Shown: piece after piece, positions 1-45,783 of the stretch
Layout of the letters: each line of letters starts with the position of its first letter
Position numbering within the stretch: position 1 is the stretch's first letter
Source: Oscillospiraceae bacterium
Lineage (GTDB): Bacteria > Bacillota > Clostridia > Oscillospirales > CAG-272
NCBI GenBank assembly: GCA_015065005.1
Contig: SVRE01000009.1
Coordinates: 1 to 45,783, forward strand
Direction of reading: 5' to 3'
Length of the DNA stretch: 45,783 nt
Program-made: the position numbers and the translations under genes
The notes under the pieces: generated by a model
The model's input: the letters and a program-made list of their open reading frames with translations, nothing else
Told to the model about the DNA's origin: nothing
Databases searched by the model: none

Positions 1-43
1 TTTCGTATTTCTTGATGTTTCTATATCCTCTTGACATAAAATT

Positions 44-90
44 CCCCCTTATGGTAGTTTCTTTAATTCTACCATAAGGGGGTGTTTTTT
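44..90 (+). terminator. Rho-independent terminator, plus strand
   Basis: A 14-bp perfect stem (44-57 with 69-82, CCCCCTTATGGTAG and its complement) with an 11-nt loop is followed by TGTTTTTTT. The U-tract is on the plus strand, so it most likely ends a gene lying left of the window. The minus-strand side has only AATTTTA after the stem, so it is a poorer terminator for the LRR gene that ends at 179. Confidence 0.75.
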
Positions 91-148
91 TCAATTGTCC
101 ATTTTTAACGGACTTGTGCAAGACATCTTGGACGGTTTTTTTAACGTA

Positions 149-170
149 GGGGCGATTCACGAATCGCCCG
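149..170. repeat. Short palindromic intergenic element
   Basis: GGGCGATTC followed closely by GAATCGCCC forms a compact perfect hairpin with the flanks GTAG and GTTTTATTTTT. The style, a GTAGGGGCGA...TCGCCCG palindrome in a non-coding gap, matches short dispersed hairpin elements I associate with gut Clostridia genomes. That association is recalled, not searched. It may also act as a plus-strand terminator because a T-rich tract follows. The rest of 91-178 holds nothing else I recognise. Confidence 0.45.
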
Positions 171-178
171 TTTTATTT

Positions 179-2218
179 TTATTCAACTATATTTACTATA
201 ACTGTATCAGCAGAGGTGGATTGATTCTCGTTTTCTATCTTGTTCAAGTAGTAAACGCTTTCACCGTCACATGCAAAGAGGCACATAACAAGCTCTGTAC
301 CGTTGTGTCCTGCATTGAAGCCTGACACCTTAATGTCAAAATAGTTGTATGCTATTTTGCTCTGCTCTACCAAAATTGTTTTATTCTCGTTTACTACGGA
401 TACTGTACCGTTTTCAACCTTTAACGGCTCTTTACCTGTTACAGCTACAATTGATGCAACAAAACCGTATTTAAGGGTTTTGCCGCTGTTAATGTAAGCT
501 GTGTAAGCCTCTTGGTTAATTTCATAGCCCTGTGTTGCACTGTAATTGCCGTTTACATCCTTGTACTGGGAGAAGGAAATGCCCTTTAATACAAAGATTG
601 CAGCCTCTGTTGCAACGTCACTATCCTTTTCGGCACCGCACTCACACTTGGTTGTCTTGTAGCCCATTTCATAGAAATTAGTGTATGAAATTGAGCCAAC
701 CAAATCGTAATTATGCTCCTTCTTCTCTGTTGCTACTCCGTCAATTGAATAAGCCTCATAGTCACAGTACTTACAGCTTGTAACATTTACCTTGCCGATT
801 GGGCAAAGGGAATTGTCAATTGCATCGCTTGTTGTATGAGCAACCTCACCGATGGTAACATTTCCGTCTGCTGTTACTACGTTAGCAACAAAGCCGCACA
901 CACCGTAATTACTATATGTACCGGATGTAATTTGAATTTCGTTAGCCTGTGAGAATTGTGTGTTTGTTGTAAGAGACTTAAAATAGAAGTTTATGCCTGA
1001 GCAGTCCTTAAACAAGTCTCCTGATGTAACCTCAACACTGTCTGCCAGGAAAACAACAGTTTTTAATGTTTTAACTCCTACAAAGCAAGCGCCTACCATC
1101 TTTACATTTGGGCCAAAAACAACTGTATCATATTTGTTGTCTCTAAAGCACCAGGTATCAATTGCCAACTCACTGCCTTCTGCTGCGTCAATATAAATAG
1201 TGCCTGTAATACCTGCATTTCTAAAGGTACTTGAGTCAACTGTGCTACCAAGGTCAGAGGCGGTTATGCCTGTTGGCCAAATAATCTTTGCAGAGCCAAC
1301 GTTTGAACCGGCAAACGCCTGAGAGCCAATTGCCTGCAAGCTGGACAAATCAACAATCTTTTCTCCGTCAAGGTTGTACCACTGTGCATTCGGTGTTGTA
1401 ACATGGCGGTCACCGGAAAATCTGAATGCGGAACTACCAATATTAGTAACCTTTGAAAGGTCAATGGTCATACTGGTTATTGTCTTAACACCACTGAATG
1501 CTGTATCTTCAATCTTTGTAAGACTTCTTGACTCAATAACAACGGTTGTAAGGTTAGAGCAACCTGGAGCCAACCAGTTACCAATTTCAGTAACCTCACC
1601 CTTAATGGTCAAGGTTGTAAATTTAGAGCCTCTTAAAAGCTGTTTTGGTATTGTGGAAAGCTTGCCACCCAATACGAGACTATCAACATTAAGACCCTGC
1701 AATGAGCCTGCACCAAGATATGTTAAATTTTCAAGCTTCATATCAAGGATTCTTTGTGGGTTTTCCTTGCCGTACTCACTTGTTGGGTAATAGGAAATTA
1801 CGTTTGAGCCAAGCTTAGAATCCCTGTCACTGGAGTTATATGACATACCGCACCAACCGATATAGGTAAGATTTTCTGTGTCAACATAAACAGAGGTTAA
1901 GCCGTCACAGCTGCAGAATGTACCGCCTGCAAGCTTTGTTACGGTGCTTGGAATGTATAAGGTAACCACGTTGTCGTTGTTGTTAAGAGCATTTTCACCA
2001 ATAGCGGTTACTGTATATGTAACGTCCTCATACTCTACTGTTGATGGAATGTACACAGTGTCACCTGTGTAGGCGCGGTTGTCCCCAAAGGTAGCCTCTT
2101 TTGTTGACTTGTTTAGTGAATACTCAAAGTCACCGATTTTAGTTGCACCTGCTGTTATTGCAAGCACGCAAGCTAAAAGCACCACCATTGAAAGAACTAA
2201 CAAAATTCTCTTTTTCAT
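179..2218 (-). CDS. Secreted BspA-like leucine-rich-repeat protein
   Basis: A 679-residue exported protein. The N-terminus is a signal peptide (MKKR, then a hydrophobic stretch ending ITAGA, likely cleaved near residue 25). Cys17 lies inside the hydrophobic core, but LLAC is a poor lipobox, so I favour secretion over lipid anchoring. Residues of about 30-430 are irregular LRR_5/BspA repeats, with recurring patterns such as IPSTVTKLAGGTFCSCDGLTSVYV and LTKIEDTAFSGVKTITSMTI in shortened form. A cysteine-rich stretch (CKYC ... CECG) lies at about 470-530, followed by a beta-rich C-terminal domain I do not recognise. BspA-type LRR proteins usually mediate adhesion or ligand binding, and no catalytic motif is visible. 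It has its own promoter and is cut off from the upstream transport operon by a terminator, but its position suggests a related surface role. ATG follows a GGAG-type ribosome site. Confidence 0.8.
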   Translation of the reverse strand: MKKRILLVLSMVVLLACVLAITAGATKIGDFEYSLNKSTKEATFGDNRAYTGDTVYIPSTVEYEDVTYTVTAIGENALNNNDNVVTLYIPSTVTKLAGGTFCSCDGLTSVYVDTENLTYIGWCGMSYNSSDRDSKLGSNVISYYPTSEYGKENPQRILDMKLENLTYLGAGSLQGLNVDSLVLGGKLSTIPKQLLRGSKFTTLTIKGEVTEIGNWLAPGCSNLTTVVIESRSLTKIEDTAFSGVKTITSMTIDLSKVTNIGSSAFRFSGDRHVTTPNAQWYNLDGEKIVDLSSLQAIGSQAFAGSNVGSAKIIWPTGITASDLGSTVDSSTFRNAGITGTIYIDAAEGSELAIDTWCFRDNKYDTVVFGPNVKMVGACFVGVKTLKTVVFLADSVEVTSGDLFKDCSGINFYFKSLTTNTQFSQANEIQITSGTYSNYGVCGFVANVVTADGNVTIGEVAHTTSDAIDNSLCPIGKVNVTSCKYCDYEAYSIDGVATEKKEHNYDLVGSISYTNFYEMGYKTTKCECGAEKDSDVATEAAIFVLKGISFSQYKDVNGNYSATQGYEINQEAYTAYINSGKTLKYGFVASIVAVTGKEPLKVENGTVSVVNENKTILVEQSKIAYNYFDIKVSGFNAGHNGTELVMCLFACDGESVYYLNKIENENQSTSADTVIVNIVE

Positions 2219-2253
2219 AGTTTTTCTCCTATTTCTATAATTTTTTACATTTT

Positions 2254-2282
2254 ATTTTAACATATTAAAGGTAGCATTTCAA
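2254..2282 (-). promoter_or_regulatory. Promoter of the LRR gene
   Basis: On the minus strand TTGAAA (2277-2282) is separated by exactly 17 bp from TAAAAT (2254-2259), about 35 bp before the start codon of the LRR gene. Apart from this promoter and the terminator at 2474-2506, the gap 2219-2514 is AT-rich and holds nothing I recognise. Confidence 0.6.
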
Positions 2283-2473
2283 TAATTTGCTTTTATTTAG
2301 AAATTTTTTGGCGTTTTGAACAAATTATGACATTTGAGTGTTTGACTTTAAGGCGTCATTTTGTGGAAATTGACATTCTCAAAAAGACCTTTTTAAACGA
2401 ATTTTTTGTGAAAAAAGCAGGCATTTTATTGAAAAACAAGCGGGGGAGTGTGGATAAAACCCCATTTTAACAT

Positions 2474-2506
2474 AAAAAAGCACTTCAAAAACCGAAGTGC
2501 TTTTTT
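2474..2506 (-). terminator. Terminator of the carbohydrate-transport operon
   Basis: A 13-bp stem AAAAAAGCACTTC (2474-2486) pairs with GAAGTGCTTTTTT (2494-2506), loop of 7 nt. It lies 8 bp past the stop codon of the last permease. The A/T runs on both sides make it potentially bidirectional. It separates the operon from the LRR gene. Confidence 0.85.
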
Positions 2507-2514
2507 GTTGGATA

Positions 2515-3561
2515 TTAACCTACGATACCGCTACGCTCAATACCCTCTACAATGTAGTTCTGTACAAAGAGATATGCGATAATGAGTGGTAGTGCAATCA
2601 AGATTGTTGCTGTACCTGTTATTGCTGAAGCATAAGCCTCCAGGTTCTTGACATCAAGCTTCAAGCTGGCAGGGACACCTGTGATACTGCTCATAAACTG
2701 GAGCGCACCCTCCTTATCCCAATATCCGGGCTCGAAGAAGATTGATGTATAGAAGTCATCTGTCCATTGCCAAGCAAATGAGAAGATGAATACTGTAATA
2801 AGCATTGGAACAGCCAAAGGAATGATGATGGTAAAGAAGGTTCTGAAGGTGCTGGAGCCGTCAACATATGCACTCTCCTCAAGCTCATCAGGTACGCCCT
2901 TAAAGAACTGACGGAGAAGGAATATGTAAAGGCCGTTTTTAAAGCCCAAGCCTGTTATGGCAAGCAGATATACAGGAACCAAGGAGTTAACGAAGCCGCT
3001 ACCCTTTTCCAAAATACCAACCGCTGTCAAAAGTGAGCCTATTGGATTGCTTGTACTGAACAGCTTGAAGAACATCTTCATAGCAAATCTCAAGCTTTCC
3101 TGTGGCACCATCATTGTAAAGATTACAAGAACAAATACAAGTGTATTGCCCCTGAACTTAAACTTTGCCAAGCCGTATGCAATTACTGAACAAACGACTG
3201 TTTGTATCAATGCAACGCTGAGTGACACCAAAAATGTGTTCAAAAATGCGGAGAAGTATCCGTTTTCGGTAATTATGTACTTGTACTGGTCAAGGGTTGG
3301 ATTCTTGGAAAGAAGAATAACCGTTACATCCTTGAAGTCACTTGCGCTCATAAATGAACCGAAAATCTTTGTAATGTAGGGGTACAAAATTACGTACGAT
3401 ACACCTACAAGTAATACGAGCTTGAAAATTAAGAATATAACCTTCTTTAAGAAGAACATATTCAAAAACTTTGCCTTTAATCTTTCACTAAGAGGCGCTC
3501 TTTCAAAATCCACACGGATTTTGTTTTTGGATTCTCTTTTGATTTTTACTGTGTTATCCAT
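2515..3561 (-). CDS. ABC carbohydrate permease, MalG-type (second pair)
   Basis: Integral-membrane subunit (348 residues) of a CUT1-type carbohydrate ABC importer. After a basic cytoplasmic N-terminus (about 40 residues) there are six hydrophobic segments. The EAA loop that contacts the ATPase is clear (ESAYVDGSSTFRTFFTIIIP, about residue 235). The length is longer than the usual 270-300 because of the N-terminal extension and an extra extracytoplasmic stretch around the fifth segment. It starts 12 bp after the MalF-type partner stop with a G-rich Shine-Dalgarno (AAGGGGGG), so the two are co-translated. It is the last gene of the seven-gene operon. The substrate is unknown; the operon context (CBM-like binding protein) suggests an oligosaccharide. 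Confidence 0.9.
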   Translation of the reverse strand: MDNTVKIKRESKNKIRVDFERAPLSERLKAKFLNMFFLKKVIFLIFKLVLLVGVSYVILYPYITKIFGSFMSASDFKDVTVILLSKNPTLDQYKYIITENGYFSAFLNTFLVSLSVALIQTVVCSVIAYGLAKFKFRGNTLVFVLVIFTMMVPQESLRFAMKMFFKLFSTSNPIGSLLTAVGILEKGSGFVNSLVPVYLLAITGLGFKNGLYIFLLRQFFKGVPDELEESAYVDGSSTFRTFFTIIIPLAVPMLITVFIFSFAWQWTDDFYTSIFFEPGYWDKEGALQFMSSITGVPASLKLDVKNLEAYASAITGTATILIALPLIIAYLFVQNYIVEGIERSGIVG

Positions 3562-3573
3562 TTTGTCCCCCCC

Positions 3574-4710
3574 TTAGTCTCTTCTTTGGTAGAATACTAC
3601 CGTCTTCATAATCAAGGCAACAAGCAGGATGAACATCAATACTACACCAACATATACCCAAGACATAGCGCTTGAATATCCGTACTCTGCTCCGTTATAT
3701 ATCCTCTCGATATAAATCATTACTCTGTTATCAGCCGCTGTAAATGCGTCAATTACTGTGTAAATTGCGTTTACCAAAATCATTGGGCTGATCATAGGAA
3801 GAGTGATTTTCCAGAAGGTTTCCCAAGCGGAAGCACCCTCAACCTCACAGGACTCATAAATAGCGGGTGAGATTGACTGCAAGCCTGAGAGGAAGATAAG
3901 CATCTGTACACCTGAACGGCTTACAATGTCAAAAATGTTATTTACAAGGTTAACAACGTAGTCAACAAGCTCTGTACCGATTTTAATTCCGCTAAGGAGA
4001 TTTTCAAGGTCCATTGCGGAAATAAGCCCGTTACCCTCACCGCCTGTGTTATCGTCAACGCCGCCCTGTGAATTGTTAATTGCGTCCATAAATGCGGAGT
4101 TACTGTCAATTGTGTCAATGATACCTGTTGAAAGAATAACAGGCAAGAAGAATATAGCACGGAATACCGCACGGCCTGTCATCTTCTGGTTAAGAATAAT
4201 AGCCATAAACAGGGCAAAGATTACTATTGCAGGGATTTGCAACAGCAAGTCCTGAATACCGTCTACTATTGTGATTGAGAAGTAAGGGTCACCGTCCTCT
4301 GCAAACAAGTACTTGTAGTTTGCAAAGTTGTTCCACTCCAGCTTCATATCACCGGGAATAGGTGTGTAATCTGAGAGTGAAACTGCAAGTGAATTCCATA
4401 CGATTGGCGCATAAATAAATATGATACCAATAACAAATGGAAGAACGAAGAGCCAGCCTGATAATGCCTTCTTATCTGTAAGAGAAAGCTTGAATGGCTT
4501 TTTCTTTTTCACCGCACCGCTGGGGAGGATTTCCTTGTGGCTGAATTTAGCGCCGATTGAGCTGAACACAGCCTTGCATTTCTCCCCTGCTGAAGTAAAG
4601 ATGCCCTTGATTTTTGTGCCAAAGCTTGGCTTATTGCTTGAAGCAGGAGAATTTGATTTCTTTGCTACTTCTTGCTTTTTGCTTGCATTGCTTTTCTTAT
4701 TAGCTTTCAT
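3574..4710 (-). CDS. ABC carbohydrate permease, MalF-type (second pair), with loop insertion
   Basis: MalF-type subunit, 378 residues from the start chosen here. An ATG overlapping the upstream stop (TAATG at 4723-4727) is possible, but the Shine-Dalgarno AAGGAGG lies downstream of that ATG and is ideally spaced for the ATG at 4708-4710, so the shorter form (MKANKKSN...) is preferred. The first 75 residues are a Lys/Ser-rich cytoplasmic extension. Hydrophobic segments and an EAA loop (ESCEVEGASAWETFWKITLP) follow. A polar, Asn/Gly/Asp-rich stretch of about 70 residues (FMDAINNSQGGVDDNTGGEGNG...) sits between the third and fourth membrane segments, and ordinary family members lack it. It probably enlarges the extracytoplasmic side. 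It pairs with the MalG-type gene just downstream. Confidence 0.88.
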   Translation of the reverse strand: MKANKKSNASKKQEVAKKSNSPASSNKPSFGTKIKGIFTSAGEKCKAVFSSIGAKFSHKEILPSGAVKKKKPFKLSLTDKKALSGWLFVLPFVIGIIFIYAPIVWNSLAVSLSDYTPIPGDMKLEWNNFANYKYLFAEDGDPYFSITIVDGIQDLLLQIPAIVIFALFMAIILNQKMTGRAVFRAIFFLPVILSTGIIDTIDSNSAFMDAINNSQGGVDDNTGGEGNGLISAMDLENLLSGIKIGTELVDYVVNLVNNIFDIVSRSGVQMLIFLSGLQSISPAIYESCEVEGASAWETFWKITLPMISPMILVNAIYTVIDAFTAADNRVMIYIERIYNGAEYGYSSAMSWVYVGVVLMFILLVALIMKTVVFYQRRD

Positions 4711-4724
4711 ATTCTCCTCCTTCA

Positions 4725-7616
4725 TTATTTAGTAAATCTTTGATAGCCAAAGGCTGAAATTGTTGCAACCTCACCGTTTGGAAGGGTTACGTTAATGTCA
4801 TAGCTTGAGTAGTTAAGAATAAATCCGATACCACCCTCGTATTCAACCATAACCACCTGTGAGGAATCAACACTGCCGCCGTCCTCAACACGTGTAGCGG
4901 TTTCAACAAAGCCGTGGTCAACTATGTACTTATTCTGCAAATCCTTCATTTCCTTATTAAATCTCTTGTATGTAGAGATAATGGTTGTCTTAAGGTTTTC
5001 ATAGTTTACAGAATAGTATTTGTTGTACTCAGGGTCGAACTTCAAAAGCTCAACATTTTGCTTAGCTATTGTAAAGTAAAGTGTAGCACCGTTTTCGATT
5101 GCCTTCAAGAAGGCGTATTCTGTGTCACCCTCCATATTATACGCATTACCTGCAAATTCAACGGATGCGTGATATACCATTCCGAAGAACGGAACGCTCT
5201 CACTCATCTCGCTACGGCGGCTACTGTCAAGTGAAACTGACAAAACCGCGCTTGCGTAAGGCATTGCAAAGGAGTTACCGCCGTCTAAAATAAGGTTGTA
5301 GGATTTATTTCCGTTTGAGCCCGAGAGGAGCTTAAGCATTTCTACTACCTTATCCTTTGACGCTTCTCTGTCATAATAGTCCTCTTTATCAAAGTCAGAG
5401 TTCAAGTCTGAGCCTAAGCTCCTTACTGACAAGAGCTTAATATCATACTCGGAAATTGCCTTATAGAACTTTTCGTAGATATATCCAAAGGATGCGCTTG
5501 ATACCGCAACGCCGCCTGTTCTTTCAAAGGTCTGTGTTGCCGCATAGTATGTTCTCTTTGTTGTATATCTGTTATCAAGTGTTCTTGCACCGTTTTTCTT
5601 GTTGGAGAAGCCGCTGAACGCCTTGCTTCCGTATGAATAGCTGAATTCAACGTCAGGCGCAACGTCAAAGCCCTTTTCCGCTGCATATTCAAGAAGCTCA
5701 TTCAAGCCGTCCTTACCGCCCAGAACCTTTTGCCATTTTACCTTTGTGGGATAGTAGGATGAAAGACCGCCGTTGGCAAAGCCCTTCAAGATAAAGGATG
5801 TATTGCCAACACCTGATGCCATTAGCTCATCATGAATAAACTTAACATCATCAAATGTTGTAAGCTCCTTGTTTACGGTTACAGGGAAGGTTGCAATCTT
5901 TTCCTCAACCTGGATTGAACCGAAGGCTTCAAGGAACAATGTTACAAAGTCCTTATTGATCAAGCTGTCAGGAATCTTTGAAATTAAATTCTTTTCCTGC
6001 AAATAGTCTCTGTAGAACTTAGCCATACCAACGTATGTGTTTGAATAGTGCTTTTCAACACCTGACTTTTCAGCCACCTCATCATCCATTAACAATGTGT
6101 AATTAACTTTACAGGTGCCTGTGTAGGACCTGTCTGCGGCAACGCCAATCTTCTTGGAGGAAGATGAACCGCCTGAGAAGGAGTCCGCCAAGTCATATGT
6201 ATCACTTGGTGTAACCTTGAAGGTTGGATAGATTGAGTGGTATGCAACTGAGTGGTTAGAAACGATAATACCGTGTGCGTCACCATCCTCAATAACGGCT
6301 AAGAAGCCTGTTTTTTCAGTCTGGTTTGCCAAGCCGAATACCGGCATTGTCATATTTTCCGCATTCTTTATCTTTACCTGGTAGAATGTATAGTCATTAC
6401 CGTATATATCATTCTCGAACTTAACCTGCTTTTTGTTATCGGCAAACAAGTCCTCAAATCTTACAAGGGCGCCGCTACCGTCAGGAATGAAGGTATAACC
6501 CTTGTCACAGGTTGTAATAGACTCTTCCTCACTTATCTTCTCTGTCCTTATTGCGTTTGCAGCATTGAAGTACGGGAGAAGTGTGATTGTGTTTACCTTG
6601 TAAAGTGTCTTATCGTACTTTAAGGATTCAAGATCAACGGATGCAACAAGGCCTGTGTTTGTGATTTCATACTTTGCAGTAATCTCAAACTTAGGGTTTG
6701 TAGCGGTTGAGAAGTCATCAATGCCCTCTTCCTTTACCTTTTCGTACGCTTTATCAATATACTCCTCAAGCTTGGAAATATCATAGTTGTTTACGTCAGT
6801 TCTGTCAACGAAATTGGAATAATCTCTTAAGTTGCTTTCAACAACCTTTCCTGCTCCGTCACCGCCAACAAAAACGTAAATCGGAATTGTTGCACAAATC
6901 GGATACTCTTTAATACAAATATCAACAATATCTGCTGTTGGCGCGCCAAGCCAGCTACGTGGACCCTTGTCAATTCCGGGATAGGTTTCAACCAAGGTCT
7001 TAGCACCATCCATTGAGCAATATACACTGTAAAGGTTACGGATATTGTTCTTAATTGTTTCAAGTGCGTATTCGCTTGTATTTCCGTTTGGTGTCATTTC
7101 AGACAAAAGTGTTTCCATATCAGCAACGCTGATTTTGTTTGGAATGATAAGTCTCTTTGCCTGTTCACCCAACATATAATCAACAATAACTGCATTACCC
7201 TCAACCCTAACCTTTGCCTGGTCAACTGCAAATGAGTCACTGTAGCTATGGAAGGTTGTTGAGGAGCCTGTGCTGTTGTATGTGAAGTTCAAGTCAAGCT
7301 GAGACAAAGCATATGGCTTTTCTCTCTTAAGAAGTGCGCTGGAGCTGATGTTATATGGGTTAGACAGAACAATGTCACCTGTTTTAACATTCTTAATTGC
7401 CATTTCGCCTGAGGTCTTATCTACATAAAGAAGCATATTTCCGTCAGGGCTGGTGGCAACAGGGTCACCCATTGCCTCTACCCTGTGCTCCTTGCTTTCC
7501 CATACTGCCTTTTCGTGGTCGATTTTCTTGGCTTGTGGCGCATCTGCCAAAATTGTCAGCGCCATAGGAATTACCATTAATACGGCAAGAAGGGCCGCAA
7601 ATATTCTCTTTTTCAT
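4725..7616 (-). CDS. Large secreted DUF5696-type protein
   Basis: 963 residues with an N-terminal signal peptide (MKKRIFAALLAVLMVIPMALTILADA). I recognise the overall pattern as the DUF5696 family, large extracytoplasmic proteins found in Paenibacillus and Clostridia carbohydrate-transport operons. Recognition is from memory of family and context. The first 350 residues are beta-rich. The segment TFIPDGSGALVRFED (about 375-390) is followed by an alpha/beta region with repeated strand-plus-acidic motifs (DVEFSYSYGS, LLSVRSLGSDLNSDF, NLILDGGNSF) that would fit a TIM-barrel glycosidase-like fold. I cannot assign catalytic residues. The C-terminal 60 residues look like a small beta domain. It lies between an NHL-Yip1 protein and a permease pair, so a role in handling the imported glycan at the membrane is plausible but unproven. 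Confidence 0.75.
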   Translation of the reverse strand: MKKRIFAALLAVLMVIPMALTILADAPQAKKIDHEKAVWESKEHRVEAMGDPVATSPDGNMLLYVDKTSGEMAIKNVKTGDIVLSNPYNISSSALLKREKPYALSQLDLNFTYNSTGSSTTFHSYSDSFAVDQAKVRVEGNAVIVDYMLGEQAKRLIIPNKISVADMETLLSEMTPNGNTSEYALETIKNNIRNLYSVYCSMDGAKTLVETYPGIDKGPRSWLGAPTADIVDICIKEYPICATIPIYVFVGGDGAGKVVESNLRDYSNFVDRTDVNNYDISKLEEYIDKAYEKVKEEGIDDFSTATNPKFEITAKYEITNTGLVASVDLESLKYDKTLYKVNTITLLPYFNAANAIRTEKISEEESITTCDKGYTFIPDGSGALVRFEDLFADNKKQVKFENDIYGNDYTFYQVKIKNAENMTMPVFGLANQTEKTGFLAVIEDGDAHGIIVSNHSVAYHSIYPTFKVTPSDTYDLADSFSGGSSSSKKIGVAADRSYTGTCKVNYTLLMDDEVAEKSGVEKHYSNTYVGMAKFYRDYLQEKNLISKIPDSLINKDFVTLFLEAFGSIQVEEKIATFPVTVNKELTTFDDVKFIHDELMASGVGNTSFILKGFANGGLSSYYPTKVKWQKVLGGKDGLNELLEYAAEKGFDVAPDVEFSYSYGSKAFSGFSNKKNGARTLDNRYTTKRTYYAATQTFERTGGVAVSSASFGYIYEKFYKAISEYDIKLLSVRSLGSDLNSDFDKEDYYDREASKDKVVEMLKLLSGSNGNKSYNLILDGGNSFAMPYASAVLSVSLDSSRRSEMSESVPFFGMVYHASVEFAGNAYNMEGDTEYAFLKAIENGATLYFTIAKQNVELLKFDPEYNKYYSVNYENLKTTIISTYKRFNKEMKDLQNKYIVDHGFVETATRVEDGGSVDSSQVVMVEYEGGIGFILNYSSYDINVTLPNGEVATISAFGYQRFTK

Positions 7617-7633
7617 AAATTCACGTTCCTCCT

Positions 7634-9796
7634 TTACCTGTAGCTTAATTCACTTGTAATTGTTGTTACCAGTGATGTCATTTTTGTGATTAGTGATACA
7701 AAGAGTAGGGCGATAAACATAATGAATACCATACCTACGATTGTTGCGATTACTGTAAGAATGTTCTTACCCATTGAGTAGTCGTGTGTTACCTGCATAC
7801 CGATAACAACGAGAAGCACCATCCAAACAGCCGCAATTGTTACTATCATTGTAGGAATCTGAGATTCTGTACCTACAAGAACGTTTGTCAATATTGTAGA
7901 AATTACAATAAACAACGGGAGTGGATACAAGCCGTATGATACCGCAATGAAGATATCCTTTAAGCTACCCTCACCGTCAAACAATGTTGTGAAGCACCAG
8001 TTTGAAATGATAAACAAAGCAAATGGAATTATTACAGATGCAAACTGTGCAAAAATAGTGCTTGTGGTCTGCTGTGGGTTATAGTAGTAGCCCTGACCGA
8101 TGCCCTGGTAGTAGAAGGCTACAACTGTCAATGCAAGGAAGGTTAAGGACGCTCTTACTGAGCCGCGCTTTTCGTGCTTCAAATCCCAATATCCGTCAAA
8201 CGGATGGAAAATAAGGTGCATACCGTAGCAGATTTCCTGTATATATGTCTTAGGTCCTGCCTGTACTGCCGCCTTTTTGTTAACCTTGCCCATTAAGCCA
8301 AAGAGCTTACCAACAAGAACGATTAATGCAATTATTCCTACGATAAACAGAACAAACCAATCCTCCATAAAGTCGGAACGGATTTCCTTAAATGCTGTTG
8401 CATAGTTTTCAATATCGAAGGCGTTCTGGAAATAGTCTATTGCCTTTTCAAACTCGCCCTCACGGTAAAGAGCCTTACCCATGGCAACATAGGCTGTGTC
8501 AAAGTTGTTGTTTCTTGCAAGAACCTTGTTCCACTCATTCGCTGCGTCATCATATCTTCTCTGGTTTTGAAGCTGAATAGCTCCGTCAAGAAGCTCTGCA
8601 TACTCTGTTCTTCTGTAAACAGTAAAGGAACGGTTTGTTTCATCAAGAACAAGAATCTTTGAGCCTTGATATGTAATAGCGGCTGCCTTTTCGATATTAC
8701 CGAACTGGCTACCCTTGTCACCGAAGATGTACAAAAGGTTACCGTCACTGTCATAGGTATAAACCTTGGAACGCTTGTTGTCAATGATAGACCAAACGCC
8801 GTTAGGTCCGCTGGAAACGTCCCTGATGTTGGATACACCGCTTGGCGCACCCTCATTTGCTGCTGTTACCTTTTTATTAAGCTCAACCGCAACCTCACCT
8901 GCAGGGGCGAAGAAGCCGTTACGCTTCATAATATCTGTACCGTTAGCGTTCAAAAGCCTGATTGGTGAATAGTCACTTGTTTTGGAAGTGATGCTTTCAA
9001 GCTGATTTGACTCATATTCCTTTGAGAATATGATTGCACCGTACACAAACTCACCTGTTGTTGTATCAAGCTCAAGGTTTGTATAGGTTGTAGGCGCATT
9101 ACCCTGTTCAACTGCCGCAGGGGCGATAAGCGCAATAAGCGCGCTAAGACCCTTAACAACAACCTTCGGTGCGCCGATAAAGTTAATAAACTCACCCTCG
9201 TAAGTCATTACAAGGATACCGTTTTTGGTCATTTCGGGAGCAACGTAAATTCTACCGTATTTGTCAACTACGCAGCTGACAGGGTCATAGGAGTCAATAA
9301 GCTCTGACCTTGGCTGCTCAATTGTCCTTTTGTAATCAAGTGTATCAGGGTCGAAAACTATAATTCTCTTGTTACCCTTATCACAAACGTAAAGGCCCTT
9401 GAAATTACCGTCATCAACAACGAATGTGCTTGTTGGGGTGTTGAAGCGGTCCTCAACACCGTCAGAGTTAACGAAGGTTTCGATATATCCGTTTTCTCTT
9501 AGCTTATAATACTTGTCAAGAACGATAATTCTGTTGTTACCCTTATCGGTAATGTAAACGTTACCTGCCTTGTCCGCCTCAATATCAGAGGGGGATGTCA
9601 TATCCTTTTCAAGACCCATAGCGGTGAAGTTATATGCGCCGCTTCCCTCAGGCACGTAAGCATCGGGAGAGTCAAGAACAAGACCGTCAATTGAATATGT
9701 GTACGTTGAGTACGGGATTGCCGCATTTGCACCTAATGGGAAAAGCATCACAAGGGCGCATACGAGCACAAAAAATCTTATTAATTTTTTCTTCAT
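7634..9796 (-). CDS. NHL-repeat / TPR / Yip1-domain membrane protein
   Basis: 720 residues with an unusual domain series. It has a signal peptide (1-25) and an NHL-type beta-propeller at about 50-400, recognised by repeated units such as VYITDKGNNRIIVLDKYYK and LYVCDKGNKRIIVFDPDTL. A TPR pair follows at about 405-475 (RRYDDAANEWNKVLARNNNFDTAYVAMGKALYREGEFEKAIDYF, abbreviated by motif), then one membrane segment (about 486-507) and a Yip1-like block with about five membrane segments to the end. The propeller and TPR should therefore be outside the cell and the Yip1 part in the membrane. Yip1-family proteins next to DUF5696 and sugar permeases are a recurring context. The function is unknown; an assembly, scaffold or sensor part of the importer is an inference. 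It starts 9 bp after the upstream MalG-type permease. Confidence 0.78.
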   Translation of the reverse strand: MKKKLIRFFVLVCALVMLFPLGANAAIPYSTYTYSIDGLVLDSPDAYVPEGSGAYNFTAMGLEKDMTSPSDIEADKAGNVYITDKGNNRIIVLDKYYKLRENGYIETFVNSDGVEDRFNTPTSTFVVDDGNFKGLYVCDKGNKRIIVFDPDTLDYKRTIEQPRSELIDSYDPVSCVVDKYGRIYVAPEMTKNGILVMTYEGEFINFIGAPKVVVKGLSALIALIAPAAVEQGNAPTTYTNLELDTTTGEFVYGAIIFSKEYESNQLESITSKTSDYSPIRLLNANGTDIMKRNGFFAPAGEVAVELNKKVTAANEGAPSGVSNIRDVSSGPNGVWSIIDNKRSKVYTYDSDGNLLYIFGDKGSQFGNIEKAAAITYQGSKILVLDETNRSFTVYRRTEYAELLDGAIQLQNQRRYDDAANEWNKVLARNNNFDTAYVAMGKALYREGEFEKAIDYFQNAFDIENYATAFKEIRSDFMEDWFVLFIVGIIALIVLVGKLFGLMGKVNKKAAVQAGPKTYIQEICYGMHLIFHPFDGYWDLKHEKRGSVRASLTFLALTVVAFYYQGIGQGYYYNPQQTTSTIFAQFASVIIPFALFIISNWCFTTLFDGEGSLKDIFIAVSYGLYPLPLFIVISTILTNVLVGTESQIPTMIVTIAAVWMVLLVVIGMQVTHDYSMGKNILTVIATIVGMVFIMFIALLFVSLITKMTSLVTTITSELSYR

Positions 9797-9805
9797 AAGC
9801 CCTCC

Positions 9806-10678
9806 TTAATCCTTCATACCACTTGATGCCATGGTTTCAATAATGTTACTTTGTGAGATTACGAATACAAGAATAGGCACAATCATCATAATAACTGTTG
9901 CAGCAGCAGATGCACCAGCACGGGCGATACCGCCGGCTGTAATCTGGCTGATTGCATAGTTAAGTGTCTTTAGCTGCTCACTGAAGATATACTGTGATGA
10001 GCCTGTATTCCATAAGCCCTGGAATGAATAAATAATAAGTGTTAACCACGCCGGCTTAACCATCGGCATAGCGATTACCCAGAAGGTCTTAAACTCACTG
10101 CATCCGTCAAGACGGGCGCTTTCAAGCACGTCATCGGAAATTGAAGAGTCCATAAACTGCTTCATAAGGTAAAGACCCATTGAAGAGCCCCAAGCCGGAA
10201 TGATAATTGCAAACAAATTATCCATAAGTCCTAAGGTTGAAAGGGTTAAAAAGTTTGCTATTGCTGTTACGGTTGAAGTAAACATAAGGGATCTTTGAAT
10301 GATCCAGAAAACGCCCTTTCTGCCCGGGAACGGAATCTTTGCTATTGCATACGCAGCCAATGATGAGAACAAAAGGTTACCGAATGTACCCATGGCTGTA
10401 ATAAATACTGTGTTGAATATGTATCTTGAGAAAGGTACCCAAGAGTCACTTAAAAGTATGAACAAGTCGGAGAAGTTCTTGCCTGTCGGGTGCTGAACGT
10501 AGAACCTTGGCGGGAACATCCACAATTCATCCAGTGGCTTTAAGGACTGAATAATAACATAGTACATTGGCAGGAACATAAACACACCCATTATAATAAG
10601 GAAGAATGCTATTCCTGCGTCTCCTCCTACCGAACGGTTGAGGACAACTTGATGATTTCTTACTCTCATTTTTTGCAT
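9806..10678 (-). CDS. ABC carbohydrate permease, MalG-type (first pair)
   Basis: 290 residues, the normal family length, with six hydrophobic segments and the EAA loop ESARLDGCSEFKTFWVIAMP (about residue 195). It starts 2 bp after the stop of the MalF-type partner, a spacing typical of translationally coupled permease pairs. Together with that partner and the 1023-residue binding protein it forms a complete CUT1-type importer apart from the ATPase, which is not in the window. CUT1 importers of Gram-positives commonly share one genome-encoded MsmX-like ATPase. Confidence 0.92.
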   Translation of the reverse strand: MQKMRVRNHQVVLNRSVGGDAGIAFFLIIMGVFMFLPMYYVIIQSLKPLDELWMFPPRFYVQHPTGKNFSDLFILLSDSWVPFSRYIFNTVFITAMGTFGNLLFSSLAAYAIAKIPFPGRKGVFWIIQRSLMFTSTVTAIANFLTLSTLGLMDNLFAIIIPAWGSSMGLYLMKQFMDSSISDDVLESARLDGCSEFKTFWVIAMPMVKPAWLTLIIYSFQGLWNTGSSQYIFSEQLKTLNYAISQITAGGIARAGASAAATVIMMIVPILVFVISQSNIIETMASSGMKD

Positions 10679-10680
10679 AA

Positions 10681-11739
10681 TTATTGTCCCACCTTCGATA
10701 GCATTTTATTTACGAGCGTATTCGCTCCTATCATTATCAAGAATAATACAAAGGCAATGGCAGATGCATAACCTACCTCCCATCTTTGTGAACCGTAGTC
10801 CTCAAGACAGTGCATTATTGTATGACATGAATAGTTAACTGATGGGAAGCCACAAAGCGCTGTAACTACACCACCGAAGCCGAATGAACCGGTAATAGCC
10901 ATAACCGCACCGAACATAAGCTGTGGCCTCATCATTGGTAATGTAATATACCAAAGCTCCTGCCATCTGTTCTTAATGCCGTCAACCGCTGCCGCCTCAA
11001 ACAAGCTCTTATTAATTGTTTGAAGACCCGCAATGAATGAAAGGAATGCTGTACCAAGTGACATCCAAAGAGCAACGACAATACAAAGGGTCATTGCATA
11101 CTTTTCATCATGGAACCAAAGTATAGCACTGTCAATCATACCAAGGTCGAGTAGCACACCGTTTACCCATCCGTATGCGTCATCTGAGAACAAGGTTGCC
11201 CAAATGAGATATACAGAGCCGGAAATTGACGGTGCATAGAAAATAAGTGTGATAATTGCTCTTATTCTTGGCGCAAGCTCATTAATAAACCAAGCAACCA
11301 GGAATGAAAGTATGTAGGATACAGGTCCTGTAATCATAGCGAATACAAGTGTGTTCTTGCAGGCAAGCAAGAAAATATCGTCATCAAAGAACAGTCTTGT
11401 ATAGTTGCTGATACCGATAAACATATCCCATTTAAACTCAAGCATATTAAAGTTTGTAAAGCTGAGTACAAGTGAAAGCACAACGGGGAATACTGTGAAA
11501 AGAATAAATACAAACATAAACGGCAATATCATAAGGTATGCTATTTTGTTCCTCTTCATTTCATGCCAGGTCCATTGCGCCCAGGTCATATCCTTTCTTG
11601 CAACAGCCTTCTTCTTTTCGGGCTTTACATCAGATGTATTGTCAGAAGCTCCAACCTCTTCATTAACAATACTATTCTTCTGTAAATCTGTTTCTTCAAC
11701 AGCAGTGCTGTTGCTTTGTAGGTCTTTACGATCTTTCAT
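10681..11739 (-). CDS. ABC carbohydrate permease, MalF-type (first pair)
   Basis: 352 residues. A polar N-terminus of about 70 residues (rich in Glu, Asn, Lys) precedes the first membrane segment (IAYLMILPFMFVFILFTVFP). The EAA loop EAAAVDGIKNRWQELWYITLP is intact. It is the second gene of the operon, 37 bp after the solute-binding protein gene. The long charged N-terminal tail is shared in style, not in sequence, with the MalF-type subunit of the second pair. Confidence 0.92.
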   Translation of the reverse strand: MKDRKDLQSNSTAVEETDLQKNSIVNEEVGASDNTSDVKPEKKKAVARKDMTWAQWTWHEMKRNKIAYLMILPFMFVFILFTVFPVVLSLVLSFTNFNMLEFKWDMFIGISNYTRLFFDDDIFLLACKNTLVFAMITGPVSYILSFLVAWFINELAPRIRAIITLIFYAPSISGSVYLIWATLFSDDAYGWVNGVLLDLGMIDSAILWFHDEKYAMTLCIVVALWMSLGTAFLSFIAGLQTINKSLFEAAAVDGIKNRWQELWYITLPMMRPQLMFGAVMAITGSFGFGGVVTALCGFPSVNYSCHTIMHCLEDYGSQRWEVGYASAIAFVLFLIMIGANTLVNKMLSKVGQ

Positions 11740-11776
11740 TTACAAATTCTCTCCTTTATAATAGTATATTAATGAA

Positions 11777-14700
11777 TTAGTCTGCATCATCTTCTTTGTA
11801 GAGCTCCATACCGAACTCTTCACGCTTTCTTGTAATTTCCTTGTTAATTGCGGGAACATAGCTCAAAAGCGCATCAGCAGGGTCCTTACCCTCGTTATAA
11901 GCTGCCAAGAATGCAAAGTTGACATAACGTGCAAGGTAGTAGCTACCGGGGTTATTCGGAACTGCATCAAGATTTTCAAACTGAGCCAAAATGCTTTCAG
12001 CCTCCTCTGCTGTCCAAGGAAGCTCATTCAAAGCCTCGATGTTTGCAGTAGCAGGTCTTGCAGCAATACCAACGATTGATACGATTTCGTCTGAGAAGGC
12101 AGCCTGGAATTCATCTCCTGTGTACCATTCCATAAATGTCCAGGAATCCTCAAGGTTATCACAGCCCCTGAGCATTACGCAGCCTGTTACGGTTGCAATA
12201 GAGGTGTTGTTGATAACTGTGTTTCCGTTTTCGTCAGTTGTTTCATAGCCGGGCAACGGAACAAAGCCCCAAAGACCTGAAAGCTCAGATGCGAATACCG
12301 CAAGCTGGTTACAGGTTGTATATGCTGCAATACCGATTGGCATTTCACCTGTTCTGAAACGGTTCGCAAAGTCAAACTGATATGGGAGTGAGTACTGAGT
12401 GTACATGTTACAAAGTGTTGTAAACGCATTCAAAACTCCAACATCATCAAAGTTGATACGCATACCGTTGTCCTTGTACGCCTCATGTCCGTTCTGATAG
12501 ATAAATGTGTAAATATCGTTCTGAATACCGATTTCCATGTTGTTGTACTGAAGAATCGGAAGGATGGACAAAAGGTCATCCCATGTCTTTGGAATTTCCA
12601 AATTAAGTGAGGACAATACGTCCTTACGGTAGAACATCATTGAGAATGTAAGCGAGTCAGGTAAGCCGTAGATAATTTCATCTGTTACGCCGGTTTCGGA
12701 ATTGTAGTCATACAATGTTAAAGGAACAATAGCCGCATCCGGGAATGCTGTTAAAATGCTGTTTGCCCTTTCCTCCTCGGTTAACTGAACATCTGCCTCA
12801 GGATTTTCCTGCGTTGACATAAACTGGTTAAGCGGAATTACTGCATTACGCAATGCGTAGTCAATAATCATCGTGCTTGACTCCATCAAGGAAACGTCAG
12901 GTCCAACGCCTGCCAGAACTGACGGCAAAAGTGTACCGCCCGCAACAAGCTTTAGGTCAACGTGAATCTGTTTCTTAGGATCATCCGAGCTTTCCGGTGT
13001 AAATGTATTGAGTATAAGATTTCTTATGATCTGCGCTCTATCTCTGTCTGTAGCAACCCAAACCTGAATACGTCTGCCGCCCTCTTCACCGTCTGAGCTG
13101 CCGATGGCACTGTAGTCTGTTACAAAGCTTGCAAAGAACAGCTTTATTTCAAACCAAAGTGATTGGAAGAAGTTTGCCTCGCCTCTTGGCAATTCTTCAC
13201 TACTGCTTTGAAGTGTATATTCATCAACCTGTAATGGCTGTGTCTTTACACTGTTAATCCATGTACCAAGTGAACCGATATGAGATTTGAGTGTGCCAAG
13301 GTTACCTGCAATCTCACCCTCGTCCCTTGCCATTTTTTCAAGCAACAGGTAAATCTGCTCAATTGTAGAGGTCTTTTCACCCTTACCTGATTCCGCAACA
13401 AGCACGTCATAAACGCCCTTAAGTCTGATTGATTCAAGCATCATTGTGTTAAGAACGCCCGGCATTACTCTTGCAAAGCCGTAGTCACGGTTAGAGTCAG
13501 GTGTGCTACCTGTAAGCTTCAATATTTCAAGATAACATTCGTTAATGTTGCTGAGTGATGTACTAACATCCTTAACAATGCTTGCCATATCGCCCAAGCA
13601 AGCCTCAAGTCTGATAGTATATTCCCTACCTGCCTCGAAGTAAAATTCAAATGGCTTTTGTGAACCGTCACTCAAGTAAATTGTTTCCCACTTGTCCGCA
13701 TATGGGAAACGGCAGTTATTTGCCTCCTCAAAAAGAAGCTCACCGTTTATGTAAACTCTTCTTGAAACGTACATACCGGAAAGAAGTGCCTGCTTATATC
13801 TTACTGCCAATGAGTAGAAGCCGCTCTCACTCGGAGTTACGGTATATTCCATCCATTCGCCGATATTCTGCCACTTTTCCTTACCTGCTGTGTTGTACTT
13901 TGTGTACAAATGAGACTGCTCACCTGTCAAGCCGTTGGTAAGAGGTGAGGTTCTGTCATTTACAGGGTACATTGTAACAGCGGAAACGAAATCAGGAGCC
14001 TCTGCCTGGAATATAAGAGTAGCATTGGATGATGGCTTATTCTTGTCAGGGGTTAGACCCTTTTCAGCCAACGCCTTAAGATATTCTTCATATGTAGGAA
14101 GCTCTTCTGCAGGGCGCAATGTGATAGCCTTAATTACAACAGGCTCTCTTTGGCTCTCCATAGAAATTGTGTTCTCTCCCGCTTGGAAATAAAATTCAAA
14201 GGGGTCAGCATAGTAACCGTTGGAGTCAGCAATGGCATACTTAACCCACTGCGGACTTTGAATAACGTTTGGACGGATATCGTTACCAAGCTCACCGTCA
14301 TCAAGCTCCTCCTGGTTAAAGCTGATTTTTCCATCCTCGTATTTGTAGTCATAGGTCCAGATCTTTGAAAGCACTACTGAACGTGCCTCAGCAAAAGGAA
14401 CCGAACCGTTGATGTAGAAAATACGCTCAATTGAGTTTGTCTTGTCACCTGTCTGACAATACTCAATCTCAACCACATAGTTAGCAGCCTTATCAAGATT
14501 GAAGCTCCAGGTGATGGTACCTGTTGAAGGCACTAAAATTCCACCTGTTTCACTGTCTCCCTTAATGTGGTTGTAGCTGAGGTCAATTACGCTTTCCTTC
14601 CCACCAACTACATACTTGTTTTTAGTCACGTCAATGGACACAGCGCCATCTCCGCGGCCTGCACCCTCGTGCTTTTCTCTATACTCCGAATAGGATATAG

Positions 14701-14848
14701 CGCCTAAGGCATCACCAACATCGGAAATAGAGGGGCTGGAGCTTGAATAGCTGCCAGCGCTGTCAGCCGCACTTGTAATTGATGCAAATGGAACAAGCAT
14801 CATAACTGCAAGAAGCAGAGCCAACAATTGTTTCGCCGTCTTTCTCAT
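11777..14848 (-). CDS. Giant solute-binding protein with two CBM-like domains
   Basis: 1023 residues, about twice the normal size for family-1 carbohydrate-binding proteins. It has a signal peptide (1-28, ...SITSAADS) with no lipobox cysteine. Two beta-sandwich modules (about 95-245 and 275-420) resemble carbohydrate-binding modules of the CBM6/35 type, each starting with an extended strand such as ATLIFQAEAPDF and containing W and F-rich face residues (GEWMEYTVTPSESGFYSLAVRY shortened). A helical linker covers 425-560. The C-terminal 590-1010 is the periplasmic-binding fold (VAGGTLLPSVLAGVGPDVSL, GLPDSLTFSMMFYRKDVL). It is the first gene of the operon and would capture the substrate. The missing lipid anchor is odd for a Gram-positive; retention may depend on the modules or on the NHL/DUF5696 partners. 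Confidence 0.88.
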   Translation of the reverse strand: MRKTAKQLLALLLAVMMLVPFASITSAADSAGSYSSSSPSISDVGDALGAISYSEYREKHEGAGRGDGAVSIDVTKNKYVVGGKESVIDLSYNHIKGDSETGGILVPSTGTITWSFNLDKAANYVVEIEYCQTGDKTNSIERIFYINGSVPFAEARSVVLSKIWTYDYKYEDGKISFNQEELDDGELGNDIRPNVIQSPQWVKYAIADSNGYYADPFEFYFQAGENTISMESQREPVVIKAITLRPAEELPTYEEYLKALAEKGLTPDKNKPSSNATLIFQAEAPDFVSAVTMYPVNDRTSPLTNGLTGEQSHLYTKYNTAGKEKWQNIGEWMEYTVTPSESGFYSLAVRYKQALLSGMYVSRRVYINGELLFEEANNCRFPYADKWETIYLSDGSQKPFEFYFEAGREYTIRLEACLGDMASIVKDVSTSLSNINECYLEILKLTGSTPDSNRDYGFARVMPGVLNTMMLESIRLKGVYDVLVAESGKGEKTSTIEQIYLLLEKMARDEGEIAGNLGTLKSHIGSLGTWINSVKTQPLQVDEYTLQSSSEELPRGEANFFQSLWFEIKLFFASFVTDYSAIGSSDGEEGGRRIQVWVATDRDRAQIIRNLILNTFTPESSDDPKKQIHVDLKLVAGGTLLPSVLAGVGPDVSLMESSTMIIDYALRNAVIPLNQFMSTQENPEADVQLTEEERANSILTAFPDAAIVPLTLYDYNSETGVTDEIIYGLPDSLTFSMMFYRKDVLSSLNLEIPKTWDDLLSILPILQYNNMEIGIQNDIYTFIYQNGHEAYKDNGMRINFDDVGVLNAFTTLCNMYTQYSLPYQFDFANRFRTGEMPIGIAAYTTCNQLAVFASELSGLWGFVPLPGYETTDENGNTVINNTSIATVTGCVMLRGCDNLEDSWTFMEWYTGDEFQAAFSDEIVSIVGIAARPATANIEALNELPWTAEEAESILAQFENLDAVPNNPGSYYLARYVNFAFLAAYNEGKDPADALLSYVPAINKEITRKREEFGMELYKEDDAD

Positions 14849-14899
14849 AAGAAATCCTCCGTTTTAATTTGTTATGCCTCGGAAGCGATCGAGGCATTT

Positions 14900-14914
14900 G
14901 TTATATAATATAAC
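14900..14914. promoter_or_regulatory. Small perfect inverted repeat in the operon leader
   Basis: GTTATA-TAA-TATAAC lies between the -10 element of the transport operon and its start codon. Next to it, TGCCTCG/CGAGGCA (around 14877-14897) makes a small leader hairpin. These could be an operator or a stability hairpin; the sequence alone does not decide. Confidence 0.3.
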
Positions 14915-14925
14915 TTTGTTTCATA

Positions 14926-14954
14926 ATTTTAACATAATTGCTATTCAAAGTCAA
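14926..14954 (-). promoter_or_regulatory. Promoter of the carbohydrate-transport operon
   Basis: Minus-strand TTGACT (14949-14954), 17-bp spacer, TAAAAT (14926-14931). Transcription would start near 14919 and give a leader of about 70 nt before the solute-binding protein ATG, which has the ribosome site CGGAGGA. Confidence 0.65.
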
Positions 14955-14963
14955 GTTGATATT

Positions 14964-14980
14964 TTGCACAATTTGTACAA
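14964..14980. promoter_or_regulatory. Operator-like palindrome, site 1
   Basis: TTGCACAATTTGTACAA, an imperfect 7-3-7 inverted repeat. It is positioned just upstream of the -35 box of the minus-strand operon, where an activator would bind. It matches site 2 (15136-15152) at 14 of 17 positions. The regulator is not identifiable from the window. Confidence 0.45.
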
Positions 14981-15135
14981 GCCATTTTAAATTTATCGCC
15001 TTTGACACCTTTTTTTAAGAAAAAACCTTTAGAAACTATTTTTTTGTGAAAATCAAAAAAAATTTACAGTTCCGAAACCCCATTTGTCACAAGGCTTTTG
15101 ACGTTTTTTGGGTATTTTGTCAAATTTTCTACATA

Positions 15136-15152
15136 TTGTGCAATTTGCACAA
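15136..15152. promoter_or_regulatory. Operator-like palindrome, site 2
   Basis: TTGTGCA-ATT-TGCACAA, a perfect 7-bp inverted repeat with a 3-bp centre, in the same divergent region as site 1 and about 65 bp upstream of the ROK gene's -35 box. Apart from the two sites and the two promoters, the gap 14849-15281 is T/A-rich and I see nothing else in it. Confidence 0.5.
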
Positions 15153-15215
15153 AAATCAGCCTGATTTTTTGGCACCGTCAAAAGCTGTTTTTTTAATCAT
15201 TTTTACCCTTTCTTC

Positions 15216-15244
15216 TTGACATTGAACAAAATTCCGTCTATAAT
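15216..15244 (+). promoter_or_regulatory. Consensus promoter of the ROK kinase gene
   Basis: TTGACA (15216-15221), 17-bp spacer, TATAAT (15239-15244): an exact vegetative consensus. An open frame could start at the TTG inside the -35 box, but that would lie upstream of the transcription start, so the gene must begin at the downstream ATG. Confidence 0.8.
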
Positions 15245-15281
15245 TAAGATAACAAATTTTGATTTCCAAGGAGGAAAAATT

Positions 15282-16247
15282 ATGTATTACTTAGGAATTG
15301 ATTTGGGCGGCACAAATATTGCCGCAGGTATTGTTAACGACAAGTACGAAATCGTTAAAAAGAAAAGCACACCCACCCTTGCCAACCGTGATGGCAAGCT
15401 TATTATAAAGGATATGGCTGAGCTTTGCCGTGGGCTTATTGCTGACTGTGGCTTGACCGTTGACGATATTGAGTACGCAGGTATTGCAACACCGGGTACT
15501 GCAAACTCAGAAACAGGCGTTGTTGAATACGCAAACAACCTCCCGTTCAAGAAGTTCCCACTTGCTGACCTTTTAAAGGAGTATCTTGGGGTTAAGAAGG
15601 TTTATATTGAAAATGATGCAAACGCTGCTGCCAAGGCAGAGGCAATTGCAGGTGCTGCACGCGGTGCTAAGTTCTCTGTTATGATTACCCTTGGCACAGG
15701 CTTGGGCGGCGGTATTGTTCTTGACGGCAAGGTATATTCCGGCTTTAACTTTGCAGGTGCTGAGCTTGGTCACATTGTTATTGAAAAGGACGGAAAGCAG
15801 TGTACCTGCGGAAGGCGCGGCTGCTGGGAGGCCTACAGCTCCGCAACAGGTCTTACAAATATGACCAAGGAGCATGTGCTCAAGGCAAGACAAGAGGGCA
15901 GAAAAACAATTATCGAGGATATGATTAACGGCAATATTGACAACTGTAATGCAAGGGTTTCCTTTGCGGCTATGAAGCAAGGGGATGAGGTTGGTAAAGA
16001 AATCGTTGATGAATACATTTCCTATCTTGCAAACGGTATTGCAAGCATTATCAATATCTTCCAGCCGAATGTTCTTTCTATCGGCGGCGGTGTTTGTAAC
16101 GAAAAGGAATATTTGACAAAGCCACTTATCGAAGAGGTATTCAAGCAGACATATACAAAAACAGGCGTTACTCCGCAAACTGAGATAAAGATTGCCGAAT
16201 TAGGAAACGATGCAGGTATCGTAGGCGCAGCTGTTTTAGGACTTTGA
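15282..16247 (+). CDS. ROK-family glucokinase
   Basis: 321 residues. ROK sugar kinases phosphorylate glucose or related hexoses with ATP in the cytosol. Visible motifs are the phosphate loop DLGGTN (7-12), the catalytic region ENDANAAA with Asp112, the glycine-rich LGTGLGGGIV (137-146), and the ROK signature with zinc ligands: GAELGHI followed by CTCGRRGCWE (His164, Cys174, Cys176, Cys181). The start is the ATG at 15282, 7 nt after AAGGAGG; the longer TTG start overlaps the promoter. It diverges from the transport operon, so a role in phosphorylating sugar released from the imported oligosaccharide is likely. The last 14 codons (GNDAGIVGAAVLGL) are copied three more times downstream in a tandem array. 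N-acetylhexosamine or mannose kinase is an alternative specificity. Confidence 0.93.
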   Translation: MYYLGIDLGGTNIAAGIVNDKYEIVKKKSTPTLANRDGKLIIKDMAELCRGLIADCGLTVDDIEYAGIATPGTANSETGVVEYANNLPFKKFPLADLLKEYLGVKKVYIENDANAAAKAEAIAGAARGAKFSVMITLGTGLGGGIVLDGKVYSGFNFAGAELGHIVIEKDGKQCTCGRRGCWEAYSSATGLTNMTKEHVLKARQEGRKTIIEDMINGNIDNCNARVSFAAMKQGDEVGKEIVDEYISYLANGIASIINIFQPNVLSIGGGVCNEKEYLTKPLIEEVFKQTYTKTGVTPQTEIKIAELGNDAGIVGAAVLGL

Positions 16248-16681
16248 TTTTTCCAAGGACTCCTTCCACCGCTTTATCTGCTTTGTGCTGACCTTCAGCT
16301 TGTGCGTTGCGGTCCCCCTCCCTCAAGGATGGAGGCTACGAGAACTCGGAAACGATGCAGGTTTCGTAGGCGCAGCTGTTTTAGGACTTTGATTTTCCCA
16401 AGGACTCCTTCCACCGCTTTATCTGCTTTGTGCTGACCTTCAGCTTGTGCGTTGCGGTCCCCCTCCCTCAAGGATGGAGGCTACGAGAACTCGGAAACGA
16501 TGCAGGTATTGTAGGCGCAGCTGTTTTAGGACTTTGATTTTTCCAAGGACTCCTTCCACCGCTTTATCTGCTTTGTGCTGACCTTCAGCTTGTGCGTTGC
16601 GGTCCCCCTCCCTCAAGGATGGAGGCTACGGGAACTCGGAAACGATGCAGGTATCGTAGGCGCAGCTGTTTTAGGACTTTA
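16203..16681 (+). repeat. 145-bp tandem array containing copies of the ROK gene 3' end
   Basis: Units begin with GGAAACGATGCAG at 16203, 16348, 16493 and 16638, an exact 145-bp period with three full copies and a 44-bp partial one. Each unit is about 44 bp of the ROK coding end plus about 101 bp of a non-coding element (GGACTCCTTCCACCGC ... GCGGTCCCCCTCCCTC). The first copy is the real gene end, stop TGA at 16245-16247. The final partial copy reads ACTTTAA and runs into the gene's terminator, so it probably preserves the original 3' end. Differences between copies are few (GTTTCG, GTATTG and GTATCG variants), so the array is young. Confidence 0.9.
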
Positions 16682-16692
16682 ATTATTGTAAA

Positions 16693-16724
16693 CAAAGCCG
16701 TGGCAACTACCACGGCTTTGCTTT
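16693..16724 (+). terminator. Terminator of the ROK gene
   Basis: CAAAGCCGTGG (16693-16703) pairs with CCACGGCTTTG (16710-16720), 6-nt loop, followed by CTTTT. It lies just beyond the 145-bp array, so transcripts of the ROK gene carry about 440 nt of repeated non-coding sequence before this stop. Confidence 0.75.
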
Positions 16725-16820
16725 TAGCATTTCACTCAAAACAAATTTGCATAAATGCAACAGCCCTGCGTTTCAAATGGAAGCATTGTAAAGAAGGAAT
16801 TTCCCTTTCTTGACGCAGGA

Positions 16821-17100
16821 ATCGGACAGGCGGACCCTGTCCCTACGCGTTATTCTATGAATCGGACGGGCGGATCTTGTCCCTGCGTACTTCTCTATGA
16901 ATCGGACAGGCAGACCCTGTTCATGTGTACTTCTCTATGAATCGGACAGGCAGACCCTGTTCATGTGTACTTCTCTATGAATCGGACAGGCGGACCCTGT
17001 CCCTACGCGTTATTCTTTGAATCGGACAGGCGGACCTTGTTCCTGTGTACTTCTCTATGGATCGGACAGGCGGACCCTGTCCCTGCGTACTTCTCTGTTG
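16821..17100 (+). repeat. 40-bp tandem hairpin repeat, seven copies
   Basis: Units start with ATCGGACAGG or ATCGGACGGG at 16821, 16861, 16901, 16941, 16981, 17021 and 17061, exact 40-bp period. Each holds the inverted repeat GGACAGG-CGGA-CCCTGTCC or a close variant, so each can form a hairpin. Copies differ mainly in the second half (CCCTACGCGTTATTC, CCCTGCGTACTTCTC or TCATGTGTACTTCTC). The units abut with no unique spacers, so this is not CRISPR. The array ends about 40 bp before recG. The remaining sequence of 16725-17141 shows only the recG ribosome site. Confidence 0.92.
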
Positions 17101-17141
17101 CTCATTGGTGCAACATTTACAATTAAAGAAAGGAGAGCAAA

Positions 17142-19277
17142 ATGGACTTTAACACCCCCGTAAAGGAACTATACGGTGTAGGCGAAAAAATTGAGAAATA
17201 TCTACACTCCGGCGGACTTTTTACCGTCAAAGACCTGATTTATCACCTGCCGAGAGCATATCAAAACAGGGGAGATATCAGAAGCATTGACGATATTTCC
17301 GCATACAATGAATTTCACTCCTATATACTGACAATTGCAAGCGAGCCAAAGGTGGCAATGATAAGGCGCGGAATGAATATAATGAAGCTGCGCGCATTTG
17401 ATGAAACGGGCGTTGTCAACATAACATACTTTAACCAGAATTACCTAAGGGATGTTTTCACTGTTGGCTCTACCTTCAGATTTTGGGGCAGAATTACACA
17501 GGAAAAGCGAACCCTGTGTATGAATTCGCCATCTTATGAGCCTGTTTTACAAACACGTGCTCTTGCTCCACTTGTTCCCGTTTACCCTCTTTTTTCGGGG
17601 CTGAACCAAAAGTTTTTAGCCAAGCTGATTGGTGAGGCTGTTGGTTGCCTGCCGTCATTTTTGGTTGACTACCTGCCTAACGATGTAAGGCTTAAAAACG
17701 AACTATGCACCCTTGGCTATGCGCTGAAAAACATCCATATGCCCGAAAGCGAAGCATCTCTTAATGCCGCAATTAAAAGGCTGACCTTTGATGAGCTTTT
17801 TATATTCGCCCTGTCTCTTTCCAAAATGAAAACGGTACAAAAAACGAAAACCGCACCTGTCATAATGGATACGGACGTGTCCCCGCTTTTGTCTCTGCTT
17901 TCATACACACCAACCAACGCACAAATGAAGGCTATACGTGAAATTTCCCTTGATATTTGTCCACAGGGTGCCACTTTTTCCTGTGTTCCTATGAACAGAA
18001 TAGTTGTTGGTGACGTTGGTAGCGGTAAAACGCTTTGTGCCGCCGCTGCCGCCTATATGGTATGTAAAAACGGTTATCAATGCGCTTTGATGGCGCCCAC
18101 TGAAATATTGGCATTTCAGCATTATGAATCCCTTTTTCCTCTGTTTGAAAAGCTTAATATTTCTTGTGAGCTTTTAACAGGCTCAACCCCTGCAAAAGCC
18201 AAAAGAGAGACACTCTCCCGCCTAAAATCAGGAAAAACCAAGCTGATTATAGGTACACACGCCTTGATACAGGACAGTGTGGAGTTTGAAAGCCTTGCCC
18301 TTGCCATCACAGATGAGCAGCACCGTTTTGGCGCTAAGCAGCGCGCCACCTTAAGCGAAAAGGGAATGAGCGCCCATACTCTTGTAATGAGCGCAACCCC
18401 AATACCGAGAACCCTTTCATTTATGATTTACGGTGACCTTGACATTTCCTTGATTGATGAAATGCCGCCTAACAGAAAGCGTGTTTCAACCTACGTTGTT
18501 GATGAGGGATACAGGGCGCGCTTGAACGCTTTTATTAAAAAGCAGGTTGATGAGGGACACCAGGTTTACATTGTTTGTCCTACGGTTGAAGAAAAGCGGG
18601 AGGATATGGACAATGTTTCCGACTATGACCCGTTTTCTCTTGCCTTGGAGGACAACCAGCCACCCCTGAAGGCGGCGGTTGAATACGCCGAGGATTTGCA
18701 GACAAATGTTTTTCCCGAATTAAATATTGCCTTTATCCACGGAAAGCTAAAGCCCAAGGAAAAGGACAAAATAATGATGGAATTTGCAAACGGAAGCATT
18801 AACGTGCTTGTTTCCACAACGGTAATTGAGGTTGGAGTTAATGTACCTAATGCCACACTTATGATTGTTGAAAACGCTGAGCGGTTCGGGCTTTCACAGC
18901 TACACCAGCTGCGTGGACGTGTTGGACGTGGCAACGCACAATCCTACTGTGTGCTTGTTTCCGACAGCAAGGGCGAAAAATCAAAGGAGCGCTTGAACAT
19001 AATGAGGACTATTTATGACGGCTACACAATTGCCGAGCGTGACTTACAAATGCGCGGCCCCGGTGATTTTTTTGCAAGCGGCTCCTCAATCCGCCAATCG
19101 GGTGATATGGGCCTTGGCATTGCCAAAAGCTGTAGTGATACAGAGCTTGTACATTCTGCCTTTGAAGCTGCAAGGCTTGTCCTTGAAAAAGACCCCTATT
19201 TAACCGAGGAAAAGCACAAAAGCCTTAAAGCAGAGCTTGAAAAAACCATTAATGAAAAATCAAGCACGATAAATTAA
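17142..19277 (+). CDS. recG: ATP-dependent DNA helicase RecG
   Basis: 711 residues, slightly longer than typical (about 680). RecG is a superfamily-2 helicase that remodels stalled forks and branched DNA. The wedge/OB-fold region covers residues of about 1-190 (YGVGEKIEKYL, DLIYHLPRAYQNR). Helicase motifs are Walker A GDVGSGKT (290-297), DEQH (391-394) followed by RFG, SATPIPRTL (417-425), VSTTVIEVGVNVP and QLHQLRGRVGRG, all intact. The start is ATG after AAAGGAGAG. Upstream is a hairpin-rich tandem array and downstream a large palindromic block, both of which could be substrates for branched-DNA processing, though the adjacency may be chance. No clear promoter was found between the array and the gene; a TACAAT lies about 30 bp upstream without a good -35. 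Confidence 0.97.
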   Translation: MDFNTPVKELYGVGEKIEKYLHSGGLFTVKDLIYHLPRAYQNRGDIRSIDDISAYNEFHSYILTIASEPKVAMIRRGMNIMKLRAFDETGVVNITYFNQNYLRDVFTVGSTFRFWGRITQEKRTLCMNSPSYEPVLQTRALAPLVPVYPLFSGLNQKFLAKLIGEAVGCLPSFLVDYLPNDVRLKNELCTLGYALKNIHMPESEASLNAAIKRLTFDELFIFALSLSKMKTVQKTKTAPVIMDTDVSPLLSLLSYTPTNAQMKAIREISLDICPQGATFSCVPMNRIVVGDVGSGKTLCAAAAAYMVCKNGYQCALMAPTEILAFQHYESLFPLFEKLNISCELLTGSTPAKAKRETLSRLKSGKTKLIIGTHALIQDSVEFESLALAITDEQHRFGAKQRATLSEKGMSAHTLVMSATPIPRTLSFMIYGDLDISLIDEMPPNRKRVSTYVVDEGYRARLNAFIKKQVDEGHQVYIVCPTVEEKREDMDNVSDYDPFSLALEDNQPPLKAAVEYAEDLQTNVFPELNIAFIHGKLKPKEKDKIMMEFANGSINVLVSTTVIEVGVNVPNATLMIVENAERFGLSQLHQLRGRVGRGNAQSYCVLVSDSKGEKSKERLNIMRTIYDGYTIAERDLQMRGPGDFFASGSSIRQSGDMGLGIAKSCSDTELVHSAFEAARLVLEKDPYLTEEKHKSLKAELEKTINEKSSTIN

Positions 19278-19364
19278 ACTCATTTGCAAGGTATATAAAA
19301 AGGAGTACGGACTTGGCGTGATACTCTTATCGGAGTATCACGCCAGTTCTATTCGCCTGTGGCG

Positions 19365-19518
19365 AGTGATATTGCTATGCAGTGATATTCGGCTCGCGTC
19401 GAGTGGTATTCGCTTCGCGAGTTTGGTGGCGAATAGAATACCACTGAAGCCGCAAGGCTTCAATATCACTATTGCGGTAGCAATAATATCACTCTTTGCG
19501 AAAGCAAAGAATATCACT
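19365..19518 (+). repeat. Concentric stem with side hairpins (left half of the element)
   Basis: Left arms at 19365-19373, 19381-19389 and 19402-19410 pair with right arms at 19485-19493, 19462-19470 and 19437-19445. The innermost pair is AGTGGTATT/AATACCACT, a matched change relative to AGTGATATT/AATATCACT, which supports real pairing. Side hairpins on the right are GAAGCC-GCAA-GGCTTC (19446-19461), ATTGC-GGTA-GCAAT (19471-19484) and CTTTGC-GAAA-GCAAAG (19494-19509). On the left they are shorter, for example CGGC-TCGC-GTCG (19390-19401) and CGC-TTC-GCG (19411-19419). Confidence 0.85.
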
Positions 19519-19532
19519 AAAAAAGCAGAAAA

Positions 19533-19588
19533 AGAGAGAGAGCTTCACGGAATTTTGTAACCGCGTTACTCTCTCTTCTGTTTTTGTT
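19533..19588 (+). terminator. Possible recG terminator within the structured block
   Basis: AGAGAGAG (19533-19540) can pair with CTCTCTCT (19569-19576) around a long internal loop, followed by TCTGTTTTTG. The loop is large, so this is weaker than the other terminators in the window. A second small hairpin, TACACC-TTTT-GGTGTA (19720-19736), lies further on. Confidence 0.35.
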
Positions 19589-19992
19589 GCAAGTTTCGCA
19601 TTCATTTAACAAATGCACAGGGCTATGCCCATACCCCTTATAAAATTTCTCCGATAAGGACATCACCGATTTTGTCCGTGCTCCTTTTTACACTCCTTGC
19701 CCTGCAAGGTATAGTGTGTTACACCTTTTTGGTGTAGTGTCGGGTGGCAAAGCTTCTTAGTGATATGCCTCGCACAGCTCGGCGTGATATTTTTGCTTCG
19801 CAAAAGTGATATTGCGGCCCGTTAGTCGCAGTGATATTCTATCCGCCTCTGTTGCTTCAAACGCACGTAGCGCACATCACTACCAAAGACAATATCACGC
19901 AGGTCGTGCATATCACTCACCAGAGGCGAATAGAGTTGGCGCACCTGCTGTATCGCAGGTGCGCCATTCGCAAGCTCTTTTTATTTTAATGC

Positions 19993-22900
19993 TTAATCAG
20001 TGTACAGCTCCCAATTACTGTTCCATCTTGAAACCTCTTTCAATGCGTCTTCCTCATTCATTTCGTATTCAACTAAGAAGTTATTCTTTCCGGAATAATA
20101 TGAATTGCCTTGAACATTGTTCAAAAGGCCGTTCCAGCCATCCATATAGCCTACGTCATAAATAACTCCCGGGAAGATATATTCCTCAAGCATTTCCTTG
20201 CTCTCATAAGCGTTGCCGTAATAAAGCTTACTTAAAAGGGTTTGGTTATATGCCCTCATAATATATTCCTGACCTGTGTAGGAAAGAACCTCGAAGAAAT
20301 ACTCGGACATTTCACTGTCATCGGTTGCTTTTGGAATACACATAACGACTGCCTGATATGATGTTGGGGTATAATACATAGCTTGGTCAGTGTCAAGCTT
20401 TGGCATTGGAAGAATTGCAGGCTTGAAGTCGCTTGTAAAGCCACCAAAGGTATCTAACTTTTGCACAACCTCATTGTAGAACAAAAGTCTGCCGCCCTCA
20501 AATGCCTTTCCCATAGCGTCAAAGCCACCGTCCCAATTAAGCCTTGCCCAGCCTGCACTGTTTATTGTCAAAAGCTTATCAATAAGGGTGTTTACCTTTG
20601 TGTCATTCAAGGATAATACGTACTTATCACCCTTTACGGATACCTGCTTAATACCGCTGTACTGATAAAACTTTGCAAGTGCGGTTGTACCAAAGCCGTA
20701 TATACCGTTATCACCGTTTTGTGTGCCGTTTCCGTCTGTTACAAGCTTAGCAACATTTATCATCTGGTCAATTGTCCATTTTCCCTCTCTTACCATTTGG
20801 TAAAGATCCGGGAAGTTTTCAATTTCATCCGCCATTGCCTGGTTATAGTACAAAACGCCGGATGTTTGCTCATCAAGGAAGCTGAAGTCACCTGCGGCAA
20901 AGAGTGTAACACCCTTCAAGGTATAAGCCTCACGTGCGGCTTGGCTGTAATATGATGCATCAAGGTTAATATACTCACTCTTGGAAATATCGTAAACAAC
21001 ATTTGCCTTAACAAGGTTTTGCACCTCAAGCATACGTGGCATTGCAATATGATATACTATATCTCCACCGCCGCCAATAATAGCATCGCTAAGCAAGGTT
21101 GCTATCTGGTTGCCGCGAGCATTGATCCAGTTAATCTCTACCCCGTATTCCTTTTTAATGAACTCTTCTCTTTCGATAACTGAGCTGCTTATAACATTGC
21201 TATAGTTCATAGTCGAGTAGTTTCCATTATGAATTACAAGCTCAACCTGTGACCAAGGTGCGCCCGGATTCGGTGAATTCCAGGTTGTTGCAAGAACATT
21301 TAAGGTTTGACCGTTCCATTTGCTTGTAGGGTCCGGCTCTTCATCGGGATTGCCTGAATCCTCAATTTTCAGCCATTTTGCATAAATATCAACATCTCCC
21401 GTAACACTTGGGTCAATCTCTATTATCTCAACGTCAAATTCTTCATCAATATACCAACCCTCGAACAAATATCCGTCCCTTGTCGGAGACATAAGTGAGA
21501 ACGTTTCATCAAAGGATGAATACTCCTGTGGATTTGGGTTTTCAATGCCATCCATATTATGGTATGTTATGGTGTAGTAAACCGCAAGGTCCATATAATC
21601 ATATCCACCGCACACTGCGCATTGACGGATTGCATATCCGGGCAGCTCATCATCCTCATACCAGGAGCCCCACAAATGCTCACACATTTCGTACTCCATT
21701 TCAAAGCTCTCGGTGTCGGGATAAAGGGTGAATGTAAGCTTCAGCGGGATTTCATCGTCATAGAAATAATATATTTGCTCTGTTGTCAGTTCTATTTCAT
21801 ATCCGTCAAAGCTACCAACTGTGGGCACGGCAACTATCGCTTCAACCATACCCGAGCCCTGTACAACCTGATATGCCACAAGGTATATTGATCCATCCTC
21901 TTCAATCACAACAGATAGCACAAGACCGTCATCGGAATAGAAGCTCTTGTCAAATACGTTTGCTATTTCATCCTTATCGGTTGGAGCATAAACCGGGTAG
22001 TTATCCTCTGAAATTTCAACCAATGCAAAGGTAAGTGTAACGGAAATAGAGGATACGTCATTTTTGCCCTTTACCTCAGACGGAGTTGTAATTGTAAGTC
22101 CAACATTTGTTTCCGCTGTAATTGTCTTGATTTTGAAAATGCCCGTAAACTCAATGTCAAGCTTGCTGTCCATCTTGTCAACCTCTATGGATTGAGCCAA
22201 AAGCACCAGGATTTCAAATGGGTTACCTGTATCCGTCTCGAACTCAGCCAAGGTCATATCAAGGAACATTTCAATTGTAGCTATAAGCTCTTCAGCGGAA
22301 GGAATTTCGCTGCTTGAGCTTGAAACGAGGATTACACCGTCATCCTCTTCTTCCTGTGCTGTAAGTATCTCTACAATTATATCGTAGATTTTTACATCCA
22401 TCATTTCTTCAGGAATCAGGTCGGATAGCTTGCTTTCCAAAAGCATGTCTATCATTTCCTGTATTTCCTCCTCAGTTGCCTCAGGAGTTACAGAAAGCAT
22501 AATTTCAGCTATTATCATTTGTACCGCTTCATTGGAAATAGCGGAGCTGTAAATTTCCTCAAGGGTCATACCGTACTCAGCCAAAAGCTGCTCATCCAAG
22601 GCAGCCAGGTATTCGCTGAGAGTCATGTCGTAAACAGCCTCTATATTTGCCAAATAGCTCTCAACAGTAAGCTCACTGTCAACAAATGAAAGCATACCGT
22701 TGATAAATTCTCTCAATGTTGTCGCTTCAAGATCAATAGACTTAAGGTATTCAAGGGGTTTATCAAGCTCAGGCTTAAAGTCAATATATGAGCCGCCCTT
22801 GTTGTTGGCAATGCCAAAGCCCTCTATCAAAAGATTTCCAAGCTCGCCAAGAATACCGTTTATGGCTTCCTCGCTCAAGCCTGCTTCCTCTATCAAGGAT

Positions 22901-23628
22901 TGGAGTATGCCCTCAAGCTTTGTTGTGTCAATTGTAGGAGTATTACTTACCAGATATACATCAAGCGCTTCATTGTATTCATACACAACACCGTCAACAA
23001 TGTAAAGCACGCCGCCATTCAAGTCGGACAAAAGCTCACCGTTATCTGTATCTCTTGAGCTAACATCTGCCTCAACCTTTAAATTATATCCGTTTTCAGT
23101 TTTTGAAATGTACGCTGTAAAATCGGCAATACCTTCAAAATATGTTTTCTCGTTCTTTGCCCAGCCGTCTATATACCATTCGTTACTGTTCAAAACAATA
23201 TCCATGCCAAACTCAAGCTTCAGGGTTGATGCCGCCTCAAGCTGATTCATAACGGCCTGTGTAAGAATAAATCCTGTTGAAATACCGCTATCTCCGCCAG
23301 GGTTATCGTTTCCTGTGCCATCGCCTGTATTGCCGCCAGGGTTATTGTTTCCTGTGCCATCACCTGTATTGCCACCCTGGTTTTCTCCGCCTGTGTTACC
23401 GCCCGGGTTTTCATCATCAGGCTTTTCATCACTCGGCTTGCTCTCCGGGGTGCTTGAATCCGTAGTGCCCTCGCCATCTGTGCTTGGCTTGCTTGAATCG
23501 GTTGTACTGCTGTTTTCAGTACCGTTGGTTACGCTACTGTCCGTAGAGCTTGGCGTTTCCTCATCATTGCAGGCAACTAATGAAAGTGCAACCAAAATTG
23601 CCATTAAAACCAATAAAAATTTCTTCAT
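19993..23628 (-). CDS. Giant lipoprotein with InlB-type repeat and C-terminal solute-binding domain
   Basis: 1211 residues. The lipoprotein signal has lipobox LVAC with Cys20. A Ser/Thr/Gly/Pro-rich linker follows (about 21-115), part of it encoded by 39-bp repeats (GGNTGDGTGNDNPGG type). The middle region, about 115-640, is a large acidic domain I do not recognise. Then come a CEHLWGSW...CAVCG stretch (about 650-680), one InlB/Listeria-Bacteroides repeat (about 684-754) and an extracellular solute-binding domain (about 771-1211; NVLATTWNSPNPGAPWSQVEL, FAAGDFSFLDEQTSGVLYYNQ). It starts after AAGGAGGAAAAT, 39 bp downstream of the membrane regulator gene, so the two are likely co-transcribed. 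No permease lies nearby. The binding domain is paralogous to that of the protein at 26348-30073. It may act as a surface binding or sensing protein rather than a transporter subunit. Confidence 0.85.
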   Translation of the reverse strand: MKKFLLVLMAILVALSLVACNDEETPSSTDSSVTNGTENSSTTDSSKPSTDGEGTTDSSTPESKPSDEKPDDENPGGNTGGENQGGNTGDGTGNNNPGGNTGDGTGNDNPGGDSGISTGFILTQAVMNQLEAASTLKLEFGMDIVLNSNEWYIDGWAKNEKTYFEGIADFTAYISKTENGYNLKVEADVSSRDTDNGELLSDLNGGVLYIVDGVVYEYNEALDVYLVSNTPTIDTTKLEGILQSLIEEAGLSEEAINGILGELGNLLIEGFGIANNKGGSYIDFKPELDKPLEYLKSIDLEATTLREFINGMLSFVDSELTVESYLANIEAVYDMTLSEYLAALDEQLLAEYGMTLEEIYSSAISNEAVQMIIAEIMLSVTPEATEEEIQEMIDMLLESKLSDLIPEEMMDVKIYDIIVEILTAQEEEDDGVILVSSSSSEIPSAEELIATIEMFLDMTLAEFETDTGNPFEILVLLAQSIEVDKMDSKLDIEFTGIFKIKTITAETNVGLTITTPSEVKGKNDVSSISVTLTFALVEISEDNYPVYAPTDKDEIANVFDKSFYSDDGLVLSVVIEEDGSIYLVAYQVVQGSGMVEAIVAVPTVGSFDGYEIELTTEQIYYFYDDEIPLKLTFTLYPDTESFEMEYEMCEHLWGSWYEDDELPGYAIRQCAVCGGYDYMDLAVYYTITYHNMDGIENPNPQEYSSFDETFSLMSPTRDGYLFEGWYIDEEFDVEIIEIDPSVTGDVDIYAKWLKIEDSGNPDEEPDPTSKWNGQTLNVLATTWNSPNPGAPWSQVELVIHNGNYSTMNYSNVISSSVIEREEFIKKEYGVEINWINARGNQIATLLSDAIIGGGGDIVYHIAMPRMLEVQNLVKANVVYDISKSEYINLDASYYSQAAREAYTLKGVTLFAAGDFSFLDEQTSGVLYYNQAMADEIENFPDLYQMVREGKWTIDQMINVAKLVTDGNGTQNGDNGIYGFGTTALAKFYQYSGIKQVSVKGDKYVLSLNDTKVNTLIDKLLTINSAGWARLNWDGGFDAMGKAFEGGRLLFYNEVVQKLDTFGGFTSDFKPAILPMPKLDTDQAMYYTPTSYQAVVMCIPKATDDSEMSEYFFEVLSYTGQEYIMRAYNQTLLSKLYYGNAYESKEMLEEYIFPGVIYDVGYMDGWNGLLNNVQGNSYYSGKNNFLVEYEMNEEDALKEVSRWNSNWELYTD
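23296..23373 (-). repeat. 39-bp coding repeat in the lipoprotein linker
   Basis: GCCAGGGTTATCGTTTCCTG at 23296 recurs with two differences at 23335, a 39-bp period, and a decayed third unit follows. It encodes the Gly/Asn/Pro-rich stalk between the lipid anchor and the first folded domain of the 1211-residue lipoprotein. Confidence 0.75.
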
Positions 23629-23667
23629 ATTTTCCTCCTTATAATGTTTCCAAGTTATCCCGCAAGG

Positions 23668-26004
23668 TTAGGGTACGGGATATTCTGTTATTTCTACATT
23701 TTCACAGCCCTCAAAGGCGCTGCTATCTATTCTGTCTGTCACACGTCCGTACAGCCTGACGGTAGTAAGCTCAGTGCAATTTGCAAAGGAACGGTAGCTT
23801 ATTACATTCACATCCCCACGAAACTCTACATATGTAAGGGACCTGCAGTTGCAAAACGCCATATTTCCTATATCAATAATATCATGCTCAAAGGTTACTT
23901 GCTTAAGGCTGTAGCAATCGTAAAACGCCCTTGCCTCCACATAATTCAAGCTGCCGCCGAAATTAATTGTTGTAAGCTCTACGCAAAACTCAAAGGCTGA
24001 TTTACGAACCACGCCAACACTGTCGGGAAAATATACCTCTTTAAGATATATGCTGCCGAAAAATGCATTTTCCTCTATGATATTTGTTCCCTCAGGTACG
24101 CGATAGGCATCTGTATAGCTGCCTATGGGGTATTTTATAAGATTTGTCCTCTCTTTATTATACAAAGCCCCCTCAATGTGACAGTATCTTGCATTGTTAT
24201 CATCAACCCAAAACTCGCGAATACAGCCAAAGGACAAAAATGCCTTTGTGCTTATACTGTTCACGCCTGCAGGAATCTTAAGCATTTCAAGACCGCGCAA
24301 GCCGTAAAGCGTATTTTCCCCTATGGTTGTAATTCCGCTTGGAAGCTGTAGGCTTTTTAATGTGTCATTATACAGCTCCAAATTACTAAAAGCAAAATCT
24401 CTTATTTCAGTAACTCTGTCACCGTTATAATATTCTGGAATTACAAGTGATGTATCATTGCCCGTGTACTTTTCCAAAACACAGGTGCCGTTTCCTCGGC
24501 TGGTAAAATAAAGCCCGTCATTGTTACTCCATATTGCATAAAGAGTTGTGTTTTTATCAAAGGTAACGGTTTGCCCTATTCCGTAATTTCTTTGACCCTG
24601 TGGGGATTTGCTCCAGCCGATAAGACCCTTTTCGTCATACGGAGTTGTCAGGGTGTAGCTTCCACCCTTGGTAATATATACCTTATATTTTTCCGAGCTT
24701 TTATTGTTTGTATCAAAGGTTATGGAAACTGTGTTTTTCGGCGCCCACACCGCATAAAGAGTTATGCTTTCTTCAAAGAACGCCTTTTCGTAAGCCTTGT
24801 ATTCCACAGCGCCGCCCGGCTTTATCGCCCAGCCCAGGGCTGTTTTCTCGGAATCGGTAAACATATCCCCTAAAACAAGCTGGTCCCTTGGGTCAATGCG
24901 AACCGATTCGGTTGTTCCGCTACCGTCATTTTTATCAAATGTAACGGTTATTGTATTGTCCTTCATCCAAACCGCGTAAAGGGTAATGCTTTTAGTAACC
25001 GCATTTTCAGCAAAGCTCCACTCCTCAAAGGTTTCCATATCAACCCAGCCGAGAAGAATGTAGCCTTCTCTTTCTACCTTTGGTACAGTAACAAAGCCGC
25101 CCTCCTTAATTTGTACATTTCCAACAGACGGTACTCCGTCTGCAACAAAGCTGACTGTATAATAAGTTCCATCCGTTATGTCAGGGCTTTGGTTATTATC
25201 TTGGCTACTGTCCGTATTGCCGCTACTGCTTGCCGTGCTATCGTTTCCACCCTGCTCCGCATCACTGCCGCTTGTCGGGTTATCGTTTCCGCTTTCTTTC
25301 GTATCGCTTCCTCCCGTGCCGCTTACCCCGGTGTCAGGAGTGCTGCTTGCTTGACTTCCGCTTGTGCCTGTGCTTGGTCCAAAATCAACATTATTCAAAT
25401 AATATGTAATCAACACAAGCAAGGTTACAGACAAAGCAAGTGTCAAGGCAACGCTGGCAATAATTCCAATCAAAAGCGCGCGTTTTCCGCTTTTGACCGA
25501 ATTATCATTTTTCGTAAGCTCTTTTTCTTCGTTAATGTTATCTACTCTGTTATCCCTTATTTCGCAGCCTACGTTTTTTTCACAACCGATTTCATCTTGC
25601 ACAGCTTTTTCCGCTTCCGCATCCACACTCTGCTCTATAATATCGCTTTCACTTGTCGGCTGATTTTCGGAATTTTCATTCTCTTCATTAATTAAGATAG
25701 TCTCTGCCTTATCGGGAACATTTACAACCGCCATCGTGTCAGCCTGCCCCTTGTCATCAACAAAGGGGGCATCAGCCACAGGGGTGTCGGATATGATTGT
25801 TATATCGAGCTCATCATCCAAAAGCTCGTTAAAGGAAATTTCAAAAAGCTTGGAAATCTTCTTCAGCTTATCAATTTCGGGTTGGCTGATTCCTGCCTCC
25901 CACTTATAAACCGCTTGCCGCGAAACCTCAAGCTTTCCCGCAAGCTGCTCCTGGCTCCAGCCCTTCCTTTTCCTTAGATATGTTATTTTTTCTGATAGCT
26001 CCAT
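23668..26004 (-). CDS. Membrane-anchored XRE regulator with InlB-repeat and LRR ectodomain
   Basis: 778 residues. Residues 1-65 are an XRE helix-turn-helix (ITYLRKRKGWSQEQLAGKLEVSRQ ... VYKWEAGISQPE, shortened). A charged linker runs to about 174. One membrane segment lies at about 175-203 (ALLIGIIASVALTLALSVTL), preceded by KSGKR, so the DNA-binding part is cytoplasmic. Outside are a Ser/Gly/Asp-rich stalk (208-275), three InlB-type repeats (about 281-347, 350-421, 424-492; each ends LYAVW or LYAIW) and BspA-type LRRs from about 498 to the end. This architecture suggests a one-component transmembrane regulator whose ectodomain binds a surface ligand and whose HTH controls nearby genes, possibly by proteolytic release or by clustering. 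That is inference. It has its own promoter and a palindromic candidate operator. Confidence 0.88.
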   Translation of the reverse strand: MELSEKITYLRKRKGWSQEQLAGKLEVSRQAVYKWEAGISQPEIDKLKKISKLFEISFNELLDDELDITIISDTPVADAPFVDDKGQADTMAVVNVPDKAETILINEENENSENQPTSESDIIEQSVDAEAEKAVQDEIGCEKNVGCEIRDNRVDNINEEKELTKNDNSVKSGKRALLIGIIASVALTLALSVTLLVLITYYLNNVDFGPSTGTSGSQASSTPDTGVSGTGGSDTKESGNDNPTSGSDAEQGGNDSTASSSGNTDSSQDNNQSPDITDGTYYTVSFVADGVPSVGNVQIKEGGFVTVPKVEREGYILLGWVDMETFEEWSFAENAVTKSITLYAVWMKDNTITVTFDKNDGSGTTESVRIDPRDQLVLGDMFTDSEKTALGWAIKPGGAVEYKAYEKAFFEESITLYAVWAPKNTVSITFDTNNKSSEKYKVYITKGGSYTLTTPYDEKGLIGWSKSPQGQRNYGIGQTVTFDKNTTLYAIWSNNDGLYFTSRGNGTCVLEKYTGNDTSLVIPEYYNGDRVTEIRDFAFSNLELYNDTLKSLQLPSGITTIGENTLYGLRGLEMLKIPAGVNSISTKAFLSFGCIREFWVDDNNARYCHIEGALYNKERTNLIKYPIGSYTDAYRVPEGTNIIEENAFFGSIYLKEVYFPDSVGVVRKSAFEFCVELTTINFGGSLNYVEARAFYDCYSLKQVTFEHDIIDIGNMAFCNCRSLTYVEFRGDVNVISYRSFANCTELTTVRLYGRVTDRIDSSAFEGCENVEITEYPVP

Positions 26005-26032
26005 TTGCTTCTCCTAAATCTATTCTGTCTAA

Positions 26033-26061
26033 ATTGTACCACAAAAGAACAAATTAGTCAA
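26033..26061 (-). promoter_or_regulatory. Promoter of the membrane XRE regulator gene
   Basis: Minus-strand TTGACT (26056-26061), 17-bp spacer, TACAAT (26033-26038), giving a leader of about 20 nt with the ribosome site AGGAGAAG. Confidence 0.65.
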
Positions 26062-26066
26062 TAAAC

Positions 26067-26081
26067 CATTGTTTACCAATG
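26067..26081. promoter_or_regulatory. Candidate operator upstream of the XRE regulator gene
   Basis: CATTG-TTTAC-CAATG, a 15-bp inverted repeat with 5-bp arms, starts 5 bp upstream of the -35 box. XRE regulators usually bind short dyads, so autoregulation is plausible. The rest of 26082-26292 is AT-rich with nothing I recognise. Confidence 0.4.
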
Positions 26082-26292
26082 TCAACCTGCGGTTTACATT
26101 TAACATTTTTCCGTAAAAATTAACCACTCCACGCGCTTTTTTCACAATTTTGGTTTTTGATCGTTTTCAAACACGTATCGACATGTTTTTTTAAAATTAT
26201 AGCATAAATCAATCAAATTTGCATTAATTTGGGATAAATTTGTTGCATTTTGGGATTAAACGGATGCTATTTTTCCTTTTGCTTTGCAAAAC

Positions 26293-26324
26293 AAAAAACA
26301 GGTTGAATTTTCAACCTGTTTTTT
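26293..26324 (-). terminator. Terminator of the 1241-residue lipoprotein gene
   Basis: AAAAAACAGGTTGA (26293-26306) pairs with TCAACCTGTTTTTT (26311-26324), 4-nt loop. The minus-strand U-tract is the complement of the A-run. It lies 24 bp past the stop codon and isolates the lipoprotein gene from the regulator gene. Confidence 0.88.
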
Positions 26325-26347
26325 GTAATTTTGTTTTTGCTTGAAGG

Positions 26348-29300
26348 CTACTCCGTATACAGCTCCCAGTTTTTGTTCCACTTGTCAACAACCTCCGTTG
26401 CATCCTTTTCGGCAATGCCATAGGATTCTGTGAAGTTGTTTTTGCCAAAGGAATATGATTCCGTCTGTACATCCGATAGCAAGCCGTTCCAGCCATCCAT
26501 ATATCCTACATCATACAGTATGTTTGGAAAGATATAATCTTCAATTATCTCCATGCTTTCAGCAAATGTTTCATAATTGAGCTTAGATCTAAGATTATCC
26601 TTATACGCTTTCATAACATACTTTTGGCCTGTGTAGGAAAGAATTTCAAAGAAGTACTCGGACATTTCTCTATCCATTGTAGCCTTTGGAATGCACATAA
26701 GCACGCTCAGATATGAGCACGGTGCGCAATAACTCTGTTGAGCTTCGTTAAGCTTTGGCATTGGAAGAACGCCAACCTTAAATTCTTCGTCTTGGATATC
26801 AAAATAATCCGCTCTCTCCATCACCTCACTGTAGAACAAAAGCCTACCCTCTCTAAATGCAAGTTCCGCTGCGCCATAAGCGCCATCCCATTTTGTTCTT
26901 GCCCAATCAGCAGCATTGATAGCCACCAGCTTGTCAACAAGGGTGTTTACATTGGCATCATTTAATGATAATACATATTTTCCATCCGCTACGGACGCCT
27001 GCTTAATGCCGCTGTACTGATAAAACTTTGCAAGTGATGTTGTACCAAAGCCGTATGTATCGTCATCTGTCCACTCAGGCGCACCTACGTTTTTCTTAAC
27101 GAGCTTAGCAATATTTGTCATCTGGTCAATTGTCCATTTGCCCTCCCTTACCATTTGATAAAGGTCAGGGAAATTTTCAATTTCCTCTGCTATAGCCTGG
27201 TTGTAGTAAAGCACATAAGATGTCGACTCATCAAGGAAGCTGAAGTCACCTGCAGCAAAAAGTGTAACGCCATTTATTGTATATGCCTCTCTTGCTGCCT
27301 GATTATAGTAAGAAGCGTCAAGGTTTATGTACTTACTCTTGGAAATATCGTAAATAGAGTTTGTCGCAACAATTGCTTGCGCTTCCAGCATACGTGGCAT
27401 AGCAATGTGATAGCTTGTTGCCTCGCTTCCGCTAACCATAGCATCGGAAAGAATATTAGCAATCATTGTTCCGCGGGCATTTACCCATTCAAGCTCAACA
27501 CCGTATGCAGCCTTAATAAAGTTTTCTCTTGTGATTACCGCATTGTTAATTAAAGTACCGAAGCCTGTGTCTGTGTTAAAGTATTCAGGCCTTACTGTCA
27601 ACTCAACCTGTGACCAGGGAGCACTCGGATCAGCGGAGTTATTCCACGTTGTAGCAAGAATTCTTAATTTTTCACCGCTCCAATCTCTCAAAGTTTCGGG
27701 TACATAGTTACCTTCTGCATCAGGCTTTGATTTTTCAATCCATTTAGCATACAGCTCTATATCTCCTGTTGTTCCGGCGGTTATTTCCGTAACCTCATTA
27801 TTATAATATTTGTCACTGTACCAGCCGTCAAAAAAGCAACCTTCCTTTGTAGCCTCGGTTAATATAAAGCTATCTTCCTCTGTATATTCGCTTCTGTTAC
27901 TGTGTGTTGCACCATCTACATTATAATAGTATATATTATGCCATTTTTTTACAGGATCAGCAGTCGGAGGAACTCTTACAAATGCTATTTCTTCCCAAAA
28001 ATCCTCGCCTTGGCTGCATATTGGCATTACAATTTGTACCTTAGTGATTTTTCTTGTATTATCAACCTCACAGTATGGAATTACTCTGTTTTCCACATCT
28101 TCATTTTGAGCATGATTCAAGAATGAGCCTGTACCAACAATTGTGTAGTCGCTATCGCCCTCATACTGAACATATGTATAAAAGCCTGAGCCTGCACCGT
28201 GACCCTTAACATAAATTCTGTCCATTGTGCTTGGTGTTGCAAGATCAATTATCACCTTAACCTCGCAAGCATTTCCGGTGAAAACCTGATAGTTTTGGTG
28301 GTCCCAAACACCGTCAATTAAGCAAAGTAAGCGGTCGGTGCCCCAGCCTGCGTACATTTGAAGTGACACTTGATTCCTCGGTATTTTGCCAAGAGTTGAA
28401 AGTGTAATGTTTTCAAGTTCCTGATATTGCTCATAGCCACAGCCGGAAACCTTGCATCTACGTTCTCTGCAGAGGAAGCCTTCATCCCAAGGTCCGTAAT
28501 CGTGACCTGTTGCAGGGCTGCCTGTCATCGTGCTTTCGGCGTTACAGATTGTGCAGAACCGTGCTTTAACGCCTTTCTTTGTACAGGTTGGTGCTACTGT
28601 TTCCTCCCAACCAGACCATGTGTGGTCATAGGAGCCGTCAGCACACTGTGGCACCGTTATCCAACAAGAATAAAGCTCTGTGTCGGCAATATACAAATCA
28701 GAGGGTGAAGCCAACCTTGTATATTCAGTATCTTTGTACCATCCTATAAACTCGTACTTAGGGTCATCACTTATCGGAATTGGAAGACTGCCTTCAAAAA
28801 AGCCATTCTTCTCAACCTGATATGTGTATTTATTGTTCTCAAAGTAGCCAACACCTGTGTCGAACTTAACTGTTACTGTTTCCTTTTCAGTATCGGTTCC
28901 GTCACCTGTACCACCATCGCCACCCGAGTCAACCTTTTGCCAAATAGCATAAAGGGTTGTGTCCTGGGTAAACCTTTCAGCAGGATCCCACTCAGTTTCA
29001 CCGGTTCCGTCATAAGACCAGTAAGAAAATTCATATCCTTCTCTTTCAACTATAGGCAACTTGCTTTCAGAAAGCTTTGAGCCCTTGTTGATTTCTATCT
29101 CAAAATCACCGTCAACAATTGTACCCCTATTTGGACTAAATGTAATTTCTACTTTTTCAATCACAGGCTCATATACTGCATTTACGGCAATGTCCCGTAA
29201 AGAAAGCTCGTAGCTTTCCCACTTACCGATATAACCATCCTTGGTTGGAACCGGCGGAACATCAAAGTCACTTGATTCAACAGTAAATTCAACCTCGCCA

Positions 29301-30073
29301 ACAGTTACTCCGTCTGCTATGAAGGTTAGCTTATATACTATAATTTCATACTCGGCATTTACTGTCATATTTTCTGCACCAAGCTCATAGCTCTGCCACT
29401 TGCCTGCATAGCCTTCCTTTTCGGGCACCTTTGGCTCGATAATTCTCTCGCTGTCCAAAGTAAAGTCAGCCCAACCAACCACATCACCGTCTGCAACGAA
29501 GGTTATTTTGTATGAAATCGGTGTCCACATAGCCTCAAGGGTAACATCATTTTCAACCACTTTGCTGTTGAAATCCCATTTTGTGCCATCACAATACCAT
29601 CCATCAAAGGTATACCCCTGTCTTTGCGGTGCTTGTGGCTCTGTTACCCTTTCACCGTCAGGCACTGTCTGGTCCTCTATCACGGTTTCACAACTGGATA
29701 CAAATGTAACTGTAAACTTCAAGGCTTTTTCCCATCCTGCATAAAGGGTGGTTTCTTCGTCCTTATACAGCTTACCGTTTGAAACAAGCTCTGTACATTC
29801 CTTATCTAAATACCAGCCTGTAAATAAGTATCCTTCCCTTGTAGGTGTAGGGTGCTTGTAATATACTTCACCCATTTCAACCTCTGCATTCCATTCGCCG
29901 TCAGAAAGCAAGCCTTGACCCGGGTCATAGTGGATCATTGCCTTCTTATTCTCCTGCTGCGAGCTTGGGGTTGTTCCGCCACCTAACATGCTGTTAACAT
30001 CACATGAAAAGAGAGAGGCCGAAAGCACAAGCATGACAAGCATACCTGCAAGCAAAAGTAATCTTTTTCTCAT
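26348..30073 (-). CDS. Giant lipoprotein with seven InlB-type repeats, discoidin-like and solute-binding domains
   Basis: 1241 residues from the start chosen here. Two ATGs lie in MTMRKR; AGGAGG is only 1 nt before the first and 7 nt before the second, so the second (30071-30073) is taken. Lipobox LFSC with Cys24. About six InlB/Listeria-Bacteroides repeats follow (each with GY.F.GWY and ending LYAGW, LEAMW, LYAIW or similar). Then come a His/Cys stretch (HTWSGWEETVAPTC ... CTIC ... CGY), a discoidin/F5-8-like beta domain (LSTLGKIPRNQVSLQMYAGW ... IDLATPSTMDRIYVKG, shortened), a seventh repeat (ending LYAKW), and a C-terminal solute-binding domain of about 440 residues. That domain is closely similar to the end of the 1211-residue protein. 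It has its own consensus promoter and terminator. No permease is adjacent, so transport is not assured; surface glycan binding is the safest guess. Confidence 0.87.
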   Translation of the reverse strand: MRKRLLLLAGMLVMLVLSASLFSCDVNSMLGGGTTPSSQQENKKAMIHYDPGQGLLSDGEWNAEVEMGEVYYKHPTPTREGYLFTGWYLDKECTELVSNGKLYKDEETTLYAGWEKALKFTVTFVSSCETVIEDQTVPDGERVTEPQAPQRQGYTFDGWYCDGTKWDFNSKVVENDVTLEAMWTPISYKITFVADGDVVGWADFTLDSERIIEPKVPEKEGYAGKWQSYELGAENMTVNAEYEIIVYKLTFIADGVTVGEVEFTVESSDFDVPPVPTKDGYIGKWESYELSLRDIAVNAVYEPVIEKVEITFSPNRGTIVDGDFEIEINKGSKLSESKLPIVEREGYEFSYWSYDGTGETEWDPAERFTQDTTLYAIWQKVDSGGDGGTGDGTDTEKETVTVKFDTGVGYFENNKYTYQVEKNGFFEGSLPIPISDDPKYEFIGWYKDTEYTRLASPSDLYIADTELYSCWITVPQCADGSYDHTWSGWEETVAPTCTKKGVKARFCTICNAESTMTGSPATGHDYGPWDEGFLCRERRCKVSGCGYEQYQELENITLSTLGKIPRNQVSLQMYAGWGTDRLLCLIDGVWDHQNYQVFTGNACEVKVIIDLATPSTMDRIYVKGHGAGSGFYTYVQYEGDSDYTIVGTGSFLNHAQNEDVENRVIPYCEVDNTRKITKVQIVMPICSQGEDFWEEIAFVRVPPTADPVKKWHNIYYYNVDGATHSNRSEYTEEDSFILTEATKEGCFFDGWYSDKYYNNEVTEITAGTTGDIELYAKWIEKSKPDAEGNYVPETLRDWSGEKLRILATTWNNSADPSAPWSQVELTVRPEYFNTDTGFGTLINNAVITRENFIKAAYGVELEWVNARGTMIANILSDAMVSGSEATSYHIAMPRMLEAQAIVATNSIYDISKSKYINLDASYYNQAAREAYTINGVTLFAAGDFSFLDESTSYVLYYNQAIAEEIENFPDLYQMVREGKWTIDQMTNIAKLVKKNVGAPEWTDDDTYGFGTTSLAKFYQYSGIKQASVADGKYVLSLNDANVNTLVDKLVAINAADWARTKWDGAYGAAELAFREGRLLFYSEVMERADYFDIQDEEFKVGVLPMPKLNEAQQSYCAPCSYLSVLMCIPKATMDREMSEYFFEILSYTGQKYVMKAYKDNLRSKLNYETFAESMEIIEDYIFPNILYDVGYMDGWNGLLSDVQTESYSFGKNNFTESYGIAEKDATEVVDKWNKNWELYTE

Positions 30074-30109
30074 GGTCATTCCTCCTAAAATGTTGATTTT
30101 GCTAACTCA

Positions 30110-30138
30110 ATTATATTATATTTGCCTTATGTTGTCAA
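30110..30138 (-). promoter_or_regulatory. Consensus promoter of the 1241-residue lipoprotein gene
   Basis: Minus-strand TTGACA (30133-30138), 17-bp spacer, TATAAT (30110-30115): a full consensus match. It sits in the 74-bp gap after rnr, so strong expression of the lipoprotein is expected. Confidence 0.78.
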
Positions 30139-30147
30139 TATTTCGGA

Positions 30148-32457
30148 TCATTTTCTGCGTCTTTTTCCTCTTTTGTGGGTCAGCTCCATAAAGGTGCTGT
30201 ATCTCCTTTGCTTTTTCCTGCCACTGCCTGTTTCCCTGTTAAATGTGCGCCTTGTCCCACGTATTTCTTGCTCAACACCTTCGTTTGCAGATATATTTTC
30301 CTTGTACTGCTTTTCATTTTTATCCTTCACAAGATAATAATTGATTTGCCTTGCACTGATGTCCACATCCTCAACCTTAACCCGAATTTTCTGCCCTAAA
30401 CGGTAAACGGTTTTTCCGCGGGACAGTGTGTAATTATCCTTGTCATAATAAAATCCGTTACCCAACGACTCAATAGGCACAAGCCCTTCGCAAAGATTCT
30501 CTGTTTTGGCAAAAAAGCCAAAGGAAGTGACGGAGCAAATAACCGCCTCATATTCCTCACCAATTCTGTCACGCATATAAACACACTTATACAAATCATC
30601 AATATCTCGCTCTGCGTGGACCGCCTTAACCTCATTATCACTTGATGCCATAGCGGAGTTGGCGGCAAAGCTTTCATACTCGGCAATAGTATTTTCGGTA
30701 ATTTCCCCTTTCAGCATAGCCTTTATTATTCTGTGAACGCTAAGGTCAGGGTAACGTCTGATAGGTGAGGTAAAATGACAATAATACTCCGTTGCAAGTC
30801 CGAAATGCGCTTTTTGCACGGGGGAGTATCGTGCTTTCATCAATGAACGCAACAAAATTGATGACACAATCGGCAAATTTTCCTTCTTTCTTGCACTGTC
30901 AAGCACCCTTGAAAGCTGAGAAGAGGTGATTTTATTTTTCGTTCTGAGTGAAGAAACATCCACGCCAAGATTTTTAGCAAAAAGTGCAAAGGCGCTTATC
31001 TTTTCCATATCAGGCTCATCATGCACACGGTAAACGCAGGGCATGCCCGCATTATACAAATAGGTAGCAACCGCTTCGTTTGCGCAGAGCATAAATTGCT
31101 CAATAAGCCTTTCACTCTCGCCTCTTTCACGCTTAACTATCTCTATGGGATGCCCTTGTTCATTAAGCACGATCTTGGTTTCTTCGCTTTCAAGCTCCAT
31201 GGCTCCACGTCTGTCGCTTTTTTCCTTCAAAACCTTATAAAGCTCGTACATTTCATAAAAATCCCCGATGACGTGTGCGTATTTTTGATAAAATTCGCTT
31301 TTTTCGCCGCTTTTTAAAATATCGTTAAGCTCAGAATAAATTCCCTTAATTTTCGAATTTATAATTGAATTTACTATTTCACAGGAAACAATGCTTCCTT
31401 TTTTATCTATATTAATAATAGCGGAAAGCGTTAAGCGGTCCTCCCCTTCATTAAGTGAGCAAATCCCGTTTGATAGCTCCTTTGGCAGCATCGGCACAAC
31501 CTTATCTGTAAAATATACGCTTGTACCACGGTTGAACGCCTCCTTGTCAAGCTTGGAGTTCTTTTTTACGTAATGAGAAACATCCGCTATATGAACGCCA
31601 AGAATATACCCGTCTTCCGTTTTCTCCAATGAAATGGCATCGTCCAAATCCTTTGCTTCGTGGGAGTCAATGGTAAATACGGTATGTTTTCTGAAATCAC
31701 GGCGCCCTGTGTCGCTTATTTTCTCCAATGAAACCTCTTCAGCCTCACTCAAAACCCCTTGCGGAAAGGTTGTGGTTATTCCGTTTGAATGTAAAACCGC
31801 CTTATAGTTTGCCTCCTGACTATCTGCTTTTCCCAGCACCTCAGTAATCTCACATCTTATGGGGTCGTGCTCGGCTTTTGGGTAGCTGGTTATTTTGGCA
31901 ACAACCTTATCCCCATGACAAGCACCGTTTAACGCCTTTGATGAAACAAGGACTGATGGCTTTATCCTTTCATTATCCGGTGTTATATGCCCTGCCTGTC
32001 CCCTGCCATTGTTATAAAGTGTCAGCGTTCCTATGATTTCCTTAAGACCCCTGTCCAAAATGGCAATAATCTCCGCCTCATTACCCTTACCGTAAAAACG
32101 CGAGCCACGGTCAAGTCTTTTGCAAATTACCGTATCTCCATTCAAGGCGCAAAAGGAAAGAGATGGGGGAACAAAAAATTCTTCGTTTTCTGTTGTCACA
32201 AAGCCAAATCCGCCTCTTGATGATGCAGAATATACCCCCTTGTATTGTCCTAGGCTTTCCGCCAAGGCGATTTTGTTCCTTTTTGTAAAGGCAATGGAAA
32301 AGTCCTCCCCTTCCATTTCCTGTATCGTGCGCCAAAACTCCCCCTCGTCAAAATCATATCCGTTATTATTGAACAAGGAAAGCATTTCATTTGGGGTAAG
32401 AGGTATATAATCTGCCCCACGCACTAAATCCAAAATTTGATTTTTAATTTTTTCCAA
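30148..32457 (-). CDS. rnr: Ribonuclease R
   Basis: 769 residues. A 3'-to-5' hydrolytic exoribonuclease of the RNB family that degrades structured RNA and takes part in RNA quality control. An N-terminal winged-helix-like region is followed by cold-shock-type OB domains (GFGFVTTENEEFFVPP). The RNB catalytic motif TIDSHEAKDLDDAISLE carries the metal-binding aspartates. The downstream block HFTSPIRRYPDLSVHRII and a C-terminal S1 domain (GEEYEAVICSVTSFGFFAK) are intact, with a basic tail. Start: a GTG (32464-32466) overlaps the Shine-Dalgarno AAGGAG, whereas TTG (32455-32457) lies 8 nt beyond it, so TTG is chosen. The gene follows secG, as in many Firmicutes, but a terminator hairpin lies between them. 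Confidence 0.95.
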   Translation of the reverse strand: MEKIKNQILDLVRGADYIPLTPNEMLSLFNNNGYDFDEGEFWRTIQEMEGEDFSIAFTKRNKIALAESLGQYKGVYSASSRGGFGFVTTENEEFFVPPSLSFCALNGDTVICKRLDRGSRFYGKGNEAEIIAILDRGLKEIIGTLTLYNNGRGQAGHITPDNERIKPSVLVSSKALNGACHGDKVVAKITSYPKAEHDPIRCEITEVLGKADSQEANYKAVLHSNGITTTFPQGVLSEAEEVSLEKISDTGRRDFRKHTVFTIDSHEAKDLDDAISLEKTEDGYILGVHIADVSHYVKKNSKLDKEAFNRGTSVYFTDKVVPMLPKELSNGICSLNEGEDRLTLSAIINIDKKGSIVSCEIVNSIINSKIKGIYSELNDILKSGEKSEFYQKYAHVIGDFYEMYELYKVLKEKSDRRGAMELESEETKIVLNEQGHPIEIVKRERGESERLIEQFMLCANEAVATYLYNAGMPCVYRVHDEPDMEKISAFALFAKNLGVDVSSLRTKNKITSSQLSRVLDSARKKENLPIVSSILLRSLMKARYSPVQKAHFGLATEYYCHFTSPIRRYPDLSVHRIIKAMLKGEITENTIAEYESFAANSAMASSDNEVKAVHAERDIDDLYKCVYMRDRIGEEYEAVICSVTSFGFFAKTENLCEGLVPIESLGNGFYYDKDNYTLSRGKTVYRLGQKIRVKVEDVDISARQINYYLVKDKNEKQYKENISANEGVEQEIRGTRRTFNRETGSGRKKQRRYSTFMELTHKRGKRRRK

Positions 32458-32545
32458 TTTTATCACTCCTTTATAATCAAAGGTAACGTTATTAACTGTT
32501 TTTATCTATCTAATGTTATTGTACCACAAAAAACGGAAAAAGAAA

Positions 32546-32575
32546 ACCACCTCGGCACTTTTCGTCCAAGGCGGT
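32546..32575 (-). terminator. Terminator after secG
   Basis: On the minus strand ACCGCCTTGG pairs with CCGAGGTGGT (two G-U pairs) and is followed by TTTTCTTTTTCCGTTTTTT. It lies between secG and rnr and should reduce read-through; rnr may depend on partial read-through, as I see no good promoter in 32467-32545. Confidence 0.65.
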
Positions 32576-32602
32576 AAATTCCAAGATATTTGAGTAAAGC
32601 TA

Positions 32603-33010
32603 TTACTCGTTGTCAGGGTTTGTATTGTCCTTATCCACAATGCTACTGATAACAGAAGAAACACCTGTTGCGTCCTTATCAACATCGCTCTTGTCAACTA
32701 CAGAAGAAGCGCTTGTCTTTGGTGTTGATGTGCTTGGCTTGTCAAAGAGATCATCAAGATTGATATAATCCTGTGTAACATAAGCAACAAGTGCAAGAAC
32801 AACAAATACGATTGCTACGATTGTGGTGATAAGAGAAAGCTTCTTTTCATAAGACTTACCCTTGTTTTTACCAAAATATGTTTCTGAGCTGCCACCTGTG
32901 ATAGCACCTGAAACGCCCTTAGATTTGCCGGATTGTAAAAGCACTGCAACAATTAGAAAGATTGCAGCAAGAAATAGCAAGATTGCCAAAATTATATTCA
33001 AGACAGTCAT
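32603..33010 (-). CDS. secG: Preprotein translocase subunit SecG
   Basis: 135 residues. SecG is the small auxiliary subunit of the SecYEG channel. Two membrane segments are visible: about 4-24 (LNIILAILLFLAAIFLIVAVLL) and about 55-75 (LSLITTIVAIVFVVLALVAYV). Between them lies the family motif LQSGKSKGVSGAITGGSSETYFGK (shortened). The C-terminal tail of about 60 residues (Asp/Ser/Thr/Val-rich) is longer than in most SecG proteins (about 75-80 residues in Bacillus) and looks disordered. It has its own promoter upstream. Heavy use of secreted giant proteins in the window fits active Sec export, but this is a housekeeping gene. Confidence 0.93.
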   Translation of the reverse strand: MTVLNIILAILLFLAAIFLIVAVLLQSGKSKGVSGAITGGSSETYFGKNKGKSYEKKLSLITTIVAIVFVVLALVAYVTQDYINLDDLFDKPSTSTPKTSASSVVDKSDVDKDATGVSSVISSIVDKDNTNPDNE

Positions 33011-33055
33011 AATTTATCCTCCGTTTTTAATATTCTGAAACCATAAGCGAAAAGC

Positions 33056-33084
33056 ATTATATCACAAATGTTTTTAAAAATCAA
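33056..33084 (-). promoter_or_regulatory. Promoter of secG
   Basis: Minus-strand TTGATT (33079-33084), 17-bp spacer, TATAAT (33056-33061), about 45 bp before the secG start; ribosome site CGGAGGA. Confidence 0.65.
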
Positions 33085-33129
33085 TAGCAAATTTAACTTT
33101 TTTTAAAATGTTTTGAAAAAACCTGTTTT

Positions 33130-33579
33130 TTAATTAATTTTTTTGCTATGACACCCACAATGACAGCTTTCCTTAATAGGTGCATTGCTGCATTGCGCGC
33201 ATGTGCCATATATTATAGTCCTACCCGAGCTTACCGTAAAACCATGCTCATTAAAGATATGACTTTCCATGCTGTGCAAAAACTCACAGCTCAAGTGAAT
33301 GAGCCTGCCGCATTTTACACATTTCAGGTGAAAATGCTCACTGCACCCATCCCCATCAATGTATTGGTAACAGGCACCTGTCCCCTCACCAATTATCATT
33401 TTTTTCACAACGCCGTCTTTTTCAAGCTTTTCAAGAGTCCTGTACACAGTAGCCGTGCTGACCACACACCCTTCCTCCTTCAGGTGAAAAATCACATCTG
33501 AGGCAGTAACGTGTGCGTTATTTTCTTTCAGATAAGCCAAAATAACCTCACGCTGCTTGGTTGAATATTCTCCCCGCAT
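33130..33579 (-). CDS. Fur-family metal-responsive regulator
   Basis: 149 residues. A winged-helix domain (about 1-78; HVTASDVIFHLKEEG, STATVYRTLEKLEKDGVVKK) is followed by a metal-binding dimerisation domain. The structural zinc pairs are Cys87/Cys90 (CVKC) and Cys127/Cys130 (CAQC). The regulatory site region has HFH (82-84), Cys98 and His-102/107 candidates. The cysteine in LSCEF is more Zur-like than PerR- or Fur-like, but I cannot settle the metal. The C-terminus carries an extra CHCGCH (139-144), a possible additional metal ligand set that is not a usual part of the family. The ATG overlaps the glyA stop as TAATG, so its translation is coupled to glyA. A link between serine/glycine metabolism and this regulator is not obvious. 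Confidence 0.9.
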   Translation of the reverse strand: MRGEYSTKQREVILAYLKENNAHVTASDVIFHLKEEGCVVSTATVYRTLEKLEKDGVVKKMIIGEGTGACYQYIDGDGCSEHFHLKCVKCGRLIHLSCEFLHSMESHIFNEHGFTVSSGRTIIYGTCAQCSNAPIKESCHCGCHSKKIN

Positions 33580-34823
33580 TACTCGTAAATTGGATACTTT
33601 TCGCAGATTTTTGTAATCTCCGCACGGATATAGTCAGCCTTTTCCTCAAACTCAGTTGCACAAAGCTTGATAAGTTTACCGAGTGTAACCATATCCTCTT
33701 CCTTGAGTCCCCTGGATGTGACAGCAGGAGTACCGATTCTTACACCGCTTGTTACAAAGGGCTTCTCCGGGTCATTTGGTATTGCGTTTTTGTTAACTGT
33801 TATATAGCATTCATCAAGGCGCTTTTCAAGCTCCTTACCTGTAATCGAGAATGGACGAAGGTCAAGAAGCATCAAGTGGTTATCTGTTCCTCCTGAAACA
33901 AGGTTAAAGCCCTCAGCCAAAAGTGTTTCGGCAAGCACCCTTGCATTCTTAACAATCTGCTCCTGGTAAGCCTTGAATTCAGGCTTCAGTGCCTCACCAA
34001 AGCAAACGGCCTTTGACGCAATTGTATGCATAAGCGGACCACCCTGTGTGCCGGGGAAAATCGCCTTGTTGATTTTCTTTGCCATTTCCTCATCGTTACA
34101 AAGGATAAGACCGCCACGTGGTCCCCTTAAGGTCTTATGAGTTGTTGTTGTAACAACATCAGCATAAAGTACGGGATTTGGATGTAAGCCTGCCGCAACA
34201 AGACCTGCAATGTGAGCCATATCTACCATAAAATAAGCGCCCACTGATTTAGCAATTTTCGAAATTCTTTCAAAATCTATAATTCTTGGATATGCGGATG
34301 CGCCTGCAACAATAAGCTTAGGAGTGTTTTCCTTTGCAAGTCTTTCAAGCTCATCATAATCAATAAAGCCATCATCATTAACGCCGTATGATACAAAATT
34401 AAAATAGCTGCCTGACATATTTACAGGGCTACCGTGTGTCAAGTGACCGCCGTGAGCCAAGCTCATTCCAAGCACTGTGTCACCTGGCTGCAAAAGCGCA
34501 AAATAAACAGCGGTATTTGCCTGCGCTCCACTGTGTGGCTGAACATTTGCGTAATTTGCGCCGAAAATCTTGCAAGCTCTTTCAATAGCGATATTTTCAA
34601 CAACGTCAACACACTCACATCCGCCATAATATCTCTTTGCAGGATATCCTTCAGCATATTTATTTGTAAGAGGTGTTCCCATAGCAAGCATAACCGCCTC
34701 GGAAACCAAGTTTTCCGAAGCAATCAGTTCAAGACCTCTCTTCTGTCTTTTAAGCTCCATATTGACTGCGTTTGCAACCTCACCATCGAACTCGCTCAAT
34801 TTTTTAATGATTTCTGTTACCAT
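33579..34823 (-). CDS. glyA: Serine hydroxymethyltransferase
   Basis: 414 residues. This PLP enzyme interconverts serine and glycine with tetrahydrofolate and supplies one-carbon units in the cytosol. The PLP lysine is Lys230 in [14 protein letters not shown]; other conserved blocks are [27 protein letters not shown] and [12 protein letters not shown]. An in-frame ATG 21 nt further upstream exists, but AGGAGAG is correctly spaced only for the ATG at 34821-34823. Its stop overlaps the start of the Fur-family gene by 1 nt. The AGCS symporter at 37547 could supply alanine or glycine, but the genes are not in one operon. Confidence 0.97.
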
Positions 34824-34857
34824 TTTCTCTCTCCTGTAAATCAATATTCATATAAGT

Positions 34858-34886
34858 ATTATAGCGGAGACGGCACGTAAAATCAA
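34858..34886 (-). promoter_or_regulatory. Promoter of glyA and the Fur-family gene
   Basis: Minus-strand TTGATT (34881-34886), 17-bp spacer, TATAAT (34858-34863). No riboswitch-like fold was noticed in the short leader. Confidence 0.65.
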
Positions 34887-35020
34887 TACCAAATTTGTCA
34901 ATAGATAAATTTTTCTTTAAAAAATCGCTCCGTAAAGGTAAAAAAATTGAGATTTTTGAAAAATTAGCGGCAGAGTGTATGTTTTTTCGCAAAAATAAAT
35001 AAAAAAGAACAAAAAATTTA

Positions 35021-35049
35021 TTGACAAAAAAAATTTAGTGTTGTATAAT
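35021..35049 (+). promoter_or_regulatory. Consensus promoter of the uL15-like fusion gene
   Basis: TTGACA (35021-35026), 17-bp spacer, TATAAT (35044-35049): full consensus. It is divergent from the glyA promoter; the 34887-35020 stretch is very AT-rich and holds nothing else I can name. Confidence 0.78.
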
Positions 35050-35095
35050 GAAAATACAATTATTATATCTTACATAAAAAGAAAGGCGGATAGAG

Positions 35096-37414
35096 ATGAT
35101 TTTTAACTATTTTGCTGCCATCGACATTTTCAATCTCAGCTTAGTTGGATGCGGTATTGTTTTTGGCGTGGCTTTAGTTTTGCTCATTATGTTCATGGCT
35201 ATTCAATGCAAGGTTACTTACATTGACAACGAGGATGGAAAGAGCGTAATTCACAAGGAGACACATCCATGGCTTGCCAAGGTTGATATCCACAGCGCAA
35301 ACAAAACCGGAAAAAGGCTTGTCGGTTGGAGCACCACTCCTGACGGAAAAACACCGCTTACCAAACACAGGGTGGTTCTTTTCCATTCCATAAAGCTTTA
35401 TGCTATTTGGGCAAACGCAGTTGTACCACAGGCTGTTCCCGTTACAGTTGCAGAAGCACCGGTTGCATTTACCGATGTTGATTACAAGCACGGTATATTC
35501 GTTAAGTTCAATTACATCAATCCGCAGACTGATGAAATTATTACAAGCGAGGGCTTCAAGCTTAATGCAGTTGTTCCTCAAGAGAATGTTGACGGATGGG
35601 CGCTTGAGCCAAACGGTTCAATACTCTTAAAGGACGGAACTGAAACTCACGTGTTCAACATCGACCTTTACCCTGTTAGTGCGCTTGCTGACAGCGGTTA
35701 TGTTGCTCCAACAAAAATATTCACAGGAAAGAGCGTTGTTGACCTTTCTTACACTATATCCGGTACAGACACAGTTGTTTACAAGGAATCTCACTATGTC
35801 ACACTTAAGCTTCCTATGAGCTCTCGTTTTGATAGAAAGTTCATTGGTTGGAGCACCATGGCTGACGGTGATGCTACTATTGAAAGAACTGATGTTGACT
35901 GTGTATTCAACATTCCTTTATTCTCTATCGGTGACGTTGCTGAGCAAGAACCGGTTGTTGAGGAAGCTCCTGTTGTTGAAGAGGTTGTTGAAGAGGTTGT
36001 CGAGGAAGTAGTTGAAGAAGTTGTCGAAGAGACTGTTGAGAAAGTAGTTGAGGAGACTGTCGAAGAAGTTGTTGAGGAAGTAGTTGAAGAAGCTGCAGAA
36101 AAGCCTCTTTACGAAGAAGTTATCGAAGAATACGCTCCACAGCATGAGGGAACAGTTGAAGAGGTTGTTGAAGAGGTTGTTGAAGAGGTTGCTCCTGTTG
36201 AAGAGGTTGCTTCTGTTGAAGAACCTGCTCCGGTTATTGAAGAGCCTGCCGAACCTGTTCTTGTTCCTACATATTACGATAACGAAGGCAACAAAATTGA
36301 TATTAAGTATAGCCGTAGCTTTACAGCAAACCTCATCCAAAGCGATGACACGGTAAAGGATTACTACAGTGAGCTTAAAAATCATATCCTTTCATACAAG
36401 GGAGTTAAATCCAGAATCAGTTGGAAGTTTGATAGCTACAACAGAGGTAGAGATCAGCTCTTTAAGATCAAACTCCGCGGTAAGACAATTTGCTTGTACT
36501 GTGCGCTTGATCCAAATGAATTTGACCAATCCAAATATCATCACGAGGCAATCGATGCTAAGATATTTGAGGACGTTCCGATGCTTGTTAAGATTAAGAG
36601 CGGTCTCGGTCTCAGAAAAGCAAAAGAGCTTGTTGATTTCGTAATGGCAAGATTCGAAATTGAAAAGGATGAGAAAGCAAAGGTTATTGACTATGTTAAG
36701 GAAAATCCTTACGAGCCAAACGAACCACTTATTGCTCGAGGACTTATAAAAGCCCTTATTGCAGATGATGCTGTTGTTGTTATGTCCTCCAAGCCAAAGG
36801 AAGAGGTTGTTGAAGCAGCTCCCGTGGTGGAAGAGGTTGTGGTTGAAGAGCCTGTAGCCGAAGAGGTTGTTGCCAAGGAGCCTGCAGCTGAAGAGGTTGT
36901 AGTCGAAGAGCCTGTAGCCGAAGAGGTTGTAGTCGAAGAGCCTGTAGCCGAAGAGGTTGTAGTCGAAGAGCCTGTAATCGAAGAACCTGCAGCTGAAGAG
37001 GTTGTGGTTGAAGAGGTTGTGGTTGAAGAAACTCCTGCTGAAGAACCATATATTGAGCCTGAGGTTGTGGTAGAAAGCGTAAGCGCTGAAGAAGCACACC
37101 AGATTATTGAGGAAAAGCATATTGAGGTTCACATTGAAGAAGGTGTTGATTACATCAATGCAGGTGACAGCAAGAAGGCTATTGTAAACATCGACACACT
37201 TTCTAAGAACTATAATGCAGGTGATATTGTTACAATCCAATCAATGAAGGACAAAAAGCTCATTGAAAAGAAGGCGAAATGCGTTAAAGTTCTTGCAAGG
37301 GGCGTTCTTGATAAACCACTTAGAATTATGGCGGGTGAGTTCTCCGGAACTGCTGTTGAAATGATTCTTTTGACAGGCGGTCAAGCAATGCACGTTGAAT
37401 ACAAAATTAAATAA
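35096..37414 (+). CDS. Membrane-anchored acidic-repeat protein with C-terminal uL15-like domain
   Basis: 772 residues. One membrane segment (about 12-37) is near the N-terminus. It is followed by about three InlB-like units (about 41-105, 125-200, 205-275; LVGWSTTPDG ... LYAIW), a Glu/Val repeat region (about 280-395, VEEVVEE), a conserved alpha/beta domain (about 405-500; SRSFTANLIQSDDTVKDYYS, ISWKFDSYNRGRDQLFKI) and a second acidic repeat region (about 565-660, EEVVVEEPVA, 30-bp DNA units at 36841-36990). The last 80 residues (VNIDTLSKNYNAGDIVT ... AKCVKVLARGVLDKPLRI) resemble the C-terminal half of ribosomal protein uL15. The middle domain is one I recall as widespread in Clostridia proteins of unknown function. 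Start: ATG after AAAGGCGG. Sidedness and function are unknown; a membrane-ribosome tether is one speculation. Confidence 0.85.
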   Translation: MIFNYFAAIDIFNLSLVGCGIVFGVALVLLIMFMAIQCKVTYIDNEDGKSVIHKETHPWLAKVDIHSANKTGKRLVGWSTTPDGKTPLTKHRVVLFHSIKLYAIWANAVVPQAVPVTVAEAPVAFTDVDYKHGIFVKFNYINPQTDEIITSEGFKLNAVVPQENVDGWALEPNGSILLKDGTETHVFNIDLYPVSALADSGYVAPTKIFTGKSVVDLSYTISGTDTVVYKESHYVTLKLPMSSRFDRKFIGWSTMADGDATIERTDVDCVFNIPLFSIGDVAEQEPVVEEAPVVEEVVEEVVEEVVEEVVEETVEKVVEETVEEVVEEVVEEAAEKPLYEEVIEEYAPQHEGTVEEVVEEVVEEVAPVEEVASVEEPAPVIEEPAEPVLVPTYYDNEGNKIDIKYSRSFTANLIQSDDTVKDYYSELKNHILSYKGVKSRISWKFDSYNRGRDQLFKIKLRGKTICLYCALDPNEFDQSKYHHEAIDAKIFEDVPMLVKIKSGLGLRKAKELVDFVMARFEIEKDEKAKVIDYVKENPYEPNEPLIARGLIKALIADDAVVVMSSKPKEEVVEAAPVVEEVVVEEPVAEEVVAKEPAAEEVVVEEPVAEEVVVEEPVAEEVVVEEPVIEEPAAEEVVVEEVVVEETPAEEPYIEPEVVVESVSAEEAHQIIEEKHIEVHIEEGVDYINAGDSKKAIVNIDTLSKNYNAGDIVTIQSMKDKKLIEKKAKCVKVLARGVLDKPLRIMAGEFSGTAVEMILLTGGQAMHVEYKIK
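36841..36990 (+). repeat. 30-bp coding minisatellite
   Basis: Five consecutive 30-bp units of the type AGTCGAAGAGCCTGTAGCCG plus AAGAGGTTGT encode a ten-residue acidic repeat. Two adjacent units are identical, showing recent expansion in frame. Confidence 0.85.
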
Positions 37415-37417
37415 TTT

Positions 37418-37447
37418 AAAAGGCAGCTGTTTTATCAGCTGCCTTTT
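37418..37447 (+). terminator. Terminator of the uL15-like fusion gene
   Basis: AAAAGGCAGCTG (37418-37429) pairs with CAGCTGCCTTTT (37436-37447), loop TTTTAT. Confidence 0.9.
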
Positions 37448-37490
37448 GTATTGCACCATAAGCTTGGGCAGCCAACAATTTTGCATATCA

Positions 37491-37527
37491 AAAAGGTGTA
37501 ACCAAATCAAGCTTGGCTACACCTTTT
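37491..37527 (-). terminator. Terminator of the AGCS symporter gene
   Basis: AAAAGGTGTAACCAA (37491-37505) pairs with TTGGCTACACCTTTT (37513-37527) with one mismatch that becomes G-U on the minus strand. The A-run gives the U-tract for the minus-strand gene. It forms a convergent terminator pair with 37418-37447. Confidence 0.85.
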
Positions 37528-37546
37528 CATTATATTAAACTGATAA

Positions 37547-39031
37547 TTACTTTAACTCCGGCAATTCTTTTTTGTTTTTAAACTTAGTAAGGGATGCAAC
37601 CAATCCGCCGAGGGCAAACAATGCTATTACGTTTGGAATTACCATTAAGTTGTTAAACAAATCCGAAAGACCCCAAACAAAGGAGTTCTTAAACACTGCG
37701 CCCGCAAAAACGCAAATCGTTGCCAAAATTGAATACGCAAGGGTTACCTTTTTGCCAAAAAGATAATTAAAGTTGATTTTTCCGAAGAAATTCCAGCTGA
37801 TTATAGTTGAGAAAGCAAAGAAGAACAAGCAAACTGCAACGAATATGCTACCCACTGCATTTCCCACACTCTCGTTGCCACCAAACAATGTTGTAAATGT
37901 CATTTGGAATGCTTTTTGTACCATATTTCCGTCAGTCAAGCCCTGCGCCCTTGCCAAATCGGTAAATGATGCGCCCGAAACATCGACCAGCTCTCCTGTA
38001 ATGCTTGCCAAGGGCCCATCACCCACATACAGCGTACTCAAAATAACAAGTGCTGTCATTGTCAAAGCCACAAATGTGTCTATGAACACGCCAACCATCG
38101 CGCATACGCCCTGGTCATGTGGATTTTTAACGTCCGCCTGTGCGTGCGCGTGCGGGGTTGAGCCCATTCCTGCCTCATTTGAGAACAAGCCGCGCTGTGC
38201 GCCCTTTTGAACAGCCTTGACAATAGCAGAGCCAAGACCGCCGCCGATAATTGCCTGAGGAACAAAAGCACACTTAAAAATTGAGCCGATTGCTAACGGA
38301 ACATTCTTTATATTAATGATAAGAACCAAAAGTCCACCAAGAATATACATAATTGCCATAACAGGAACCATCTTCTCTGTTACAGAAGCAATTCTCTTTA
38401 TGCCGCCTATGAAAATAGAGGATGCCAAAACAGCAATTATAATACCAATCACCCACAAATATCCGGAAATGTCCACACCAAAGGACTCAAACACGCCGGA
38501 AATACTTGTTGCTATTGAATTTGACTGTACCATTGCACCAATAAATCCGCAAGCAATAATTATCGCCACTGCAAAAAAGCCAGCCAACGCCTTACCCACC
38601 TTGCCTTTGAATGCGTGCTTTATATAGTAAACAGGACCGCCGTGTACTTCTCCGTTTTTGTCCACTGTTTTTGTCTTTTGCGCAAGCACCGCCTCGGCAT
38701 AGTTTGTTGCCATTCCTAAGAAAGCAATAACCCACATCCAAAAAATAGCACCCGGACCGCCAACTAAAATGGCACCGCAGGCACCCACAATGTTGCCGGT
38801 GCCGACCTGCGCCGCAACAGCGGTTGCCAACGCTTGGAATGATGAAACACCGCTTACGCTATTTTTCCCTTGCTTTGCAAAGACCCTTTTAAAGCCCTCA
38901 CCAAAGCAACGGATTTGAACGAACTTAGTTTTAATTGAATAGTAAATGCCAACACCCACCAGCAGAATCACAAGAATATAACCTGACATATAGTCGTTAA
39001 TAAAGCTAACCGCCTTTTCAAGCCACTCCAT
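37547..39031 (-). CDS. Alanine/glycine:cation symporter, AGCS family
   Basis: 494 residues with about ten to eleven hydrophobic segments. AGCS carriers import alanine or glycine with Na+ (or H+) across the cytoplasmic membrane. Family blocks are VGTGNIVGACGAILVGGPGA, MATNYAEAVLAQKTK, NEAGMGSTPHAHAQADVKNP and GGGLGSAIVKAVQKGAQRGL. A longer frame would begin nine codons upstream, but GGAGG is correctly placed for the ATG at 39029-39031 (MEWLEKAVSF), so that start is used. It has its own promoter and terminator, a single-gene unit divergent from ppdK. Confidence 0.94.
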   Translation of the reverse strand: MEWLEKAVSFINDYMSGYILVILLVGVGIYYSIKTKFVQIRCFGEGFKRVFAKQGKNSVSGVSSFQALATAVAAQVGTGNIVGACGAILVGGPGAIFWMWVIAFLGMATNYAEAVLAQKTKTVDKNGEVHGGPVYYIKHAFKGKVGKALAGFFAVAIIIACGFIGAMVQSNSIATSISGVFESFGVDISGYLWVIGIIIAVLASSIFIGGIKRIASVTEKMVPVMAIMYILGGLLVLIINIKNVPLAIGSIFKCAFVPQAIIGGGLGSAIVKAVQKGAQRGLFSNEAGMGSTPHAHAQADVKNPHDQGVCAMVGVFIDTFVALTMTALVILSTLYVGDGPLASITGELVDVSGASFTDLARAQGLTDGNMVQKAFQMTFTTLFGGNESVGNAVGSIFVAVCLFFFAFSTIISWNFFGKINFNYLFGKKVTLAYSILATICVFAGAVFKNSFVWGLSDLFNNLMVIPNVIALFALGGLVASLTKFKNKKELPELK

Positions 39032-39067
39032 AAAGCCCTCCCAATGACAAAGATTCATATGTCAAAA

Positions 39068-39096
39068 ATTTTAACATACAAATCTCTTTTTGTCAA
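39068..39096 (-). promoter_or_regulatory. Promoter of the AGCS symporter gene
   Basis: Minus-strand TTGACA (39091-39096), 17-bp spacer, TAAAAT (39068-39073), about 37 bp upstream of the start. Confidence 0.7.
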
Positions 39097-39312
39097 CAGC
39101 GACTCTTCCTTTTATTTATAAATAAGCACGGGTTGATGATAATATTAGATTGATAAGCTGACATATTAGTATCACATTTTATTTCAAAACGGTTTTCAAT
39201 ACTTATTTTGTCGATTTTTTGTGAAATTCCTACAATATTATTATATATATTCACTTGTTTTTTAGAATTTTTCAAAAATATTACAATTTAAGGTAAAAAT
39301 TTTAAAAAAATA

Positions 39313-39341
39313 TTCCAATACGCAAAATTTTGTGCTATAAT
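39313..39341 (+). promoter_or_regulatory. Extended -10 promoter of ppdK
   Basis: TGCTATAAT (39333-39341) is an extended -10 with TATAAT at 39336-39341; TTCCAA (39313-39318) is a weak -35 at 17 bp. The leader of about 70 nt contains GTGTGCG...CGCAAACAC, able to form a small hairpin. The rest of 39097-39312 is AT-rich with nothing recognised. Confidence 0.65.
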
Positions 39342-39417
39342 TATCGTGTGCGCCCAGAAATGCGGACGCAAACACAAATCAGTTTAGTTAATATTTTATA
39401 TGGAGGTACTTAAGAGA

Positions 39418-42054
39418 ATGAGTACAAAGAAGTATGTTTACCTCTTTAAAGAGGGCGACGCAACAATGAGAGAAATTCTCGGCGGTAAGGGTGCTAACCT
39501 TGCTGAAATGACCAAGATCGGTCTTCCTGTTCCACAGGGCTTCACTATTTCTACTGAGGCTTGTACACAGTACTATGAGGACGGCAGACAGATTAATGAT
39601 GAAATCCAGGCACAGATCATGGAATACATCGACAAAATGGAAGCTATCACAGGCAAGAAGTTCGGTGATAAGGAAAATCCACTTCTCGTTTCCGTTCGTT
39701 CCGGTGCTAGAGCTTCAATGCCAGGTATGATGGACACAATCCTTAACCTCGGTCTTAACGAAGAGGTTGTTAATGTAATGGCTGAAAAGTCCGGCAATGC
39801 TCGTTGGGCTTGGGACTGCTACAGAAGATTTATCCAGATGTATTCTGACGTAGTTATGGAAGTTGGTAAGAAGTACTTTGAAGAGCTTATCGACAAGATG
39901 AAGGAAGAAAAGGGTGTTACCCAGGACGTTGAGCTTAGCGCTGACGACCTTAAGGAGCTTGCTAACCAATTCAAGGCTGAGTACAAGGGCAAGATCGGTG
40001 CTGACTTCCCATCTGATCCTAAGGAACAGCTCATGGGCGCGGTTAAGGCTGTATTCCGTTCTTGGGACAACCCACGTGCTAACTACTACAGAATGCAGAA
40101 CGAAATCCCATATTCTTGGGGTACTGCTGTAAACGTACAGGCAATGGCATTCGGTAACATGGGTGATGACTGTGGTACCGGTGTTGCATTTACACGTGAC
40201 CCTGCAACAGGTGAGAAGAAGCTCATGGGTGAGTTCCTTCCTAACGCACAGGGTGAGGACGTTGTTGCCGGCGTACGTACACCATATCCAATTGCACAGA
40301 TGGCTGAAATGTTCCCAGAAGCATATAAGCAGTTCGTAGAGGTTTGCCAGATTCTTGAAGACCACTACAGAGACATGCAGGATATGGAGTTCACTGTTGA
40401 ACACGGTAAGCTTTACATGCTCCAGACAAGAAACGGTAAGAGAACTGCAAAAGCAGCTCTTAAGATTGCTGTTGACCTTGTTAACGAGGGTATGATTTCC
40501 AAGGAGCAGGCGCTCTTGATGATCGATCCTAAGCAGCTTGACGCTCTTCTCCACCCACAGTTTGATGCTAAGGCATTGAAGGCTGCTAAGCCTGTTGCTT
40601 CTGCTCTTCCTGCATCTCCAGGTGCTGCTTGCGGTAAGATTGTATTTACTGCTGAGGACGCAGTTGAATGGGGCAAGGCTGGCGAAAAGGTTGTTCTTGT
40701 TCGTCTTGAAACATCTCCTGAAGATATCGAGGGTATGCACTACTCACAGGGTATCTTGACCGTTCGTGGCGGTATGACATCTCACGCAGCCGTTGTTGCT
40801 CGTGGTATGGGTACTTGCTGTGTATCCGGTTGCGGCGCTATTAAGATGGATGAAGAAAACAAGAAGTTCGTTCTTGACGGTAGAACATATGTTGAGGGTG
40901 ATTACATTTCTCTTGACGGTTCTACAGGTAATATTTACGGTGAGGCTATTCCAACCGTTCCAGCTTCTGTTGACGGTGAGTTTGGTATCATCATGGCTTG
41001 GGCTGACGAATACAGACAGCTCCAGGTTAGAACAAACGCTGACACACCTGTTGACGCTCAGACAGCAAGAAGATTCGGTGCTGAGGGTATCGGTCTTTGC
41101 CGTACAGAGCACATGTTCTTCGAGCCAGACAGAATTTCCGCTATCCGTGAAATGATCTGCTCTGACACTGTTGAAGAAAGAGAAGCAGCTCTTGCTAAGC
41201 TTCTTCCAATGCAGCAGGGCGACTTTGAGAAGCTTTATGAGGCTCTTGAAGGCAACCCGGTTACTATCCGTTTCTTGGATCCACCTCTCCACGAGTTTGT
41301 TCCTACTGAAGAAAAGGATATTGAGCTTCTTGCACAGACACAGGGCAAGACAGTTGAAGATATTAAGAATATCATCTCTTCTCTCCATGAGTTCAACCCA
41401 ATGATGGGTCACCGTGGATGCCGTTTGACTGTAACATATCCAGAAATCGCTAAGATGCAGACAAGAGCTGTTATCCGTGCGGCTATCAATGTTAAGAAGG
41501 CTCATCCAGATTGGAACATTGTTCCTGAAATCATGATTCCATTGGTTGGCGAACTCAAAGAATTCAACTTCGTTAAGAAGATCGTTGTAGCAGTTGCTGA
41601 CGAGGAAATCGCTAATGCAGGCTCTGACCTTAAGTATGAGGTTGGTACAATGATGGAAATTCCAAGAGCTTGTATCACAGCTGACGAAATTGCTAAGGAC
41701 GCTGAGTTCTTCTGCTTCGGTACAAACGACCTTACCCAGATGACATTCGGCTTCAGCCGTGATGACGCCGGTAAGTTCTTGACCGCTTACTACGAAAGCA
41801 AGATTTACGAAAACGATCCATTCGCAAGAATTGACCAAAACGGTGTTGGTAAGCTTATGTCCATGGCTGTTGACATGGGTAAGGAAGTAAGACCTAACAT
41901 GCACATTGGTATCTGTGGCGAGCACGGTGGTGACCCAACATCTGTTGAGTTCTGCCATAAGATTGGCCTGTCCTATGTATCATGCTCACCATTCAGAGTT
42001 CCGATTGCAAGACTTGCTGCTGCTCAGGCTGCTATTAAGAACCCAAGAAAGTAA
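39418..42054 (+). CDS. ppdK: Pyruvate, phosphate dikinase
   Basis: 878 residues, the normal length. It interconverts pyruvate + ATP + Pi and PEP + AMP + PPi in the cytosol, and in anaerobes often runs toward pyruvate in PPi-linked glycolysis. The N-terminal ATP-grasp region (GGKGANLAEMTKIGLPVPQGF, SVRSGARASMPGMMDTILN in part) is followed by the phosphohistidine swivel domain with His456 in GGMTSHAAVVARG and the C-terminal PEP/pyruvate barrel (GAEGIGLCRTEHMF, GTNDLTQMTFGFSRDD, catalytic Cys in SYVSCSPFRVPIARLAAAQA). The start is the ATG at 39418, 11 nt after GGAGG; an ATG at 39400 overlaps that ribosome site. Codon choice is more uniform than in the neighbours (frequent CTT, GGT, GCT), typical of a highly expressed gene. 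It is transcribed alone. Confidence 0.98.
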   Translation: MSTKKYVYLFKEGDATMREILGGKGANLAEMTKIGLPVPQGFTISTEACTQYYEDGRQINDEIQAQIMEYIDKMEAITGKKFGDKENPLLVSVRSGARASMPGMMDTILNLGLNEEVVNVMAEKSGNARWAWDCYRRFIQMYSDVVMEVGKKYFEELIDKMKEEKGVTQDVELSADDLKELANQFKAEYKGKIGADFPSDPKEQLMGAVKAVFRSWDNPRANYYRMQNEIPYSWGTAVNVQAMAFGNMGDDCGTGVAFTRDPATGEKKLMGEFLPNAQGEDVVAGVRTPYPIAQMAEMFPEAYKQFVEVCQILEDHYRDMQDMEFTVEHGKLYMLQTRNGKRTAKAALKIAVDLVNEGMISKEQALLMIDPKQLDALLHPQFDAKALKAAKPVASALPASPGAACGKIVFTAEDAVEWGKAGEKVVLVRLETSPEDIEGMHYSQGILTVRGGMTSHAAVVARGMGTCCVSGCGAIKMDEENKKFVLDGRTYVEGDYISLDGSTGNIYGEAIPTVPASVDGEFGIIMAWADEYRQLQVRTNADTPVDAQTARRFGAEGIGLCRTEHMFFEPDRISAIREMICSDTVEEREAALAKLLPMQQGDFEKLYEALEGNPVTIRFLDPPLHEFVPTEEKDIELLAQTQGKTVEDIKNIISSLHEFNPMMGHRGCRLTVTYPEIAKMQTRAVIRAAINVKKAHPDWNIVPEIMIPLVGELKEFNFVKKIVVAVADEEIANAGSDLKYEVGTMMEIPRACITADEIAKDAEFFCFGTNDLTQMTFGFSRDDAGKFLTAYYESKIYENDPFARIDQNGVGKLMSMAVDMGKEVRPNMHIGICGEHGGDPTSVEFCHKIGLSYVSCSPFRVPIARLAAAQAAIKNPRK

Positions 42055-42095
42055 TTTCAGGGCTTGATTTTCTGACAGCTTTATAAAAATAAATC

Positions 42096-42132
42096 ACGAC
42101 CTTGCAGAATTTCTTCTGCAAGGTCGTTTTTT
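42096..42132 (+). terminator. Terminator of ppdK
   Basis: ACGACCTTGCAGA (42096-42108) pairs with TCTGCAAGGTCGT (42115-42127), 6-nt loop, then a T-run to 42132. Confidence 0.93.
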
Positions 42133-42240
42133 CGTAAGTCACCTTAAGAATAAATAATTTTTACCGATATGGCGCATTGAAAGTATAGGGACAACGCATT
42201 TTTACCGCAATGCCCATTAAAAACAATAGTTTTTGTTTAC

Positions 42241-42270
42241 AAAAACCGAGCTTGGTTTCCAAGCTCGGTT
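42241..42270 (-). terminator. Terminator of the glycan cluster
   Basis: AACCGAGCTTGG (42244-42255) pairs with CCAAGCTCGGTT (42259-42270), loop TTT. On the minus strand the hairpin is followed by TTTTTG, so it ends the GNAT-to-PIG-L operon. Sequence 42133-42240 between the two terminators shows nothing I recognise. Confidence 0.85.
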
Positions 42271-42330
42271 AATTCACATATTGTTTGCTGTGCTTTAATG
42301 CTCAGTGCAAAACCGGCTTTAAACACAGGC

Positions 42331-43080
42331 TTATATTACATCCATTTTCCAAAGAGGAATATTTACAGCATCTCCCTTGGAAACCACGTGTAATGGCGCG
42401 CCTAACTTTTTGTTATAAAATGTTTTTCTTGTTGATCTGTAGAAGCATACGCCAAAGCCCATTTTAGGAAATCTTTTCGCCACGTCCTCTTCAACACAAG
42501 CAACAATTCTGTACCAAACGCCTCTGATTTTGCGAACAAGGTAATATTCCTTTCCACTTTTCTTTACAAAAAACTCGTTTTTCTCATCTAACCACCAGTC
42601 GGCATACTCAGCGTCCATTTTTTGCGGATGCTCACTTAAGTAGCGCTTATTTCCGCCGAAAAGGACAAGCCCGTATTCGCCAACAAGCTTCCAGCCCATT
42701 TTCATATATCCCGGAAAAGAGTTCTGATTCGGGAAATTATAAATCAAATCCCCTTCCTCTGTTAATTCAAGAGATTTTTTTGTCATTTCGGTAAATATTC
42801 CCTTACCCCTGCATATCTCTGTTACGCAGGTATCTCCGGGTTGATATGACCTTTTGCCATCTACGTCATTACGCCAAAGTCCTCTTGCCGCCACAGGCTG
42901 TCCGTCCAAATACACCACCTCAACAATGGATTTGCCAAAGATGTTGTCTATATACTTTTTTCTGAACAGCTCCTCAGTATAACCGCAGTTAAACACTGCG
43001 TTTTCAGTAGCTATAAAGTCAGCAATGAATTTGTCATCAACATTGTCAGACCATCGGCAATCATAAATAATTTCACTCAT
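42331..43080 (-). CDS. GNAT-family acyltransferase-like protein
   Basis: 249 residues. A GNAT-type fold is suggested by the acyl-CoA loop CRGKGIFTEMTKKSLEL (about 88-105) preceded by a strand and followed by NFPNQNSFPGYMKMGWKLV, a pattern seen in GNAT enzymes acting in surface-sugar clusters. The C-terminal 90 residues form a second alpha/beta part with no motif I recognise. It starts 21 bp after the glycosyltransferase stop with ribosome site AGGAGA, the last gene of the operon. N-acylation of an amino sugar or amino-acid side chain of a glycan is likely; the exact substrate is not readable. Confidence 0.78.
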   Translation of the reverse strand: MSEIIYDCRWSDNVDDKFIADFIATENAVFNCGYTEELFRKKYIDNIFGKSIVEVVYLDGQPVAARGLWRNDVDGKRSYQPGDTCVTEICRGKGIFTEMTKKSLELTEEGDLIYNFPNQNSFPGYMKMGWKLVGEYGLVLFGGNKRYLSEHPQKMDAEYADWWLDEKNEFFVKKSGKEYYLVRKIRGVWYRIVACVEEDVAKRFPKMGFGVCFYRSTRKTFYNKKLGAPLHVVSKGDAVNIPLWKMDVI

Positions 43081-43101
43081 AACCGTATCTCCTAATTACC
43101 T

Positions 43102-44277
43102 TTATTTCTCCTTATTTTTGCATCTCAGCTCATAAAGCTCCAAATAGTCACGGCAAATACGCTCAACCATCAATCCGCGCTCAAATTCGTTTTCTATTCT
43201 CTTTCTTCCGTTTTCGCCGAATGTTTTTCTTAAATCAGCATCAAACATAGAAATCATAGCTTCCTTTAACGTTTCAACATCCTGCTTTTCCGCAAGCAAG
43301 CCTGTTTCCCCGTTAACAATTGCCTCAGATGCGCCTATGATATTTGTTGTAATGGTTGGCAGGTACATAGCCGCCGCCTCCTGAAGCACCATTCCAAAGC
43401 CCTCTCGGTATGTGGGATGCACCAAAACATCCGCTGCCGCCAAACGCTTGGAAACCTGCTCCACAGGAACCTGACCGCAAAATACAATATTAGGATTTTT
43501 CTGGGCCTCCTCAATCAGCCCCTGGGTAAGACCGTGGTTATCGTCCAAGCCGCCAATCAAAAGAAGATATGCATTCGGGTTTTCCTTTTGCACCAAGCTA
43601 AAGGCAGAAAGAAGCTCACCCACGCCCTTATCTCTGCAAATTCTACCCACAAAGCCATATACCAACGCATCATTTGGAATTTGGAATTTCTCCCTTGTTT
43701 CCTTTCTCATTGCGGGAATTTGCTCCTTTTGGTACAAGGAAAGGTCAACACCGACAGTACCGCCCTGTCCCAAAACCTTGCATTTTTCAGGCTTGTACAT
43801 TCCGTCCTGAATAGCTAAGGCGCGATTTTTCTCACTAACATTACGAATATCAGTGGCCTTACGGCAGCTGATTTTTTCAATATTACGAATTAAAGTACGC
43901 TTCCAGCCCTCAAAGCCAACGTATCTCATACCCCACTGTGCAAGAACACGGCAAGGCACCTTTGCCGCCTTTGAGCCGATTGAGCCGTACAAAGCTCCGT
44001 TTGGTGTGGAATAAACAACCATATCAAACTTTTCCTGCAAGCAAAGCTTTTTAAACCTTCTCGCCGCCTTTAGTGTACCCTTAAGGTCAAATCCCCTTCC
44101 CACAGGGTAATGGTGAACCTTTACGCCCGCTTCCTCACACTTTTCAATAAAGCCCTTTTCGCAGGATGTGACAAATGTCACGTCAAAGCCGTATTTTTTC
44201 AATGTAGGTACGCAGGGGAACATAAAGGAATCTATAGATTTGCTGGAAGTTGTTACAAGACAAATTTTTATGCTCAT
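43102..44277 (-). CDS. Glycosyltransferase family 4
   Basis: 391 residues with the GT-B fold. The N-terminal domain (VTTSSKSIDSFMFPCVPTLKKYGFDVTFV) is followed by the nucleotide-sugar domain with VYGFVGRICRDKGVGELLSAF (about 215-235) and the E-x7-E region REGFGMVLQEAAAMYLP (about 297-313). It is related to WcfI/CapM-like transferases acting on lipid-linked sugars at the cytoplasmic membrane face. Donor and acceptor are unknown. The ATG overlaps the stop of the acyltransferase gene as ATGA, indicating translational coupling. Confidence 0.93.
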   Translation of the reverse strand: MSIKICLVTTSSKSIDSFMFPCVPTLKKYGFDVTFVTSCEKGFIEKCEEAGVKVHHYPVGRGFDLKGTLKAARRFKKLCLQEKFDMVVYSTPNGALYGSIGSKAAKVPCRVLAQWGMRYVGFEGWKRTLIRNIEKISCRKATDIRNVSEKNRALAIQDGMYKPEKCKVLGQGGTVGVDLSLYQKEQIPAMRKETREKFQIPNDALVYGFVGRICRDKGVGELLSAFSLVQKENPNAYLLLIGGLDDNHGLTQGLIEEAQKNPNIVFCGQVPVEQVSKRLAAADVLVHPTYREGFGMVLQEAAAMYLPTITTNIIGASEAIVNGETGLLAEKQDVETLKEAMISMFDADLRKTFGENGRKRIENEFERGLMVERICRDYLELYELRCKNKEK

Positions 44278-44849
44278 TTCTTACCGTCCTCAAAATAACC
44301 AATGTCGAGATAGCCAACGCCATTATACTCCTCAAGCTTCTTAAGCATTTCCTCTTTCTTTTCCGCTGTTACATCCTTTTGATATGTGTAAGAGGAATCA
44401 AACACTAAGCCGTTTGCCATTTTTTCCTTTTGCTTAGCAATATACTCAGAGGTTTTCCCAACCACTCTTGCAGGAACGCCAACAGCAATAGAGTCATCAG
44501 GGATATTGCCCGTAACCAAGCTGCCTGCGCCTATAATAACGTCATTACCTATGGTAGTATTCATCAAAATAGTGGAGTTTGCGCCAATGAAAACACGGTC
44601 ACCGATTTTAACAGGAGCAACACGTCCGTAGCCTGTATATATACGTGTGGTATCATCGTGAGCTAATATTTGCACCTTGTTTGCAAGGGTAACATCATCT
44701 CCGATGGAAATTAACCAGCAGTGTGAAGGGTCCATACGGGTGCCCGACTGACGGTTAAAGTTTTTGCCCACCTTCATTCCTCGTTTTACGAAATAACTTG
44801 TAGGCAAGTCACCGTATTGAAAAAACGAAATTATTTCCCAAAGCTTCAT
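44274..44849 (-). CDS. Left-handed beta-helix (hexapeptide) acyltransferase
   Basis: 191 residues. Hexapeptide repeats such as IGDRVFIGANSTILMNTTIGNDVIIGAGSLVTGNIPDDSIAVGVPARVVGK (read at about 82-133) define a trimeric beta-helix acetyltransferase of the CapG/WbbJ/maltose-O-acetyltransferase type using acetyl-CoA. The N-terminal part (ISFFQYGDLPTSYFVKRGMKVG) is typical of versions in capsule and O-antigen clusters. It begins 3 bp after the WbqC stop, with the ribosome site AAAGGA inside that gene's tail. It probably O- or N-acetylates a sugar of the surface glycan. Confidence 0.92.
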   Translation of the reverse strand: MKLWEIISFFQYGDLPTSYFVKRGMKVGKNFNRQSGTRMDPSHCWLISIGDDVTLANKVQILAHDDTTRIYTGYGRVAPVKIGDRVFIGANSTILMNTTIGNDVIIGAGSLVTGNIPDDSIAVGVPARVVGKTSEYIAKQKEKMANGLVFDSSYTYQKDVTAEKKEEMLKKLEEYNGVGYLDIGYFEDGKK

Positions 44850-44852
44850 ATT

Positions 44853-45560
44853 TTATTCCTTTGCATTTAAAATATTTTGAACCTTTTCCTCTACTGATGC
44901 CCAATCAAAGCCACAGTTGAAAACATAATCAAGAACAGACATATTTGCCAAAAAGCCTGCCTTCTTCCAAAGCTGCTCATACTCTATCGGCTCATAATCT
45001 GTATAAACCAATTTTACGCCACGGGAGGTAAAATGCTCCTCCTCCTGATATACGCTGGCGCCGTGTCCCGAAATATACACGTCTCCCTCAAGGGCAACGC
45101 ACAAATCAATTACGCGCTCCTCCCTTACTGTGAGAATATCCATTTCAGAGCTTTTGAAGAACTGTGTCTTTAAGCCAAAGGACTCTGCAATCCAGGTATT
45201 TATAGCGATATTCATTTCTGAAATGTTAGGATAATCCTGAAGGAGCAGCTCCTTAAAGCGTGGGAAAATCTCCTGGAAATAAGGCGCTTTACCGTAATTC
45301 ATCTCAATGGTTTTCAGGTGCTTTTCCTTCCATTTCAGCTCATCTCTTGTTCTGACGGTGTTGATAGCATCACCCAAATGATGCTCCACAGGAACCTTTA
45401 ATCTTAATTCACCCTGTGGTGTTTTGATTTTATTCCAGTTGTGCATATTGTCATTGGAATACTGTGCGTCATCTAAATAAACAAACTTGTCAGACTTTGC
45501 AAGCTTGTAAAAATATCCAAGATAAGGGATATAGTCCGGTTGATGTATAGCTATTATCAT
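44853..45560 (-). CDS. WbqC-family protein
   Basis: 235 residues from the ATG at 45558-45560 (MIIAIHQPDYIPYLGYFYKL). A longer frame extends upstream, but the Shine-Dalgarno AGAGGTG fits this ATG, and it overlaps the preceding stop as ATGA. The family signature is plain: HQPDYIPYLGYFYK, LDDAQYSNDNMHNWNKIKTPQG, VPVEHHLGDAINTVRT. WbqC proteins occur in surface-polysaccharide clusters next to glycosyltransferases and PIG-L enzymes. Their reaction is not well established, so I do not assign one. Confidence 0.92.
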   Translation of the reverse strand: MIIAIHQPDYIPYLGYFYKLAKSDKFVYLDDAQYSNDNMHNWNKIKTPQGELRLKVPVEHHLGDAINTVRTRDELKWKEKHLKTIEMNYGKAPYFQEIFPRFKELLLQDYPNISEMNIAINTWIAESFGLKTQFFKSSEMDILTVREERVIDLCVALEGDVYISGHGASVYQEEEHFTSRGVKLVYTDYEPIEYEQLWKKAGFLANMSVLDYVFNCGFDWASVEEKVQNILNAKE

Positions 45561-45783
45561 TTTAGCACCTCTCTGATTAAACAAAATGCTTCTGCGGCGC
45601 AAACGCCAACAGACTGTCCGCGAAATGCTGCCAGGTTGTCAATTGCCTCAGCACTTCGAGTGTGTGGGTACTTCCTGAATTCCATAGCATATGTGCGCAT
45701 TGCTTCTTTTTTTGCCCTGAGCATTTCCTCATCCACCTCAACATAGGTATTGGGGATAAATACGTGGGCAGCGGTTGAGCTTT
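45557..45783 (-). CDS. PIG-L family deacetylase, C-terminal part (runs off the window)
   Basis: The last 75 codons of a gene that continues past the right edge. The readable end includes PNTYVEVDEEMLRAKKEAMR, KYPHTRSAEAIDNLAAF, RGQSVGVCAAEAFCLIREVLK and a TGA stop. This is the usual tail of PIG-L/LmbE zinc deacetylases, in which a tyrosine- or phenylalanine-containing R-G motif is followed by A-E-A-F. The catalytic PHPDD region lies outside the window. The family removes acetyl groups from GlcNAc-containing substrates. Its stop overlaps the WbqC start by 4 nt (ATGA), so it heads the visible operon. Confidence 0.8.
   Translation of the reverse strand, partial: SSTAAHVFIPNTYVEVDEEMLRAKKEAMRTYAMEFRKYPHTRSAEAIDNLAAFRGQSVGVCAAEAFCLIREVLK

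Follow-up and report, generated by a model that had tools for sequence, protein, structure and literature searches.

The closest published precedent for the elements described below is the pair IS1272 and TnSha1 of the IS1182 family. They use the IS1182 transposase and are described as targeting hairpins regardless of sequence, several of them confirmed terminators, with deletion of part of the hairpin and no target duplication; TnSha1 also carries a passenger gene (PMC4923244). ISPsy8 is reported to insert at the symmetry axis of palindromes, with a direct repeat of three bases (PMC1525189). The pneumococcal BOX, RUP and SPRITE are small folded repeats that can insert into one another, BOX being modular and SPRITE resembling a terminator (PMC3049150, PMC10969869). 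The intervening sequence of 23S rRNA is a selfish element of about 430 nt located in a helix of its target RNA gene and having complementary borders; in Coxiella it lies in helix 45 of the 23S rRNA, and according to one cited view the intervening-sequence protein served mobility (PMC4990558).

The locus studied here belongs to a window of 45,783 nucleotides (the whole stretch of DNA analysed) from an Oscillospiraceae genome, and occupies the gap between recG and a convergent gene. A sequence-only reading had treated positions 19314-19966 as one 650-bp palindrome. In a DNA search of the same genome with this region, the matched pieces differed in extent (query 3-376, 356-653 and many shorter) and therefore the region consists of two joined units. 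These are two related dispersed elements in opposite orientation, E1 and E2, with E1 inside E2, made up and flanked as follows.

17142 to 19277, plus strand: recG, recognised by Pfam RecG_wedge and helicase domains; its 3' end adjoins the left terminator arm
19297 to 19312, plus strand: left half of the putative split terminator, an A-tract and the stem arm GGAGTACGGAC, 3' of recG (from sequence and stem pairing)
19314 to 19667, plus strand: E1 as a whole, from left-end hairpin to right end
19314 to 19345, plus strand: E1 left-end hairpin, TGGCGTGATACTC-TTATCG-GAGTATCACGCCA (from sequence, copies and the hairpin pattern in other genomes)
19345 to 19518, plus strand: E1 nested-arm array with hairpins between the arms (from sequence, copies and shuffle comparison)
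19345-19353, 19365-19373, 19381-19389 and 19402-19410, plus strand: E1 forward arms
19437-19445, 19462-19470, 19485-19493 and 19510-19518, plus strand: E1 reverse arms
19526 to 19585, plus strand: E1 internal terminator-like hairpin with T-tract (from sequence)
19649 to 19667, plus strand: E1 right end, CTCCGATAAGGACATCACC, partly complementary to the left end
19674 to 19689, plus strand: right half of the putative split terminator, GTCCGTGCTCC and a T-tract (from sequence and copies)
19670 to 19966, minus strand: E2, with its 5' end at 19966 and its internal terminator-like hairpin interrupted by E1
19759 to 19917, minus strand: E2 nested-arm array (from sequence)
19937 to 19966, minus strand: E2 left-end hairpin, TGGCGCACCTGC-GATACA-GCAGGTGCGCCA (from sequence)
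19993 to 23628, minus strand: 1211-aa protein with a List_Bact_rpt domain, the convergent neighbour, whose 3' end adjoins E2

The TGGCG...CGCCA hairpins previously noted at both ends of the region are indeed present. A 17-nt outer stem had also been proposed to close the whole; its complementarity is real, but no single unit is closed by it. The pairing results from the like beginnings of E1 and E2, which face opposite ways, each start being a hairpin followed by (G/A)(T/C)TCTATTCGCC. The closing stem of E1 starts outside 19314-19966 and joins GGAGTACGGAC (19302-19312) to GTCCGTGCTCC (19674-19684) by ten Watson-Crick pairs and one T-G pair. Bounded by A5 and T5, it appears to be an intrinsic-terminator-like hairpin split by E1. 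Terminal inverted repeats of the MITE type are present, with 83% complementarity over 18 nt between the right end and a portion of the left-end hairpin. In the alignment of E1 copies, the internal terminator-like stem showed some two-sided changes. Folding is far stronger than for dinucleotide shuffles on either strand of the region, with z values of -13.9 and -16.0 (20 shuffles each), and no Rfam family matched at gathering score in the window. The left-end hairpins of L001 and L023 have the same stem with the loop found both ways (TTATCG or CGATAA), as if inverted. At three loci (L085, L086, L095) lone left-end hairpins cap terminator-like stems; these could be either a remnant of the element or its minimal version. 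As a separate feature of the window, 19993-30079 and 35096-37414 encode several very large proteins with List_Bact_rpt domains; BspA-type leucine-rich repeats together with an HTH domain occur in one protein there, and another matches Ribosomal_L27A close to its C-terminus.

E1 and E2 are, with a probability of about 0.8, members of a modular, non-autonomous mobile family that inserts into the loops of intrinsic terminators and in some members carries passenger genes. Dispersed copies, flanking stems specific to each site, nesting, passenger genes and the same cassette at unrelated sites were all observed, and they are described in turn.

Copies outside the region, which the sequence-only reading had asked for at non-homologous sites, were abundant in the same genome and in related ones. 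Matches resembling E1 or E2 (E up to 1e-5) were obtained in 25 of 38 genomes searched, the source genome included, and within these 38 they fell in its own family and four other families of the order. In the source genome the copies lie at unrelated sites. Identity to E1 is 94-97% for the closest of them and reaches 100% over 98-116 bp for three more, incomplete copies located at contig ends. The genomes searched are draft assemblies, in which many copies are cut off where a contig ends. The left-end hairpin pattern with up to 2 mismatches was present in 28 of 57 genomes (reversed control, 0). The right-end pattern was found in 26 of 29 genomes of the genus with up to 3 mismatches (reversed control, one match each in 4). 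At a limit of 1 mismatch, the order as a whole gave 32 positive genomes of 394 and 25 positive genera of 168 (reversed control, none). An exact pattern scan of named genomes returned at least 115 stretches; among the 80 matches listed, 79 came from entries titled as Clostridia, Clostridiales or Oscillospiraceae MAGs and one from Prevotellaceae, and the animals named in the titles of the listed matches, where given, were ruminants. Carriage by phages or plasmids was not supported, the exact right-end pattern giving 0 matches in the viral_contigs collection and E1 no match in plasmids; one partial array match was obtained in an unverified faecal 'phage' scaffold. A non-autonomous mobile element, one of the options first offered for this region, is thus well supported by the non-homologous sites, the near-identical copies in one genome and a cassette common to two genomes.

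In most printed copies the left side has an A-tract and a stem arm, the right side the complementary arm and a T-tract, and the host stem sequence differs from copy to copy with mostly nothing in common except these tracts. A search based on a stem finder yielded some false elements, very long and with A/T-rich stems, and its counts are no evidence. To avoid circularity, 92 elements with distinct left flanks were chosen on their end motifs: a left end of one of three types and a right end with up to 3 mismatches had to lie 200-1600 bp apart, and the stems played no part in the definition. Seven pairs among the 92 differ by no more than 5 mismatches over 24 nt of left flank, and their members are possibly not independent. 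The mean pairing energy of an element's own flanks was -22.3 kcal/mol versus -10.9 kcal/mol for mismatched flanks (Mann-Whitney p 2e-46). The own flank was the best partner in 50 of the 92 and among the top 5% in 76. A level of -12 kcal/mol was reached by 86 of 92 own pairs and by 36% of mismatched pairs, the six weaker elements being L137, L170, L204, L283, L299 and L314. Exact complements of 9 nt or longer, including at least three G/C, were found in 65 of 92 own pairs versus 100 of 8372 mismatched ones. Runs of four T were present in 82 right flanks and runs of four A in 79 left flanks. The E2 type was less clear: among five E2-like elements with both ends, the complement was 12 and 13 nt in two, 6 nt in one and none in two. 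In 89 of the 92, an open frame of at least 80 codons has its 3' end facing the element from one side or both, and in 56 from both (raw counts, with no random control), without an orientation bias (71 frames ending towards the element from the left, 74 from the right). At the junctions of 90 elements, short matches that could be target-site duplications were seen by eye in some copies only, and none read as a clean duplication.

The tpiA locus was compared in 29 genomes of the genus, 12 of the 29 printed stretches being without the 3' end of the gene. The tpiA terminator of G004 contains a 1055-bp element, and ordinary short terminators were found elsewhere (e.g. G013, G012, G016, G019), with stems that differ in sequence from that of G004. 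In G011 a lone left-end hairpin sits on the terminator stem, and in the source genome a hairpin like the E2 end is present.

The suspicion in the sequence-only reading that one element sits inside another is well supported, as E1 lies in the loop of the terminator-like hairpin of E2, and the second, degenerate array at 19759-19917 was confirmed as the nested-arm array of E2. No distal right end of E2 was recognisable within the window. In eight E2 copies without E1 (L004, L009, L013, L022, L025, L040, L041, L180) a related hairpin is intact and its loop just a few bases long, and in L039 and L299 its place is taken by a hairpin of other sequence. A motif scan for the E2 hairpin returned 41 rows, mostly unrelated. 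Inspected by eye, the left flanks of two more E1 copies in the source genome (L010, L011) also read as E2 sequence, and for this reason the E2 hairpin loop appears to have been used repeatedly as a landing site. The internal hairpin of one element would then serve as the target of another, which is how E1 may have come to lie in E2.

An alternative is that the flanking stem arrives with the element as a fast-changing terminal repeat, so that the terminator is acquired and not invaded. Fast divergence of a stem with its complementarity kept is conceivable, since by eye the stems of the left-end hairpin differ in this way between subfamilies. However, the stems of different copies mostly have only their A and T tracts in common, the eight E2 copies without E1 keep a related hairpin intact, and tpiA has an ordinary terminator in several element-free genomes, even though of different stem sequence; we therefore regard this alternative as unlikely. 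Under insertion into the loop, the host stem arms and the A and T tracts would be left on both sides of the element, which would add a further terminator of its own, the internal hairpin, and so the host gene would probably still terminate. The region had also been suggested to be a double-sided terminator. This holds in another sense, in that host terminator arms lie on both sides.

The nested organisation of the array was confirmed in the sequence, with concentric AGTGATATT/AATATCACT arms and hairpins in the gaps. Counting both strands, the window contains AGTGATATT 7 times, always in this region, versus 0.37 expected. The matched change of the innermost arms, AGTGGTATT/AATACCACT, is also present, but its interpretation as a sign of selection on pairing was not upheld. 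In the alignment of E1 copies (25 of 26 selected copies, L107 being left out and longer copies lying outside the selection), the innermost forward arm AGTGGTATT was found in 14 copies and its partner AATACCACT in only 3, and forward arms shifted to AGTTCTATT or AGTTATATT without a change of the partner. Within these 25 copies the compensatory arm changes looked for were absent: in the three concentric helices no pair was changed on both sides (94.5% paired cells with the arms forced), and the covariation score was equalled by 73 of 500 shuffles. The consensus fold of the copies contained the local hairpins and not the concentric arms, and two-sided changes were found in 11 of 63 pairs of the predicted local hairpins. 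Copying of arms within an element could give the same arm pattern as selection on concentric pairs.

The array itself is a general feature of the shorter elements. Among those under 520 bp, one 7-mer occurring at least twice per orientation and five times in all was found in 67 of 88, versus 9 of 1760 dinucleotide shuffles. Eight arm classes, assigned from a word list, were counted: AGTGATATT 27, AGTGAAGTT 26, TGAAATC 9, TCGATAT 8, GTTATGA 7, TGAATTG 7, GCGATAT 3 and GTGATGTT 1. Each of the three end types was combined with several arm classes and the family is therefore mosaic. Visual comparison of nine printed elements showed closely similar layouts across classes: outer stem, alternating arms and hairpins, the partner of the outer stem, then reverse arms with hairpins. 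This common layout with differing arm sequences holds between subfamilies only.

Strong folding, the layout common to eight arm classes and the position at gene 3' ends could also be explained if the host had a structured RNA or attenuator that is passed on vertically and kept because it functions at gene ends. We consider this very unlikely, given that the copies lie at unrelated sites, are near-identical within a genome, in some cases enclose unrelated passenger genes, are spread patchily over the order (32 of 394 genomes) and have no Rfam match. Structured RNA in the wider sense offered by the sequence-only reading is a possible property of the region, with its strong folding potential on one side and the lack of an Rfam match on the other.

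Most stem-bounded rows of the named-genome set, 59 of 73, measure 295-440 bp (one element may count in both orientations). Eleven longer elements bounded by host stems contain open frames: L047, L159, L193, L217, L234, L246, L278, L285, L302, L310 and L329. Many longer elements share three parts: a promoter-like module containing a TATAAT-like box, a middle module and a terminator. Twenty open frames were found 3' of the middle module; that of L277 and the second of L305 start past the right end and were set aside, and the remaining 18 encode 16 different proteins (L345 and L302 have one in common, as do L246 and L382), with host-stem bounding seen for part of the 16. The Pfam scan covered 20 proteins, 19 of them distinct, including two from the doubtful L097 pair. 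Matches were to two GNAT acetyltransferases, a glyoxalase-like protein in the source genome, a P-loop kinase, DUF7660, an HTH domain and DUF559, several proteins having no match; the kinase lies beside a DUF559 nuclease. No transposase was found among the 19 distinct open-frame products scanned against Pfam. The barstar and ribonuclease genes of L097 were dropped as cargo, there being a complete terminator at the left boundary.

Shared cassettes were seen in two pairs of loci, the first pair being from two genomes. L246 and L219 have a 1211-bp cassette in common (90%) with unmatched flanks, one L219 flank being only about 140 nt long at a contig end, and L047 and L302 have a passenger and its surroundings in common (90% over 676 bp) with different host stems. 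Such cassettes at unlike sites are good evidence of movement between genomes. With a passenger gene behind the promoter-like module, some members would make the family act like dispersed gene cassettes. Integron gene cassettes are small, mostly single-gene units with diverse passengers. The present units are likewise small with diverse passengers, but unlike integron cassettes they have a common promoter-like module and each lies alone in a terminator.

An enzyme supplied in trans would presumably recognise the hairpin ends and the hairpin target. Five transposase families were tested as the mover, and each was absent from most of the 29 draft genomes of the genus: Y1 was found in 9 (one gene in the source genome), IS30 in 5 (4 over cut-off), rve in 10 (8 over cut-off; two genes in the source genome), DDE_Tnp_1 in 3 and the IS1182 transposase in 2 (1 over cut-off), the last not in the source genome (83% complete). 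The 18 Y1 loci contained neither an end hairpin nor an exact arm, and the exact end core was missing from all 17 rve and DDE_Tnp_1 loci. All five families are unsupported as the mover. Near a terminator, L417, the only full IS1182 copy, has 12-nt complementary arms on either side; a loop insertion was not supported there, a complete terminator lying between the left arm and the gene.

The REP/BIME-like organisation, with lone hairpins and compound arrays, and the single Y1 gene of the source genome could point to movement by a REP-type Y1 transposase, with the hairpins forming a REPIN-like family. Against this stand the restriction of Y1 to 9 of 29 genomes, the 18 Y1 loci without ends or exact arms, and the four genomes G003, G011, G015 and G018 (96-97% complete), which carry copies yet gave no Y1 match, so that this explanation is highly improbable.

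DUF559 nuclease genes are dispersed in 21 of the 29 genomes of the genus. They were rejected as the mover: 17 of 30 loci lacked the family end core even at one mismatch, and the exact core was present in three (L382, L391, L402). In the DUF559 loci printed (12 of L374-L403, e.g. L375, L388, L393), the flanks are by eye mostly CCTTCCCC/GGGGAAGG or CCTCC-type palindromes. DUF559 is treated here as a separate mobile family, short forms of which sometimes ride inside cassettes.

The partial match in the unverified faecal scaffold led to the observation of arrays next to genes for the 23S rRNA intervening-sequence protein (PF05635). A nested array lies directly upstream of six such genes, of which four (L037, L038, L423, L435) were found through the array and two (L424, L453) through the protein alone. 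The loci found through the protein alone number 18: L424; L425, L426 and L447-L452, which are 8 of 25 matching plasmid records; and the nine L453-L461 from the viral collection. The upstream sequences of L460 and L461 are identical, which leaves 17 distinct loci. L426 passes the inverted-word count, but with a tandem repeat of another kind, and the frame of L425 is interrupted by a stop. By eye, iterated inverted short repeats of the GCGGAAAG type accompany the PF05635 frame of L426 (Treponema), and repeats of the AATTAGGAATGAG type surround the interrupted frame of L425 (Monoglobus). Twenty further loci have E1-like arrays with no E1 left end in the matched range, and one of them (L435) contains a PF05635 gene. 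Fifteen of these 20, together with L034 and L035, were printed for inspection. No array start was recognised in L440, L445 and L446; by eye, a TAAGG loop on left hairpins of different stem was seen in several other printed array loci, and some array loci without the E1 left end also lie in terminator loops. Arrays placed after complete terminators beside apparent tRNA gene ends were noticed by eye in L037 (twice), L038, L423, L435, L436, L443 and L035. There was no PF05635 match at the E1 and E2 loci, and a viral scan with one intervening-sequence protein gave no relative.

It is possible, though doubtful, that the elements are moved by, or descended from, elements encoding a PF05635 protein that acts on hairpin loops. 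The array stands directly before six PF05635 genes, two of them reached through the protein, and rRNA intervening sequences too are described as sitting in an rRNA helix with complementary borders (PMC4990558). However, only 2 of the 17 distinct protein-found loci have the array, none of the 92 element loci encodes PF05635, and the PF05635 gene of L435 carries an in-frame stop. The protein is the best candidate for a mover at hand, and a candidate only. Slightly more doubtful is the wider proposal that the four-helix-bundle intervening-sequence protein, or a partner enzyme, would read the nested arrays and insert cassettes into hairpin loops, as a distinct cassette system of gut Clostridia with terminators and rRNA helix loops as its natural targets. 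If this were true, the intervening-sequence protein would gain a function and the movement of rRNA intervening sequences would become testable.

Compared with the published systems, the family recalls IS1272 and TnSha1 in its insertion into terminator hairpins, seen here in flank pairing, exact complements and gene ends, and TnSha1 in the passenger genes of some elements. These elements remove part of the hairpin; here complementary stem arms flank most copies, although a few bases of the hairpin may have been lost; the IS1182 transposase that belongs to them occurs in 2 of 29 genomes of the present genus and not in the source genome; and the nested hairpin array has no counterpart in the published description as far as it goes (PMC4923244). 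Insertion at the centre of a palindrome is common to ISPsy8 and the present family, but the ISPsy8 target is one repeated REP family whereas here it is terminators generally, and the REP-targeting elements, ISPsy8 and others, are insertion sequences, unlike the present ones (PMC1525189). Like BOX, RUP and SPRITE, the elements are small, folded, interspersed and nesting, and like BOX they are modular; neither a position in host terminator loops nor passenger genes are described for those repeats in the accounts at hand (PMC3049150, PMC10969869), and the present family has both. Intervening sequences target rRNA, are excised from the transcript by RNase III and encode the S23 protein (PMC4990558). 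E1 and E2 encode no such protein; their place is between recG and a protein gene, and that of the examined elements at the ends of open frames, not in a 23S rRNA gene. In the literature searched, most subscription papers being outside its scope, no description of a family joining terminator-loop insertion, nested arrays and passenger cassettes was recognised.

The terminator-loop site breaks no gene and keeps the host arms, so the modular mobile family proposed here could increase in number and transport genes at low cost. The family is widespread in a genus where five ordinary transposase families are scarce. Its enzyme, if found, might prove to be a recombinase recognising the shape of hairpins, and a possible connection with PF05635 would bear on the old question of how rRNA intervening sequences move.
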